From Spinacia oleracea (lineage: Eukaryota; Streptophyta; Magnoliopsida; Caryophyllales; Amaranthaceae): a DNA stretch of 64,000 nt. The notes under the pieces were generated by a model, which saw only the letters and a list, made by a program, of their open reading frames with translations, was not told where the DNA came from and searched no databases. Each line of letters begins with the position of its first letter. Positions within the stretch are counted from its first letter, which is position 1. This document shows, one piece after another, positions 1 through 64,000 of the stretch. The position numbers were made by a program, and so were the translations under genes. The stretch covers positions 27,767,449-27,831,448 of the forward strand of contig NC_079491.1 in assembly GCF_020520425.1 (NCBI RefSeq). The letters run 5' to 3'.

Positions 1-2149
1 GAATCATCCTTGGATTGTCTCTGAAATGTATAATGAAATGTCTCACCCGGCTGAGGTACTTGGAGATACATCTCTTTTTTTCCCACCCCTTGTGATGGAA
101 TTACCATTTTACTCTTCCAGTTATTGTTGGGTGGTTAATTTTTTTCTCTCAGAAATAAATCTTTTTTTTATGCTCTTTTTGTAGCATCAGTAATTTTACT
201 TGGAGACTTTTTCCAGTTTTCCCTTGAGAAATTGAATTTATTACTCTTTAATTTCTTTCAAAATACGTGCTAATGAAAGAATACGTCACTGTAAAGCACA
301 CTCACAAATTGATGTGTTTATGCTCTTCATGAAACAACAATCCTTTTTTTAGCAACAGACTGGATAAGAGAGGATGTATGAGTTTTATTGAGCATTATCT
401 AACTTGAAAATTCGGTTCTTAATGAGGTTCACCTTCAATTTTCTGTTGGCATGCAAGTAAGATTCAATCCTTCCAATCGTTGAGTTAATGCAAGCCTGCG
501 ATAGTCATTTCATATTATTGAGACGGAAGAAAGAAAGTAAAGTTTCTCTTTCCAAACCTTTCAACTCAGTTTTAGTTTCCGTAATTTGGGAGCATTATTG
601 AGATTCTAACTTTTACTGTCGTTCCTTCGTTCTATCTCTTACTCTTTGATTTCAGATTGTTCGTCATTTTAATTTTTTTGCTTTTTTTGTAGATGTTCGG
701 TTGATGAAATGGGTGACGATTCTCTCCTTTTCTCTCTCATCTGATCAAACCCATACTCTACAGAGATGGTAATACTCTCAAACCCTCCATTTAATCTGTT
801 TTTATTTATTTATTTATTTATTTATTTGAGTTTGAATTGACTCTAGCAAAGTTTATGTACCATGTTCAATGTTGAAATCCCAGGTAATTAGGTATGGTAT
901 GTAGGTGGCTTTTTATAGGGCTTTATTAGTATCTATGGATCCATCATTTTGATTCTGTTTCTTCGTATAGGCTCTAATTAGCTGTTATTTTCTGAATTTG
1001 TGCAATTTGAACTTGTTCATTTCTCTCTCTCTTTAGTTGATTTTCTGGTCTTCTGTTGCTTTTAAAAATATGAAGGTTCTGTTGTTCTTGCGTCATGCTT
1101 CTGCTAGAGATCATGTTATTGGACGAGGGAGGGAGGGGGGGCAGAAGAAAGAATAAATGATCTTTTTTCTGACAGTTTTAGATCATGGATTTTAATGTTG
1201 AGTGTTTACACTATTCATGGATCATGATAAAAAGAAAGCTCCTGAAATAAGACAGGTTATACTACTGAGCTGTTTGCCAAATTGAAAGAATACATTTATG
1301 TTAGTTTTGACTTTCTTATGGCAGTATTCAAGGGCCAACAGTCTAGCTATTTTCTTGAAGTTGTTAAGAGTGATCAAAAGATTACATAAGTGTGCATCTG
1401 CAGTTAACATGCTTTTTCATTTCATCAATTCATTTACTTCGCATCTCCTGTCCATTATGGGGGAGGGAACTTGCTAAATTGTTTGTGGAATCTGACAAGT
1501 ATATAATACAATGCATATGGAAGATTTGGCTGACTTGGAAATGTGATAACAATGATCTGTTTTTCAAGTACTTGATGTTGTTATTTGCAGTAATGTGATG
1601 GCTTCTATTGGGACAATATGTTCTTGCTAAGAATAAAATAAATGATATCTACATATCTATGGTTTGAAGTTTTACATATCGATGCATTTAGTTCACATAT
1701 TAGGGTAAATTATTAAAAATGCAATAGGTGGGTTTCTAATTCTGTCTCATCCAAAATTTATAAAGCCAATGAATGGAGATGGCTACATGCTGAACCACTC
1801 TACTCCTGGTGCTATTTTGACTGTATCAGGTTGTTTTGGGTTAGATATGGTTCTGTCCTTTTGTAAAAGTGGGTTGGACTGTTCCATTCATTCAGTTAAG
1901 TCTATCAGTTGGACTGACTTGAACTGTCCCACAATACCTGTACAACTGGTTGGTGTTAGGCCGTCTAAAACTTGGTATGTTACCCTGATATAATTTCTCA
2001 AGGTACCCCAACATATCAAGATACCATCACTAATATCTTCACAGAGTTAATGCTTTATATAGATTGGGTGTTATCAGTGTTAACTTTAAACGGATTCTCC
2101 ACACTGTGACTTCCTACATCTGACTACTTCATTTCATTAAAAAATTATA
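1..2149. other. non-coding stretch without recognisable gene
   Basis: AT-rich sequence with frequent stops in all frames. A short TTTA microsatellite lies at about 799-830. No exon, RNA gene or transposon end could be supported. It could be intron or flank of the decayed kinesin copy that follows, but I see no earlier kinesin exon. Confidence 0.5.
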
Positions 2150-2477
2150 CTTCATTTGAAAATGAAGGCTTTGTCGTTAAATTTCTGGATGAAAATACTA
2201 TCCGAGTTAATACTGACGACGAGACGTTCACCCAATGCTAAAGAGGAGTTTGTGCTTGACCGGGTGTACGGTTCTCATGTTGGACAGTGTAAGCTAGAAA
2301 TATATTAGTTTAAATGGTTTAGAGGCATGCTTTAGTAGTATCTTTATAAAAGGTAATATTTTGCTGCAGTTGAAGTCTTCACCGATGATCAATCATTTAT
2401 ACAGTCTGCATTTGATAGCTATAATGCATCTGTATTTGCTTAGGGGCAAACTCATTCCGGGAAGGCTTATACTATGG
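2150..2477 (+). pseudogene. kinesin motor-domain fragment, KAC-like (decayed)
   Basis: Two exon-like blocks match a plant kinesin-14 motor domain of the KAC (actin-based chloroplast movement) kind. Block A (about 2150-2288) reads FENEGFVVKFLDENTIRVNT and, after a frame change, EFVLDRVYGSHVGQ. Block B starts after a good acceptor (TTGCTGCAG, ending 2369), gives EVFTDDQSFIQSAFDSYNAS and ends at the ATP-binding P-loop GQTHSGKAYTM. An in-frame TAG stands where the family has Tyr just before the P-loop Gly, and block A carries a frameshift and stops, so this is not functional. Retained intron borders show it is a genomic copy, not a processed one. No neck, coiled coil or other exons were found. 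KAC assignment is from memory of the family; kinesin itself is secure. Confidence 0.78.
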
Positions 2478-3189
2478 GTTGTCTCACATTATTTCTGTCT
2501 CTGTTTGTCTGTCTGTCTATAGTTCTACATGCATTGTTGAATGCTAAAAAAATATAATTATGTTTGTTAAGCTTTATGTTACAGTGCGAATGCTATTAGT
2601 TTTCACTTTATGAGTTGGAAAAATGTACTAAAACTATTTTGAGCCACATGCAATGAATACCAGTCTTTGGGGTGTTATTACTTATTACTGGCTTACCATA
2701 TCTGTAGCAGAACCGCTAGAATTTACTTCCTTCCTTCTGCCTTCCTTAGAGTGAAAGAAAATAGCTTTAATTACCTTTGTCTCAGTTGACTCATTTATAC
2801 ACAATAAAAGAATCTTGTTGGAGAAGTAAAGTTAAATGTGTCAGCCTTAGAGGCTCTTTGACTAATATGGTAATTTGTTGCCAGTTGTCAATTGTCATCA
2901 CACACAGACCATGATTTCCAACACTCAGTGCATCCTGTTAGCGACATTGTCATATTGTGTGAGAAAATCCTTATGTTTTCAACCAGTAGGGAGTCACAGG
3001 GTGGGGAATCCTTCAAAAGTACAGTTGAACATATGACTGGTAGCTAGAAAAAGCTTAACTTTGTTCGAAGTATTAGTTTACTTTAACAAGAAAATGTATT
3101 TTTCAGCTGCTGAAAGTCAAGGATGAAGAGGAAGCAGGAATAGGCAGAGGTGATCTTTGAGCTTTATCTGTGTTCAATATAAGCACGTA
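2478..3189. other. non-coding stretch between gene fragments
   Basis: No supported gene. A possible acceptor (TTTTCAG, ending about 3106) precedes a short open stretch reading LLKVKDEEEAGIGRGDL and a stop, which I could not assign to a family. It may be another captured exon scrap or chance. Confidence 0.4.
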
Positions 3190-3345
3190 GGTGACAATTG
3201 GCTTTCTGGTGAGCTCCCAAGCTTTATCTATGGCATGGCTTCGTTCGAGCAGCTCTCAATACCTTGCAACAATTTCTCTGGCCCATTTCTTGATGTCTTA
3301 GATAAGCTAACCAAATTAGAGAAATTCGTGATAACGATGTCCAAA
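3190..3345 (+). pseudogene. LRR receptor ectodomain fragment
   Basis: About 50 codons read as two plant extracellular leucine-rich repeats: GDNWLSGELPSFIYGMASFE, then QLSIPCNNFSGPF and LDKLTKLEKFV. The LSGELP and NNFSGP patterns are typical of LRR receptor kinases, and the phrasing recalls phytosulfokine-receptor-like proteins, though the subfamily is uncertain. There is no signal peptide, membrane segment or kinase domain nearby, and the frame closes at 3363. It is best read as a captured or decayed fragment. It lies about 0.7 kb after the kinesin scrap and about 0.75 kb before a Helitron-type end. Confidence 0.65.
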
Positions 3346-3363
3346 AGACAGGCTGACCAGTGA

Positions 3364-4073
3364 CCACCCGACGCCTAACATTTTCAGCACTTCGCGAGCA
3401 ACTATTTCCATATATTAAATAGCCTCGTGATTTGCATTGCGTTTTGGTAATTATTTTTTATACCGTGTGCATTTATGCATTGACAATGTATAAATGTTTC
3501 TGTATTTTTCTGACAATGCATAGAAAAGTTTAGTTTCTACTGTAAAAAGAGACTGATTATGTGGTGTGGATCGGTTTTTCATTGGTGGGTTTTTTATAAC
3601 TAGGAAAACAAGTTTCTATGGATAAATAAATCTATACGAGTTGTGAGGTGAGACAAATTATTTGGCAAAAGCTCCACCGTCTCGTAATATTTGAATTTTC
3701 ATAGTTGTATCTATGAAATTAGTTATAAATGTGTGTCTTTGATTTGATTTTAACTGAACTATATTAAACTTGTGTTGCAATAGGATCTTCCATAAAGATC
3801 ATGATCATTGCTGATAAAAAAGCAACAAGCAGCAAAATTTGAATATTATTTTGTAGTTAAAATTTTTGTTCTCTCTGTAATGTTGCGATTCGTTTATTGA
3901 TTTGTTAGATTAGTCTTTGTTCTCTCCGTATTTCTCAAGATTTGTTGGATTATTGAATATATGAGTGACTTACACTTTTTGATTTCACCTGTGAATACAA
4001 ATATAGTAACTTTCAAATTGTAATAACTATATTATGACAATAATAATTTCACAAAAAAAATTTGCTAACTTGG
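3364..4073. other. AT-rich non-coding stretch, possible Helitron interior
   Basis: No coding potential. A sequence TCTACTGTAAAAAGAGAC at about 3536 resembles Helitron 5' ends but is preceded by T rather than the expected A, so a left terminus is not established. Confidence 0.35.
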
Positions 4074-4109
4074 GGGACGGCGCGCGTTAGCGCGTCGGCC
4101 AACAACTAG
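4074..4109 (+). mobile_element. Helitron 3' terminus
   Basis: A GC-rich hairpin (CGCGC, loop GTTA, GCGCG) is followed about 11 bases later by CTAG and then T. That is the classic Helitron right end: a short hairpin, then CTRR, inserted before T. The same architecture occurs at 52041-52066 in this window, where a left end is also visible. The left end of this copy is not identified, so element length and cargo are unknown. Confidence 0.65.
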
Positions 4110-4467
4110 TTGAATCAAAAGTACATACTTCAATGTTGTTAAATTATTTTGTACAATTCATGTAATACTTTTGTTTTGATAGATAAGGAGAAAACACATT
4201 GGACGGGTAACCCTTAAATAATCACTGTTCAAAATCGAAAGTAACCGCTAGCTATTACAAGGCTAAAGAGACATTGAATCTGCCGCTAACTCGCGAAGTG
4301 ACCTACATTCGATATCCTGTGTGACATTCTATTTGCTGCTCTCTCTATATATGTGTTATAACCAAGTGTTGAAGGCCTTTGATATCGTTGATTGTAGTAT
4401 TCATAACGTTGCCGAACATGTACGAGGTTCTGAATCTTAAGTTGATCACAAATTCTTATTTATAATA

Positions 4468-4761
4468 GTTGTACAATAATTATTGCACAACGGAGTAAAA
4501 GTTAACTCAAAATGCTTAAAAGTTATGCTTAAAAGTTATGCTTATATGTGTAAAAGTTATCTAATTTTTAGTGATAAATTTTTTCATTTTAATAAAATTT
4601 ATTTCTTCAAAATCTCTAATAATGTATAAAATTAATCATTTAATCCTTTAAAATGTTTATCTATCAACTTTTTTTACCAATATAAAAGTTAATCAAAACT
4701 AGATTAAAGTTACAAAAAATGGGTTAAAGTTATTTTGGTGTACAATAAATTTATTGTACAC
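4468..4761. repeat. palindrome-bounded repeat element
   Basis: A 24-bp near-palindrome (4468-4491, half-site GTTGTACAATAA) and a 24-bp perfect palindrome (4738-4761, half-site GTGTACAATAAA) sit 246 bp apart and resemble each other. Between them are direct repeats of TTAAAAGTTATGC. This could be a small non-autonomous DNA transposon, but no clear target duplication was found. Confidence 0.35.
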
Positions 4762-4851
4762 CTTGTGCGCGCAAGACTTTTTGTAAGTTGATTTACTTGA
4801 TGATTTCTTTTCTAACATTTTTACAAATATTATCAACACCAATGAGTAATA

Positions 4852-5110
4852 CTTCCTCCGTCTTTTAATACTCGCAACGTTTGTTAGTTTCACGCATGCC
4901 GATGCACAACTTTGATCATTTATATCTTAAATTCTCTTTATGCAAAAATTATAAAAAGTTGATATTTTGAAAATACACATTGAGACGAATCTAACAAGAT
5001 CCCACATGATTACGTTTTATCTTATATAAAAAACACTACGAATAGTCAAAGTAGATTATATGAATAGTGACAAAAGTCTAAACGTTGCGAGTATTAAAAG
5101 ACGGAGGAAA
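4852..5110. mobile_element. Stowaway-like MITE
   Basis: Terminal inverted repeats begin CTTCCTCCGTCTTTTAATAC at the left and end in the matching GTATTAAAAGACGGAGG at the right, extending inward through ACTCGCAACGTTT/AACGTTGCGAGT. The element is flanked by TA on both sides. The CTCCGTC-type ends and TA duplication are those of Tc1/mariner Stowaway MITEs. No coding capacity. Confidence 0.85.
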
Positions 5111-6604
5111 TATGTACTACTTCGTAATAATCTCAGTTCTATACAGTATCTATAAGTTCAATAAGGCCTAAAAACAAGACAAAAAAAAGTAAAACAAAAA
5201 CAGAAAAACCTGGACCTGGAGCTACTTCGGTCAAGGCTAGGCATCACCAAGCCTTGTCAGGCCTAACCCGTGACGAGTCGCTGCAGCATAAGAGCATCTC
5301 ATAAACTCATTAGCCTGCACATTTTTCAAACCACCAGCACCGGTACCGGGTGATCACCATAATTACAGTCCAAAAACATGCACCACTTATAGTCCTAATT
5401 CATGCTCGGTTCATTTCTCAGATGAAAACAGAGATTTTTAATCTGACTAAACAGACAGAATTTCCTAACCCATAACTGACGCGGGGCTTTTTATTCAAGA
5501 ACGTAGGATATTCCTCACTGATAGCAAAATCTGGCAGCAATCACAGGTTCCTCAAAATGATGCAGTCTTTCTCTTTAAGCAAATCCCTAATCAAATTCCT
5601 GTCTAGACGTTAAAAAACATCATATTTCATTCTTATCTGTGAAGCTGTACTACTGTATTAGTATGGTTATGAACCGACAAAGCAGCATAAATAAACATCA
5701 ATCTCAATCTCACTTGTGAAGCTGTATTAGTACGGCACAAATCAACATAAATAAACATCATATCTCAATCTATGTAATACAATTTGTGCATGGAAATTGT
5801 GCAAGGTAGATAAATAATCAAAATCCTTATAACACAGATTTAATTGAAGTCAGCAGCCCGACGTATCAATCAATGAAGAACAACACTTTTGAATGTCTGC
5901 TTAAAGAAAAGAAAAACACTCTTTTTAGAAAAGATTCCAACAGCTAAAACCAAATCACACACTGATTCATTTAAAATGGTTTCCTGAACAGACTATCTGT
6001 TAATTATTGTATGACAGCATTTACGTAACTGCTATTGCATAGTAATAACCGTGTATTAGGATCCTCTCCATTTCTTTTCATCCATTTCCTAGCTTAAGAA
6101 TTCACAAACCCCCCGTATTTTAGCTATTCTATACACGTTATTATAAAAAATAAAAAATAAAAAAGAATTCCCAAGAATCCCCTATTTCCCCCCTTCATGC
6201 ATTCACAACCTTTGATTAAGAAATGGACCATCCATTTCTTTTAGGAAACCAGACAAAGGTTCATGTCTCCATGGATTCCAAGGTCTTAAGGGTAGAGATA
6301 TTGAGATAATGACTCATTTTTCTGAGCCCAAAGCAGTGAATAGGGCATGACTGCAAAACCCTCGCAGCCTCCCCAGCAAATTGATTAAAACATTATCCTT
6401 TTAAGTTCTAACAAAGTTTATCCAGTCAAGAAGAACACTATGGTCTATGAAATAATACCTAACAAGAGGAGCAAACCCCTAAATACACGAAAAGGCACAC
6501 AATTCGGCACATCAAAAATAAAAGACGGCTATTCATTAACATACATTTGAGTGATTTGTCTAAAAGAAGGCAGAGGTAGCTACTTTAACATCATCCATGG
6601 AAGC
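5111..6604. other. non-coding stretch, no gene seen
   Basis: AT-rich. A loosely duplicated segment around 5640-5760 repeats GTGAAGCTGTA and ATAAATAAACATCA. No exon, RNA or transposon terminus could be supported. It ends with GAAGC, one copy of the target duplication of the next element. Confidence 0.5.
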
Positions 6605-6997
6605 TGTAAAGCCCTGGACTGACTTTACCACACACACACAACACACAAACAGGAATAGAGAAAGGAGTTGTTGATTACTAGGACTCAACGGTCAAGGATT
6701 ACAAAATGCAGTAGCTTTAGGCTACAACTCTCAGGTAAGTAACTTGAGGTTACTACTCTCCAATTCACCAATAAATTCTCAATCCATTTCCCCACCTCTC
6801 CTCTCTTATTTATACAAACTAAGAAGTAAACAACAAGTACAAAACATTAATGCTTCCTCTGCTTTCTTTGTCAGTTTGTGCCAACTGCTGTCCCTGCTGT
6901 AGCTGTGTTGTTGTTGTGGTTGTGGTGCCTCTCCCCTCTTCTGTTGCGCCTGTAATAGACCAACATAGGTGGGTCAGTGTTGGTATGGTCCATTACA
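6605..6997 (-). repeat. 3' LTR of chromovirus
   Basis: On the plus strand it starts TGTAAAGCCC and ends TCCATTACA. It matches 11812-12204 over 393 bp with three differences: two adjacent bases near 6792 and one near 6952. It contains the last codons and stop of gag-pol (6871). Confidence 0.95.
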
Positions 6998-9900
6998 ACA
7001 CCCCGCCCCCAAACCAACACCTTGTCCTCAAGGTGGAAGTCCGGAAAACGGTCATTGATCAAGCCTGCCACTTCCCACGTAGCATCAAATGAGGGCAAGC
7101 CTTTCCATTTGATCAAGACCATGGTTTCTTTCCCCACACTTGCACGCACATCCAGCAGGTCCTCTGGCTCCACCATCAACTCCAACTCAGAAGTAAGTTG
7201 ATCAGGCAAGGATGATGCAGTCACCACTTCTCCAACTGCTCGTTTCAGCTGTGAAACATGGAATACCGGGTGAATTTTACTGGTGGGAGGTAACCTGAGT
7301 TTATAGGCGACCACACCAATCTTCTGTATAATCTCGAATGGGCCATAAAAGCGGGCTGACAATTTCTCATTGGGCCTCTTGGCTAACGAACGTTGCCGAT
7401 ATGGTTGTAATTTCAGAAAGACTTTGTCCCCCACTTCAAAACTCTCATTCCTTCTTCTTTTGTCAGCATTATCTTTCATGATTTGTTGGGCACGCAGCAG
7501 GTTGAGTTTGAGTTCATCTAAAACTCCATCTCTTTCACGTATTAACTCATCCAAGGAATCAACTGGTGTCTGCCTTGCCTCCATCCTCATTAGACGTGGT
7601 GGATCCCTGCCATATACAATTCTAAAAGGGGTCATGCTAGTGGATATGTGAGGTGAGGTATTGTAAGAGTACTCAGCCCACGATAACCACTTAGCCCATT
7701 CCTTCGGTTTCTCACCCGCAAAACAACGCAAATATGTTTCCAGCCCCTTGTTAACGTTTTCCGATTGTCCATCCGTTTGGGGATGGTACGAAGTACTCCT
7801 CTTCAAATCGGTGCCATGTAATTTGAACAACTCACGCCAAAAAATGCTGAGAAACACTCTATCCCTGTCTGAGATAATTGAAGCAGGGAAGCCGTGCAAC
7901 TTCACAATATCACGAATGAAAGCTGCTGCCACAGACAATGCGGTGAATGGGTGCCTAAGCACAATGAAGTGAGCATACTTTGACAATCTATCAACCACAA
8001 CCAATATTGTATCAACCCCTTTGGAGAGAGGCAACCCCTCAATAAAGTCCATGCTAATGTCTTCCCATACCGCCACGGGTACAGGTAATGGTTGCAACAA
8101 GCCAGCGGGTTGCTGTTGCGAGTGTTTGTTTTGTTGGCATACTCCGCACTCCCGTACATACCTAGCTACACTTTTTCTCATCCCCCGCCAAAACCACTCC
8201 GAGGTGAGACGGAGGTAAGTCTTAACCTCACCGGAGTGCCCTCCAACGGGTGAGTCATGATACTCACGAAGCAGTAGGGGAATAAAAGCGGAGAGGTGTG
8301 ACAACACTGTTCGCCCTTTATACAACAACTTCTCACCCACCAACGTGAACCCCGCCAACTGTTTTCCCTCCCTAAGCTCCTGTTTAATCCTTCCCAGCCC
8401 TTCATCTGCCTTGATTTCTTCCTCTAATGTATCCCAATTTATCCCCTGTGAAGTCAGCAATGCACCCAATTCCAGTGTGCCAATTTCAAGCTCTCCTTCT
8501 CCTTTCCTCGAGAGTGCATCAGCCACTCGGTTAGATGATCCGGGTTTATATTGTATGTCAAAATCAAAGCCAATCAACTTCCGAACCCATTTTTGATAAT
8601 CAGCCCCGATTTCTCGCTGTTGGGTGATGTGCCGTAGACTTTGCTGGTCGGTTCTGATCACAAAGTGTCTCCCAAGGAGGTAATGCTTCCATTTTTCCAC
8701 GGCCAAACAGATTGCCATTAGTTCTTTTTCGTATATGGACCTCCCTCTCGCTCTTGGCCCGAGCACACGACTATAATAAGCGATTGGGCGGCCTTCCTGC
8801 ATCATCACAGCCCCCAATCCGTAGCCCGACGCATCTGTCTCCACCACGAACTCCTTACTAAAGTTTGGCATAGCTAGTACAGGGGCGGTAGTCATGGCTC
8901 TCTTCAGCTCTTCAAAAGCCTGTGTGGCTGCTTCACTCCACCCGAAATTGTCCTTCCTCAATTGTTCAGTGAGGGGATGTGCAATGTGGGCGTAACCGGC
9001 AATAAACTTTCGGTAATAACCCGTGAGACCTAGGAAACCCCGAAGCTCCCTCAAATTTTTCGGTGTGCTCCATTCTTTCATGGCTCTGATTTTTTCTTGG
9101 TCTACAGACACACCATGGCTGGATATTACATGCCCGAGATAGGCTACCTCTTCCTTCCCGAACTCACACTTTTTGAAATTCGCAAACAACTGATTTTTTT
9201 CCAGTAATGACAACACTAATTGCATATGCTTCACATGGTCAGTTTCACAAGAACTATATACCAATATATCATCAAAAAAGACAAGAACAAATTTCCTCAA
9301 GTATGGTCGGAATACCTCATTCATAAGTGACTGGAACGTCGCCGGAGCGTTGGTGAGGCCGAACGGCATCACCAAGAATTCATAGTGACCCTCGTGGGTG
9401 CGGAAGGCCGTCTTGTGTGTATCTTCCGGTTTCACAAGAATATGATGGTAACCGGCTCGCAAGTCTAGCTTTGAGAACACCTTAGCACCGTGCAACTCAT
9501 CAAGGAGTTCATCAATTACGGGGATTGGATATTTATCAGGAACGGTCTCTTTATTGAGGGCCCTGTAATCCACACAGAATCGCCAAGAGCCGTCTTTTTT
9601 TTTAACTAACAACACGGGACTCGAGAAAGGACTGGTGGATGGCTTGATGATTCCGGCTTCTAACATCTCTCGGATTAGCCGCTCTATCTCATCCTTCTGC
9701 ACTTGAGGGTATCTATATGGTCGAACACCAACTGGATCACTACCTTCCTTCATGACAATCGAGTGTTCATGCCCTCGGCTCGGCGGTAACCCTTTCGGAA
9801 GCCCAAAGATGCCTTGAAATTTTCCCAGAACCTCGTGCAAGAACAAGGGTACAGTTGGCCCTTCACTGGTGATTTCCTCCACTTGGTTAAACTCCAGTAA

Positions 9901-11769
9901 AATCCCTCCCCCTTCTCTCCTGATTACTTTCAGCATTGCCTTCAAGGAGATTAATGATTTAGCTAGTGACGGATCCCCTTTCAATGTTACAGTCACACCC
10001 TTATCCTGATACTTCATAACCTGTGTTTTCCAGTTGGTGATCACCGGTCCTAGCTTCTCTAACCACTGAATGCCCAGTATTACATCCGAATTTCCCAACT
10101 CCAGAGGCAAGAAATCTTCTTCTATTTCAATTTCTGAGTTCAATTTCAGTTTCACCTGCTTACAAATTCCTTTACCTTTCACTGCCTCACCATTACCAAG
10201 TGACACTCCAAACCCCATTGACTCCATAATAGGTACCTTTAATTTTTCCACCGCCCGGAGCGAAATGAAGTTGTGGGTGGCTCCGGGATCCACCATCACC
10301 ACCACCTCGCCGTCTTCGATGCGCCCGACCAATTTAAGTGTCTTCGGGTTGGTAAGGCCTACAATCGAATTAATTGAGAGTGTTGTCGGTATCTCCTCCT
10401 TTCTCTGCTCCTCCAGCGAATAAAACTCACCACCGACTTCCTCTCCGGTCAGCTCCTCTCCACCGTCCTCCTCATCCACCAACAAAACATTCATCTCCCT
10501 CTTCTTACACTGGTGGCCGATGCTCCACCTTTCATCACACCTAAAACATAAGCCTTTAGACTTTTTTTCCTGTAATTCACGCTCAGTCAATCGTCTTGTT
10601 TCTCCAATGCCGGAAAATCGCGAGTTTACTGTAGCAGAACGAGGTGGGTTGGTGTTTGGGGAGGATCCGTAGGATCCACTTGAGTTGACTGGTTTGAGGT
10701 ACGTGTTTTTTGACAGTGGGTTATACTGGGATGGGTTTAAAACATGGTTCTGGGCCCCTGAGGTTGTTGGTGTTGGGTTAGTGGCTATTGGGCTTTTACT
10801 GAAATATGAGAATTGTCCACTCCTGCTATTCCCATACCCACTTCTTCGTACCCGGTTACGTTCTTCAACCCGAGTAGCTAGATCCATCGCTTCATCCAGT
10901 GTATACGGGTTTAGAACCCGAATTTCAGCTTTAATATCATCTTTAAGCCCATTCACAAATTGCCCAAGCATTATACTCTCTGGAACGTCATCTAGAGGAG
11001 ATGCTAGGTCAATGAACTGCCTCACGTAGTCAGCCACCGTGGTGGTTTGAGCCGTCGCCAACCATTGTTCGTGCAAAGTTCCAGCATTAGTGGGGCGAAA
11101 CTTTGCCAAAACTCGAGCTTTCAACTCCGGCCAGCTTCTCATCGGTCTCCGGCGTGATTCAAACGTGAACCACCTCAGCGCATCCCCCTCCATTGACACC
11201 ACCGCGGCATCCATTTTCTCAGTCTCTGTTAACTTGTAAAAGTCAAAGTATTTTTCACCACGAAGAATCCAGCCGTCTGGATCGCTACCTTCAAACAGAG
11301 GCATATCCAATTTCCGATACTTCCAGTGACCGCCGTTCCCCCCACCTCCATCGTCGAACCCACCTCTCCCAAAGTTCCTGCCAATCCGCCTCGGTGGGTT
11401 CATTTGATTTTCCGAGTACTCCTCCTCCTCCAAGGTCTGAGCAGGGGGTCTGTTAGCCAATAAAGCCTTCACCTCTTCTTGAAATTTCTCCTGGTTCCTT
11501 TTCATCAACGCCAGTTGCGTCTCTTGGTCCTCTCTAAATCTATCAATTCTGCCTTCTAGGCGGATGGTAGCTGCATCTACCGTTTCTTGATTTTTCTGTG
11601 TGTCCTCCGCGCTCTTGGCCATGAATTGCTCAGCAAGATTCTTTTGGAAGGTCTCCATACTCTCTGTTAAGAGCTGCTGCACCCTCCCTTCCAAGGTGTT
11701 CATCCGTTGCCCTACTTCTGTGAGCCCTCCTTCCAAGGCCTCAAATCTCAGCGAATTTGAAAGCACCAT
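6871..11769 (-). CDS. gag-pol polyprotein, Ty3/gypsy chromovirus, 1632 aa
   Basis: Polyprotein for capsid, protease, reverse transcriptase, RNase H and integrase, uninterrupted over 1632 codons. Order: a coiled N-terminal segment and Gag (about residues 170-300), zinc knuckle [16 protein letters not shown] (about 410), protease [10 protein letters not shown] (about 495), reverse transcriptase with FFDDILVY (about 832), RNase H with [10 protein letters not shown] (about 978), integrase zinc-binding H-H-C-C (about 1180-1215) and catalytic region from MDFIEGL (about 1240), then a chromodomain with [15 protein letters not shown] (about 1540-1590). The protease has Pro in the D-S/T-G position, a variant seen in some plant elements, so activity is unproven. 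The last 40 or so codons lie inside the 3' LTR. The start Met follows the primer-binding site by about 30 nt. An intact frame suggests the copy may still be competent. Confidence 0.95.
6998..7010 (-). other. polypurine tract of chromovirus
   Basis: On the minus strand GGGGGCGGGGTGT abuts the 3' LTR. This is the expected site for priming second-strand DNA synthesis. Confidence 0.8.
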
Positions 11770-11797
11770 GGCTACCCTTCTTCCTCAGGACGTGGCT

Positions 11798-11809
11798 GCT
11801 CTGATACCA
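11798..11809 (-). other. primer-binding site, initiator-tRNA-Met type
   Basis: On the minus strand TGGTATCAGAGC lies two bases after the 5' LTR. This is the usual plant LTR-retrotransposon site complementary to initiator tRNA-Met, and it fixes the element's orientation. Confidence 0.9.
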
Positions 11810-11811
11810 AG

Positions 11812-12204
11812 TGTAAAGCCCTGGACTGACTTTACCACACACACACAACACACAAACAGGAATAGAGAAAGGAGTTGTTGATTACTAGGACTCAACGGTC
11901 AAGGATTACAAAATGCAGTAGCTTTAGGCTACAACTCTCAGGTAAGTAACTTGAGGTTACTACTCTCCAATTCACCAATAAATTCTCAATCCATTTCCCT
12001 TCCTCTCCTCTCTTATTTATACAAACTAAGAAGTAAACAACAAGTACAAAACATTAATGCTTCCTCTGCTTTCTTTGTCAGTTTGTGCCAACTGCTGTCC
12101 CTGCTGTAGCTGTGTTGTTGTTGTGGTTGTGGTGCCTCTCCCCTCTTCTGTTGCGCCTATAATAGACCAACATAGGTGGGTCAGTGTTGGTATGGTCCAT
12201 TACA
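11812..12204 (-). repeat. 5' LTR of chromovirus
   Basis: Partner of 6605-6997, bounded by TG...CA on the plus strand. The outside is GAAGC, the target duplication. As 5' LTR it should carry the promoter of the gag-pol transcript; a TATTTATA stretch occurs in it at about 12014. Confidence 0.95.
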
Positions 12205-14060
12205 GAAGCTAAGACATCTTAAATGCTAACAACGAGCTTCTCAAACCAAATAGATAACAAAAGCCTCTGGGTGGCTGAGAGTGACAGGGAGAGGATTTGG
12301 GGTGAGTGCAAGCTGGCACGGAGAGATAGGAGGGAGTTAAGGAAGATAAACAGGGTAAGAAACTAAGAATCCTCATGGCAACAAGCAAATTAGGGTTCAC
12401 ACGAGTCTGTTTATAGTCGCGACTGTTGTCATAGACAACAAGGGCGTTTAGGCTTCCAGGAAAAACTTCGAATTGGGAGGGCGATCCTCCCGGTGAACTG
12501 ACCGTACCCCAAACCGAAACAGGTGAACTGTTGATTGGCAGATATGTGGTACCTTCGTTGCTATTTTTATACTCAAGGTTTCAGAGAAACAAACATGAAT
12601 CTTCCACGATCAGCACACCTAAGAGCTGAGTTAGTTAGTGGAATCAGGTATTAAGCCTTGTGGTGGACTAACAACACACATTCAAAGATATAATGTTAGA
12701 TACTTGAGCGCAATGCTCGATGTTACACAAGCCATGTTGGAAATTCTTGTTGAGAAAACAAAAGAAAAGAGTGAAAAATGTAAAGTGAGAAATGTCTCAC
12801 ATTGTAGGATATCAATCCACTCCCTTGTTTATATACTGGGATATGAGTATACTTCTTATTTGAGAAAGTGGAAGGGAAACCTTTTGGATACACACCCGCG
12901 CGAGGTCGGGCCTTAGGTCTGCGGCTTTTGAGTACCCTTCCTTTTTGGGTTACTCATTGTTATGGTAATCTTATCGTTGTTACAACATTTATTCTGTAAC
13001 CGTTGGGAATTGATTAAGACTTAATCACCCATTATTCCCTCCTATTAACTCCCCTTTTGTGTGTTGCAATTCCTAACCTCTATTATATTTATTCGTTACT
13101 TCTTTTTCCAGGTTTATTATCCCTCAAAAAATACGGAAACAAAAATACATTTATCCCCGCAAAATTATTTTGGGTTTTAGGCAAGTATTTTGTACTTCAT
13201 TCGGGTGTATGAGTGAACACAAATTCCGGAGCGGTGCTAATCATGGAGGGCGACCGCTTTTGTTATACTCCACCAGGAGGTAGCGAGGAATCGTTTTTTA
13301 GGACTTTGGTATTCCACGACGAAATAATTGTTCATTTGTTCATTGGCATTATTCAGATAAAGTTTTCTAGTTATTTAAATTCGCAACAAACCACACCCAT
13401 TGCTCACCTTACCATCTCAAACCAAGTCCTTAGAAGAGTTGTCGTTTATGTTACTCGAACACTTCACTTCACCTTAAGTTGAGTCAGCTACTTGCACACA
13501 TATAAGCGTAAGACAAAAATACTCGAGTCCATGTAACACAGGTTTTGAGGCAGGAAAAGGTTGAAGAATAGGTATTCTGTTGGGGACATCAACCCTAAGA
13601 GCCCTGACACAGTAATGTGACATAAAACTATAAATTAATTACTTTCGTGAAAAAATATAACCTTGGAGACCAAATAATATACACCAAACATGCCACAGAG
13701 CATATATACCAGTTCCCAACTAGGCGATGGAACTAAGTGCAATCTCTCCAAGTTTACCCACAAAATTTTGAAGTAATCTGTAGGACTTAAGGAGTAGCAA
13801 TATGCAGGTGAGTGAACCTATTGGCGGAACTATATCTATATATGACAGGAATTCTTGATATCTATATAAAGCAGAATGAGTACTTTGACGACAACGGCTA
13901 CTAATGACGAAGAAAGACCCACAACTTCTACACATTGAAGAATCAACGTGTCCAAATTTGGAAAGGGGGATTCAGAATACACAAATACCCTAAAAAAAAG
14001 AAGTTAAAGACCTCATACTTGTGTTTCTTACCTATGATAGGCAGCAGGGACTGAATAATA
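12205..14060. other. non-coding stretch with a possible LTR remnant
   Basis: No supported gene. A segment starting TGTTGGAAATTCTTGTTGAG at 12735 and running to roughly 13350 has the look of a copia-type LTR (TGTTGG start, CTCACATTGTAGG phrase, GC-richer downstream part). No second copy, closing CA or target duplication was found, so a solo or truncated LTR is only a suggestion. The rest shows nothing. Confidence 0.3.
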
Positions 14061-14416
14061 CTCCCTCCGACCCAAAATTATAGTCCTGTTATCCAAATTG
14101 GGCGTCCCTCCGTCCCAAAATTATAGTCCTGTTTTCCAAATCGAGCGTCCCAAAATTATAGTCTTGTTTCTAATTTGGGCTAAGGTCCCCACTTTCTCAT
14201 GTACTATATTAATAAAAAATGCATTGAAAACCCCACTCATGTGCTATATTCCACTTTCATATGTATTATATTCTCTTTTCCACGTACTTTATTCCACTTT
14301 TCCATGCAACTCAATAATCATTTGTACTTTATTCCACTTTTCCATGTACTATATTCTATTTTTCTTAAACCCCGTGGCTTTTGTCAAACGAGACCATAAA
14401 TATGGGACGGAGGGAG
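14061..14416. mobile_element. Stowaway-like MITE with duplicated left end
   Basis: It starts CTCCCTCCGACCCAAAATTA and ends GGGACGGAGGGAG, with TA immediately outside both ends (14059-14060, 14417-14418). The left terminal segment (CCCAAAATTATAGTCCTGTT) is present about three times in succession within the first 110 bp, an internal tandem growth of the terminus. No coding capacity. Confidence 0.88.
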
Positions 14417-15454
14417 TAGCATTTAACCATCGTTCACAAAGGAGATGAATTTGAGCCACCAGGATAATCTAGTCAAAATGAACAATCAAGCTAATACGGT
14501 AAAAGTAGTGATGTCAACTTGCAGAGCCCTACAGTTAATTGTTCAATCGTTATGTCTACTGCCTAGCACTAGATCATGCAAAAAGATTTCCATGATTGTG
14601 CCCTTATTTATGATTGAGTAACTCTATTGTGATCTATAGATAATGACATGTGGAGTAATTTCAACAATTTGATTTGAGGACAAACCATACCTCCTTTGAC
14701 ATCAGTAGGGGAAAAAGGTATAAAAAAAGGCCTGTCCCACCACCGGGAGAACCTGAAGCCTGAAGGTGAAATATTCATTAGAAATACAAAGTATGTTATT
14801 AGAATTTTCCTTTCCATTTCCTAGTCTGCATGTGCTGATTGCTAGAGCTGGGTGTAATAAATTGTACGATCGAGGAGAGAATGTGTTGTGTCAAAAGAGA
14901 TTTGTAAGTAAAGATTTAGAGAGAGAATGAACAAGTATCCTAGTAACCATTACTAACCGTAATGCAAACAAGTCAAACCATAGAGATCTATAATGAAGCT
15001 GGCATCTTTTAGTAAAACTTTTAAGTCTCAAGTCTCAACTAACAATTCTAATAACCATAATAATGTGGAAAACGGGCTAACAATACGTATATATGCTATG
15101 TATAACAAAGCAAGTTTTCATAACAAGTTAACAACAGCATGATAGTTAAATTAAATTATTAATATATAGGCATATATAGCACAATGGAAATTGTACCAAA
15201 AACAGGATGAAGTCTAAAGTCAAGTATAGATCTTGAATCGTTAAAATAGCAGTTTTCAACAACAATACATTAACAAAAAAAAATCATCCAGATGAGTCAA
15301 CCATTTTTTTCCATCATTCTTTTAGCAACTCGAGCCTATGAGAATATATTAGTGGCTGTTATGGTGAAATTACTGAATTTAATAACCAAATGTTGCATGC
15401 TAAAAATAAAATGCAAGCTTACCTAGCATCAAGCGGTATTAGAGTATGGTTTCA
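14417..15454. other. 3' flank of the mTERF gene, no other gene seen
   Basis: AT-rich non-coding DNA. Some of it must be the 3' untranslated region of the minus-strand mTERF gene, but neither a poly(A) site nor UTR introns could be placed. Confidence 0.45.
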
Positions 15455-16666
15455 CTATCCTATAGTTAGCTTCTCCAAACAAATACCTGCATGTTTGGAA
15501 TAAACTTCATGGACTTCCTTGAATGGTAGCACAAACTTCTCCAAGAACTTTGACTCGGTGTATGATACGGCAGAAACAAGAGAGTAATCCAACGTAATCA
15601 AACCTTTCTCCTTCAAGACTAGGAGGGTCTTATGTCTCGGTACTATTCTCTTCTCCAAGCTACAAGTAAACAAGGAACACGTCTTTGCCAAGAAACTAGG
15701 CTTGTAACCCAGCTCATTCATGAAAAACCCCAACCTTTTCTTGAGGTTAGCTTCGGAAAGTGCCAACAGAAAAGGACTTGATATTGTGAGAGTTACAACA
15801 TCAGACTCAGTCCACCCAAAGCTCTTAAATATTTGTCTTTTCGACTCAACAGTCGTTTCTTTAAGAGAGTTCAACAACATAATACCTAACAAGAAACGGG
15901 GCGAATCTCTAGGAATCCCCAACTTCTCTTCAACCCTAATCAATGCATCCTGGGTAAATTCAGTTTTCCGGAGAAAGGGAAATGGGTTCCTAAGTAGCTG
16001 TTTCCGGATTAATTCAATGGGGATCCCATGATTCATTAGCAACGCTACATTAGGCACCAAAAGTTTGGAAACAGATAAAAGCCTGATACGAGGAGATTTC
16101 ATAATCGAAATTACATGGAGATCACAACCCATAATCTCCTTCAAAGCTTGAAATGCTGGAATAATTTTGGTATCCAACCCCATAAAAAATATTGAAGGAT
16201 TCACCTTGACAACCTCAACAATATCGGATACAGAAAACCCCATTTTCTGAAAAGCTAGGGTCTTGGGAATTAGGGTCTTTTCAACATTACTGAACAAAAT
16301 TAGGGGATCTGAAACTACAGCAGTTCGAATATGACATTGTTCCAATCCATTTTGTTTGAGAAATTTAACAACGGAATTAGAATTTTCAACAAATTCGAAA
16401 TCACTGACCTTTTTCGCACCTCGAGCTAGACGACTGCGGACGAGCTTAGTGTAAGTGGAAAGAGCTTGTTGCTTGGAAAACCCTAAAAAATCGACCAAGT
16501 AATTCGCGAAATCAGGGTTGCATTCTGCTGAGGTTGAAGTTGAGTAGAGAAGGAGATGACGGAAACCATGGAAGAAATTCAGGCGCTGGGCTCCATTGTA
16601 GTTGCTGTGAAATTTGAGCATTCTTCCCAAAGGCCAACCCCAAGACCGAACTAGCATTAAATTCAT
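15455..16666 (-). CDS. mTERF-family organelle protein, 403 aa
   Basis: A member of the plant mitochondrial transcription termination factor family, nucleic-acid-binding helical-repeat proteins that act in organelle transcription, splicing or translation. The frame is intact and intronless, as is usual for the family, and the length is typical. The first ~48 residues are rich in Arg, Ser and hydrophobics with almost no acids (MNLMLVRSWGWPLGRMLKFH), a likely mitochondrial targeting sequence. From about residue 55 come successive mTERF helical repeats, each with a hydrophobic start and a Pro-containing turn: DPLILFSNVEKTLIPK, NPSIFFMG, SPRIRLLSV, NPFPFLRK, SPFLLALSEANLKKRLGFF. The start at 16666 is the first ATG; another Met (codon 4) follows at once. 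No gene neighbour shares its direction closely. Mitochondrial rather than chloroplast location is an inference, and no individual family member could be named. Confidence 0.93.
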   Translation of the reverse strand: MNLMLVRSWGWPLGRMLKFHSNYNGAQRLNFFHGFRHLLLYSTSTSAECNPDFANYLVDFLGFSKQQALSTYTKLVRSRLARGAKKVSDFEFVENSNSVVKFLKQNGLEQCHIRTAVVSDPLILFSNVEKTLIPKTLAFQKMGFSVSDIVEVVKVNPSIFFMGLDTKIIPAFQALKEIMGCDLHVISIMKSPRIRLLSVSKLLVPNVALLMNHGIPIELIRKQLLRNPFPFLRKTEFTQDALIRVEEKLGIPRDSPRFLLGIMLLNSLKETTVESKRQIFKSFGWTESDVVTLTISSPFLLALSEANLKKRLGFFMNELGYKPSFLAKTCSLFTCSLEKRIVPRHKTLLVLKEKGLITLDYSLVSAVSYTESKFLEKFVLPFKEVHEVYSKHAGICLEKLTIG

Positions 16667-16721
16667 TCTCTCTGGATGATGTTTTTTTTGTCTATGGACA
16701 CATTACACATATGGTTAGCCG

Positions 16722-16743
16722 AAAAAAAAAAAAAAAAAAAAAA
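16722..16743 (+). repeat. A22 homopolymer
   Basis: A run of 22 A about 55 bp upstream of the mTERF start codon. On the gene's sense strand it is a poly(T) tract in the presumed 5' leader or core promoter. No target duplication marks it as a retroposon tail. Confidence 0.8.
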
Positions 16744-18050
16744 TTATCAGACAAAATGAGTTCACGTGGATTCAGTTAAGTTTAGACAAGTTTAGTTAAG
16801 TTTGAATAATATTCCGTATAAGTTCAGAAAAAATTAAGGTTTTGCAGACATTTTTACATACGAATAAGTTTTTTTTTCAAATAAAATAAGTTCAGATAAA
16901 ATAAGTCGAATAGAATAGAACTTTAGCTTGAAATAAAGTTAATGAAACTGATCATATTTGATTAACCTAATCAAACTTGATTGAGGTTAAGTGGACTTGA
17001 TCAGAGTCGATTGCAAGAGAGTAAATTTAGATACCCGACTTACATGACTTGATTGAACTTACAGAACCTGGTTAGAATTTATTTATATGCTAGGACTTAA
17101 TTGCAAATTTGCAACTTATGAGAACTCATTAAACTTAATTATTTTTTTTAGAGGTGAAGAGAACACACCCTTAATGTTGTTTTCAAATATCTAATTTTAT
17201 AGTTTTTCAAAGACATAAGTTAAGATAAATGGCAATAAGAAAACGAAAACAAATGGTTCTCTTGGACTGGACTTTTTTGGCCAGCTCTAATTGAACAAGC
17301 ATAAGTAATAAAGAATAAGAATAAGGTGAAGAAAATGTAGCTTGAATAAGGTTATATTTGTTTCTAGTTACGCCGTGTTATTAAACCTGTAAGGTCTCTC
17401 TCTTGAAAAGCTCTCCGTCGATGGAAGTCGTAGCCATAGCCAAAATGTTTCTATTGAGAAGAGAAAGCATGCGGAGGGAGGAAATGGAAAAACAAAGGAA
17501 CTAGTCCATACAACACAAGGTATAAAGACGAGGTCAACGGAGGAATTGTTTCGAACAGAAAAACTGAGTTTTTGTAGACCCATATTTTGCTTTGCAATGT
17601 CGCGAATTGATCCAACGCCATTTCCCAGGGAGAAGGGACAATATAAATATTTGGCATGGATTGGGGTTTTAGCTTTGTGTCGAATACGTCATAGGTGAGG
17701 GAGGTTGGAGGTAATCTTATTCACCCACATCTAAAATTGAGATGTGATCCTTGGATGATAACCAAATTCCTATATTAATTAGTCCTGCTATTAAGAATTC
17801 TAATTGTGTGCAATAAAATTTCTAATGAAATTCATCTGTTATTTTCTTTGTTTTATTTAAATTGACTATTTAAATTGACTAGGTTGGTGATTTTTTTTTT
17901 GAAAGCAAATCATGCCACAACCAAAAGGGAGAAACTGATGCATGTAAAATTTGTACGTAGAGGTTCAATTGGTTCAAGTATTCCCGGCCAGGTTATATCA
18001 CCTTTCAAAATGAAAAGGAAGCTGAAATAGTTCAAGAGATTTTGTATAAC
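16744..18050. other. non-coding upstream flank
   Basis: Probably includes the mTERF promoter. Around 16760-17110 the sequence is rich in degenerate AAGTTTAGTTAAG and AACTTAATTGAACTT words, of the same kind as at 46990-47190 and 52070-52200. No gene recognised. Confidence 0.4.
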
Positions 18051-18228
18051 TGGAAGCATGTATATACTGTTAGACACAATAATATGGATATATTATTGTT
18101 ACATAAATAGCATTGTAAATATAGAAACATGTAAACCCTAGTTGACTTTGTAAACTATATTTACAATGCTATTTATGTAACAATAATATATCCATATTAT
18201 TGTGTCTAACAGTATATACATGCTTCCA
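18051..18228. repeat. 74-bp perfect inverted repeat at left end of outer copia
   Basis: Arms 18051-18124 and 18155-18228 are perfect reverse complements, separated by 30 bp. The arm includes 17 bp of DNA outside the LTR start (18068) plus the first 57 bp of the LTR. The right LTR has no second arm, so the inverted copy arose in the left LTR after insertion. Confidence 0.95.
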
Positions 18229-18236
18229 CTTATACA
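18068..18236 (+). repeat. rearranged 5' LTR of outer copia
   Basis: It begins TGTTAGACAC. The first 93 bp match the right LTR (33255-33347) exactly. Then, instead of the R/U5 sequence seen in the right LTR, it carries an inverted copy of its own start plus flank. It ends TTATACA just before the primer-binding site. Confidence 0.85.
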
Positions 18237-18246
18237 TGGTATCAGC
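18237..18246 (+). other. primer-binding site of outer copia
   Basis: TGGTATCAGC, initiator-tRNA-Met type, directly after the rearranged LTR. Confidence 0.75.
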
Positions 18247-18340
18247 CTAACCCTAACCCTAGGCAAATACTCTTCCGCTGCTCTTCTGTTCTTCTGCTTT
18301 TCTGCTCTTCCTTCTCTGTCTCTTCTTCTTCTTTCTTTCC

Positions 18341-21300
18341 ATGGCCGGTGATGAGGATGTGCTCCCTCCTCCTTCCACCACTGTGCTCCATGCTTATCAT
18401 CCGGCGCTTAATGCCACAAACGTGAAGGCTTTGATAACTCTTGTTCTCGACGTGGATAATGTGCAGTATACACCTTGGGCGACCTTATTTCGTAATACGG
18501 CTAAGGTTTACATGGTCTTAGATCACATCGATCCTCGAGTCCAGAAACCGAAGGACGTGGATGATGACTTATGGGAGCGTCTAGATGCGGTTGTTCTCCA
18601 ATGGATTTATGGGTCTATTTCGAAGGATCTTCTCCTTAAGGTCTTGGACGAAACTGCCTCTGCCATGGACATATGGAACAAGCTTCGCAAAATATTTCGA
18701 GACAATCGTGGCACGCGAGTGGTGTTGCTGGAAAACCAATTCGGTAACATTCGGATGTCCAATTTTTCGTCTCTTGAGGAATATTGTCAAGCCCTAAAGA
18801 CGGTGGCTGATCAGCTTGCTGCACTCGATCACCCGGTGTCGGAGGAACGTTTGGTTCTTCAATTGGTCGGTAAGGTCGACGCGGAGTATCGTACCATTGC
18901 AACGATTATTCGTCAAACCAATCCTCTACCGTCGTTCGAGGATGCGTGCTCCACCTTGGATTTGGATCGGCTTGGTCGTCTATCCGAAAAAGATGACGAC
19001 GCACCTTCATCCGCATTGCTGGTTGCGGGTAATACTCACGGGACTGCTGGGTCTCAACCGCCGGCGAGTGGTGGCCACCGTGGTGGCGGTGGAAAGTCAG
19101 GGGGTGGTAAAAACTACAAGGGAAAGAAGAAAGGGGGTAATGGGGCTGCTTCTAGTGGCTCGGGTTCGAACACGGGTGGCCAGGTTCGTGGCCAGCAACA
19201 AGGCCAACTTCCTATGTTCTTTAATCCTTGGGCTTGGGCCCAACAGTTTATGTCTCCTCCCTGTCCATATCCCTCACAACCTTGGAGATCCAATGGTACT
19301 GCTCAGCAAGGGATATTGGGCCCTGGTCCGCGACAGCAACAGGTTCAGCAGCCCAATGGGGCGTTTCTGGTCCCAGGGGGTTCTTTTCAGCCCACAGATT
19401 TACCGACTTTCTTTAATGCAATGTCGATGCAACCACCGGATTCGAATTGGTACATGGATACGGGTGCTACATCACATCTAATGAACGGATCAGGTATTTC
19501 CTCTTCTATTGTTAATTGGCGTAATTTGAATTCTCATATTATGGTTGGTGATGGCACGAAAATACCAGTTAGAGGTTCCGGAACTACTATCTTATCCAAC
19601 CCATTCCCTCCTCTTACTCTCAAAAATATTCTTTATGCCCCTAATATCATTAAGAATCTAGTCTCCGTACGTCAATTCACTACCGATAACTGTGTTTCTG
19701 TTGAGTTTGACCCTTTTGGTTTTTCTGTGAAGGACCTACGGACGGGGAAAATATTGACGAGGTGCAATAGTGTTGGGAATCTCTATCCTCTATCATCCGC
19801 ATCACCTTCTTCTCCTTCGGCATTTGCTGCTATTTCTTCTGATGTTTGGCACAACCGTTTGGGACACCCAGGAGATCAAGTTCTTAGTTTTCTTAGAAAT
19901 CAGAATTTTATTCGTTGTAATAAGGGGTCTAACCTCACTGTTTGTCATGGTTGTCAATTAGGCAAACATTGTCGTCTTCCTTTTTCAACTTCTCTTACTA
20001 AGACATTTTCTCCGTTTGATATTATTCACACCGATTTATTTACGTACCCTATCAATAGTCATACTGGCTTTCGGTACTATTTGCTATTTTTGGACGATTG
20101 TTCTCATTTTTTGTGGGTTTTCCCTCTAAAATCTAAATCGGAAGTGTTTAATGTGTTTGTACGCTTTCATACCTATGTTCGGACTCAATTTGGGACTACT
20201 ATTAAAGCTTTACAATGTGATAATGGTCGCGAATTTGATAATTCGAATTTCACGTCATTTTCACTAACCCATGGCATGATTTGGCGGTTCTCTTGCCCCC
20301 ATACCTCCCCCCAAAATGGAAAGGCCGAGCGTATGATCCGAACCATAAACAATATCAGTAGATCTCTTATGTTTCATGCCTCTCTTCCCCCTTCCTATTG
20401 GGTCGAGTCTCTTAATATGGCCACATATTTGTTGAACATTCGGCCTACCCGCCTTCTTGGTAATCTCACTCCGATGCATATGCTATATAACAAGGCCCCT
20501 TCCTATGGTCATCTCCGTACCTTCGGATGCCTATGTTACCCTAATCTCTCGGCTAATGCACAAAATAAGTTGAGTCCTCGGTCTGCCCCTTGCATATTTC
20601 TTGGGTACCCATCCTCTCACCGCGGATATCGGTGCCTTGATTTAGCTACTAAGAAGGTGATCATCTCTCGACATGTTAATTTTGATGAAAATACATTTCC
20701 AAATTCTCAAAATTATGTGCCCAATGTGAAGGATTATTCATTTCTTGAGTCTGACTTGGACATTCCAAGTCCCCCTCTCATTCGTGTCCAGACCCAGCCC
20801 ACACCTCAAGCCCACCATGATGATCCACTAATATTGGATCTCTCTCCTTTGAATTCTGGCGGGCTCCCTCCTACTCTCTCTGGGCCGGCCCAATTACCAC
20901 AGACCAGTCCAATCTCCCCCCTTCAGGTCCGTGGTCACGCCCCTACCACACGTGGGCCTCGCCCCACCTCTCCTCCTAGTGCTCCACACGGTATAGCTGG
21001 GCAGAATGGGTCACCCATAGACCGTGGGACTGTTCAATCAGCCACGGCCCATGAGTGGCCTACCCACTCTACTGATGTGGGCGCCTCATCCCCGACCTAC
21101 ACATCTTATTTCTCTCCTGAGCCCAATTCTGTTGCTCCTACCCAATCTCCTCCACCACACTCGCTTCACTCCATGCGAACTCGGGCACAAGCCGGAATCT
21201 TTAAGCCAAACTCCAAATATGCTAGCTTGGCCTTAATTTCTTCGACTACGCCCAATATTTCTCCTATTCCGAAGTCACCCGTGCTTGCCCTTAAGGACCC

Positions 21301-21989
21301 TAACTGGTATAATGCTATGTCTGATGAGTATAATGCCATGATTGACACTCATACGTGGGATTTGGTACCACGGCCATCGAATGCAAATGCGATTCGTTGT
21401 TTATGGGTTTTCACCCACAAGGAAAAATCAAATGGGGATTTTGAGCGGTACAAGGCACGTTTGGTGGCCAATGGTAAGGGTCAAGAGGTTGGTGTTGATT
21501 GTGGTGATACTTTTAGCCCGGTTGTGAAACCAACTACCATCCGTACGGTTCTCATCCTAGCTTTCTCTAAGCAATGGTCTATTCATCAGTTGGATGTGAA
21601 GAATGCTTTTCTTCATGGTAACTTACAGGAAACGGTTTATATGCATCAACCTCCCGGGTTTGTCAGGCCAGACAAGCCCAAACATGTTTGTTTACTTCGC
21701 AGGTCTATATATGGTCTAAAACAGGCTCCTAGGGCGTGGTATCAAAGGTTTGCCACCTTCATTATGTCCCTGGGATTTGTTAACAGTAAAAGTGACACTT
21801 CCTTGTTCATTTTTCGCCGTGGTACAGATACTGCCTATTTACTGCTGTATGTTGATGATATCATACTTGTTTCTTCCTCTGTTGCCCTCGGGACTCGTAT
21901 CATTGCCCTGCTCAGTTCTGAGTTCGCAATGAAGGATCTTGGTCCCCTTTCATATTTTCTTGGTATATCTGTTTCTCGTACCAAGAACA
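18341..21989 (+). pseudogene. outer copia gag-pol, 5' portion (interrupted)
   Basis: Copia polyprotein, open from the ATG at 18341 until the nested insertion at 21990 (the frame then reads into the LTR and stops at 22033). Gag occupies about residues 1-230 and is followed by a Gly/Ser/Gln-rich stretch with no CCHC knuckle. Protease WYMDTGATSHL is at about 370, pre-integrase WHNRLGHP...CHGCQLGK at 504-540, and the integrase catalytic residues D (HTDLF, about 563), D (CDNGREF, about 625) and E (GKAERM, about 660). Reverse transcriptase has QLDVKNAFLHG (about 1083) and YVDDIIL (about 1170). The copy looks otherwise undamaged up to the break, so it was probably intact when hit. The rest continues at 32434. 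Confidence 0.92.
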
Positions 21990-23384
21990 TGAAGGAAATA
22001 ATGCCCTTGGTCCAAGTATGTATTCAATGTTAAGTCTAATAAATGCGGTTCAGTATTAATTAACAAGTTAATAATTCAGTGAGATCAAGTGAGCTGAATG
22101 CCTAGCTAGAGGCCGCTTCAGTTCAAGTGGAATTAATGATATTAATCCACAGCTTACTCTTGACTGAACCCGTAGGGTCACACAAATAGTACGTAAACGG
22201 ATCAAGTATTTAATGGCATTAAATACTCCATCTATGGATATTCGGAATCGACGGATCTTGGTTTCAGTGGGAGCTGAGATCGTCACAGGCAAGAAAAGAA
22301 TACTCCGGAAACGATGATATTGCCGGAAACGGAAATATGGATCGTATCGGAAATATAAATATTATCCAAGTCGTAGATGTTGCCGGAAACGGAAACATGG
22401 TACGTATCGGAAAATATTATCGGAAATGGAAATATTGCCGGAATCGGAAATATTGCCGGAAACGGAAATATTGTCAGAATCTGAAATATTATCGGAATCG
22501 AAAAATAATTCCGGAAACGGAAATATTAAATATTTGTTCGAAACGGAAATCAATTCCGGAATCGGAAATATTAAATATTGTTCGTATCGGAAATGAATTC
22601 CGGAATCGAGAATTTAATCGGAAGCGTATCGTACGAATTAGCATCGGACGAGGCCTGCCAGACGAAGGCCCAGCACGAAGCCGGGCCATCGCCCAGCAAG
22701 CCAAGCGAACAACCACACGCCAAGCATACGACCAGGCCCAGCGCAAAAGCCAGGCCCAGCCGTAGCTTGGTCGCGCGCGCGGGCAAGGCTGCGACAGTGG
22801 GCCTTGCGCTGTGCGCTCGGCGTGGGCCGCAAGGCCTGCGTGCGGGCGTGCGGTGCTTGTGCGCCACTCGTGTGTGTTACTCGGAATCCTAAGGCAACCG
22901 GGATTCGTAATATGATTAAATCTAATCCTAATAGATAAACTTTGTTTAATTAGAATCCTAGTAGGGTTATAATTAAATAGATTTGTATTTTAATAGGATT
23001 ATAATTCCTTTCCATAAACTCTATAAATAAGTGCCTAGGGTCACATATTTACAACGTGTTTTCAAGTATTCAAAGTGAGTTTTTGAGAGAAAAATTCAGT
23101 CACACATTTGCCTAAAAGTGCCGAAAATTAATAGTACCTTAAGGGCGATTCTAGTTGGTCAATCTTAAGGCGGATCCGGACGTGCTGTGGACTATCTACG
23201 GAGGGACGACACTTGGAGTCCTAAAGACTTGTTCTTGTTCGGTTCGGGCGCAGCTAGGGAAGGCACGCAACACAGAGTATGCATCTAAACTGTGCTAAAT
23301 GGTTATGTGTAAATAATATGTATTCCTGGCTTAATGGTTGTTTCCGCATGATTTATGAATTGTCATATGTATCATAACCTAACA
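21990..23384 (+). repeat. 5' LTR of nested copia
   Basis: It starts TGAAGGAAATAATGCC and ends TCATAACCTAACA; 1395 bp. It includes a CGGAAA-rich array, a GC-rich block at about 22650-22870 and an ordinary TATAAATA at about 23023, the likely promoter. Confidence 0.95.
22318..22620 (+). repeat. CGGAAA/ATATT array inside LTR
   Basis: About 300 bp built from degenerate units of the kind GGAAATATTGCCGGAAAC and GGAATCGGAAATATTATC, with CGGAA recurring about every 9-18 bp. The same array occurs in the 3' LTR at about 31362-31668. It produces long but meaningless open frames on both strands. Confidence 0.8.
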
Positions 23385-23385
23385 G

Positions 23386-23399
23386 TGGTATCACGAGCC
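23386..23399 (+). other. primer-binding site of nested copia
   Basis: TGGTATCACGAGCC one base after the LTR, a slight variant of the initiator-tRNA-Met site. Confidence 0.8.
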
Positions 23400-26199
23400 T
23401 CTTATTATTTTCATAATCTAAATTGCATGAACATGGTTAAATATTACAAATTTGCAAGAATTAAAAGGGGTGATTAATTTTCGTAATTGTTAATTAATTG
23501 CAAATTGCGTTTATTTAATTATACGTACGCAGTTTTTCGGCAGTTTCTTCGTTACTCATCCAAATCGAGTGATTTTTGTGTCAATTCCGCATGTAAAAGG
23601 CATTCTAAAATTTTGACAAAAACAGTATTTTTCTGCCGAACCCAGAATTCTCAAATTCGAAGCCTAACTATGACTTTTCGAAGGTTTTAGTTTTTCGAAT
23701 GCAAAATTTCGTAAATTTAAGATGTTAAATTAAATATTTGCGATTCTTGTTGATAAATCTTGAATTTTTGATTGACCTACTGTATATGTTTAACAAGTTT
23801 GAATGCCTAGCCTTGTTAATTATGCAATCTAATTTGTAATTATGATTAATTTGTTGAAAATTAGAATAATTTAGAATTAATTTGATTTTCATAATTAATT
23901 ATAATTTAATTAAATACCTATGATTAAAAACCACCATAAAAATTGTAAATTTATGATAAATTTTAAATTTTTATGACCTAGACTTGAAGCCATGTTAATC
24001 GGAAATCAATTGAATAATAAATTTTCGATTTTTCGCCCTAAAATTATGAAATTAATATTATTTATTAATTTGTCATTAATTTTAAATATAAAATTTTTAA
24101 ATTTTATGCGATTCGTTCATATAACTTGCACGCACAAAGCAATGGACGCTACGTGTTACCCTTAAGGGGTGTTGTATAATGCGGGCATGTGACGACGAGC
24201 AAGGGAGCTCGTCGCCCATGTGGCACGAATGCAATGAGCAAGGCCATGGTGCACGAGCACAAGGCAGCAGCCCTGCCTTGTGTCGTGGGCTATGAGCAAT
24301 GGACAAATGGGCATGGGCGAAGGCAAGGCACGGCAGTCGCGTGTGGGCAGCAAGCGAGCTGCGCCACAACGCGCACTGCCTCGCACAAGCGCGCGCAGCG
24401 AGCGCAAGCTCGCGTGCCACGAGTGCTGCGCCCAGCATCGATGCCTCGCGCAAGCGCGCGCAGCGAGCGCTGGCTCGCATCAAGCGAGCGCTGGCGAGCG
24501 CGCACAACGAGCGCTGGCGAGCGCGCGCAGCGAGCGCTGGCTCGCATGCAGCGAGCGCTGGCGAGCGAATGCAGCGAGCGATGGCTCGCGTGCATCGAGC
24601 GCTGGCGCGCGCGCAGCGAGCACAAGCTCGCGTGGAGCCTTGCGAAGGATAGCAGCAGCAGCTATGCAACGCAGCGCATGGGCTGCGCGCACATGGCCAG
24701 CGATGGTTGTGTGCGTGTGGCCCATGGGCGTGCAATGCGTAAGGTTATTGCGTTACGATTAGATCGTTTTGAAATTTTAATTTGAAATTTTCAGTTTACG
24801 TAATTTTAATTAATTTTAAAATTAATAATTTAAATTATTTTCTTGGATTTTAATTTTGAATATTGTAATTATAATAAATTTTATTTATTCTAATTATTTT
24901 ACTAAAATTAAAATCATGAATTAATTTAAATACGACTGAAATTAAATTAAACTTTTTGGATTCAATTATAAATTTATATGAGCTTTAAATTTTAATTAAA
25001 TTTGTATGTTTCCGGTTAGACTAGAAATACATTTTTATGTTTAAAATTAGTAAAGCATATGAATTTATTGGTTTGAGTGGGAGCCCTTTTTAGTCATAAA
25101 CTCTTGATTAGGTCTACAAATCCTTAAGGTTAAAACAACTTGATTAGAATTAATAAGGACTGCATAATTGGTAGATTATTGGTGCCCTTGATTAATTGCT
25201 GCAAATGTTTACGTGATACATAATGTGTTTTACTAACCAGCTATGTGGGCCATTCATGATAATGAATGGGTGAATGGTATATATTGTATATGTACTGTTT
25301 TGCAGGTTATGAAGTGACTAGTATGGCCCAAATAGGATAGAAAATATGGTCTGCGTACCATTAATTTGAATGTAATTGGTCTAAAGTACCAAAGTTGTTT
25401 TTCAATTCAAATATGGTCTGCGTACCATCAAATAGTTGTAATTAGTTTTAATTATAGCTTATCCTATTTGAAGAAAATGGTGCCTCCCACGGAGATTTTC
25501 AAGACGGACTTTGAAGTTAAAGCTTCAAGATGAAGTCGGGCCATACTAGATCACATTTATCTTATGCATGTTTTAAGTTATTTATTGCTTTTAAATATGT
25601 CTTAAAATGCATGAGATCAAAAGCTTGATTGTGTTGCATGATTAAGGATTTTAGTTCACTTAAAATCTAACCAACATAGTAAGAGCCTTAAGTTCCAAAC
25701 TTAAAAATTGAGTTATAAGGTGCCATGCCAAAATATACACTTGCTTGGATATCCTTTACATCAATCTAGTAATAGTTTTCGCTCAGCGAGGTGTTACTTA
25801 TTGGTCCTAAAGGGGCAAGGTACACAAATAATTGTGAGTACATGTTAGTTTTGGTGAAACTCAACGATATAAGTAAGGAGTCCTTTTATGTCGTGGCAAA
25901 ATCGATAGGTTTACCTAATAAGTTCTTAGACGTACCTATCAACCAAGAATAGTTTCTAGACTATTAGCAAAAGGCTTTTGCTTACCTAAGATGTTTTAGG
26001 ATTAAGTCGACAAACTGTGCTTAGTTCTTCAATGATTTTAGGATCTTGGAATCATTTTATTCACACCTGCCGGAACACATAACTTGAATAAAATGCTTAA
26101 TAAACATTGAATTATGCATGTATGCTAGAATTTAAGTTTATTAAGAGAAACTGTGAATGGTTATTTATTTGTTTATTCTTTTCAATTGTAGTTTTTAAT
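23400..26199 (+). other. long leader of nested copia with a GC-rich repeat island
   Basis: A 2.8-kb untranslated leader between primer-binding site and gag. It is strongly AT-rich except for an abrupt GC-rich island (about 24180-24760) made of recurring AGCGAGCGCTGGCTCGC-type words. Two copies of ATATGGTCTGCGTACCAT at about 25345 and 25411 form a short direct repeat. No protein can be supported here: the long open frames in the island are composition artefacts. Confidence 0.75.
24360..24640. repeat. GC-rich palindromic minisatellite in copia leader
   Basis: Irregular tandem copies of GCGCGCAGCGAGCGCTGG and CTCGCATCAAGCGAGCGCTGG, about 27-45 bp apart. AGCGCT forms the centre of near-palindromes. 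The motif closely resembles repeats in the Athila element at 39225-39448. Confidence 0.8.
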
Positions 26200-28101
26200 A
26201 TGGCAAACAACAATTCATTCAACATTCGATCAATTCTCGAAAAGGAGAAGTTGAACGGGAAAAACTTCCTTGACTGGCAAAGGAACTTGCAAATAGTTCT
26301 TATGCAGGAAGAAAAGGAGTATGTCCTAGAAGAGGCGATGCCCGAAGCCGCAGGCGACGGGGTCACTCAGGCAGCCCTCAATCGTTGGATTGATGCCAAC
26401 AAGGATGTGAAATGTCTAATGCTCGCCACCATGAGTGCGGATCTGCAGAAAACGTTCATCAACTCAGATGCTTTCACAATCATCAGTGAGTTGAAGAACA
26501 TGTTCCAAGATCTGGCTCGAGTCGAAAGATTCGAGACTCATAGGCAAATTCTTGAGACCAAGCTTAAGAAAGGCGAGCCCGTAAGTCCACATGTTCTCAA
26601 AATGATTGGACTCATTGAGAATATGAGTCGGCTGGATCAGCAATTTTCTCAGGAAATGGCTATAGACACCATCCTCCATTCTCTTCATAGCGGGTATGAT
26701 CAGTTCAAACTGAACTACAGTATGAATAGTCTGGACAAAACGCTCACTGAGCTTCACGGTATGCTGAAGACCGCTGAAAAGACGCTCAAAAGTGATAAGC
26801 AGGATGTGCTTATGGTGCGTGGGGGCAAGTTCAAGAAATCTGGAAAGAAGAGGAATGCTAAGAAAGGTGGCAACAAGGCCAGCCCAACTAAGCAAACTGG
26901 CGCCAAATCTGTAAAGAGGAAGGTCAGTCAACCCACTTCTGAATTCGAATGCTTCTACTGCAAGAAGAAGGGGCATTGGAAGAGAGATTGCTTGAAGCTA
27001 AAGGAAGATCAGAAGAACGGAACAGTCGTTCCATCTTCAGGTATTTTCGTTATAGACTGTATACTTGCTAATTCAACTTCTTGGGTATTAGATACAGGTT
27101 GTGGCTCACACTTATGTTCCAATCCACAGGGACTAAGAAGAAGTAGAAAGTTAAGCAAGGGTGAAGTCGACCTACGAGTGGGAAATGGAGCACGGATTGC
27201 TGCATTAGCTGTAGGAACTTATTATTTGTCGTTGCCCTCCGGGCTAGTTTTGGAACTGGAAGAATGTTTCCATGTTCCAAGTCTTACTAAAAACATCATT
27301 TTAGTTTCTTGCTTAGATGCTAAGGGATTTTCCTTTTTAATAAAAGACAATAGTTGTTCATTTTATTTTAAAGAGATGTTTTATGGATCTGCTAGATTAG
27401 TCAATGGACTTTATTTATTAGATCACGACAAACAAGTATATAACAAAAATACCAAAAAGGCCAAAAAGGATGATTCAGATCTCACCTATCTGTGGCATTG
27501 TCGATTAGGCCATATAAACTTGAAACGCTTAGAAAGACTTCAAAAGGAAGGAATTCTAGAACCATTTGACTTAGAGGATTATGGTAAATGCGAATCATGT
27601 TTACTTGGCAAAATGACAAAGCAACCTTTCTCTAAAGTTGGAGAAATAGCAAATGAACTATTGGGTTTAATCCATACAGATGTATGTGGACCAATGAGTA
27701 CAAATGCTAGAGGTGGTTTCAGCTACTTTATCACTTTCACTGATGACTTCAGTAGATATGGTTATGTCTACCTAATGAAGCATAAGTCTGAATCCTTTAA
27801 CAAATTCAAGGAATTTCAGAGTGAAGTAGAGAATCAATTAGGCAAGAAGATTAAGGCACTGCGGTCTGATAGAGGCGGTGAATATCTGAGCTATGAATTT
27901 GATGACCATCTGAAAGAATGTGGAATTCTATCAGAATTGACTCCTCCTGGAACACCACAATGGAACGGTGTGTCGGAACGGAGGAACAGAACCTTGCTAG
28001 ACATGGTCAGGTCAATGATGGGCCAGGCCAAACTTCCATTAGAATTTTGGGGACATGCACTAAATACAGCTGCACTCACTATAAATAAGAGCTCGGTCTA
28101 A
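26200..28101 (+). pseudogene. nested copia gag-protease-integrase (frameshifted)
   Basis: First half of the copia polyprotein. The Met at 26200 (MANNNSFNIRSILEKEKLNG) is chosen over an upstream in-frame Met (26107) because Gag homology starts there. Gag runs to about residue 225, zinc knuckle CFYCKKKGHWKRDC is at about 251-264, protease WVLDTGCGSHL at about 296-303, integrase HCRLGH...CESCLLGK at about 432-468, then catalytic D (HTDVCGP, about 493), D (RSDRGGEY, about 555) and E (GVSERRNR, about 591). The frame stops at 28101, within the integrase C-terminal part, and coding resumes one frame over. Apart from that shift the protein looks well preserved. Confidence 0.93.
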
Positions 28102-30166
28102 AGCTGTCGAAAAGACTCCATACGAATTATGGTTTGGAAAGCCTCCAAATGTGTCTTTTCTTAAGATTTGGGGATGTGAAGTATACGTCAAACGATTAAT
28201 TTCAGACAAACTTCATCCAAAATCTGACAAATGTATCCTTGTGGGCTATCCAAAGGAAACAAAGGGGTATTACTTCTACAATACATCTGAGAACAAGGTG
28301 TTTGTTGCTCGAGATGGTGTCTTTTTGGAGAAAGATCACATTTCCAAAATGACAAGTGGGAGAAAAGTAGACCTCGAAGAAATTCGAGTCGAACAACAAA
28401 CTCTAGAGAATGCTCAAGATGACATTCAGGATGAAACTCAGAGATCTTTAGAAGAATCTGGTGAGAATCATGGTCAATCTACAAATGTTACCCCGCGTAG
28501 ATCGCAAAGATACAGATCTCAACCGGAAAGGTACTTAGGTATTTTGACGAACGAGAGCTATGACGTTCTATTACTTGAAAGTGATGAACCTGCGACTTAC
28601 AAACAAGCTATGACGAGCCCTAGCTCCAAGCAATGGCAAGAAGCCATGCAATCTGAATTAGACTCCATGTCTGAAAACCAAGTATGGGATTTGGTCAATT
28701 TGCCAGATTGCTACCAAGCCATTGGAAGCAAATGGGTTTTCAAACTGAAAAAGGAGAAGGATGGGAAACTTGAAGTTTTCAAAGCTAGATTGGTTGCAAA
28801 AGGTTACAGGCAAGTCCACGGTGTGGATTACGATGAAACCTTTTCACCAGTTGCAATGCTAAAGTCTATTCGGATAATGTTAGCTATCGCTGCATATTAC
28901 GATTACGAAATATGGCAGATGGATGTCAAAACTGCTTTCTTAAACGGCGTTTTAACAGAAACTGTGTTTATGACACAGCCTGAAGGTTTTGAGGATCCAA
29001 AGAACGCTAAAAAGGTATGCAAGCTAAAGAAGTCAATCTACGGATTGAAGCAGGCATCCAGGAGCTGGAATATACGTTTTGATGAAGCAGTCAGTGACTT
29101 TGGTTTCATCAAGAACGCAGACGAATCTTGTGTATACAAGAAGGTCAGTGGGAGCAAAATTGCTTTCCTAGTATTGTATATCGACGACATATTACTTATC
29201 GGAAATGACATTCCTATGTTGAACTCTGTCAAGATTTGGCTTGGGAAATGTTTTTCGATGAAAGTTCTAGGAGAAGCACAGTACATATTGGGCATCAAGA
29301 TTTACAGAGATAGATCTAAAAGGATGATTGGACTTAGTCAAAGCACTTATATCAATAAGGTGCTTGATAGGTTCAAGATGGCGGACTCCAAGCGAGGCTA
29401 CCTACCCATGTCTCATGGAATGACTCTAAGCAAGAATCAGTGCCCAAAAACACTTGATGAGCGTAGACGAATGAATGGGATTCCATATGCATCATTGATT
29501 GGTTCAATAATGTATGCTATGATATGTACACGCCCGGATGTTGCGTATGCACTCAGTGCTACGAGCAGATACCAGTCAGACCCAGGAGAGGCGCATTGGA
29601 CTGCTGCCAAGAATATTCTGAAGTACCTTAAAAGGCACAAAGATGACTTCCTGGTCTATGGGGGAGATGATGAATTAATTGTTAAAGGCTATACGGACGC
29701 AAGTTTCCAAACCGACAAAGATGATTTCAGATCACAGTCTGGGTTTGTCTTCTGCCTCAACGGAGGAACAGTAAGCTGGAAAAGTGCTAAGCAAAGCACC
29801 ATTGCGGATTCTACAACTGAAGCGGAGTACATTGCTGCACATGAAGCAGCAAAGGAAGCTATATGGCTAAGGAAGTTCATAGGTGAACTTGGTGTAGTCC
29901 CCTCCATTAAAGGACCAATAGCCCTGTATTGTGATAATAACGGAGCTATTGCACAGGCAAAGGAGCCTGGACACCACCAGAGAGTCAAGCATGTACTTCG
30001 TAGATTTCACCTTTTACGAGAGTTCGTTGAAAGAAAAGAAGTCGAGATAAGCAAAATTGGAACTGATGACAACATATCAGATCCATTGACTAAACCTCTG
30101 CCGCAGGCGAAGCACAACTCGCACACTGCAGCTATGGGAATCAAGCATATTGGAGAATGGCTTTGA
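28085..30166 (+). pseudogene. nested copia integrase end, reverse transcriptase, RNase H
   Basis: Continuation of the polyprotein in another frame, open from 28085 to the stop at 30166. It holds the integrase C-terminal region (TPYELWFGKPPNVSFLKIWG), reverse transcriptase with QMDVKTAFLNG and YIDDILL (about 29176-29196), and RNase H with YTDASFQTDKDD, the STTEAEYIA motif (about 29810) and YCDNNGA. The end of copia pol (SDPLTKPLPQ) is intact. Only the frame break near 28085-28101 separates it from the first half. Confidence 0.93.
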
Positions 30167-31020
30167 TGTCTCTGTTTAATGTTTTAAAGTTTTAGAGTTT
30201 AAATCTTTGTAAAACATTATTGGTTAATCATTCACAATAAATGAAAAGAATTCATTTTTCCATTTAATTTGTGGTTTATTAAATGATGAGTCCCTTCAAT
30301 TTGACGATATATTCAAGATAGACTGTCAGGACCAGTCCTGTGACTAAGAAATGTCTATCAAGTGAACTTGAATGTCAAAGGTTGAAAATGGTCCCTAGTC
30401 GGAGTTTTCTATAAAATTGGACGCATAGAAAACGTTAGACGACTAGAATGCAAGATGACTAGTAGTTCTGTTTCTTGAACTATGTGGACATGGCAATGTC
30501 ATAATCATTTGCATAGATACTTACTTTGGGAAGACTAGTATCGGACAAGACCTATGAAACTTTACTGTAAGAGATGAAAATCTGTCATAAGTAAATTTCA
30601 TTAAAATTATTAGACACTAAATCCTCAATACCTGAGTGATTTGAGATTACTTGTTTGAGAACTGGTTGCTTTGACGTTGACCAACCGTCGCACCGTAAAA
30701 GGAGGCTATAAAGGCAACGCTCAGGTAATCACCTATCAAACGAAGTCTAATCTCAAGATCGCAAGATTGGGATTGTCCTCCCATAAATCGGGATGAGATG
30801 CTTAAAAGTTGTACAAGGCCACTCGGAGAGCTAGAAACTGTGAAATGCATGGCCGTGCTCGGATGAATCATAGGCTATGATTATCTGTTTATTTGATCAG
30901 TTGAACTCTGAAACCGAGGAACACCTCTGGACATAATAAGGATGACAACTCTTACCTTATGTTCAAGAGCAAGCATCGAGCGACAAAGGAATTAGAAAAT
31001 GCACACTTGTCCCTAAGGAC
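30167..31020 (+). other. 3' untranslated part of nested copia
   Basis: Non-coding sequence between pol and the polypurine tract, with no env-like frame and nothing else recognised. Confidence 0.7.
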
Positions 31021-31031
31021 AAGTGGGAGAC
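31021..31031 (+). other. polypurine tract of nested copia
   Basis: AAGTGGGAGAC abuts the 3' LTR; AGTGGGAGA is a common copia plus-strand primer. Confidence 0.8.
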
Positions 31032-32428
31032 TGAAGGAAATAATGCCCTTGGTCCAAGTATGCATTCAATGTTAAGTCTAATAAATGCGGTTCAGTATTA
31101 ATTAACAAGTTAATAATTCAGTGAGATCAAGTGAGCTGAATGCCTAGCTAGAGGCCGATTCAGTTCAAGTGGAATTAATGATATTAATCCACAACTTACT
31201 CTTGACTGAACCCGTAGGGTCACACAAATAGTACGTAAACGGATCAAGTATTTAATGGCATTAAATACTCCATCTATGGATATTCGGAATCGACGGATCT
31301 TGGTTTCAGTGGGAGCTGAGATCGTCACAGGCAAGAAAAGAATACTCCGGAAACGATGATATTGCCGGAAACGGAAATATGGATCGTATCGGAAATATAA
31401 ATATTATCCAAGTCGTAGATGTTGCCGGAAACGGAAACATGGTACGTATCGGAAAATATTATCGGAAATGGAAATATTGCCGGAATCGGAAATATTGCCG
31501 GAAACGGAAATATTGTCAGAATCGGAAATATTATCGGAATCGGAAAATAATTCCGGAAACGGAAATATTAAATATTTGTTCGAAACGGAAATCAATTCCG
31601 GAATCGAAAATATTAAATATTGTTCGTATCGGAAATGAATTCTGGAATCGAGAATTTAATCGGAAGCGTATCGTACGAATTAGCATCGGACGAGGCCTGC
31701 CAGACGAAGGCCCAGCACGAAGCCGGGCCATCGCCCAGCAAGCCAAGCGAAACAACCACAGGCCAAGCATACGACCAGGCCCAACGCAAAAGCCAGGCCC
31801 AGCCGTAGCTTGGTCGCGCGCGCGGGCAAGGCTGCGACAGTGGGCCTTGCGCTGTGCGCTCGGCGTGGGCCGCAAGGCCTGCGTGCGGGCGTGCGGTGCT
31901 TGTGCGCCACTCGTGTGTGTTACTCGGAATCCTAAGGCAACCGGGATTCGTAATATGATTAAATCTAATCCTAATAGATAAACTTTGTTTAATTAGAATC
32001 CTAGTAGGGTTATAATTAAATAGATTTGTATTTTAATAGGATTATAATTCCTTTCCATAAACTCTATAAATAAGTGCCTAGGGTCACTTATTTACAACGT
32101 GTTTTCAAGTATTCAAAGTGAGTTTTTGAGAGAAAAAATTCAGTCACACATTTGCCTAAAAGTGCCGAAAATTAATAGTACCTTAAGGGCGATTCTAGTT
32201 GGTCAATCTTAAGGCGGACCCGGACGTGTTGTGGACTATCTACGGAGGGACGACACTTGGAGTCCTAAAGACTTGTTCTTGTTCGGTTCGGGCGCAGCTA
32301 GGGAAGGCACGCAACAAAGAGTATGCATCTAAACTGTGCTAAATGGTTATGTGTAAATAATATGTATTCCTGGCTTAATGGTTGTTTCCGCATGATTTAT
32401 GAATTGTCATATGTATCATAACCTAACA
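31032..32428 (+). repeat. 3' LTR of nested copia
   Basis: 1397 bp, partner of 21990-23384, same TG...CA borders, about 99% identical by eye. It is directly followed by GAACA, the target duplication, and then by the resumed outer copia. Confidence 0.95.
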
Positions 32429-32433
32429 GAACA

Positions 32434-33260
32434 AAATGTTTCTTTGCCAGCAAAAGTATGCACAGGAAATCTTGGCCCGGGCCGATATGTCTTCTTGCAA
32501 AGCCGCCGCCACACCAGTTGACACCAAATCTAAGCTTAGTGCCACGAGTGGTAAGCCAATCGCTGACCCTTCTGTCTATCGTCAGCTTGCGGGTGCTCTC
32601 CAGTATCTTACTTTCACCAGACCAGATATATCGTATGCCGTTCAGCAGGTTTGTTTATTCATGCATGACCCTCGTGAATCACACTTTCATGCTCTGAAAC
32701 GGGTTCTTCGATATGTCAAAGATACTCTTGATTATGGCATGCACTTCTCTTCGGCCTCTCCTGCTGGCCTGGTTTCCTATTCCAATGCGGATTGGGGTGG
32801 TTGTCCGGATACTCGTCGTTCTACGTCCGGATATTGTGTTTTCCTTGGTGATAATCTGATTTCATGGTCGTCTAAACGACAAGCTACTTTATCTCGGTCC
32901 AATGCAGAGGCCGAGTACAGGGGCGTGGCTAATGTCGTGGCTGAAACGGCATGGATTCGGAACTTGCTCTTGGAACTTCATTGTCCCCTTCGGCGCGCCA
33001 CGGCCGTTTATTGTGATAATATTAGTGCGGTATACATGTCCCATAATCCGGTCCATCATCAACGCACTAAGCACGTGGAAATGGATATTCATTTTGTTCG
33101 GGAAAAGGTCGCTCTTGGTCATATTCGGGTTCTCCATGTCCCGTCGTCGTTTCAGTATGCGGACATTTTCACTAAGGGCCTACCTTCCCCCTTGTTCGTT
33201 GATTTCCGATCCAGTCTAAGCGTCCGTCCACCTCCCGCTCCGACTGAGGGGGTGTGTTAG
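32434..33260 (+). pseudogene. outer copia pol, 3' portion (RNase H)
   Basis: After the nested element the outer polyprotein resumes with the end of reverse transcriptase and RNase H: KYAQEILARADMSSCKAAAT, FTRPDISYAVQQ, SNADWGGCPDTRRSTSGYC, LSRSNAEAEYRG, YCDNISAVYMS and HVPSSFQYADIFTKGLP. The frame is open to the stop at 33260. The final Cys codon and the TAG stop are the first six bases of the right LTR (TGTTAG), so the protein end is fixed by the LTR border itself. Confidence 0.92.
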
Positions 33261-33400
33261 ACACAATAATATGGATATATTATTGTTACATAAATAGCAT
33301 TGTAAATATAGAAACATGTAAACCCTAGTTGACTTTGTAAACTATATATATGTTGATAATCAATGCATAGCCTCCTAAGGGAGAATCATACAACTCTACA
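33255..33400 (+). repeat. 3' LTR of outer copia (right border uncertain)
   Basis: It starts TGTTAGACAC after the purine-rich GAGGGGGTG. Bases 33255-33347 equal 18068-18160. The remainder (ATATGTTGATAATCAATGC...) is probably original R/U5 sequence lost from the left LTR. The end at 33400 rests only on ACA plus a near-match target duplication. Confidence 0.65.
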
Positions 33401-34008
33401 TATATGTTGCAAAAATTATAGTGGAATAGGGCATGTTGCTTCATAATATGTTATAGGCAGGAAAATAGTATGGGGTAATTAAGGTACAAATCATGCACCT
33501 CACCAAATACCAATTGTGGGTTCCTAAGTTATCATAGAAGCAGGTAGAAGAAGAGGTCGGGTATCAAACTATCAAATGGTTTAGAAAAGGACAGTAGACA
33601 CATACTAACAAAGAAAATAGTTGTGAACAACATTGAGATTTTTTTTTGCAGCACTAGGTGGGCATAATGCATGCCAGAGATATTGGTGCAGAGAGTCCTT
33701 TGAAGAACGGGGATGGAGATGAACATATAGGGTAAATGACGAGGGGTTAACCATAATGGATAATATAGTTGTGTGGAATGTCATGTGTCTTAACTATTTG
33801 GATAAGAACTGGGGTAAACGTTTCGTTCACTTTCACAATGTTAAGTTGTTATGAATCCTGATAACAAAGATCAAAGCTCATGCCTAACTTGGGATATCTA
33901 TGTCTAAGTATTTGCCAAGGTGGTGTATAACTACTATTCATGCTCTACATATAGGGGAGGGGGAGGGGGAGGGGGGAATAACATTTCATTGTGAGAACTG
34001 TATATTAT
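33401..34008. other. non-coding stretch between copia and Athila
   Basis: No gene recognised. A G-rich run (GGGGAGGGGGAGGGGGAGGG, about 33954-33977) lies shortly before the truncated Athila LTR. Confidence 0.5.
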
Positions 34009-34850
34009 TAACTAATGAAGCTAAAGCAATAATGTAAATGTGAAATTATCAATGAATTTAAAAGGTCTAGGGCGTCTGTTCGGTTCACCATGCTTATACC
34101 AATCCAAGAACACAAATCAATCCATAAATGAATAAACTAAGCCGAGTAATTAAAGTACATGTTAATCCTACGGTCGGGTCTTAACACTTTCAATTCAACA
34201 TATGCAGTACGGTCGCTAACATAATCAGAATTGCCGATTGCACTAAGCCTCTAAAAATACGATCTTTCGATTCTAATTCCTATTAGCTAGATAATCAATT
34301 CATGAAACTAGCCGATAACATGAATCAACAATTAAAACAAATCAATCGGAATACTCAAGCAATAATCTATAAATTAACAAACTTTATGCATAATAATCAT
34401 GGTATAAACATGGCTTCCCTTACTTAGCCCTAGAGTACGACTACTCGCTCATAATTGAATTAATAAACATGATAGAAATAATAAACATGAATTTCATAAT
34501 CAAAGGAAAAATTAAACTAAGGAACGAAAACAATAATAATAAATTAAAGCAAAAGAAATTATGAAAAATACCTCTATATTGATTAATTGAATGGAATGAA
34601 CTAGGGCTCAATAATGTGTAGAGAGAGAAATAAAACTGAGCGTTTAAAAGAATTCTAAGGAAATAATAACATGAGGGAAATAAATTAGTTCCCTTGAGTA
34701 TTTATATGCTCCTATTTTCTAAAATAAAATAAATAAATAAATATGAAAATAAAAAATAAAAGTCGTCGATGATTGGTCGATGGAGCGATGATGTGGCAGC
34801 CAAACCCGAGCACGAGCCGCGCACACGGGAAGATAGATGGCGAGGCATGG

Positions 34851-35211
34851 GCAGCGAGGGATCTCGCGCACCATCCCTCGCTGGCATCATGATGAGCGAC
34901 TAGCAAGAAGGTAGAGCAGCGAGGGAGCTAGCGAGCCATCCCTCGCTGCCCTGCGCGTGTGTGTAGCAAGCTAAGCGACGAAGCTATAGGCAGCGAGGGA
35001 GCTAGCGAGCCATCCCTCGCTGGTCTAGTGAAGTACAGCAAGACAAGACGACGAGCAACGAGGCAGCGAGGGAGCTAGCGAGCCATCCCTCGCTGGCCTA
35101 GTGAGATGCATAGCAGGCCAAGGCGACGAGCAACGAGGCAGCGAGGGAGCTAGCGAGCCATCCCTCGCTGGCCTAGTGAAGCAAGCAACCATGAAGCGAT
35201 GAGGCACGACG
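34851..35211. repeat. five-copy ~74-bp tandem repeat in LTR
   Basis: Units start at 34851, 34916, 34990, 35063 and 35138. Each opens with GCAGCGAGGGAGCTAGCGAG followed by CCATCCCTCGCTGG, an inverted pair (AGCGAGGGA/TCCCTCGCT) able to form a hairpin. Spacers between the conserved cores vary more than the cores. Confidence 0.9.
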
Positions 35212-35330
35212 ATAGATGTAGCGAGCCAACGATAAATGTAGCGAGCCTACGATAGATATCTTGCGAGCCAACGAGGGATCTTGCGAGCCAACGAGGGATC
35301 TTGCGAGCCAACGGGGGATCTTGCGAGGCT
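35212..35330. repeat. 20-bp tandem repeat in LTR
   Basis: Successive copies of GCGAGCCAACGAGGGATCTT with degenerate units at the left (GATAGATGTAGCGAGCCAAC). Three are near-perfect at about 35266-35330. Confidence 0.85.
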
Positions 35331-35624
35331 ATGCACAAGCGATACATCGAGTTAATCATCCCCGGAAAACTCAATTCTCCGATCAAACACTTCGTCTCCG
35401 ACTCAAACCATCCGGTGATCATTCGTTCCACCTCCAAACACTCCGAAAGCACCCAAATGATTGTAAAATCACCTGAAATATCAAAGAAAACACAAACGGA
35501 GCGTAATAGAGTACAATAACGACGACTTATGCAATTATGACTCTAAATGCAACTAAAATGAGACGAATGCCTAGAAATGCAACCTAAATGAGCCTAGAAT
35601 ACCCTATATAAATATGATTCATCA

Positions 35625-35638
35625 AATTCCCCCAAGCT
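35625..35638 (-). other. polypurine tract of Athila element
   Basis: On the minus strand AGCTTGGGGGAATT abuts the LTR start TGATGAATC. Confidence 0.8.
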
Positions 35639-37190
35639 AAACTGTTGCTTGTCCCCAAGCAACACTAGACCGAAAACAGAGAAATGAGACGCACATGACT
35701 TTCATTGAACCTGAACAAACCTACTCAACTCTCGGGCAAACAATCAAACAAAGTTATTAAGACAGAAATTTAGCTCGGATACAAATAGAACCACAAAGCA
35801 TCATGATCCACAATTGAAACAACCAAGCTTAGCCACAAACCGTTCTCAATCAAGCTAGTCGTCGCCGCATACTTTGTAGAATATGAATATATGATGCAAC
35901 GCGGGGTAAGATGACAATAGCAAGAAACAATTTTCGCTTATTCACAAAACAAACATGCCGATCAAGAGGTCTTTATAATAAGCTTGTAATGGGGCTAGGT
36001 GGAAAGGAAGGGTAGGATATAATTTGGGAAAAAGTGAGAGTAAGGTCCAACTTGGGGAGCAAATGTGAACTATATGCGTCGGCGTGATAATGCCGAAAAT
36101 CCAACTCCGTCGAACCATGAAACCCGAACAATCAACCAAGTTATATATGACCAAGGGGAAAAACATAATATAATGTCAATGATCTTTGTTCAATCCCCTT
36201 TCCTTGCCTTCAAACTAAATACAAAAACGAAAAACGTATTTTTGATTTTTCTTTTCTTTTTTTTTTTTTTTTTTTTTTATTTTTTGAAAATGAAACTAAA
36301 GAATGAAATCGAAAGTACATAGATAAATCTAATTCTAACTGTTATAAGCTTGGGTGCCAACAATAATATACACCATTTCCGAACCACAAATCCAAACATA
36401 GCCTCGAACCACGAACTATTGACTTAGTGTGCCAATCAATCAACATCAACGAAACCATTACGAACACCGAAGCTCCCCCAAGCTAGACTCGGGATAAGTA
36501 ACCAACGGGGCTAATAGGGCTCAATTTTGTGGAGTTAAAAGAATAAACGGACAAGGCTACAACATGGGTATGAAAGGCAGGAACTGATGTTTCTAAATTC
36601 GTCTGAAGGCTTCCTAAGAGAATGGCCTCTGTCATACGCGGCATGCGTGAGTTGCAACTAAACTACTAATGAATCTCAAGCCAAAATCATACGATAACAA
36701 GTCACATCAATCACGCAAACACATAGTAAGGTGACCTACAAGGTAATTGGCTAGCTATTCTTGACACGAGACCAACATCTTACCGCATACCATTCAATTG
36801 GTTCATACAATGCCAAGGAGTTATCAATGTATAGCACAACCGACTGAATTTCAGAATCATAACTAAGTTCAAGAGAAGCTCCAGAGAGTCAAATAAAGTC
36901 CGAACATGGTTTGAAGGTCAAATACACTATGTAGGGTATAAAGAAGTATGAATGCACGTAAAGAAAAACAACTAAACTAATCAATAATACTAAGAAAGCA
37001 GTACATTTTTTTCGTTGCACGTAAACTCCCACCCCTAATGGATGGTACAAAGCGTACAACACCTATGAAAGCGATAAAAAGTACACTAAGAAAGCAATAA
37101 AGGATAGAATATCCCTCCCCCAAGCTAGAATGATGCAGTGACCTCACTGCGACAATACATAGTAATGCAAGGGAAAAGAAAAGGAACGAC
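35639..37190 (-). other. Athila 3' untranslated region
   Basis: Non-coding in the element's sense, with a T-rich run at 36249-36283 and repeated CCCCCAAGCTAGA/CCCCAAGC words, the latter echoing the polypurine-tract region. No protein recognised. Confidence 0.6.
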
Positions 37191-38579
37191 TCACTCAGCA
37201 AGAGTCGGGGCAGGAGCTGGAAGCCGTGCAAGAATGGTGGAAACATCCTGTCGCAAAGAGGCAACCTGGTCGTCAAGAGCAGAGAGACGCTCAAAGACAG
37301 CAGTATGAAAAGTTTTGCAGAGCGAAACAAAGGCACCCAGCTGGTGCTCAAATGGTACAGAGCCAGTAATAGGAGTAGGTGATGTCGGACCCTCGAGGGT
37401 AGCAGCAATGGGAGACGCAGGAGGACTCACTGAGGGTCCGGGGGGTGGACGCGCAGAGTCTGCCGTCCGGCTCCCGGATCGTCGAAAGTCAGGTGAGAAT
37501 GTCAAACATCCCGAGGTAGTGAGATCCGCTCGAGAACACGGGAGATAGGCATAAGGGGAGTCGGCCAGGCGGTGTCCCCCTCGTTTCACGTTCCAAATAT
37601 AACGATCTCCTGTTTCTTTGAGCCAACCAAAACGACCCAATGCCTTAATATCAAGCAAATAGTTTTTCGATGAAACCGGCTTCTTGCCCTCAGTTGACAA
37701 CCCAAAATGCTTGGCAATACTAGTGATAAAACCGCCACAATGGATATCTCCAACATATCTGTTGCGAGCAGTATGAAAAGCTGAGACCAAGAAAGAACCA
37801 TAATCAATCGTAGGAAAGTCCGGGGTCCTTTCAATAGTGAAAGCCAATAAGTGTCTGAGGTCAGATGAGGTGACTTGATTCATCTCCTTTTTAGGGTAGA
37901 AGACACTCTTAATCACCCGATGGAGTAATCTGAGGGAAGGATTGATGATCGAGCCACACTTGCTATGGCCGGGATTCCAATCCTTTTTTCCAGTTATTCG
38001 AAACCAAAAGTGGGAGAGATCACAAGGTGTACCATCCTCGCCTATCTTGTCATCCAAGAAGGTGTTGAACCCGTATGAATCAATTAAGCATCCTTTCTCC
38101 CATCCAAATATATCATTTACCTCATCGACAGTCAATTCACGAGCTACACCACCAAGTTTAAAATACATCTTTGAGGGCTCTCCTTTAAACTCAAAGGAAG
38201 CTAGGAATTCATAAGTCCAATCTGCAAAAGTAAGCTCAGTAATACCAAGAAATTTCTCCCAAGACGAACCAGAAAGAAGTTCGTCAATACTAGAATGAAG
38301 TCCCAATTTGGTAGCCGCATCTATGGAGTAGAAAAGTGTAGAACGGACCGGTCTTTTGTGCAAGGCGGCTAGCAAAGATTGTTGGCGAAGCTCAGGATTT
38401 AGATGTGGTGGTGGTGATGGTATTATGGGTGTGGGGGCTTGTAAGGGTGGTGGTAATATGGGTGTGGTGACTTTTGATGGTGGGTGTTTTGGGGTGGGTG
38501 GCTTTTTCAATGTGGCAGGTTTGGGTGCAGTTGGTTTAGTGGCATTACGCTTAGGATTTGAGCGTCTTGGTGGTGTCAT
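37191..38579 (-). CDS. Athila third ORF (plant transposon-associated protein), 462 aa
   Basis: A frame downstream of pol, in the position of the so-called env-like gene of Athila elements. The N-terminus (about 1-75) is Pro/Lys/Thr-rich and disordered. A conserved globular region follows (about 100-300) with TFADWTYEFLASFEFKG, ARELTVDEVNDIFGW, CDLSHFWFRITG and ESTSSDLRHLL-like residues, as in the plant-transposon/Athila ORF family. The tail is Ser/Pro-rich and ends in a short predicted coiled coil (FERLSALDDQVASLRQDVST). I see no signal peptide or transmembrane helix, so an envelope role is not supported by sequence. The frame is intact although pol is broken. Function in the family is unknown. 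Confidence 0.8.
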   Translation of the reverse strand: MTPPRRSNPKRNATKPTAPKPATLKKPPTPKHPPSKVTTPILPPPLQAPTPIIPSPPPHLNPELRQQSLLAALHKRPVRSTLFYSIDAATKLGLHSSIDELLSGSSWEKFLGITELTFADWTYEFLASFEFKGEPSKMYFKLGGVARELTVDEVNDIFGWEKGCLIDSYGFNTFLDDKIGEDGTPCDLSHFWFRITGKKDWNPGHSKCGSIINPSLRLLHRVIKSVFYPKKEMNQVTSSDLRHLLAFTIERTPDFPTIDYGSFLVSAFHTARNRYVGDIHCGGFITSIAKHFGLSTEGKKPVSSKNYLLDIKALGRFGWLKETGDRYIWNVKRGGHRLADSPYAYLPCSRADLTTSGCLTFSPDFRRSGSRTADSARPPPGPSVSPPASPIAATLEGPTSPTPITGSVPFEHQLGAFVSLCKTFHTAVFERLSALDDQVASLRQDVSTILARLPAPAPTLAE

Positions 38580-40130
38580 GGTGTATGAAATCTGTGATAA
38601 GTGTCACCGCAATCAACAATGCTAATAATCCAAGTAAATCAAAACTCCGGTACTCCAAGCAACAATCAAATCAATGAAACCAGAATTCACAATGAAGCAA
38701 TTTGTCCCTCAATCAATTTCAATTGACAATCAAGTAATTCATGTAATTCAATTTAACCATAAGCATAGAAATTCTTGAATAATGTCAAAGTGTAAAATAG
38801 AGGGAGTAATTCGAATCTTACTACCAATTTGGTGATGAATAGAGCATGAAATTGATGTAAATCTCCTCCTTTGACCCTTATGAAGTTCACAATTCAACCA
38901 ATTTGAGCTCCAATTATGAGAAACAAAAACCCCCAAATTGATTAAGTCTAGGCTTTATGGTGTTAAAGTGGGGAAAAAGGTGAAGGATTGTTGAGGGTGG
39001 GTGGCTGGGCTAGGGCGGCGCCGGCAACAGGGGTGGTCGCCGACCGCCGGTAGTTTGTGTGGGTGGCTGGCGGTGGGATGTTGGTGAGTGGGGTGATGGT
39101 GGGTGATGGAGATGGAGAGTGATGGACAATGAGGGTGAAAGAGAGGCGAGTGTGAGCGAAAGGAGGTGTGGGTGGGCTGTTTGTGGGCGCGAGGATCGTG
39201 CACGATGAAGAGCGGGTGCTACGGGCTGGCAGGGCGCGAGGGGTGCGCGAGCTCTCTCGCTGGCATCGAGCCAGCGCTCGCTGGTACTGCGCGAGCTCTC
39301 TCGCTGGCGTCGAGCCAGTGCTCGTTGGTGCTGCGAGCTGGCAGGGCGCGAGGGGTGCGCGAGTTCTCTCGCTGGCATCGAGCCAGCGCTCGCTGGTACT
39401 GCGCGAGCTCTCTCGCTGGCGTCGAGCCAGCGCTCGTTGGTGCTGCGAGCAACGAATGCTAGGCGAGGCGGGCTGGCTGGCGCATACGGAATGAGCAACG
39501 CGAGGAGATACGGGCAGCATAGCCATGGCGCAGCGGGACATCCCTCGCTGCAGGCGAGAGATCCCTCGCTGGGATGCCATTGAACGTGCAATAAAATGAG
39601 CCAGCGCCCTCGCTTGTTCCCCAGCGCGCAAAGCAGTAGCTCTCAATTGGAGATGGATATAGGCCAGCGAGCACGCTGGATAGGCGCTGGGAAACGCGGT
39701 CACACGAGGAGCTGCTACAGCTTGTCGATGCATCAAAATTCTCGGAATAGCTTGATCGTGCACCTACACATCCTAAAAAAAAATTCAAACACCACTAAAC
39801 TCAAATATTAGAATCGTTAGTAAAATTAAAACACGCAAAAATAAATTAAAAATTACGATGAATGAAAAACTAATCTAAAAATAAAATAATTAAAAAAATA
39901 CGAAAATAAATAAATAAATAAATGAATTCAAGTGAACTCAAAAATAAAATATTTTTGTTCTTTTGTTGTTTATATACTTTTTTTTTTAATAAATTAACCA
40001 AATAAATAAAATAAATTAGATTAAAAATAGAATTAAATGAAAGAAATTGAAAAGAAAAAGAGTTAGAAATCGGGTTGCCTCCCGATAAGCGCTCGTTTTA
40101 AGTCATTAGCTTGACTCCAAACCTCAATAC
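38580..40130 (-). other. Athila spacer between pol and third ORF
   Basis: Mostly AT-rich, with a GC-rich repeat island at about 38980-39720. Open frames within the island on both strands are repeat artefacts. No gene can be supported. Confidence 0.6.
39225..39448. repeat. 112-bp tandem duplication of palindromic GC-rich motif
   Basis: Two adjacent 112-bp copies (39225-39336, 39337-39448). Each is itself two half-copies of GCGAGCTCTCTCGCTGGC plus TCGAGCCAGCGCTCGCTGG. The motif is strongly self-complementary (CCAGCGCTCG/CGAGCGCTGG). Confidence 0.9.
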
Positions 40131-40670
40131 TCAAGCGTCGGTGGGTGGATCGGAGAGATAGATCGTCTCCAATTTTCCAATAAACGCTCCTTCAGTGTAT
40201 AGCTTCAAACGTTGACCGTTCACTTTGAACTTGGTGCCATTTTCACTAGCAACCTCAATAGCTCCACGTTCCTTGACTTCGGTGATAGTAAAAGGTCCGG
40301 ACCATCTAGACTTAAGCTTTCCTGGAAAAAGCCGTAGTCGTGAATTATTAAGCAAGACCTTATCACCGATGTTGAACTCCCGTTTTTGAATTATCTTATC
40401 ATGAAACTTCTTCGTTTGCTCCTTATAGAGCCTATGATTCTCGTAAGCTTCAAACCGTAGTTCATCTAGCTCATTCAATTGAAGAAGTCTCGCTTCACCG
40501 GCCGCTTCTAAATCCATATTGATCTCCTTGACGGCCCAAGTAGAGAGATATTCCATTTCAACTGGTAAATGACAAGCTTTGCCATACACCAACCTATACG
40601 GAGTTGTCCCCAACGGAGTCTTGTAGGCCGTGCGCAACGCCCACAATGTGTCATCCAACTTCAACGACAA
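40131..40670 (-). pseudogene. Athila integrase C-terminal part (frameshifted off)
   Basis: It continues the integrase in a different frame: [39 protein letters not shown], then the C-terminal RWSGPFTITEVKERG region and stop. It overlaps the end of the large gag-pol frame by 10 bp. Compared with the family, the junction near 40671 lacks a single base, which throws the main frame into a stop. Confidence 0.9.
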
Positions 40671-43600
40671 TCTTTTCGAGACTTGTTGACCACTTTTTTG
40701 AGAATTCTCTTGATCTGTCGATTAGAAACTTCGACTTGGCCACTCGTTTGAGGATGATAAGCCATGCCAACCTTTTGAGTAACTCTGTGCTTCTTCAGAA
40801 GAGCCTTAAAAGTCCTTTGATGAAAATGGGAACCCCCATCACTAATCACGACCCTTGGGACTCCAAAGCGCGGAAAGATGATTTTCTTGAAAAGATTCTT
40901 TACGACGTTAGAGTCGTTGGTTGGCGATGCAATAGCTTCCACCCACTTTGTAACGTAATCAACGACAACCAAGATGTACCGATTCCCACATGAAGAAGGG
41001 AACGGTCCCATAAAATCAATGCCCCATACATCAAATGGCTCAACTTCAAGAATTCCGGTCTGTGGTAGCTCTTGCCTTTTCGAAACATTGCCCGTCCGTT
41101 GACATTCATCACATGCATTGCAAAAGAAACGAGCATCCTTGAATATAGAAGGCCAATAGAAACCACTTTGAAGAGTTCGATGGGCGGTCAGAATAGCACC
41201 AAGATGGCCACTAGAAGGTAAACTGTGGCAATGCTTAAGAACCCCGTGGGTATCCCAATCCGCTACACACCTACGAAACATACCATCGGCACACTTCCGA
41301 TACAAATGTGGATCATCCCAAAAATACCGCTTAGCATCATGGTAGAATCTCTTACGTTGTTGATATGTCAATTCCGGAGGATGGGAGCCACCAACACAAT
41401 AGTTCGCAAAGTCCGCATACCATGGGGATTGAGTAGACACAGAGAATAGATGATCATCAGGAAAAGAATCATTGATAGGCCCGTCTGCGCTAGATTGAAA
41501 TTTCAACCGAGAGAGATGATCTGCAACAACATTCTCAGCACCCTTCTTATCCCGAATCTCTAAATCAAACTCCTGGAGAAGAAGAATCCATCGAATAAGT
41601 CTTGGTTTGGCCTCTTTCTTGGCCAACAAATACTTCAAAGCGGTATGATCAGTGTGTATAATGACTTTCGAACCAACAAGATACGTCCGAAATTTGTCAA
41701 GTGCATAAACAACCGCAAGGAGCTCTTTCTCAGTAGTAGCATAATTCATCTGAGCTCCGTCCAAGGTTTTGCTTGCATAATAGATGGCATGCAACACCTT
41801 GTTCTTTCTTTGGCCAAGCACTGCTCCAACAGCATAATCACTCGCATCACACATAATTTCGAACGGCAAATCCCAATCCGGAGGCTGAATGATCGGAGCA
41901 GTTATCAATGCTTTCTTTATCCTGTCAAAAGACTCCAAACAAGCATCAGTGAACTCAAATGTGGCATCCTTGAGCAGTAATTGAGTGAGGGGTTTCGCAA
42001 TTTTAGAAAAATCTTTTATGAAACGGCGATAGAAACCCGCATGACCGAGAAAACTCCTCACTCCCTTGACATTCACGGGAGGGGGAAGTTTCTCGATCAC
42101 CTCAATTTTTGCTCGGTCAACTTGGATGCCACGCTCAGAAATAAGATGACCAAGTACCACTCCTTCATTGACCATAAAGTGGCACTTTTCCCAGTTCAAT
42201 ACCAAATTCACGTCAGAACAACGTTTAAGCACTTTAGAAAGATTATGCAAGCATACATCAAAGTCAGAACCATAAACACTAAAATCATCCATAAATACCT
42301 CCATGATATCCTCGATGAAGTCAGAAAAGATGGCCATCATACACCTTTGAAATGTAGCAGGGGCGTTGCACAAACCAAACGGCATTCTGCGGTATGCAAA
42401 AGTTCCATATGGACAGGTGAACGTCGTCTTCTCCTGGTCGTCTGGGTGAATGGGAATCTGAAAGAAACCTGAATATCCATCCAAATAACAGAAAAAGTTG
42501 TGTTTTGCTAATCTTTCTAGCATCTGGTCAATAAAGGGGAGGGGAAAGTGATCCTTCAAGGTGGTCGTATTCAACATTCTATAATCTATACACATACGCC
42601 AACCTGTGACAACACGAGTGGGGATAAGCTCATCCTTATCATTCTTAACGACCGTTGTCCCCCCCTTCTTAGGAACGACTTGCACCGGGCTCACCCATTT
42701 AGAATCTGAAATGGGATAGATGATGCCCGCATCAAGTAGTTTCACTACCTCTTTTCTCACCACATCTTGCATATTAAGATTCAAACGACGTTGTGGCTGT
42801 ATGCGAGGGCGGTGATCTGCTTCCAAGTTAATTCTATGCATACAAAAGTTAGGACTAATGCCCTTGAGATCGTCAATGCTATACCCGATTGCCTTTTTGT
42901 GCATACGTAGCACGGTCAGAAGCTTAGAAAGCTGGCTATCGTCGAGTGCAGCATTAACGATCACAGGAAAATCCTCATTATCATCAAGAAATGCATATTT
43001 AAGGTGAGATGGTAATGGTTTTAGTTCTACCTTCGTTACCTGTGGCTCGGAAATAGAGCAAACAGTTGCCAATACCTCAAAACCATCGACCTTCTCAACT
43101 TCAATTCCATCTAAATCCGAGATCAAGGAATCAATCTCACAATCTCCTTCTCCTTTATGGGCTTCCAAGGTGAGAGTCGCCAGCAATAGATCATCATACA
43201 ACATTCTAGGAATGTTGTCTAGAGAAATCTCTTCTGCAATATCAATCCTGCAACAAGTATTCTCAAGCATAGGAGACTTCACAGCATTGGTTAGATTAAA
43301 AGTAACAGTATCATCACCAACACTCAAAGTAAGAGACCCAGACTTGACATCAATAACAGCACATGCAGTACATAAAAATGGCCTACCCAAAATTATGGGG
43401 ATTTGACTATCCTCCTCCATATCTGGCACCACAAAATCAACAGGAATGTAGAATTTTCCCACCCGGACAGGAACATCCTCCAAAATACCTAAAGGATATT
43501 TTATAGAACGATCTGCCATTTGCAAAGTGATTTGTGTGCATTTTAGTTTTCCCATATTCAACCTATTACAGACAGAAAGGGGCATGACAGACACACTTGC

Positions 43601-45676
43601 ACCTAAATCACATAATGCTTTATCAATGAACAATGCACCTACATGACAGGGGATGGAAAAACTACCCGGATCCTTAAGTTTGGGTGGAGACTTATTTTGC
43701 AATATGGCACTACACTCTTCAGTTAGAGCGACTCTCTCCACACCACCATAATCCCTTTTCTTAGTGATCATCTCTTTCAAAAATTTTGCATAAACAGGAA
43801 CTTGAGATATTAAATCAGCAAAAGGGACCGTTACCTCAAGATTCTTGACCATTGCCAAGAACTTACCAAGCTGTTGATCAACCTTAGTTTTCTGCATCCG
43901 GTGAGGGAAAGGTAACTTAGGCACAATAGGGAGAGAATCAGAATTCTTCTCTTTCCCCTTATTTGCACCAACATCATCAGCATTACCAACTTCCAGGACT
44001 TGAGGCTCTGCATCAATTGCTTTCCCTGGTCCATCTGTGTTCTCCTTAGCAAGAGTTGCATCATCAGTGGGCATCGGGGGTCCATTATATTTAGTGCCAC
44101 TTCTAAGAGTGATAGCATTGGCACTTTCTCTGTTCTGGGGCGGAGTAGGTTGCCCTGGTAGTGTACCCGGTTGCCTTTGAGATAGAATGTCAGCAAGTTG
44201 AGCAACTTGATTCTCCAACATTCTATTCTGATTCTTCAACTCTTTGATTCTCTCATCATGGTTCTTTTGAGCTATCTCTGCGGTCTTCTGCATATTTGCA
44301 ACGAGCTTATACAGATCACCCATGTTAGGCTCTGGAGTAGCACTGCTCTGAGGGGGTTGTTGATATCCTTGATGCGGGGGCCTATTAAACCCCGGGGGGG
44401 CATTATGTGAGGCTCCTTGTTGAAATGGAGGCCTAGCAACATGTGGTTGAGGTGGATGGAACTGTGGTTGCGACCATTGTTGCTGGGGTTGAGGATTCTG
44501 AACATTGTTGCCCCGATATGAGAAATTTGGATGATTCCTCCAACCCGGATTAAATGAATTGGAATATGGGTCATTGGGTTGTCTCTGTTGAAAAGCATTC
44601 ACTTGCTCCAATTGCGTAGTATCCTGTAAACTATAAGAGCACTCATGACCAAAGTGACCTTGGATTCCACATACTTCGCAGTAAGAAGTTGTCACTGGAG
44701 CTACACTAGACATAGCATTAATACTCACTGGGGGAGTACTAGACTGAGGAGCCTTCAAAGAATCGATCTTCAGGTTCAAGGCTGCCACTTGTGAGGACAA
44801 TAGAGCATAAGCATCGACATCCAATTTTCCCTTCTTAGATGTGGATCTGGTGGTGCTGTAATGGTTGGCAGCTAAATTGGCAAGAAAATCATAACCTGCA
44901 TCCACTTCTTTGTCAAGAAAAACACCCCCAGCAGCAGAATCAACCGTGTTCTTTGTTTCATCTTGCAAACCATGGTAGAAAATCTGAACCAAGAACCATT
45001 TTTCAATGTTGTGATGCGGACACGACCGCTGCAAAGCCTTGAATCTATCCCAGGCTTCTCGAAGTGATTCACCAGGTTCTTGAGTGAATGTAGTCAGCTT
45101 ATGCCTTATTTCAGCAGTCTTGGTGGGTGGAAAGAATTCTTCTAGGAAGGCCTGTGAAATAACACTCCACTCTGTCTCCTTGACATCATTCAACCATGTC
45201 TGAGCCTTATCACGAAGGCTAAAACCAAACAACATGACTTTCAATTGGTCTTGAGTGACCCCTTGATGCTTGATAGTACCACACAGTTGGTTGAACCTCT
45301 GCAAATGGCTGGTGGGTTCCTCAGATGGATGGCCACCATATTGACTTTGTGAGACCATGGAGATTAGAGCGGGTTTGATCTCAAAGTTGACTGCATCAAT
45401 AGTTGGCATTGTGAGCCCAGTCGGAACACTATTCGAGGAAGGAACCCCATATGATTTCAGGGATTTAGACATCGTGTGACTCGGTGGAGTCTGTGAGTCT
45501 TGGGACCCTGACTGCTTCTTCTTTTTCTGTTGCTTTTTTAGTTGACAAAGGGTCTTTCCGAGATCGGGATCGGGAGGAACCAAGGTACCCGTTCTGGCAG
45601 ACCTGGGCATAAACAACAACGAAAGAAAACGCAGTGAGATTTGCCTCAATTGGAACTGAGAGTTCCAATGAGACAA
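40661..45676 (-). pseudogene. Athila gag-pol, 1671 aa, truncated in integrase
   Basis: A large open frame with Gag (about residues 100-280; [18 protein letters not shown]), zinc knuckle [14 protein letters not shown] (about 332), protease [14 protein letters not shown] (about 692), reverse transcriptase with FMDDFSVYG (about 1125), RNase H with [13 protein letters not shown] (about 1275), integrase zinc-binding region [11 protein letters not shown] (about 1520) and catalytic DFMGPFP (about 1555) and SDGGSHF. FMDD for YxDD and DLGAS for DSGAS are usual in Athila. The frame ends early at KSRKDCR and the rest is in 40131-40670. The first Met (45676) may not be the true start: a Met about 23 codons later ([10 protein letters not shown]) is equally plausible. 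Confidence 0.92.
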
Positions 45677-45724
45677 TGGAAACAGTTCAAATAATCAAAC
45701 TAAAACTAATAGAATCTAGCCGTC

Positions 45725-45742
45725 TCCCCGGCAACGGCGCCA
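45725..45742 (-). other. primer-binding site of Athila element
   Basis: On the minus strand TGGCGCCGTTGCCGGGGA follows the LTR after a six-base spacer. This is the form usual in Athila/Tat elements, reported as tRNA-Asp type; the tRNA was not checked. Confidence 0.85.
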
Positions 45743-45748
45743 AAAACT

Positions 45749-46910
45749 TGATGAATTAAAAAGTGATACCGCAAGTGCACGGTGTCTGTTGTTAGCAGAT
45801 ACTTAGCAAATACGGGTCGATCCCACAGGGAGACAAGTTCTATTAGTTTTTGCCCAATTATACGAACTATTTCAATAACGAAAGTTGATTTTGGATATTA
45901 TTAACTAATGAAGCTAAAGCAATAATGTAAATGTGAAATTATCAATGAATTTAAAAGGTCTAGGGCGTCTGTTCGGTTCACCATGCTTATACCAATCCAA
46001 GAACACAAATCAATCCATAAATGAATAAACTAAGCCGAGTAATTAAAGTACATGTTAATCCTACGGTCGGGTCTTAACACTTTCAATTCAACATATGCAG
46101 TACGGTCGCTAACATAATCAGAATTGCCGATTGCACTAAGCCTCTAAAAATACGATCTTTCGATTCTAATTCCTATTAGCTAGATAATCAATTCATGAAA
46201 CTGGCCGATAACATGAATCAACAATTAAAACAAATCAATCGGAATACTCAAGCAATAATCTATAAATTAACAAACTTTATGCATAATAATCATGGTATAA
46301 ACATGGCTTCCCTTACTTAGCCCTAGAGTACGACTACTCGCTCATAATTGAATTAATAAACATGATAGAAATAATAAACATGAATTTCATAATCAAAGGA
46401 AAAATTAAACTAAGGAACGAAAACAATAATAATAAATTAAAGCAAAAGAAATTATTGAATTACCTCTAGATTGATGAATTGAAAATTGAAAGCTAGGGTT
46501 CGACAATGGAATAAGAGAGGAATAGAAAACTAGAACTGACGTGAAAAAATTATTCGGGAAAAACGTAAAAAAATAAAAGCATAAGGGAATACATTAATTC
46601 CCTTGAGGTATTTTAGTGTTTCCTAAATTCTCCACAAAAAAAGGAAAATAATAATAATTACATAAGTTATCATTTAATTGATCGATCACGAGAAACGACG
46701 CAACGAACCCCCATGGAAGTAGCTGGGCGGAGAAACCAGCGGGCCCGCTGGTGGGTCGCTGGTTTTCGCGCCCAAGGGGAAGATTGGGCCATCGTTTTGG
46801 GCTTCGGGCGAATCGGATAGTCGAGCCATCTTGTTTATGTCATAACTCTTGTTCTACAATGCCTATAAGGACGTGTGACCTGTCGTTGGAAAGCTCTTGA
46901 AGTCTATTTA
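45749..46910 (-). repeat. 5' LTR of Athila element, outer end missing
   Basis: It starts (plus strand) TGATGAATTAAAAAGTG. It includes the CGGGTCGATCCCACAGGGAG phrase typical of such LTRs and a GC-rich palindrome (CCAGCGGGCCCGCTGG, about 46737). It lacks the tandem arrays of the left LTR. The right limit is approximate, placed where AT-rich unrelated sequence takes over. Confidence 0.75.
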
Positions 46911-47321
46911 AAAAATAATTTGTCCTTACTTAATATAACAAAATAAATAATAGTCAAATATATGACAATGGTACTATAAATCATACGGAGTAATATTACA
47001 TATTTTATTCATTGGAACTTACACGACCTCATTAGAAATTTCAGGACCTTATTAGAATTTATAGGAACTTTTAGGACCTTAATGACTTTCTTGGAACTAA
47101 CTTATATGACCTTATTGAACTTATAAGATCTTATAGAACCTTATTTAACTTATTAGAACTTATCTGAACTTATAAGACCTGAAACTTATTTAAATAAAGT
47201 CATATAAGTCGAAGAGAACACCCTTTAGATTTAGTTTGGGGTATAGGGTGTAAATAACAACACCCATAAAAAAAAAATACCAAATAACAGTATTGCGTGG
47301 GTCAAAGTTTAGATAAAAATA
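46911..47321. repeat. AT-rich stretch of degenerate GAACTTAT repeats
   Basis: Words such as GACCTTATTAGAACTTAT, GAACTTATCTGAACTTATAA recur through 47010-47190. Similar sequence is seen at 52070-52200 inside a Tourist MITE, so this may be part of a related element whose ends I cannot place. No gene. Confidence 0.4.
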
Positions 47322-47473
47322 TCTTGTTCTCTTCACCTGGTATGGTCTTATTTATCTGATTGCTGGCCTGATGTGGTATGGCCTGGTCTTATTGTTTTTT
47401 TTGAGTGTTTTTTGCCTTTTCTGGTCCAGTCTGGACATAAATAATAAGCAACCTGAACAAGGTTAAGAGAACA
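47322..47473. mobile_element. candidate short MITE
   Basis: Ends form an inverted pair TTGTTCTCTT (left) and AAGAGAACAA (right), 152 bp apart. Target duplication not clear. Offered as a candidate only. Confidence 0.35.
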
Positions 47474-47515
47474 AAGCCTCATACTTGACTTAACGACCCG
47501 TTAGGCTTTGTGGTA

Positions 47516-49750
47516 CTCCCTCTGTTTCAAAATAATGGAGACACTTACACATTATACAACAACCAAGATAAATGATTGAGAAGTAAGAAAAAGTAATCCG
47601 CAAATGTGGAATGCTACAAGAAAACACTAGTGGAAAAAATACCTGTTGAGGGGGGCATTTTGGGCTTATTGAGGCGAACATGGCCCGCTTCAACAGACGT
47701 GGCTTCAACAGCTCACTTAGCTGTTGAGGCGGGCTTTGTTCGCCTCAACAGGTCATCTGTTGTGGGGGGCTTTCAAAAGCCCGCCTCAACAGCCCAAAAC
47801 TAAAGGAAAAAATAAGGACCTGTTGTGGGGGGCATTACCAAAAGCCCGCCTCAACAGAGTAGTCTATTGAGGGGGCCCTTAAAAAGCCCGCCTCATTAGC
47901 TCGCCTCATCAACCAAATTGAATTATTGTTTTTGTTTTGGAATTTGAAATGTAATTATTAATTAATTTATCTTCAATTGCTTTATTTCTTGGCTGATGTG
48001 CCTTTTGCTTGGAGAATATTAATTGGTTAATATGAGCATGCTTATATACTTCCGAGACAAAAATTTGAAATCCTTTGGGAAAATACAAGAACAATTTTAT
48101 TCATATTGAATTAAATAACTTATCCAGCAATACATTATTAAATAAATTAACACTTTCTATATATAAGTATATATGATTACATCAAGTTACATTTATCAAA
48201 AAATATGAGTATTTTTTTAAGTCTTCAATTCGGAGGATCTGGGTACTTCACCATTTGATAAACCTGCAAAAACAATTAGCAATAAAGATTAAACTAAGAA
48301 GTGAACAAACCAATAAGAAAAGATCCACCAAATAAAAAACAAATACGTACATAGAAATTAGAAATTAAATTTAGAACAAATAGGTTTACATTAATTTATT
48401 CTAAACATTAAAAAATTAAATATATCTTTCAGATTGTATGCATTTTACATATTATTTGAAGTTCTTAGAAAAAAAAAACTGGTAAAATTAATATATATAT
48501 ATAAAAATTATAGTTCTTAGAAAAACTGGTAAAATTAATTTTTTTAAAAAAATTTTAAAGCGGAAAATAAAAGTGATCGATGAATCCAATATAATGGATC
48601 GTAATTCCAACAAAATCGGCCGTTTAGAGTTTTATTATCGATCTAGATCTAAAATCCAATGAAAATATAAAATTAAGAAAAATTAAATAAATTACCGATA
48701 ATTTCCATAAAATAAGAAAATCAAAGAACCTAAAGTGTTTTTAAAAAAAATCAAGAGATATTTCCAATGAATTCAGAATAACAATTAAAAAATTCAACAG
48801 GTTATCCAAAATAAAACAAAAAAAATGAAAATTATGAGGAAACTTGCCGTTTAAAACATTCTCCTCGTTCGTTTCGCCTTCTGCACCGCCATCCCCTCGT
48901 TAGTTCCGCCGTCTCCATCTCATATTGAAATATTGACTCGTTTAAATTTCACCGGCGCCACCTACACGATCTCGTCTATCGCCGTTAACATCTGACTCTT
49001 CGTCGGAGTTTCAAAAAACACATAGATTCATTGGCTCGCCTCATCAACCAAATTGAATTATTGTTTTTTTTAGGGGAAAGAGATTAAGAAGATGAACGAG
49101 AGGAAATGCAAATGTGAGAGGATAAGTAAAATGAAATCGCAAAAAAAAATGAAGAAGAGAAAAGATCAGATCTAAGGAAATAAGGAGAGAGAGAGAAAAA
49201 ACGGCTAAGGAAATAAGGAGAGAGAAGGAATGAGATATAAAAACCCTAATCAAACAGGTGAGCTGGGTTTAATTTGGGCGGGGGGTCTATTGAAGCGAAC
49301 ATTTATTGTTCGGCCCAATAGCCTTGATTTGGTTGAAGCGAACAACACCAAAGCCCGCTCTAATAGACTATGTTGAAGCGAACAATTAGAAGCCCGCCTC
49401 GATATCTCATTAAAATCTTTGACCCGCGTTGACTTAGTGGTTGTTGAGGCGTGCTTTTAAATGCCCCCCCTCAACAAGGGGGCTGCAACAGGGGTTTTTT
49501 CCACTAGTGAAAGACTAATAAAAAATTCGGTCGAGTGGAGTGATGTAAGAAAAAAAGAATAAAAAATAGGTTGAGTGAAAAGTTATGAGTAGAAAGAGAA
49601 CAAAAAATAAATTGAGTGAAATATTGTAAGTAAGTAGTGCATCATTAAATATGGCTAGTCATCTACAAAAAATAGAACAAAACACATTGTCACTATTATT
49701 TAGAAACACCTATTTAGGAAACCATCCGCATTATTTCGGAATGGAGGGAG
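47516..49750. mobile_element. Stowaway-like MITE split by a CACTA element
   Basis: The left end CTCCCTCTGTTTCAAAATAA and right end TTATTTCGGAATGGAGGGAG are inverted, with TA outside both (47514-47515, 49751-49752). Removing the nested CACTA (47625-49509 and one target copy) leaves about 350 bp, a normal Stowaway size. Confidence 0.85.
47625..49509. mobile_element. non-autonomous CACTA (En/Spm) element, 1885 bp
   Basis: Starts CACTAGTGGAAAAAA and ends TTTTTTCCACTAGTG, with AAA on both sides (3-bp target duplication, weakly informative in A-rich DNA). Both ends carry many copies, in both orientations, of TGTTGAGGCGGGC-type subterminal words, the binding-site pattern of CACTA transposases. No transposase frame is present, so it depends on a partner. 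An internal direct repeat (GCTCGCCTCATCAACCAAAT and following bases) occurs at about 47899 and 49034, possibly the footprint of an internal rearrangement. Confidence 0.92.
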
Positions 49751-51285
49751 TACAAGTGTACAGTGTACAACGTCATTAGTAAAGGGAAAAAGGGGAGGGA
49801 AAGGAAAAAATGGGGAAAAAACTTATTTTATTTTCTGTTGTTTTGTTTGATGGAAAAAATGGAGGGGAAAAGAAAGGAATATATTTGAAAGCTTTTAATT
49901 TTCCCTTTCCTTCCAAATCCCTCACTTGGGAGCAAAGGAAATTGAAAATTTATTACAGATACTTTGTTTTTGAATTAAAATTAATTCATTAATAAAAAGT
50001 CATACGACATCTAAAAAAGAAATATGAATTTATCAAATACATAACAAATCGAATCAAATAAAGCTCGTTTTCTGCAAAACTACAATCATCACGCATAGAA
50101 ACTCTTGTATACCCTCTAACACATCGTTGTTTGATACAACCTTCAACGAGGGGGTCTGTTGATATGTTGTAATTTTGATATTGAATTAAATCAGATTCAA
50201 TTGATTGTAGATGCATGTAGAACTGACATCTGCTGCGACATCGCACAAATCTTCATCGATGAATCGATTTCTCCTGCGAGATTAAATAATATTCTCCCTC
50301 GTACACCAGAAATTTAGGATCCTCTAACCTAAGAAAAATTCTCCCTAAAAGGAGAAGAAAAACCCTGTCTTTCGAGGGAGAACAATTCCTCGCACAAAGA
50401 GGAAGTATTATTAAAACCCTAAAAATCAAACAAAATTAAAAAAAAAACAACAAAATAAAAAGATTGGGGCTTTCCACCGATAAAATTTATTACTGATACT
50501 TTCCTCCCATTTCCCTTCTCTTTCCATCAAATCCCATTTATTGGAAAAATTATTTTAAATAATCCAAACTTTCAACTATTTTCTGTTAACAAATCAACCT
50601 TTGAATTATTATCTAATAATCTAACCTTTGCACCTCATTAACTTTTGTTGCACCCTAGCGGTTATCAACCTAATACAACAAGTAGCTTTTACATGTGTCA
50701 TTCAACCATTCATTGTAATTATTTTTTTAAAACAATTTTTTTCATTTTTTCTTCTTTTCTTTCAGGTTTTATCCTTTCTTCGATCTTTCATTCCTCCTTC
50801 CTCCGACAACCATGCAGACACCCCTTCTTTTTTCCTCCTTCCTCCACCACCACCACCACCCTCACCCCTCATTCTTTCTCCTCATAACGGAGGTAGATTG
50901 GTGGAGCCGTGGAGGGTTTAGGAGTAAGACTTTTTGCAGGCTTAGGAGCTAAGCTCTTGGAGCGTTGAGTCTGCCATGTAGAACAACAATTACCAAGTTG
51001 AGTTTTTAAAATCAGTTGTTAGTTGCTAATTACTTCAATTAAAAAACATAATTTTTTTAACACCAATTACAAGTATGATCGAGTCATTCATAACGAGAAG
51101 TGGGGTAGAAAAAGAAAAATCTTAGCCGGTTATCGATCATTTGGAATTTGGAATTAATAAAACTTAATGGGGTACAAATGTTGGATTGTTACCAAAAAAA
51201 AAACGTCGAAATATTGGATTATTTAAAGTAATTTTTTCTATGGTTTTTGGAACCAAACACAAAAAATCATATTTTCTTTTCCTTC
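49751..51285. other. non-coding stretch with a possible Mutator-like inverted pair
   Basis: No gene recognised. A degenerate long inverted pair, GGAAAAATTATTTTAAATAA (50542) against TTATTTAAAGTAATTTTTTC (ending about 51239), with similarity continuing tens of bases inward, suggests a decayed Mutator-like element of about 0.7 kb. I found no target duplication. A CT-rich tract at 50820-50880 explains the open frames there. Confidence 0.35.
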
Positions 51286-51288
51286 TAA

Positions 51289-52245
51289 GGCCCTGTTCTA
51301 TTGTACTTATTTTGACTAAACTTATCTATCTATTACTATTACTATATACTAAAAGAGACACCAGAAATGACACGTGTCATTTTCTGGTGCGATTTTTTCC
51401 CGCCAAAATGTTTTTTTATTTTTTACTTTAAAATAATAAATTACATTACGTTTTTTTTAGGAACTAAGGTAAAAATATACTTTAATTACCATAAATGTGT
51501 ACTGCATAATATATTATTGGAGGAAAGCTAAATCAATATTATTTTTTCCTTTATGATATAATTTTATTTATGTATTATTATAACTTTTTAATCTGATAAG
51601 AAATATAACAAATATTGATAAATGAACTTCTAATGTCAGTCTACTATTAATAATATAATACGGAGTACATGGTAACTGGTAAGTAAGAATGTTAATTAAA
51701 ATAATAATACATGGTAAGTAGACTAACATATAAGTTTATTTATCAAGAATTTACTCAATTCAAAATATGTTGTATTTGACTAACTCGGTTACGCTCGGGT
51801 CTTTTCGAAAATTAGTCTAGAGTCATTCGGGTTTGGTTAATGTTGTTAGATCGATCTACATACAAGTAAACGACTAAAATTTTTAACTTTGTATAATAAT
51901 ATGCAAATTTAGTTCATTTGAATATTTTTTTTACACACCTTTGAATTTATACTTTTTCATATATCCTTTTTACTTTCATGTTTTCCTAATATCACAAGTC
52001 TTTTAGTTACTATTAAAATAATAAAGTTTTTAGTAATAGTCGTGCGTTGCACGGGCCCTAAACTAGTATTATCTGAACTTAACTGAACTTATCTAAACTT
52101 ATTTTATCTGAAAAAAAAATATTTTATCTGAAATAAACTTATTTATGTGTGAAAATTTCTGAAAAAAACTTATTTTTGTTAAACTGAACTTATCTGAACT
52201 TATAGTGTCTGAAATAAATCAAAATAATTCGAACAAAACAGAGCG
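51289..52245. mobile_element. Tourist-like MITE split by a Helitron
   Basis: Left end GGCCCTGTTCTATTGTACTT and right end AATTCGAACAAAACAGAGCG are inverted relatives, and TAA lies outside both (51286-51288, 52246-52248), as for PIF/Harbinger MITEs. Without the Helitron it is about 219 bp and consists mostly of CTGAACTTA repeats. Confidence 0.65.
51329..52066 (+). mobile_element. short non-autonomous Helitron, 738 bp
   Basis: The left end TCTATTACTATTACTATATA is preceded by A, followed by AAAAGAGACACCAGAAATGA. The right end has a hairpin (CGTGC GTT GCACG), then CTAG followed by T. These are standard Helitron termini with A/T insertion. A start four bases earlier (51325) is also possible. No Rep/helicase frame. 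Confidence 0.88.
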
Positions 52246-52411
52246 TAATTCCTTTTTACCAAACAAAACCTTCCTAAAAGAGAGCGATTTCCTTCAATAT
52301 TGTGTAAAGAACGTCAAATTCCCAAAATGCGCCACTTTTTAACTTAATTCCCACCATACCGTCCACGTCAGCATTAAAACCGGTCTTTTTTTTTTCAACC
52401 AAGCGACACTA

Positions 52412-52467
52412 AACCGCTATCTCAGGTAGCGGTTGACTTAAGTAAACCGCTATCTGAGATAGCGGTT
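52412..52467. repeat. two 23-bp near-palindromes, left cluster
   Basis: Copies at 52412-52434 and 52445-52467 of the pattern AACCGCTATC...GATAGCGGTT. The second copy is a perfect dyad around its centre. Confidence 0.9.
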
Positions 52468-52516
52468 TATAATCACGTACTATTTATAAATGGTAAAAAA
52501 AAAAAAAAAAAAAAAC

Positions 52517-52589
52517 CGCATCAGCTAGGGGTCGAACCCACGACCCTCTGTTTAGGAAACAAATACACTATCCACTGAGCTACAAACAC
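52517..52589 (-). pseudogene. tRNA-Arg(CCU)-like module
   Basis: 73 nt on the minus strand fold as a tRNA: acceptor GTGTTTG/CTGATGC with one mismatch and wobbles, box A TAGCTCAGTGGATAG, anticodon arm TTTGT-TTCCTAA-ACAGA (anticodon CCT), T arm with GGTTCGACC as box B, discriminator G. The D stem is mispaired (GCTC/GTGT), so a decayed or diverged tRNA gene is likelier than a working one. A T-run of about 20 follows it on the minus strand and could end Pol III transcription. Confidence 0.7.
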
Positions 52590-52656
52590 TAATGTTGATA
52601 AGTTAAATTTGGAAATGTTTATAATTAATATTAATAAATGGTTAAAAAGAAATAAA

Positions 52657-52729
52657 CACATCAGGTAGGATTCGAACCCATGACCTCCTACGTAGAAACA
52701 ACCCACTCTATCCACTGAGCTACAGACAC
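52657..52729 (-). pseudogene. second tRNA-Arg-like module
   Basis: 73 nt on the minus strand: acceptor GTGTCTG/CTGATGT, box A TAGCTCAGTGGATAGAGT, box B GGTTCGAAT, T arm ATGGG/CCTAC. By position the anticodon would be TCT, but the anticodon stem does not pair (GGTTG/GTAGG), so it is not a functional tRNA. It resembles the first module closely in the D, T and acceptor parts. A T-rich stretch with TTTTT follows. Confidence 0.65.
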
Positions 52730-52811
52730 AATTGATGTCACAAGAGGTTACTTCTAAATTATATTTCTGTTTAAACTGTAATTCATATTAAAAATAATTT
52801 ACAATTAAGTA

Positions 52812-52939
52812 AACCGCCATCTGAGATAGCGGTTTTGTTTTAATGCAAACCGCTATATGGGATAGCGGTTTATAACATTGAACCGCCATCTGAGATGGCG
52901 GTTTGCTTTAAAACGAAACCGTTATCTCATATGGCGGTT
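52812..52939. repeat. four 23-bp near-palindromes, right cluster
   Basis: Copies at 52812-52834, 52848-52870, 52881-52903 and 52917-52939 of AACCGC(C/T)ATC...GATGGCGGTT. Several base changes are matched by compensating changes in the other half (52881 copy: both halves carry the C/G variant). Confidence 0.9.
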
Positions 52940-53099
52940 CAATGCTGAACCGGAAAAAAAAAATTACTTCTCTTTCTCCCTTGCTTACGTAGACGGTATG
53001 GTGGGAAATAACTTAAAAAGTAACGTATTTAGGGAATTATTGGATCTTTATGCAATATTGAAGGAAATCGCTCCCTAAAAGAAAAGATTGTTCTTTCAT

Positions 53100-53310
53100 T
53101 AATTAACCTCTACCGCATACCCTCTAACCAAAAAAAAAAAAAACCCACCTCTATTCTACCGCAGTCATTGAATTCTCTCACTCTGCGCCTCCCTTCACAA
53201 TCACCTCTCGGCTCTCACAGAGTCACAGTATACGAAAACAATTCAATCATTATTCCCCACCAGCTTCAACATTGCACTGCAAACCTTTCCATGTTAATAA
53301 TTCAAATTCG
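53100..53310 (+). other. presumed 5' untranslated exon of the bromodomain gene
   Basis: A CT-rich leader-like stretch ends at TTCG followed by a good donor GTATGT (53311), matched by the acceptor TTATTTCAG ending 53464. The transcription start is not visible, so the left limit is approximate. An upstream ATG lies at 53291. Confidence 0.55.
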
Positions 53311-53464
53311 GTATGTAATCAAGCACTATTTTTGGCTTAGTTTATTATTATTCTGATTCTGTTTAACTTTTGTTGAATTTGGTAGATTTATTTATTGAAT
53401 ATATGTTTGTTTCGGGATTGAATTTGGAAACAATTGCTATTTGCTAATGCTATTGTTATTTCAG

Positions 53465-56400
53465 ATGGAAATGCCAATTCAGGAATTGGGTGATTATGGG
53501 GTGGAAGGTTACAAGAATGGTATAGACTTTGTGTTGTCGAAAATCAATAGGGTGAGTTTTCTTTTGAAATTGGAGTTTTGGTGATTATTTGCCTAACTAT
53601 GGCTCTATTTAGTAGTAATATTTGTTAATTTGTTTGGTAAATTGCTAATTTAGAGGCCTAAAGGCTAAAGCCCTTTATGTAATATTGATAATGCTAGTTT
53701 ATATGATTCGTCTCAAGTACTTTAATGATATCAAACTTTTATAATTTTTGCTAATGTTAATATAATTAGAGATATAAATGATACAAAATGTGAATTAGCA
53801 AACATGAAAAGTAGAAATTGAAACATCATTAATGACATGGTGTGATATGTTGTGATTGACATTTTAAATCCTTTTCATATAAGGTAAATAAATTCAGTAA
53901 ATTTATCTTCATGTGTATTTGACACAAAATGTCAAATGTGAATAACTATTGTATTGCATTTGCACGAGCAAACCATATGTTTTCTTAGAGATGTGATATG
54001 AGATATGACTCAAACGAGTGATGATTATTAATGAAGAAATGCATATGTGTCCTATGGAGATGCCTTACGCCCTCACCTCAATACATGTACACGATTATAA
54101 AATTAAAATTTACTCCGTTTTTTTTTACTTGCAACACTTCTCTGAAACGAAGACCTAGAAATATTTGCAACATAATATAAATGGATTTTTTTTGTTTTTT
54201 GTATGCAATGACATTTACGCCCTTGCTTTACTCTCTTTATTTAACTCCTTAATTCCCGCCCACCAAATTAAAAGAATGAAACTTTCCATTCATGCCCCCC
54301 CCCCCCAATAAAGTAGTTTGATTCCACTTTCTTAAAATTCGTGAAAAGTGCGTGTTGCAATTTGCAAGTATATAGAAACAGAGGAGGTACATGATTTTAT
54401 GTACACTTCCCTTCAAGTTATTCTCGTATACCTTACAAGGTGATGCTAGAAGAACCTCTATGAGGTTGCACGGTAAAGGAAGCATGTATAATCCCCTATC
54501 CAGCAATCCAGTCTCATGTGAGAATCTTGTGAAAGATATTTGGCTGATGATATGGTGTTCAAACAAAATTACTGAATTTTATTTTCTTTATTTGAAATCA
54601 TGAAATGGAGGCGCTGAATAAATGTTTATGACTCCCATTCCTAGCTCTAGCTCACTGGATTGTGACTTGAAAAGAGCTGTAAGTGAAGTTTAAAGTTGGC
54701 ATTGTCTCTGTAAAATAACTTTTTTGGTTAAAACATCAAAGACTTGCGCGCAAGGTTGCGGCGTGTTGATTGACACAAATTTGACAGTCTCTTAGAAGGA
54801 TTTTGAGTCCTAGCCTTACAAAGTCAAACTTATGACCTTTATCTTATTTATCCGTGCATATTCATAATGTTAACATCATCTGAGTTACTGAAAATCTGTA
54901 TGTGTCCTATGTAAAACTTCTGAAGTAAATGTGAAACTAGAAAATGATTTGCTTTTGGTTTATTAAATTTCATAAATGATACAGTAAATGACTAGTGAGG
55001 TAAAAAGCAGTTCTAGATTGATCCAATTAGATCCTAGTTGTTATGTGTTTCTTATAAAAAAATTATCGAGCATGCTTTCTTGGTTGCAAGTCAGTTTCAC
55101 ACTTCAACCGTATTTCTGATGTTAACTGTCTTGCAGATCAGTGTTGGAGTTTTTTTTCCTTTATTGTCACTGTATTTATTGTCTGTATGAGGTAGAATAA
55201 CATTATAACATTATTTGCAGATAGAGAAAAATGTTCACGAGATTGAGCAGTTTTACTTGAACAGTAGTAAAAAGCAAGCGAACAGCTCGAAAGGTGGCTC
55301 AGCTTCTAAGGATAAAGAGAAACATGTTGGTCATACGAAAAAGCAGCAGCAGGATGCAACAAGCAAGGAAACAGACGCCTCAAAGAGAATGCAGGAGCTG
55401 ATACGTCAGTTTGGCAAAATATTACATCAGGTTTTTTTCCTCTTTTTTTTTTAGTGTGTGTGTGTGTAGAGAGAGCCATAAAGAGAAAATGCAAAGACAT
55501 GATTTAATTCCAAGTCTTAGGTACCACCCCACAAGACAACCAACTAAGCTAACTAGCATCCACATATTTTTTCATTAGCGAGATACAATTCCTCTTGTAG
55601 TTGTTCTCCTCCCAAATATCTGAGCACTAGGTATTCATGTACTAGTTAGGGAAGTGCATGGAACTTTAGTGATTTTGTTTCCCATGCTTGATTGAAGTCA
55701 GAACTATTTGATTCTATATTGTGTTCTCTCCAGAATTTTCTTCTTCTGAAATGTATTTTGTTACCATGAAATATGAGTAATGAATTGGTAAATCTTGTGG
55801 TTATTTTAGAGCATCATGAATCTGAATTAGCAGAATCTGATGGACATGTTTAGCTGATGGGTGTAAAAGTTCACGGCAGCTTAATGGTTTTAGTGCGTAA
55901 ATTGACACCCTTAGTTTTATATGATGGGCTTTTAAGTTATCAGGCCTTTTTCAGGGGGGTCCTCCGTCCTCACATTAAGGGGGTGTTTGGTTGAGTATTT
56001 TGGAATGGAGAGGAATGGAGTTAGAATCCATTCTAGACCTTTTACTGTTTGGTTACGACTTTTTGAAATGGGATCTCATACCAAAGGGGTTTTAACTCCA
56101 TCCCGATCCCCAGGAATCTCATACCCACCTCACATCATAGGTTTCATAATCCATTCCACTCAAGTTACAAATCATAACTCGCAAAAGGGAGAGAGGAGAG
56201 AGAGAGAGAGCACTGGAACTTTGAATTGTGCTGCACTCACACCTCCGAATCCGGCTACCAACCATCAGAGAACACCTCCCACATCTCGTTGCCACCTATC
56301 CTGATGAGGTGACATGCTCTCCGACGACGTCCCGACTAACATGACTGTGTCTCCGACCTTGTTTCGATAATCAAGGTGGTTATGGTTTGATTTTGAGTTG

Positions 56401-59400
56401 CCATAGTGTAATTGGGAACTCAGGAAGCTACAATAATGGAGGTTTGTTAGTGATCTCAATTAATTTAATTAATTTTGCTACAGTTGGAGATCTATAATGG
56501 TGCCTTGGTGTATATTCAACTGGTAGCCTTTTGGTGTGCGCGACTTCGTGATCAATTTCGCATGTGACTCAATCATCTACATTGTGAAAAAGTTTAAACA
56601 TGTAAATGGTAAATTAGTTGGCGTATTCCATTTTTCATCTATTTTTTTTAAAATTTATTAGCAATAAGGAAAAATTGAATGCAAAATCCATTCCAAAAAT
56701 GAACCAAACAACAAGAATAGGATTATAGGATACAAAATCCATTCCATGATTACACCAAACAATTTCAGACCGGTATGGGAAATAGAACCTCTACCTCCCT
56801 TTTATGAGATTCATACCAATACATTTCGGTTTAGTGAACCAAACGACCCCTAAGTCACCCGTGGACAGAAGTGATTGTTCTATAAGTGGTTAAGTAGGTC
56901 CTCTACAGGATAAGATTAGAGAGGATTCATATAGTTCTGAAATTTGTAATTAACAGCAAAATGATCCAAACTAAGCAGAGGGAAAATAACAGTTAAGAGG
57001 GAGGTCTACATCTAGTTTAACTCATTTCACTCAAACACTGGTGTCTGGACATTAGAGATAAGTTAGCAACCCTCTTATGTCCAACCAAAGACCGAGTTGC
57101 AATCTGAAAGCCTACTTAAGCCCTGCAAATATCTAGAATAAAATACCACAAGTCTGCTTCGTGGGCGTTGTAAGGGAAAACGAGAACATGTTGTGACAAT
57201 TCTTTTATGGAGATCTGTGTTGTGGTTCGAATGGAATGCACAAATTTTAAAGGAACCACTTTAAGTGCTGATTTTGTGTGAGATGGGACAACTTCTTTAG
57301 CTTCTTTGTGGGCTAAGGGTAAGGTGTTTTTTTTAACCAGGGCCGCGAAGAAATTAAAAAAGTTACTCAGCGGGGGAAATTCAACGGAATTAGCTTAATA
57401 TGAAATCTTTTTTGCTGCCAGCCTGCTACGAGGACAACTTGGCTTAGTTGCTCCTTTATAAAAGAATTTGAAAAAAAATAAACAAAAAAATATTATAAAA
57501 TACTACAAGTGAATGATAACCGTTATGCATGGAGATGCACCTGAAGTGTTTGTGGTATTATTTAGAAGAGACCACAAAAAACTTAAGGAGACAATAAACT
57601 GATAAAGTATTAAATCGATACTGCAAGAAATTTTGGAATGATCTTATCCAGAATCTTTCAAGCTAATGCCTTTGAGGTTGCTAAGAAGTATGAGGTTGAT
57701 GTAGGATTAAAGTAATTAAAGTGGCATAAGCCCTCTCCTTAAATATCTTGACTTTCTTGTATCCTTGGACAAGATTTATGCAGAAGATGTTGATAAGAGA
57801 AGCTTATATATGTTAGCAAGTTAGTGGAGCTTATTAGTTCACTAGTGTTTAAAAAAGCGCGCTGAAGCGCGAAGCTCTAGGGCAAAGCGTCTAATTAGGT
57901 CGGAGCAGTGTTACCTAATTCTCTAATCACCCCACGAACCGCGAATCATAAAAGCGAACTATAACATGAAAATGATACCTTTTTTGTCTAATTTAGCAAA
58001 TTAGGCAACGTATTGTGAACCCGTACCTAATCTCCTACCAGTTAACCAGGTAACAATGGGTCGGAGCGAAGCGTTTGTGATTAAGCGTGCTTAAGCGCTT
58101 GGCGCTTAATTGAATTATTTTTTCATTTTTTATTACTTTACGCTGAAAGATTTTTTTATATGTTGTTATTGTGTTTTGGACCACACCCTATTAATCCTTA
58201 ACAATAGAAAGTGGGCCAACATTCCAAAAGAAAAGGAAAAAGAAGAAAGGAAGAAGACAACAATAACAACAGCCGGCCCTAGCTTCTTGATAAACACTAT
58301 GTTATATGCTTTATTTTTGTTTAAACAAAGAGTAATATATTTTTGGAAGCAAATCTGATGTTTATATATTTTTGTGGTTATTTTAGTAAGATATATATGC
58401 ATAATAGTAAAACAACCTTTAATTCTTAAAAAGTGCGCTTCACTACGATGAAGCGCGCGCCTTGCGCTTTAGGCTCTAGGACTCATATCGCTTTAGTGCG
58501 CTTTGCGCTTTTTTATACACAGATTCACCTATATTACCCTTGGGTTTGCTGTCTATTGCTACACTCTTATATCTAATTTATAAAGTTGTCTTTAGTATTG
58601 CAATGTCAAAAGTATGCTTTTGATGTGGGAAAGAAGGATGAAGTAGTTTTGTTTTGCTGAAGTATCGAAGATGTTCCTTTTAGCAATTTGGTTGTGCTTG
58701 CGGAACGAATGAACTATTGAAATTTTGGAGGGAAAATCTTCTCTTGGTCGACCATTTGGCCATTTGGGTTCTTCGCTTTGTAGATGATTAATAATTGAAA
58801 GAAATAAATCGTTGTATACTATATTATATGAAATAGTTGAAACTGATAAGTTTTTTTGTCTTACTGGTCCGCTAGGATTTGAAGGCTTCTGCAAGAATAT
58901 CCCCTATAGTCTTATATAATTTGAAGCTTGCCTCCTTTCCCTATAATTAGGAAAAAGGAAATATTGCTCACAGTTAAAAACTGTTCTCCACGTAATTTGC
59001 TGAACTTGATTTCTTCTTGCTTAAGTACATTAATTTCTTTGTGGAGCGCTAAAACCCGCGCCATAATATTCAAACCGCTCTATTATTTTACATAATCACC
59101 CTTATTTAATCTTGACTTTCATTTCACCCCACCTCACTTTCACTTCACCTACCCTCATACATCCTCGCCCATTATTTGAGGCTCCGGCAACCGACCACAC
59201 TCCACCGGTCCGACAATCGACCGACATCGCAGATACTTTAGAAATTACGAATTTTGGATTATAATTAATACTGTCGCTACCAAAATCTAGCAAAGGAACC
59301 TGTTCGTTAATAATTGAATTATTAAAACCAAGTAATTTTAATTATTAGTAACTACACTAATCAATTAATACATTCATTATCATTACCCTATTGCCTCAAA

Positions 59401-62400
59401 GAGGCTCCCGCAAGAAGCGGGGTAAGGGGGGGTCGGGCGTACGCAACCTTACCCCTGCAATTGCAGAGAGGTTGTTTCCAATTGACCCAAAAGCGATAAC
59501 GAGACGACCATCTTCTACTTCATGGAAAGGAAGCGAAGAGGTTTTAAAAGCCATTTTGATTTAGTCCATTACATCCACAGCCAAAAGAACAAATGAATCT
59601 TTGGCTCCATCGGAAATGGACATACACTAATCAATTAATCAAAAAACTAATTTAATTTTCATGCCACAAACTTATGCAAAGTAAGCTTCGACCACGGAAT
59701 AGACTTTTGCATATTAAGCTAACACCGGGATAGACTTATACATAATTAGCTCATGCCATGGTATGAGCTTAAAATGCATAAGTCTACACCATAGTCGAAG
59801 CTCCAAATTCATGTCTCTAAGTTTTTTTCCATGTTAAATAATTCATATTCAATAACAAATAAGACCCCTAAATGACATAGACTTTTGCATATTAAGCTCA
59901 CACCATGGCATAGAATTATGCATTTTGAGCTCCTGCCATGGTATGAGCTTAAAATGCATAAGTTTATACCATGGCAGAAGCTCCAATTTCATAAGTCTCT
60001 ATTTTTTGTTCCGAATTAATTATTTCAAGTTCAAGAACAAATAAAACCCCTTAATTCACAGATTTATGCATTTTAAGCTTGTACTACGGTACATACTTAT
60101 GCATTTTGAGCTCCTGCCATTGTACAAGATTAAAATGCATAAGTCTATGAATTTTTTTCCGGACCAAAAAGAAAAGAATTGCCTGTTGTAATGTCGTCGA
60201 GTTCTCCGGGATGACTCGGACATATAATAATTGCGACGCATTTTCTCGTCGGTGATCTAGCCTCGGTGCGGTGGCTGGATTGACATCCGGAGGTGGCCAA
60301 AATTTGGTGGTATTTGGTGGTGGCCGGAATCTAGTGGTGACCGAAGGTGGTGGTGGCCAGAAATATGGTGGTAAGGTTGGAGGTGGAAGAAGGTAAATGG
60401 TGAAAGGGGGAGGTAATATAGGAGAGGTATACGGGTAAATAAATGGGGGCGGTAAATAGTAAGCCCCTAATTTCTTTCTATGTTCCAGTGTCAGTTCAGA
60501 TGCTTTGATCTGTCCTCATTTATAATTATCCATCTGCATCTATGTTCTATTGTATTCCGGAATGGCTGATACGTTCCAGTAATGATGTTTGTGCCTCTTT
60601 TTCATTGTCAACTCCACCCCGCCTTTTCCAAAACGCTGTGAATCTGTTTAGAACTCACATATCAAGTTTCTACTTCCAGTTGGTATATAGATTGGCTATG
60701 ATGCTTCTGAGCAGAAGCTCCCCGGCTTCTTCTGTGGTTAGGGCTCTGAAACTGACATAATGTCTTCAGGAACTTAAAGTACTAATAAAACATTACTTCT
60801 TTATATGGAAAATATGTTCTGTAGTTATTTTGTTTTTGATGTTTGTGTTACTCATTTTTTTTAATTGCTGCTGCCTTTCCCCCCCCCCCCCCCTACCTTA
60901 CTTCCTTTCCCTGTAGTTTCCCATAAAATGGTTCTCTTCTTTGTACACGTGGAACTCTTCAAGTTCTAGAAATGGTTAGATCAATGCTGGGTGTTTTTGT
61001 CCTTGTTCTTGTGTTCCTTATTAATTGATGCAAATCTATGGGATTGTACTTTTAATTACGGTAGTCCACATTTTTTTCCTTTGTTTTTTAGATCACTCAA
61101 CACAAGTTGGCATGGCCTTTTATGGAGCCTGTAGATGTTGAAGGCCTTGGATTGCATGATTACTATGAGGTAAAATAAAGTCCCTTTTTTTTTCATTTTG
61201 TTTCAGTAGTTTAACACTTTTAATTGTATTCTGTGAACACTACTCTGTTCATCCTAAAACATTTCTGTTTGATCTTTTGTGGTCAAAGTTTGATATTGTT
61301 CACCATTAATTTGTTAGAAGTTGTAAGAATATTCTTGTTTGATTTGTGATTTGTCTTCAAAAGTTTCTTCCCTCATGTTTTACTAAGATATAACTGGAGA
61401 AAGTGATTGTCGAAGTTCCATCTTGGAGAGCAGATGTCAAATAGGAAATTTATTTTCAGTACTGCACAATGATATTGCTTTACGTAAGAGAACAGTTCAA
61501 GCTTATCTGCTTTTGTTGGTCAATCTGTGTGCCTTTTGAATTTTTTGGCTGCTGGAATTTTCTACCTCCTCACCTTTTCTGTTTCTACCAGATTATTGAA
61601 AAACCTATGGATTTCAGTACGATAAAGAAACAAATGGAAGCTAAGGATGGTAGTGGCTATAAAAATGTGCGGGAGATTTGTGCTGATGTGAGGTTGGTTT
61701 TCAAGAATGCAATGAAATATAATGATGAAAAGAATGATTTCCATACCATGGCGAAAACCTTGTTGGAAAAGTTTGAAGGGAAGTGGCTACAGTTTTTGCC
61801 TAAAGTTACGGAAGAGGTGAGATTACAGTTATCATAAGACAAATTCTTTGTGTGTGCACAGTAGTTTAGCTGTTTGTTATATACGAGTTGAGTCATGTTA
61901 TATTATTCTTTCACGTGATTATAAAACCATCTTGCTGTTGCAGGAAAAAAGGCGAGACGAAGAAGAAGCGCATCTACAGCTTAGTATGCAGCTAGCTCAA
62001 GAAGTTACTCATGCCAAAATGGCAAGAGATATGTGCCATGAGGTTTGTTCCTTTTTTCGGAAAGATTGGGTTTTGCTTTACTGAAACTTCTTGAGTATCT
62101 GTAGCAATCATGCAATCAACGTTCCTATCAAACATGCTGTGTAAGATCTCTAAGGTAAAATCATAATTTTAAAAAAAAATTATAACCAAAATATAAAACC
62201 ACTTGCAGAATATTCCGAATTTGAAAATTCCCAAAAACCAATATACTTTCAATATGAACAGACAATAAGTGCTTGTTTGGTTGAACATGCGAAGTAATGT
62301 TGTCTGAGAAGATGATCTCCCATGTAGTTTTTTTCCTAGGAATTGCTACATGTTGTTTGGTTGGGCACAAGAAAATTTATTTCCGGTTACGGTTCCACCT

Positions 62401-64000
62401 AGATGGTACCGGAAAATCTGGACGGCACAGTCTATCTGTTGAGATTTATTTCCATTGCACATGGGGCAGTGGTGGTGGTTGGCCTGGTAGCTGACTTGGT
62501 GGTGGTGAAACTTGGCGTAGGTGGTGGTACTTGGTAGACTTGGTGAAGCGGTGGTAATGGTGGACTAGCTAAGTATAATTGATTCTAAGTGAGAGAGACA
62601 ATGTTGTACGAACTATCATTATCATTATCATTATCATTACCCCATTGCCTCAAAGAGGCTCCCGCAAGAAGCGGGGTAAGGGGGGGTCGGGTGTACGCAA
62701 TTGCAGAGAGGTTGTTTCCAATTGACCCAAAAGCGATAACGGGACGACAACGGGACGACCATCTTCTACTTCATGGAATAGAAGCGAAGATGTTTTAAGA
62801 GCCATTTTGATTTAGTCCATTACATCCCACAACCAAAAGAACAAATGAATCTTTGGCTCCATCGGAAATGGACAAACAATGTTGTACGAACTACGAAGCA
62901 TAAATTGGATCAAGAAAATTGGGAAATTTAGAGAATGGTATAGTAAAATTAGGGTTCACTACTTTGACGATTAGACTCATTAGAGAGAGAAGTTAGAGAA
63001 AAGTCAAAGAGAGGGAGATATGAGAACCGGCAGATAATAGAAACCAAGGACTGGGAAGTAGATTAAAAAGGTCAATTGGTCAAATATCTCAACCTAGACC
63101 CGCTTTTAAAGTAGGGTTTGGATTGGGTTATCGGGTTGGATCAACTTTTTCCAGGCGTTATTATAGGGGTGAATTAAGCGCATTTCTGGAGAGCTTTTTC
63201 GATAGTAGTTTCCGAACGCCATAATTATCTTGAGATTAAATGACTCGTATAACTTGATCCAGCTAAATGAATTCATCACCACTTTTTTGATGGTTACATG
63301 ACCAGTTATTCTTGAAACACCATATTTACTTTCACTAATGTCTGTAGTAATGATCTCCATACAAAACATATCAGAAGTTCTTTGAACCTCTCCAGTTACT
63401 CTGAATACTTCTGTGGAGTAGACTAACTGATGTTTGGCTTATTGTCAAGTAAAGAAGATGTGGTACAAATATCTTTTTTCATAGAAAGCTTATCGCGGTA
63501 AATGGCTCTTATTGTAACCATTTTCCCTTCCGGCAATGTTTATGGCCTTTATGCATCTATTGTTATCCACTATTCCGTGGTTATATCTAGATTTGTACTT
63601 GACCCTTTTTTTCTCTCTTGAACTTAATGTTCAGCTCTTCGAGGCAGAAATACACCTTGAAGATCTTAGGGAACAGCTGGTTCAAAGGTGCAGGTAAATG
63701 ATGATTGTCCTTCTATGTGCATAGTAGTTGATGATAGCACATGACCCGAATCAACTTGAAAACAGACTGGAAATTCAAGGGACTTGTTTGCAAGCTCTAA
63801 TTCATTGTTTTTTGGGTTTTTTTTTTTACTGAATTGGAACATCAAATTTCAGGAGAATATCAACGGAAGAGAAAAGGCAACTGGGCACAGCCCTGACAAG
63901 GCTATCCACGGATGATCTCAGTAGAGCTCTAGAGATCGTCGCCCAGAGAAATCCTGGGTTCATAGCAAATGCTGAGGAGGTGGACCTCGATATAGACGCT
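53465..64000 (+). CDS. GTE-type bromodomain/NET-domain transcription regulator, 5' part
   Basis: A nuclear chromatin reader of the plant GTE (global transcription factor group E) family; the bromodomain binds acetylated histone tails. Exons placed by homology and GT/AG borders: 53465-53551, 55221-55430, 61092-61169, 61592-61816, 61944-62042, 63635-63693, 63853-beyond 64000. All junctions keep frame (the last intron in phase 2), giving 302 codons here. Residues 1-29 (MEMPIQELGDYGVEGYKNGI) start exactly at the acceptor. A coiled segment and Lys/Ser-rich linker follow, then the bromodomain (about 85-185) with HKLAWPFMEPVDVEGLGLHD, IIEKPMDFSTIKKQMEA and the acetyl-lysine Asn in AMKYNDEKNDFH. A charged helix (EKRRDEEEAHLQLSMQLAQE) comes next, and the NET domain begins at EEKRQLGTALTRLSTDDLSR. 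It is GTE1/IMB1- or GTE6-like; I cannot tell which. The third intron, 5.66 kb, is packed with transposons. Confidence 0.9.
54113..54387. mobile_element. Stowaway-like MITE in intron 2 of the bromodomain gene
   Basis: Starts CTCCGTTTTTTTTTACTTGC and ends AGAAACAGAGGAGG, inverted relatives with matching inner words TTGCAACAC/GTGTTGCAA. TA outside both ends. Contains a run of C (about 54296-54306). Confidence 0.75.
55979..56850. mobile_element. Tourist-like MITE in intron 3, 872 bp
   Basis: Starts GGGGTGTTTGGTT and ends AACCAAACGACCCC, with TAA outside both ends (55976-55978, 56851-56853), as for PIF/Harbinger. Inner parts contain GGAATGG/CCATTCC words repeated in both orientations. No transposase. 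Confidence 0.82.
57845..58520. mobile_element. inverted-repeat element rich in AAGCGC, intron 3
   Basis: Ends GTGTTTAAAAAAGCGC and GCGCTTTTTTATACAC are inverted. Both flanks of the interior carry many AAGCGC/GCGCTT words; the centre is AT-rich. TTCAC near both outer sides hints at an 8-bp hAT-type duplication but with mismatches, so the class is open. Confidence 0.55.
59370..59622 (-). mobile_element. RTE/SINE-like retroposon copy 1
   Basis: A 253-bp insertion with a 17-bp perfect target duplication TACACTAATCAATTAAT (59353-59369, 59623-59639). On the minus strand it ends in GGCAATAGGGTAATGATAAT-type simple repeat and contains GGTAAGGTTGCGTACGCCCG and CCCGCTTCTTGCGGGAGCC. Those phrases are shared by plant RTE-type LINE 3' ends and SINEs that borrow them. 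No coding capacity. Confidence 0.75.
59694..60160. repeat. ~180-bp tandem repeat, about 2.6 copies
   Basis: AGACTTTTGCATATTAAGCT-type unit starts recur at 59701, 59879 and 60060 (178 and 181 bp apart). Each unit contains an inverted pair around CTTATGCATTTTGAGCTC...GAGCTTAAAATGCATAAG and CCATGG, able to form a long hairpin. Confidence 0.8.
62616..62875 (-). mobile_element. RTE/SINE-like retroposon copy 2, in intron of the bromodomain gene
   Basis: A 260-bp insertion between two copies of ACAATGTTGTACGAACTA (62598-62615, 62876-62893), an 18-bp perfect duplication. The body closely matches copy 1, with one short deletion near the GTACGC phrase and a small internal duplication (CGGGACGACAACGGGACGAC). 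The simple-repeat tail (TCATTA)n is at its left, so it is oriented minus, against the gene. Confidence 0.82.

Follow-up and report, generated by a model that had tools for sequence, protein, structure and literature searches.

Genomic context of the element

The window, i.e. the whole stretch of DNA that was analysed, comprises 64,000 nucleotides of the Spinacia oleracea genome. They map to G000:C5:27767449-27831448. An ORF at 15455-16702 (minus strand) matches an MTERF protein of Spinacia oleracea with 100% identity across 95% of its length, and ORFs whose translations read like polyproteins of LTR retrotransposons are distributed between 6871 and 45694, e.g. at 6871-11784 (minus), 18263-22033 (plus), and 40661-45694 (minus). 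The segment at 52040-52066 (TCGTGCGTTGCACGGGCCCTAAACTAGT) resembles the 3′ end of a Helitron (a hairpin and CTAG before T). A bromodomain (PF00439, E = 6.6e-13) is encoded at 61445-61834, downstream of the transposable element described here.

Structure of the Mutator-like element

The features identified in and around the element are as follows (entries without a sign have no strand).

52273-52281: left 9-bp target site duplication (TSD), CCTAAAAGA, a perfect match to the right TSD
52282-53073: non-autonomous Mutator-like element of 792 bp, recognized by its TSD, its terminal inverted repeats (TIRs), and full-length relatives at other genome sites
52282-52373 (+): left TIR, from arm-to-arm comparison
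52412-52434: palindrome 1, 23-bp near-palindrome
52445-52467: palindrome 2, 23-bp near-palindrome
52473-52806 (-): tRNA cassette, the stretch absent from the module-less copies L035, L042, and L064; borders approximate
52495-52515 (-): T21 run 3′ of module m1, Pol III terminator-like by sequence
52517-52589 (-): module m1, decayed tRNA-Arg(CCU); 31.1 bits with RF00005, ARAGORN call Arg(CCT)
52595-52597 (-): CAA at -8 to -6 of m1
52618-52623 (-): TATAAA at -34 to -29 of m1; weak, the stretch being AT-rich
52644-52648 (-): T5 run 3′ of module m2, Pol III terminator-like by sequence
52657-52729 (-): module m2, tRNA-Arg-like with unformed anticodon stem; 24.9 bits with RF00005, no ARAGORN call in the window
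52732-52734 (-): CAA at -5 to -3 of m2
52758-52763 (-): TATAAT at -34 to -29 of m2; weak, the stretch being AT-rich
52812-52834: palindrome 3, 23-bp near-palindrome
52848-52870: palindrome 4, 23-bp near-palindrome
52881-52903: palindrome 5, 23-bp near-palindrome
52917-52939: palindrome 6, 23-bp near-palindrome
52982-53073 (-): right TIR, from arm-to-arm comparison
53074-53082: right 9-bp TSD, CCTAAAAGA, a perfect match to the left TSD

The perfect 9-bp duplication described in an earlier note on this DNA was recovered at 52273-52281 and 53074-53082. The TIR given there as 86 bp is also present, but its length is about 92 bp: the outermost 21 bp of the two repeats are identical, and the likeness reaches approximately 92 bp. 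The arms can be aligned, less well, out to approximately 188 bp each, and each arm contains two palindromes. The element thus possesses both the 9-bp TSD and the long TIRs that characterize Mutator-like elements (MULEs). Captured host sequence between the TIRs, which distinguishes Pack-MULEs, is represented by the tRNA-Arg(CCU) of a related cassette at locus L137, as a match to the donor type.

Both 73-nt tRNA-Arg-like modules lie on the minus strand, each followed by a T-tract on its own strand, as the earlier note had described, and both reside, together with their flanks, in a tandem duplication of approximately 140 bp. Scored with the covariance model that the note had proposed as a check, m1 passed the Rfam RF00005 cut-off of 29 bits and m2 fell below it. 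Neither module scores like a functional tRNA (31.1 and 24.9 bits versus 67 in host genes), and the anticodon stem of m2 has only 1-3 of its 5 pairs formed in all 52 full-length copies scored. By sequence, each module nevertheless presents an A box, a B box, and a T-run in the order of a type 2 Pol III unit. The A-box pattern is kept in 49 (m1) and 50 (m2) of 53 copies, a strict B box in 40 and 41, and a T4 terminator in 52 and 53, respectively. The TATAAA and TATAAT motifs at -34 to -29 resemble the upstream motifs of plant tRNA genes. The element in the window appears to be one of the decayed copies, with other repeats on one side and the bromodomain gene on the other.

Palindromes at the element ends

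The six 23-bp near-palindromes reported earlier were all found, far above the shuffled expectation: their motif gave 12 matches in the window (both strands, ≤3 mismatches), and 0 are expected from shuffled sequences (n = 100). The note had further read compensated changes in the two halves as a sign of selection or conversion, a claim that the comparison of copies did not support. A mirrored change at position 7 was seen by eye in one of the six, the palindrome at 52881. Among 495 palindromes from 90 elements, 141 of which are distinct, the distinct forms carry 57 mirrored changes versus 41.3 in shuffles (sd 5.0, largest 60), but only 21 versus 17.9 (sd 3.8) when position 7 is left out. The excess therefore arises solely at position 7, and is made up by two symmetric forms, T7 (100/495) and C7 (52/495).

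Because palindromes were found in all of 60 complete copies listed by their TIRs, they more likely belong to the family sequence at the element ends than to a Pol III device; perhaps they serve as transposase sites. A copy of a sister subfamily (L090) contains palindromes with another core (e.g. AACCGCCATTTGAATTGGCGGTT), which are still nearly symmetric. Once folded, the paired palindromes would form long hairpins, a possible source of small RNAs. Those at 52822-52929 and 52410-52469 gave sub-threshold matches to the plant miRNA families MIR1319 and MIR7526, and all matches of Rfam miRNA families to the palindromes lay below the cut-off. The motif gave 0 matches in viral contigs and no match in plasmids, and its single bacterial or archaeal match (L001), found directly past the end of an ORF on a contig of a goat-gut bacterium (GC 0.55), was taken as chance. 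In a literature search with the exact motif words, no plant-transposon title was among the matches listed.

The element family and its tRNA cargo

The 21-mer of the TIR was found at 888 genome sites (≤2 mismatches; 0 for the reversed control), and the first 100 sites listed yielded 60 complete copies, of which 33, 4, and 23 contain no, one, and two tRNA modules, respectively. This set includes two apparent segmental-duplicate pairs (L093/L094 and L107/L108), the members of which lie approximately 10-13 kb apart and have identical TSDs, suggesting that the DNA around them was duplicated locally. The earlier note had made its reading depend on whether every copy contains the tRNA pair; the pair is absent from 33 of the 60 copies and is thus cargo of one subfamily, whereas the reading as a mobile element is kept. 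The module-less copies (e.g. L035, L042, and L064) have the same arms with other filler between them. In two of these, L064 and L052, a common filler (TTTAGGGAATAT / CTTACCGTACC-type stretch) is present in opposite orientations, and on this basis the family swaps its interior.

A perfect 9-bp TSD was detected at the exact ends of 67 of 101 complete copies and a TSD with one mismatch in 15; when the ends were allowed to shift by ≤3 positions, a perfect 9-bp TSD was found in 75. A query with the whole element returned 730 candidates, and all 40 that were scored, picked by likeness to the window copy, aligned over at least 788 of the 792 bases at 94-100%. The mean pairwise identity among 35 copies of 748-796 bp is 0.958, suggesting that the spread was fairly recent. 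The cassette flank, represented by a 31-mer between the modules, occurs at 131 genome sites (≤3 mismatches; control 0), and TIR pairs surround the cassette at 7 of 11 loci examined among these.

Several copies have unusual arrangements. L075, L101, and L111 are 2374-3363 bp long, have 9-bp TSDs that match, and carry their two modules close to one end. Their ORFs do not exceed 142 aa, and the three are perhaps nested insertions or contain further cargo. At L025 and L008, two family elements or arms lie back to back within 250 bp, and two cassette copies (G000:C4:210514 and C4:212239) are located 1.7 kb apart in opposite orientation.

Host sites resembling the modules were sought with a 5′-half pattern of Arg-type tRNA (20 genome sites) and with a 30-mer (15 sites at ≤2 mismatches), and six host-pattern loci (L133-L138) were retrieved at 130 bases each. 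L133-L135 contain identical tRNA-Arg(CCU) sequences (67.1 bits), and the variant in L136, in which an acceptor pair is compensated, scores 67.0 bits. L137 is a cassette-borne m1 (63.6 bits) whose tRNA is one base from that of L136 and whose flank differs from the m1 flank of the window at one of 45 bases, and L138 has the m2 flank (44.1 bits). The combination of a cassette flank and a tRNA close to L136 at L137 indicates that m1 derives from a captured tRNA-Arg(CCU) gene; judging from the six loci, the donor type of m1 is the spinach tRNA-Arg(CCU), and m2 may be a duplicate of m1 or a second Arg-type gene. The earlier proposal of a mobile Mutator-like element that took up a Pol III-type unit is borne out by the existence of the family, the differing 9-bp TSDs, and the tRNA donor type. 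Taken together, the anatomy, family, cargo, and donor type of the element are almost certainly as described here.

Excess change in the tRNA modules

The tRNA modules vary more than any other part of the element, an excess that is visible only when copies are compared. This is surprising, because modules useful to the element or the host would be conserved. In a set of 32 copies (35 minus L044, L051, and L061), nucleotide diversity (pi) is 0.076 in the modules (m1, 0.095; m2, 0.058) versus 0.022 elsewhere. Parsimony changes were counted in 46 of 54 aligned copies (737-821 bp) on a tree built from non-module columns, with L036, L044, L051, L061, L081, L088, L103, and L109 (deleted, diverged, or lacking modules) left out. 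The counts per site are 1.14 in m1 and 0.77 in m2, and 0.21-0.35 in the other regions, with the inter-module spacer at 0.21. In this set, the ratio of the modules to the rest is 3.51 (site-bootstrap CI 2.61-4.68), or 2.75 (CI 2.04-3.67) without the eight hottest sites, and that of the modules to the neighbouring spacers is 4.30 (CI 2.90-6.65). Restoring most of the dropped rows (51 copies) gave the same picture (m1, 1.48; m2, 1.37; elsewhere, 0.33-0.79), and no 73-nt window outside the modules and the T-run exceeds 0.38 changes per site. Module changes are correlated with branch length in the rest of the element (r = 0.69 and 0.62), and 10 of the 46 copies have fewer changes in the modules than elsewhere.

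Tree-free measures were also taken. In 23 disjoint nearest pairs, 119 module and 149 other differences were found (ratio 3.41), and the 15 closest disjoint pairs gave 5.42. Private alleles alone, the most recent measure, number 40 in 146 module sites versus 100 in 623 others, a 1.7-fold excess (p = 0.007) that is the lowest of the estimates, and their density in the right TIR (0.250 per site) is as high as that in m2 (0.247). This count misses the hot CG/CHG sites, because changes there recur, whereas a wrong tree would inflate parsimony counts. The true ratio of the modules to the rest is therefore read as lying between 1.7 and about 4.

The edges of the excess are sharp: the 20 bases 5′ of m1 and m2 contain 7 and 6 changes, respectively, and the 20 bases 3′ of m2 contain 1. 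Within the modules, the anticodon arm region (positions 23-44) is the hottest, with 35 (m1) and 21 (m2) changes in 22 sites, and the A-box region is the least changed, with 9 and 6 changes in 15 sites. In a second subfamily, pi is 0.144 in m1 and 0.206 in m2 versus 0.041 and 0.060 in the spacers, as calculated from 13 of 22 rows after removal of rearranged copies; all rows had been found via the inter-module 31-mer, which lowers the diversity of that spacer. Before the rearranged copies were dropped (20 rows), the spacers spR (0.177) and spL (0.222) were as variable as the modules.

Spectrum and strand bias of the changes

The excess in the modules extends to A/T sites (3.03, CI 1.85-4.74), to sites outside CG/CHG (2.60, CI 1.81-3.60), and to transversions (2.11, CI 1.37-3.13). 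On the tRNA-sense strand of the modules, C>T and A>G changes number 57 on 55 sites versus 44 on 91 sites for their complements, G>A and T>C (p = 0.0002 if changes are independent; site-bootstrap ratio 2.36, CI 1.29-4.39), and the same bias was not found in the rest of the element (47 on 309 versus 45 on 314 sites). By part, the bias is significant in the loops of m1 (p = 0.013) but not in those of m2 (p = 0.17) or in the stems (p = 0.39 and 0.54), and it depends in part on a small number of CpG sites. A selected RNA that tolerates G-U pairs could also give rise to such a bias, but the stems do not show it and it appears in loops.

CG transitions are concentrated in the modules, with 24 at 10 module sites versus 8 at 54 sites elsewhere in the 46 copies. 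Beyond the modules, CG sites thus change very little even though this is a plant transposon, which suggests that germ-line methylation of the element is low except in the tRNA bodies. The palindromes, which form the strongest hairpins, are not hot (0.25 changes per site); hairpin formation is therefore not the cause of the module excess. As to conversion between the m1 and m2 of one element, the sites at which the two differ have few changes, of which 7 of 15 and 2 of 6 went to the base of the other module.

Possible origin of the excess

The following course of events is the favoured account of these features. A non-autonomous Mutator-like transposon of spinach, recognizable by its TIRs and by the palindromes next to them, took up a host tRNA-Arg(CCU) gene as a unit comprising the TATA- and CAA-like upstream motifs, the A and B boxes, and the T-run terminator. 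This unit was doubled in tandem within the element, after which one subfamily spread the pair as its cargo, presumably with the help of a transposase acting in trans. Germ-line Pol III transcription, during the spread and after insertion, would raise mutation in the tRNA body (transcription-associated mutagenesis), and CG/CHG sites would suffer an extra C-to-T loss as expected of methylated cytosines. As the sequence would not be held by selection at the level of translation, the cargo would erode itself. tRNA genes are thought to mutate fast as a result of heavy transcription, an effect that is masked by selection on the tRNA. The coincidence of the affected stretch with the tRNA body, the sense-strand bias, the low level of change in the A box, and the persistence of Pol III signals in most copies count for transcription, whereas the flanks, which are not raised, and the private-allele ratio of just 1.7 count against it. 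From the sequence comparisons, we assign a probability of roughly 0.5 to transcription-associated mutation by Pol III combined with methylation-like decay at CG/CHG sites as the whole explanation. The narrower proposition that the modules carry a sharp-edged scar of transcription, sense-strand bias included, left by germ-line activity of Pol III on the cassette during its spread, is tentative, and we would place it somewhat short of even odds.

Germ-line CG/CHG methylation of the tRNA bodies, but not of the rest of the element, could by itself have led to decay by deamination, with no transcription involved. The concentration of CG transitions in the modules (24 at 10 sites versus 8 at 54) is what such methylation would produce, and clustered tRNA genes of Arabidopsis bear CG and CHG methylation according to PMC12308677. 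However, the excess also affects A/T sites (3.03), transversions (2.11), and sites outside CG/CHG (2.60), and five CpG pairs show 18 C>T versus 6 G>A changes, where symmetric methylation should hit both strands alike; methylation alone is thus a serious but unlikely explanation. Exchange with host tRNA genes or with other modules, by gene conversion or by recombination, would bring diversity into the modules alone if homology ended at the tRNA body, and would explain the sharp edges, and four-gamete conflicts are indeed commoner at module sites (188/630 versus 144/903). Outside CG/CHG, these conflicts are near the level of the rest (44/231), and the changes are neither clustered in space along branches (permutation fractions 0.49 and 0.90) nor overdispersed (1.57 versus 1.74 in a control split). 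In comparison with the six host-pattern loci, moreover, 72 of 83 changes in m1 leave the host base and 7 go towards it, and in m2 the corresponding numbers are 46 of 56 and 1 (position by position, and approximate near the anticodon indel), so that conversion has little chance of being the cause.

It is similarly improbable that live tRNA-Arg units harm the plant and that inactivated copies were kept by selection: the modules change most and region 23-44 is the hottest, but the A box, where a change would most readily abolish transcription, has changed less than any other module part, and the A-box, B-box, and T4 signals persist in most of the 53 copies. One or two SINEs inserted in the element and moving on their own would supply a tRNA-like head and a T-rich tail. 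This origin is very hard to reconcile with the presence of the pair at the same place in all aligned two-module elements, with the duplication of the module flanks, and with the resemblance of intact copies to a whole tRNA gene with its terminator (L137). The earlier note had also suggested a tRNA-derived insulator or promoter, which would have been kept for the adjoining bromodomain gene. The bromodomain is indeed encoded downstream of the element, but 131 sites in the genome have this cassette flank, the tRNA structure is decayed, and the modules exhibit no sign of conservation; this role is unsupported, and we give it scarcely any credence.

Implications and comparison with known systems

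If the combination of Pol III transcription-associated mutation and methylation-like decay is correct, a mobile element that erases its own Pol III cargo through transcription would be of a kind not described in the literature searched. The family would also constitute a natural mutation experiment with more than 100 live Pol III tRNA units that are free of tRNA selection and have flanks of equal age. Such unselected replicates, with their flanking controls, would give direct measurements of Pol III-linked mutation: its rate and spectrum, its strand bias, and its extent. The family further demonstrates that whole tRNA genes can be spread by cut-and-paste transposons, which provides a route to new tRNA genes, pseudogenes, and false tRNA annotations. 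In a literature search of titles and abstract openings, no description of a MULE spreading tRNA genes was among the matches listed.

Pack-MULEs and other plant non-autonomous Mutator-like elements have 9-bp TSDs, long TIRs, and captured fragments of protein genes. The spinach element is like Pack-MULEs in its 9-bp TSD, long TIRs, lack of coding capacity, captured host DNA, and the presence of other cargo in sister copies. It differs in carrying a whole Pol III tRNA gene that was doubled in tandem and then multiplied, whereas their cargo is a protein-gene fragment, and in having palindromes beside the TIRs (60 of the 60 spinach copies counted). Like plant tRNA-derived SINEs, the modules have a tRNA-like body with A and B boxes and end in a T-rich stretch; unlike these SINEs, they move inside a DNA transposon with TIRs, are paired, and have plant-type flanks, and some are near-intact tRNAs.

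According to Thornlow et al. (2018, PNAS), mutation is reportedly elevated at tRNA genes, with the flanks raised and changes in the tRNA body hidden by selection. The spinach modules resemble those genes in having an excess of change at Pol III tRNA units, but the excess is seen in the body and not in the flanks. The SYY cluster of Arabidopsis, which consists of silenced tandem tRNA genes (PMC12308677), is similar in its tandem arrangement and in the CG/CHG methylation proposed; the Arabidopsis arrays are chromosomal, whereas the spinach pair is the cargo of a transposon.
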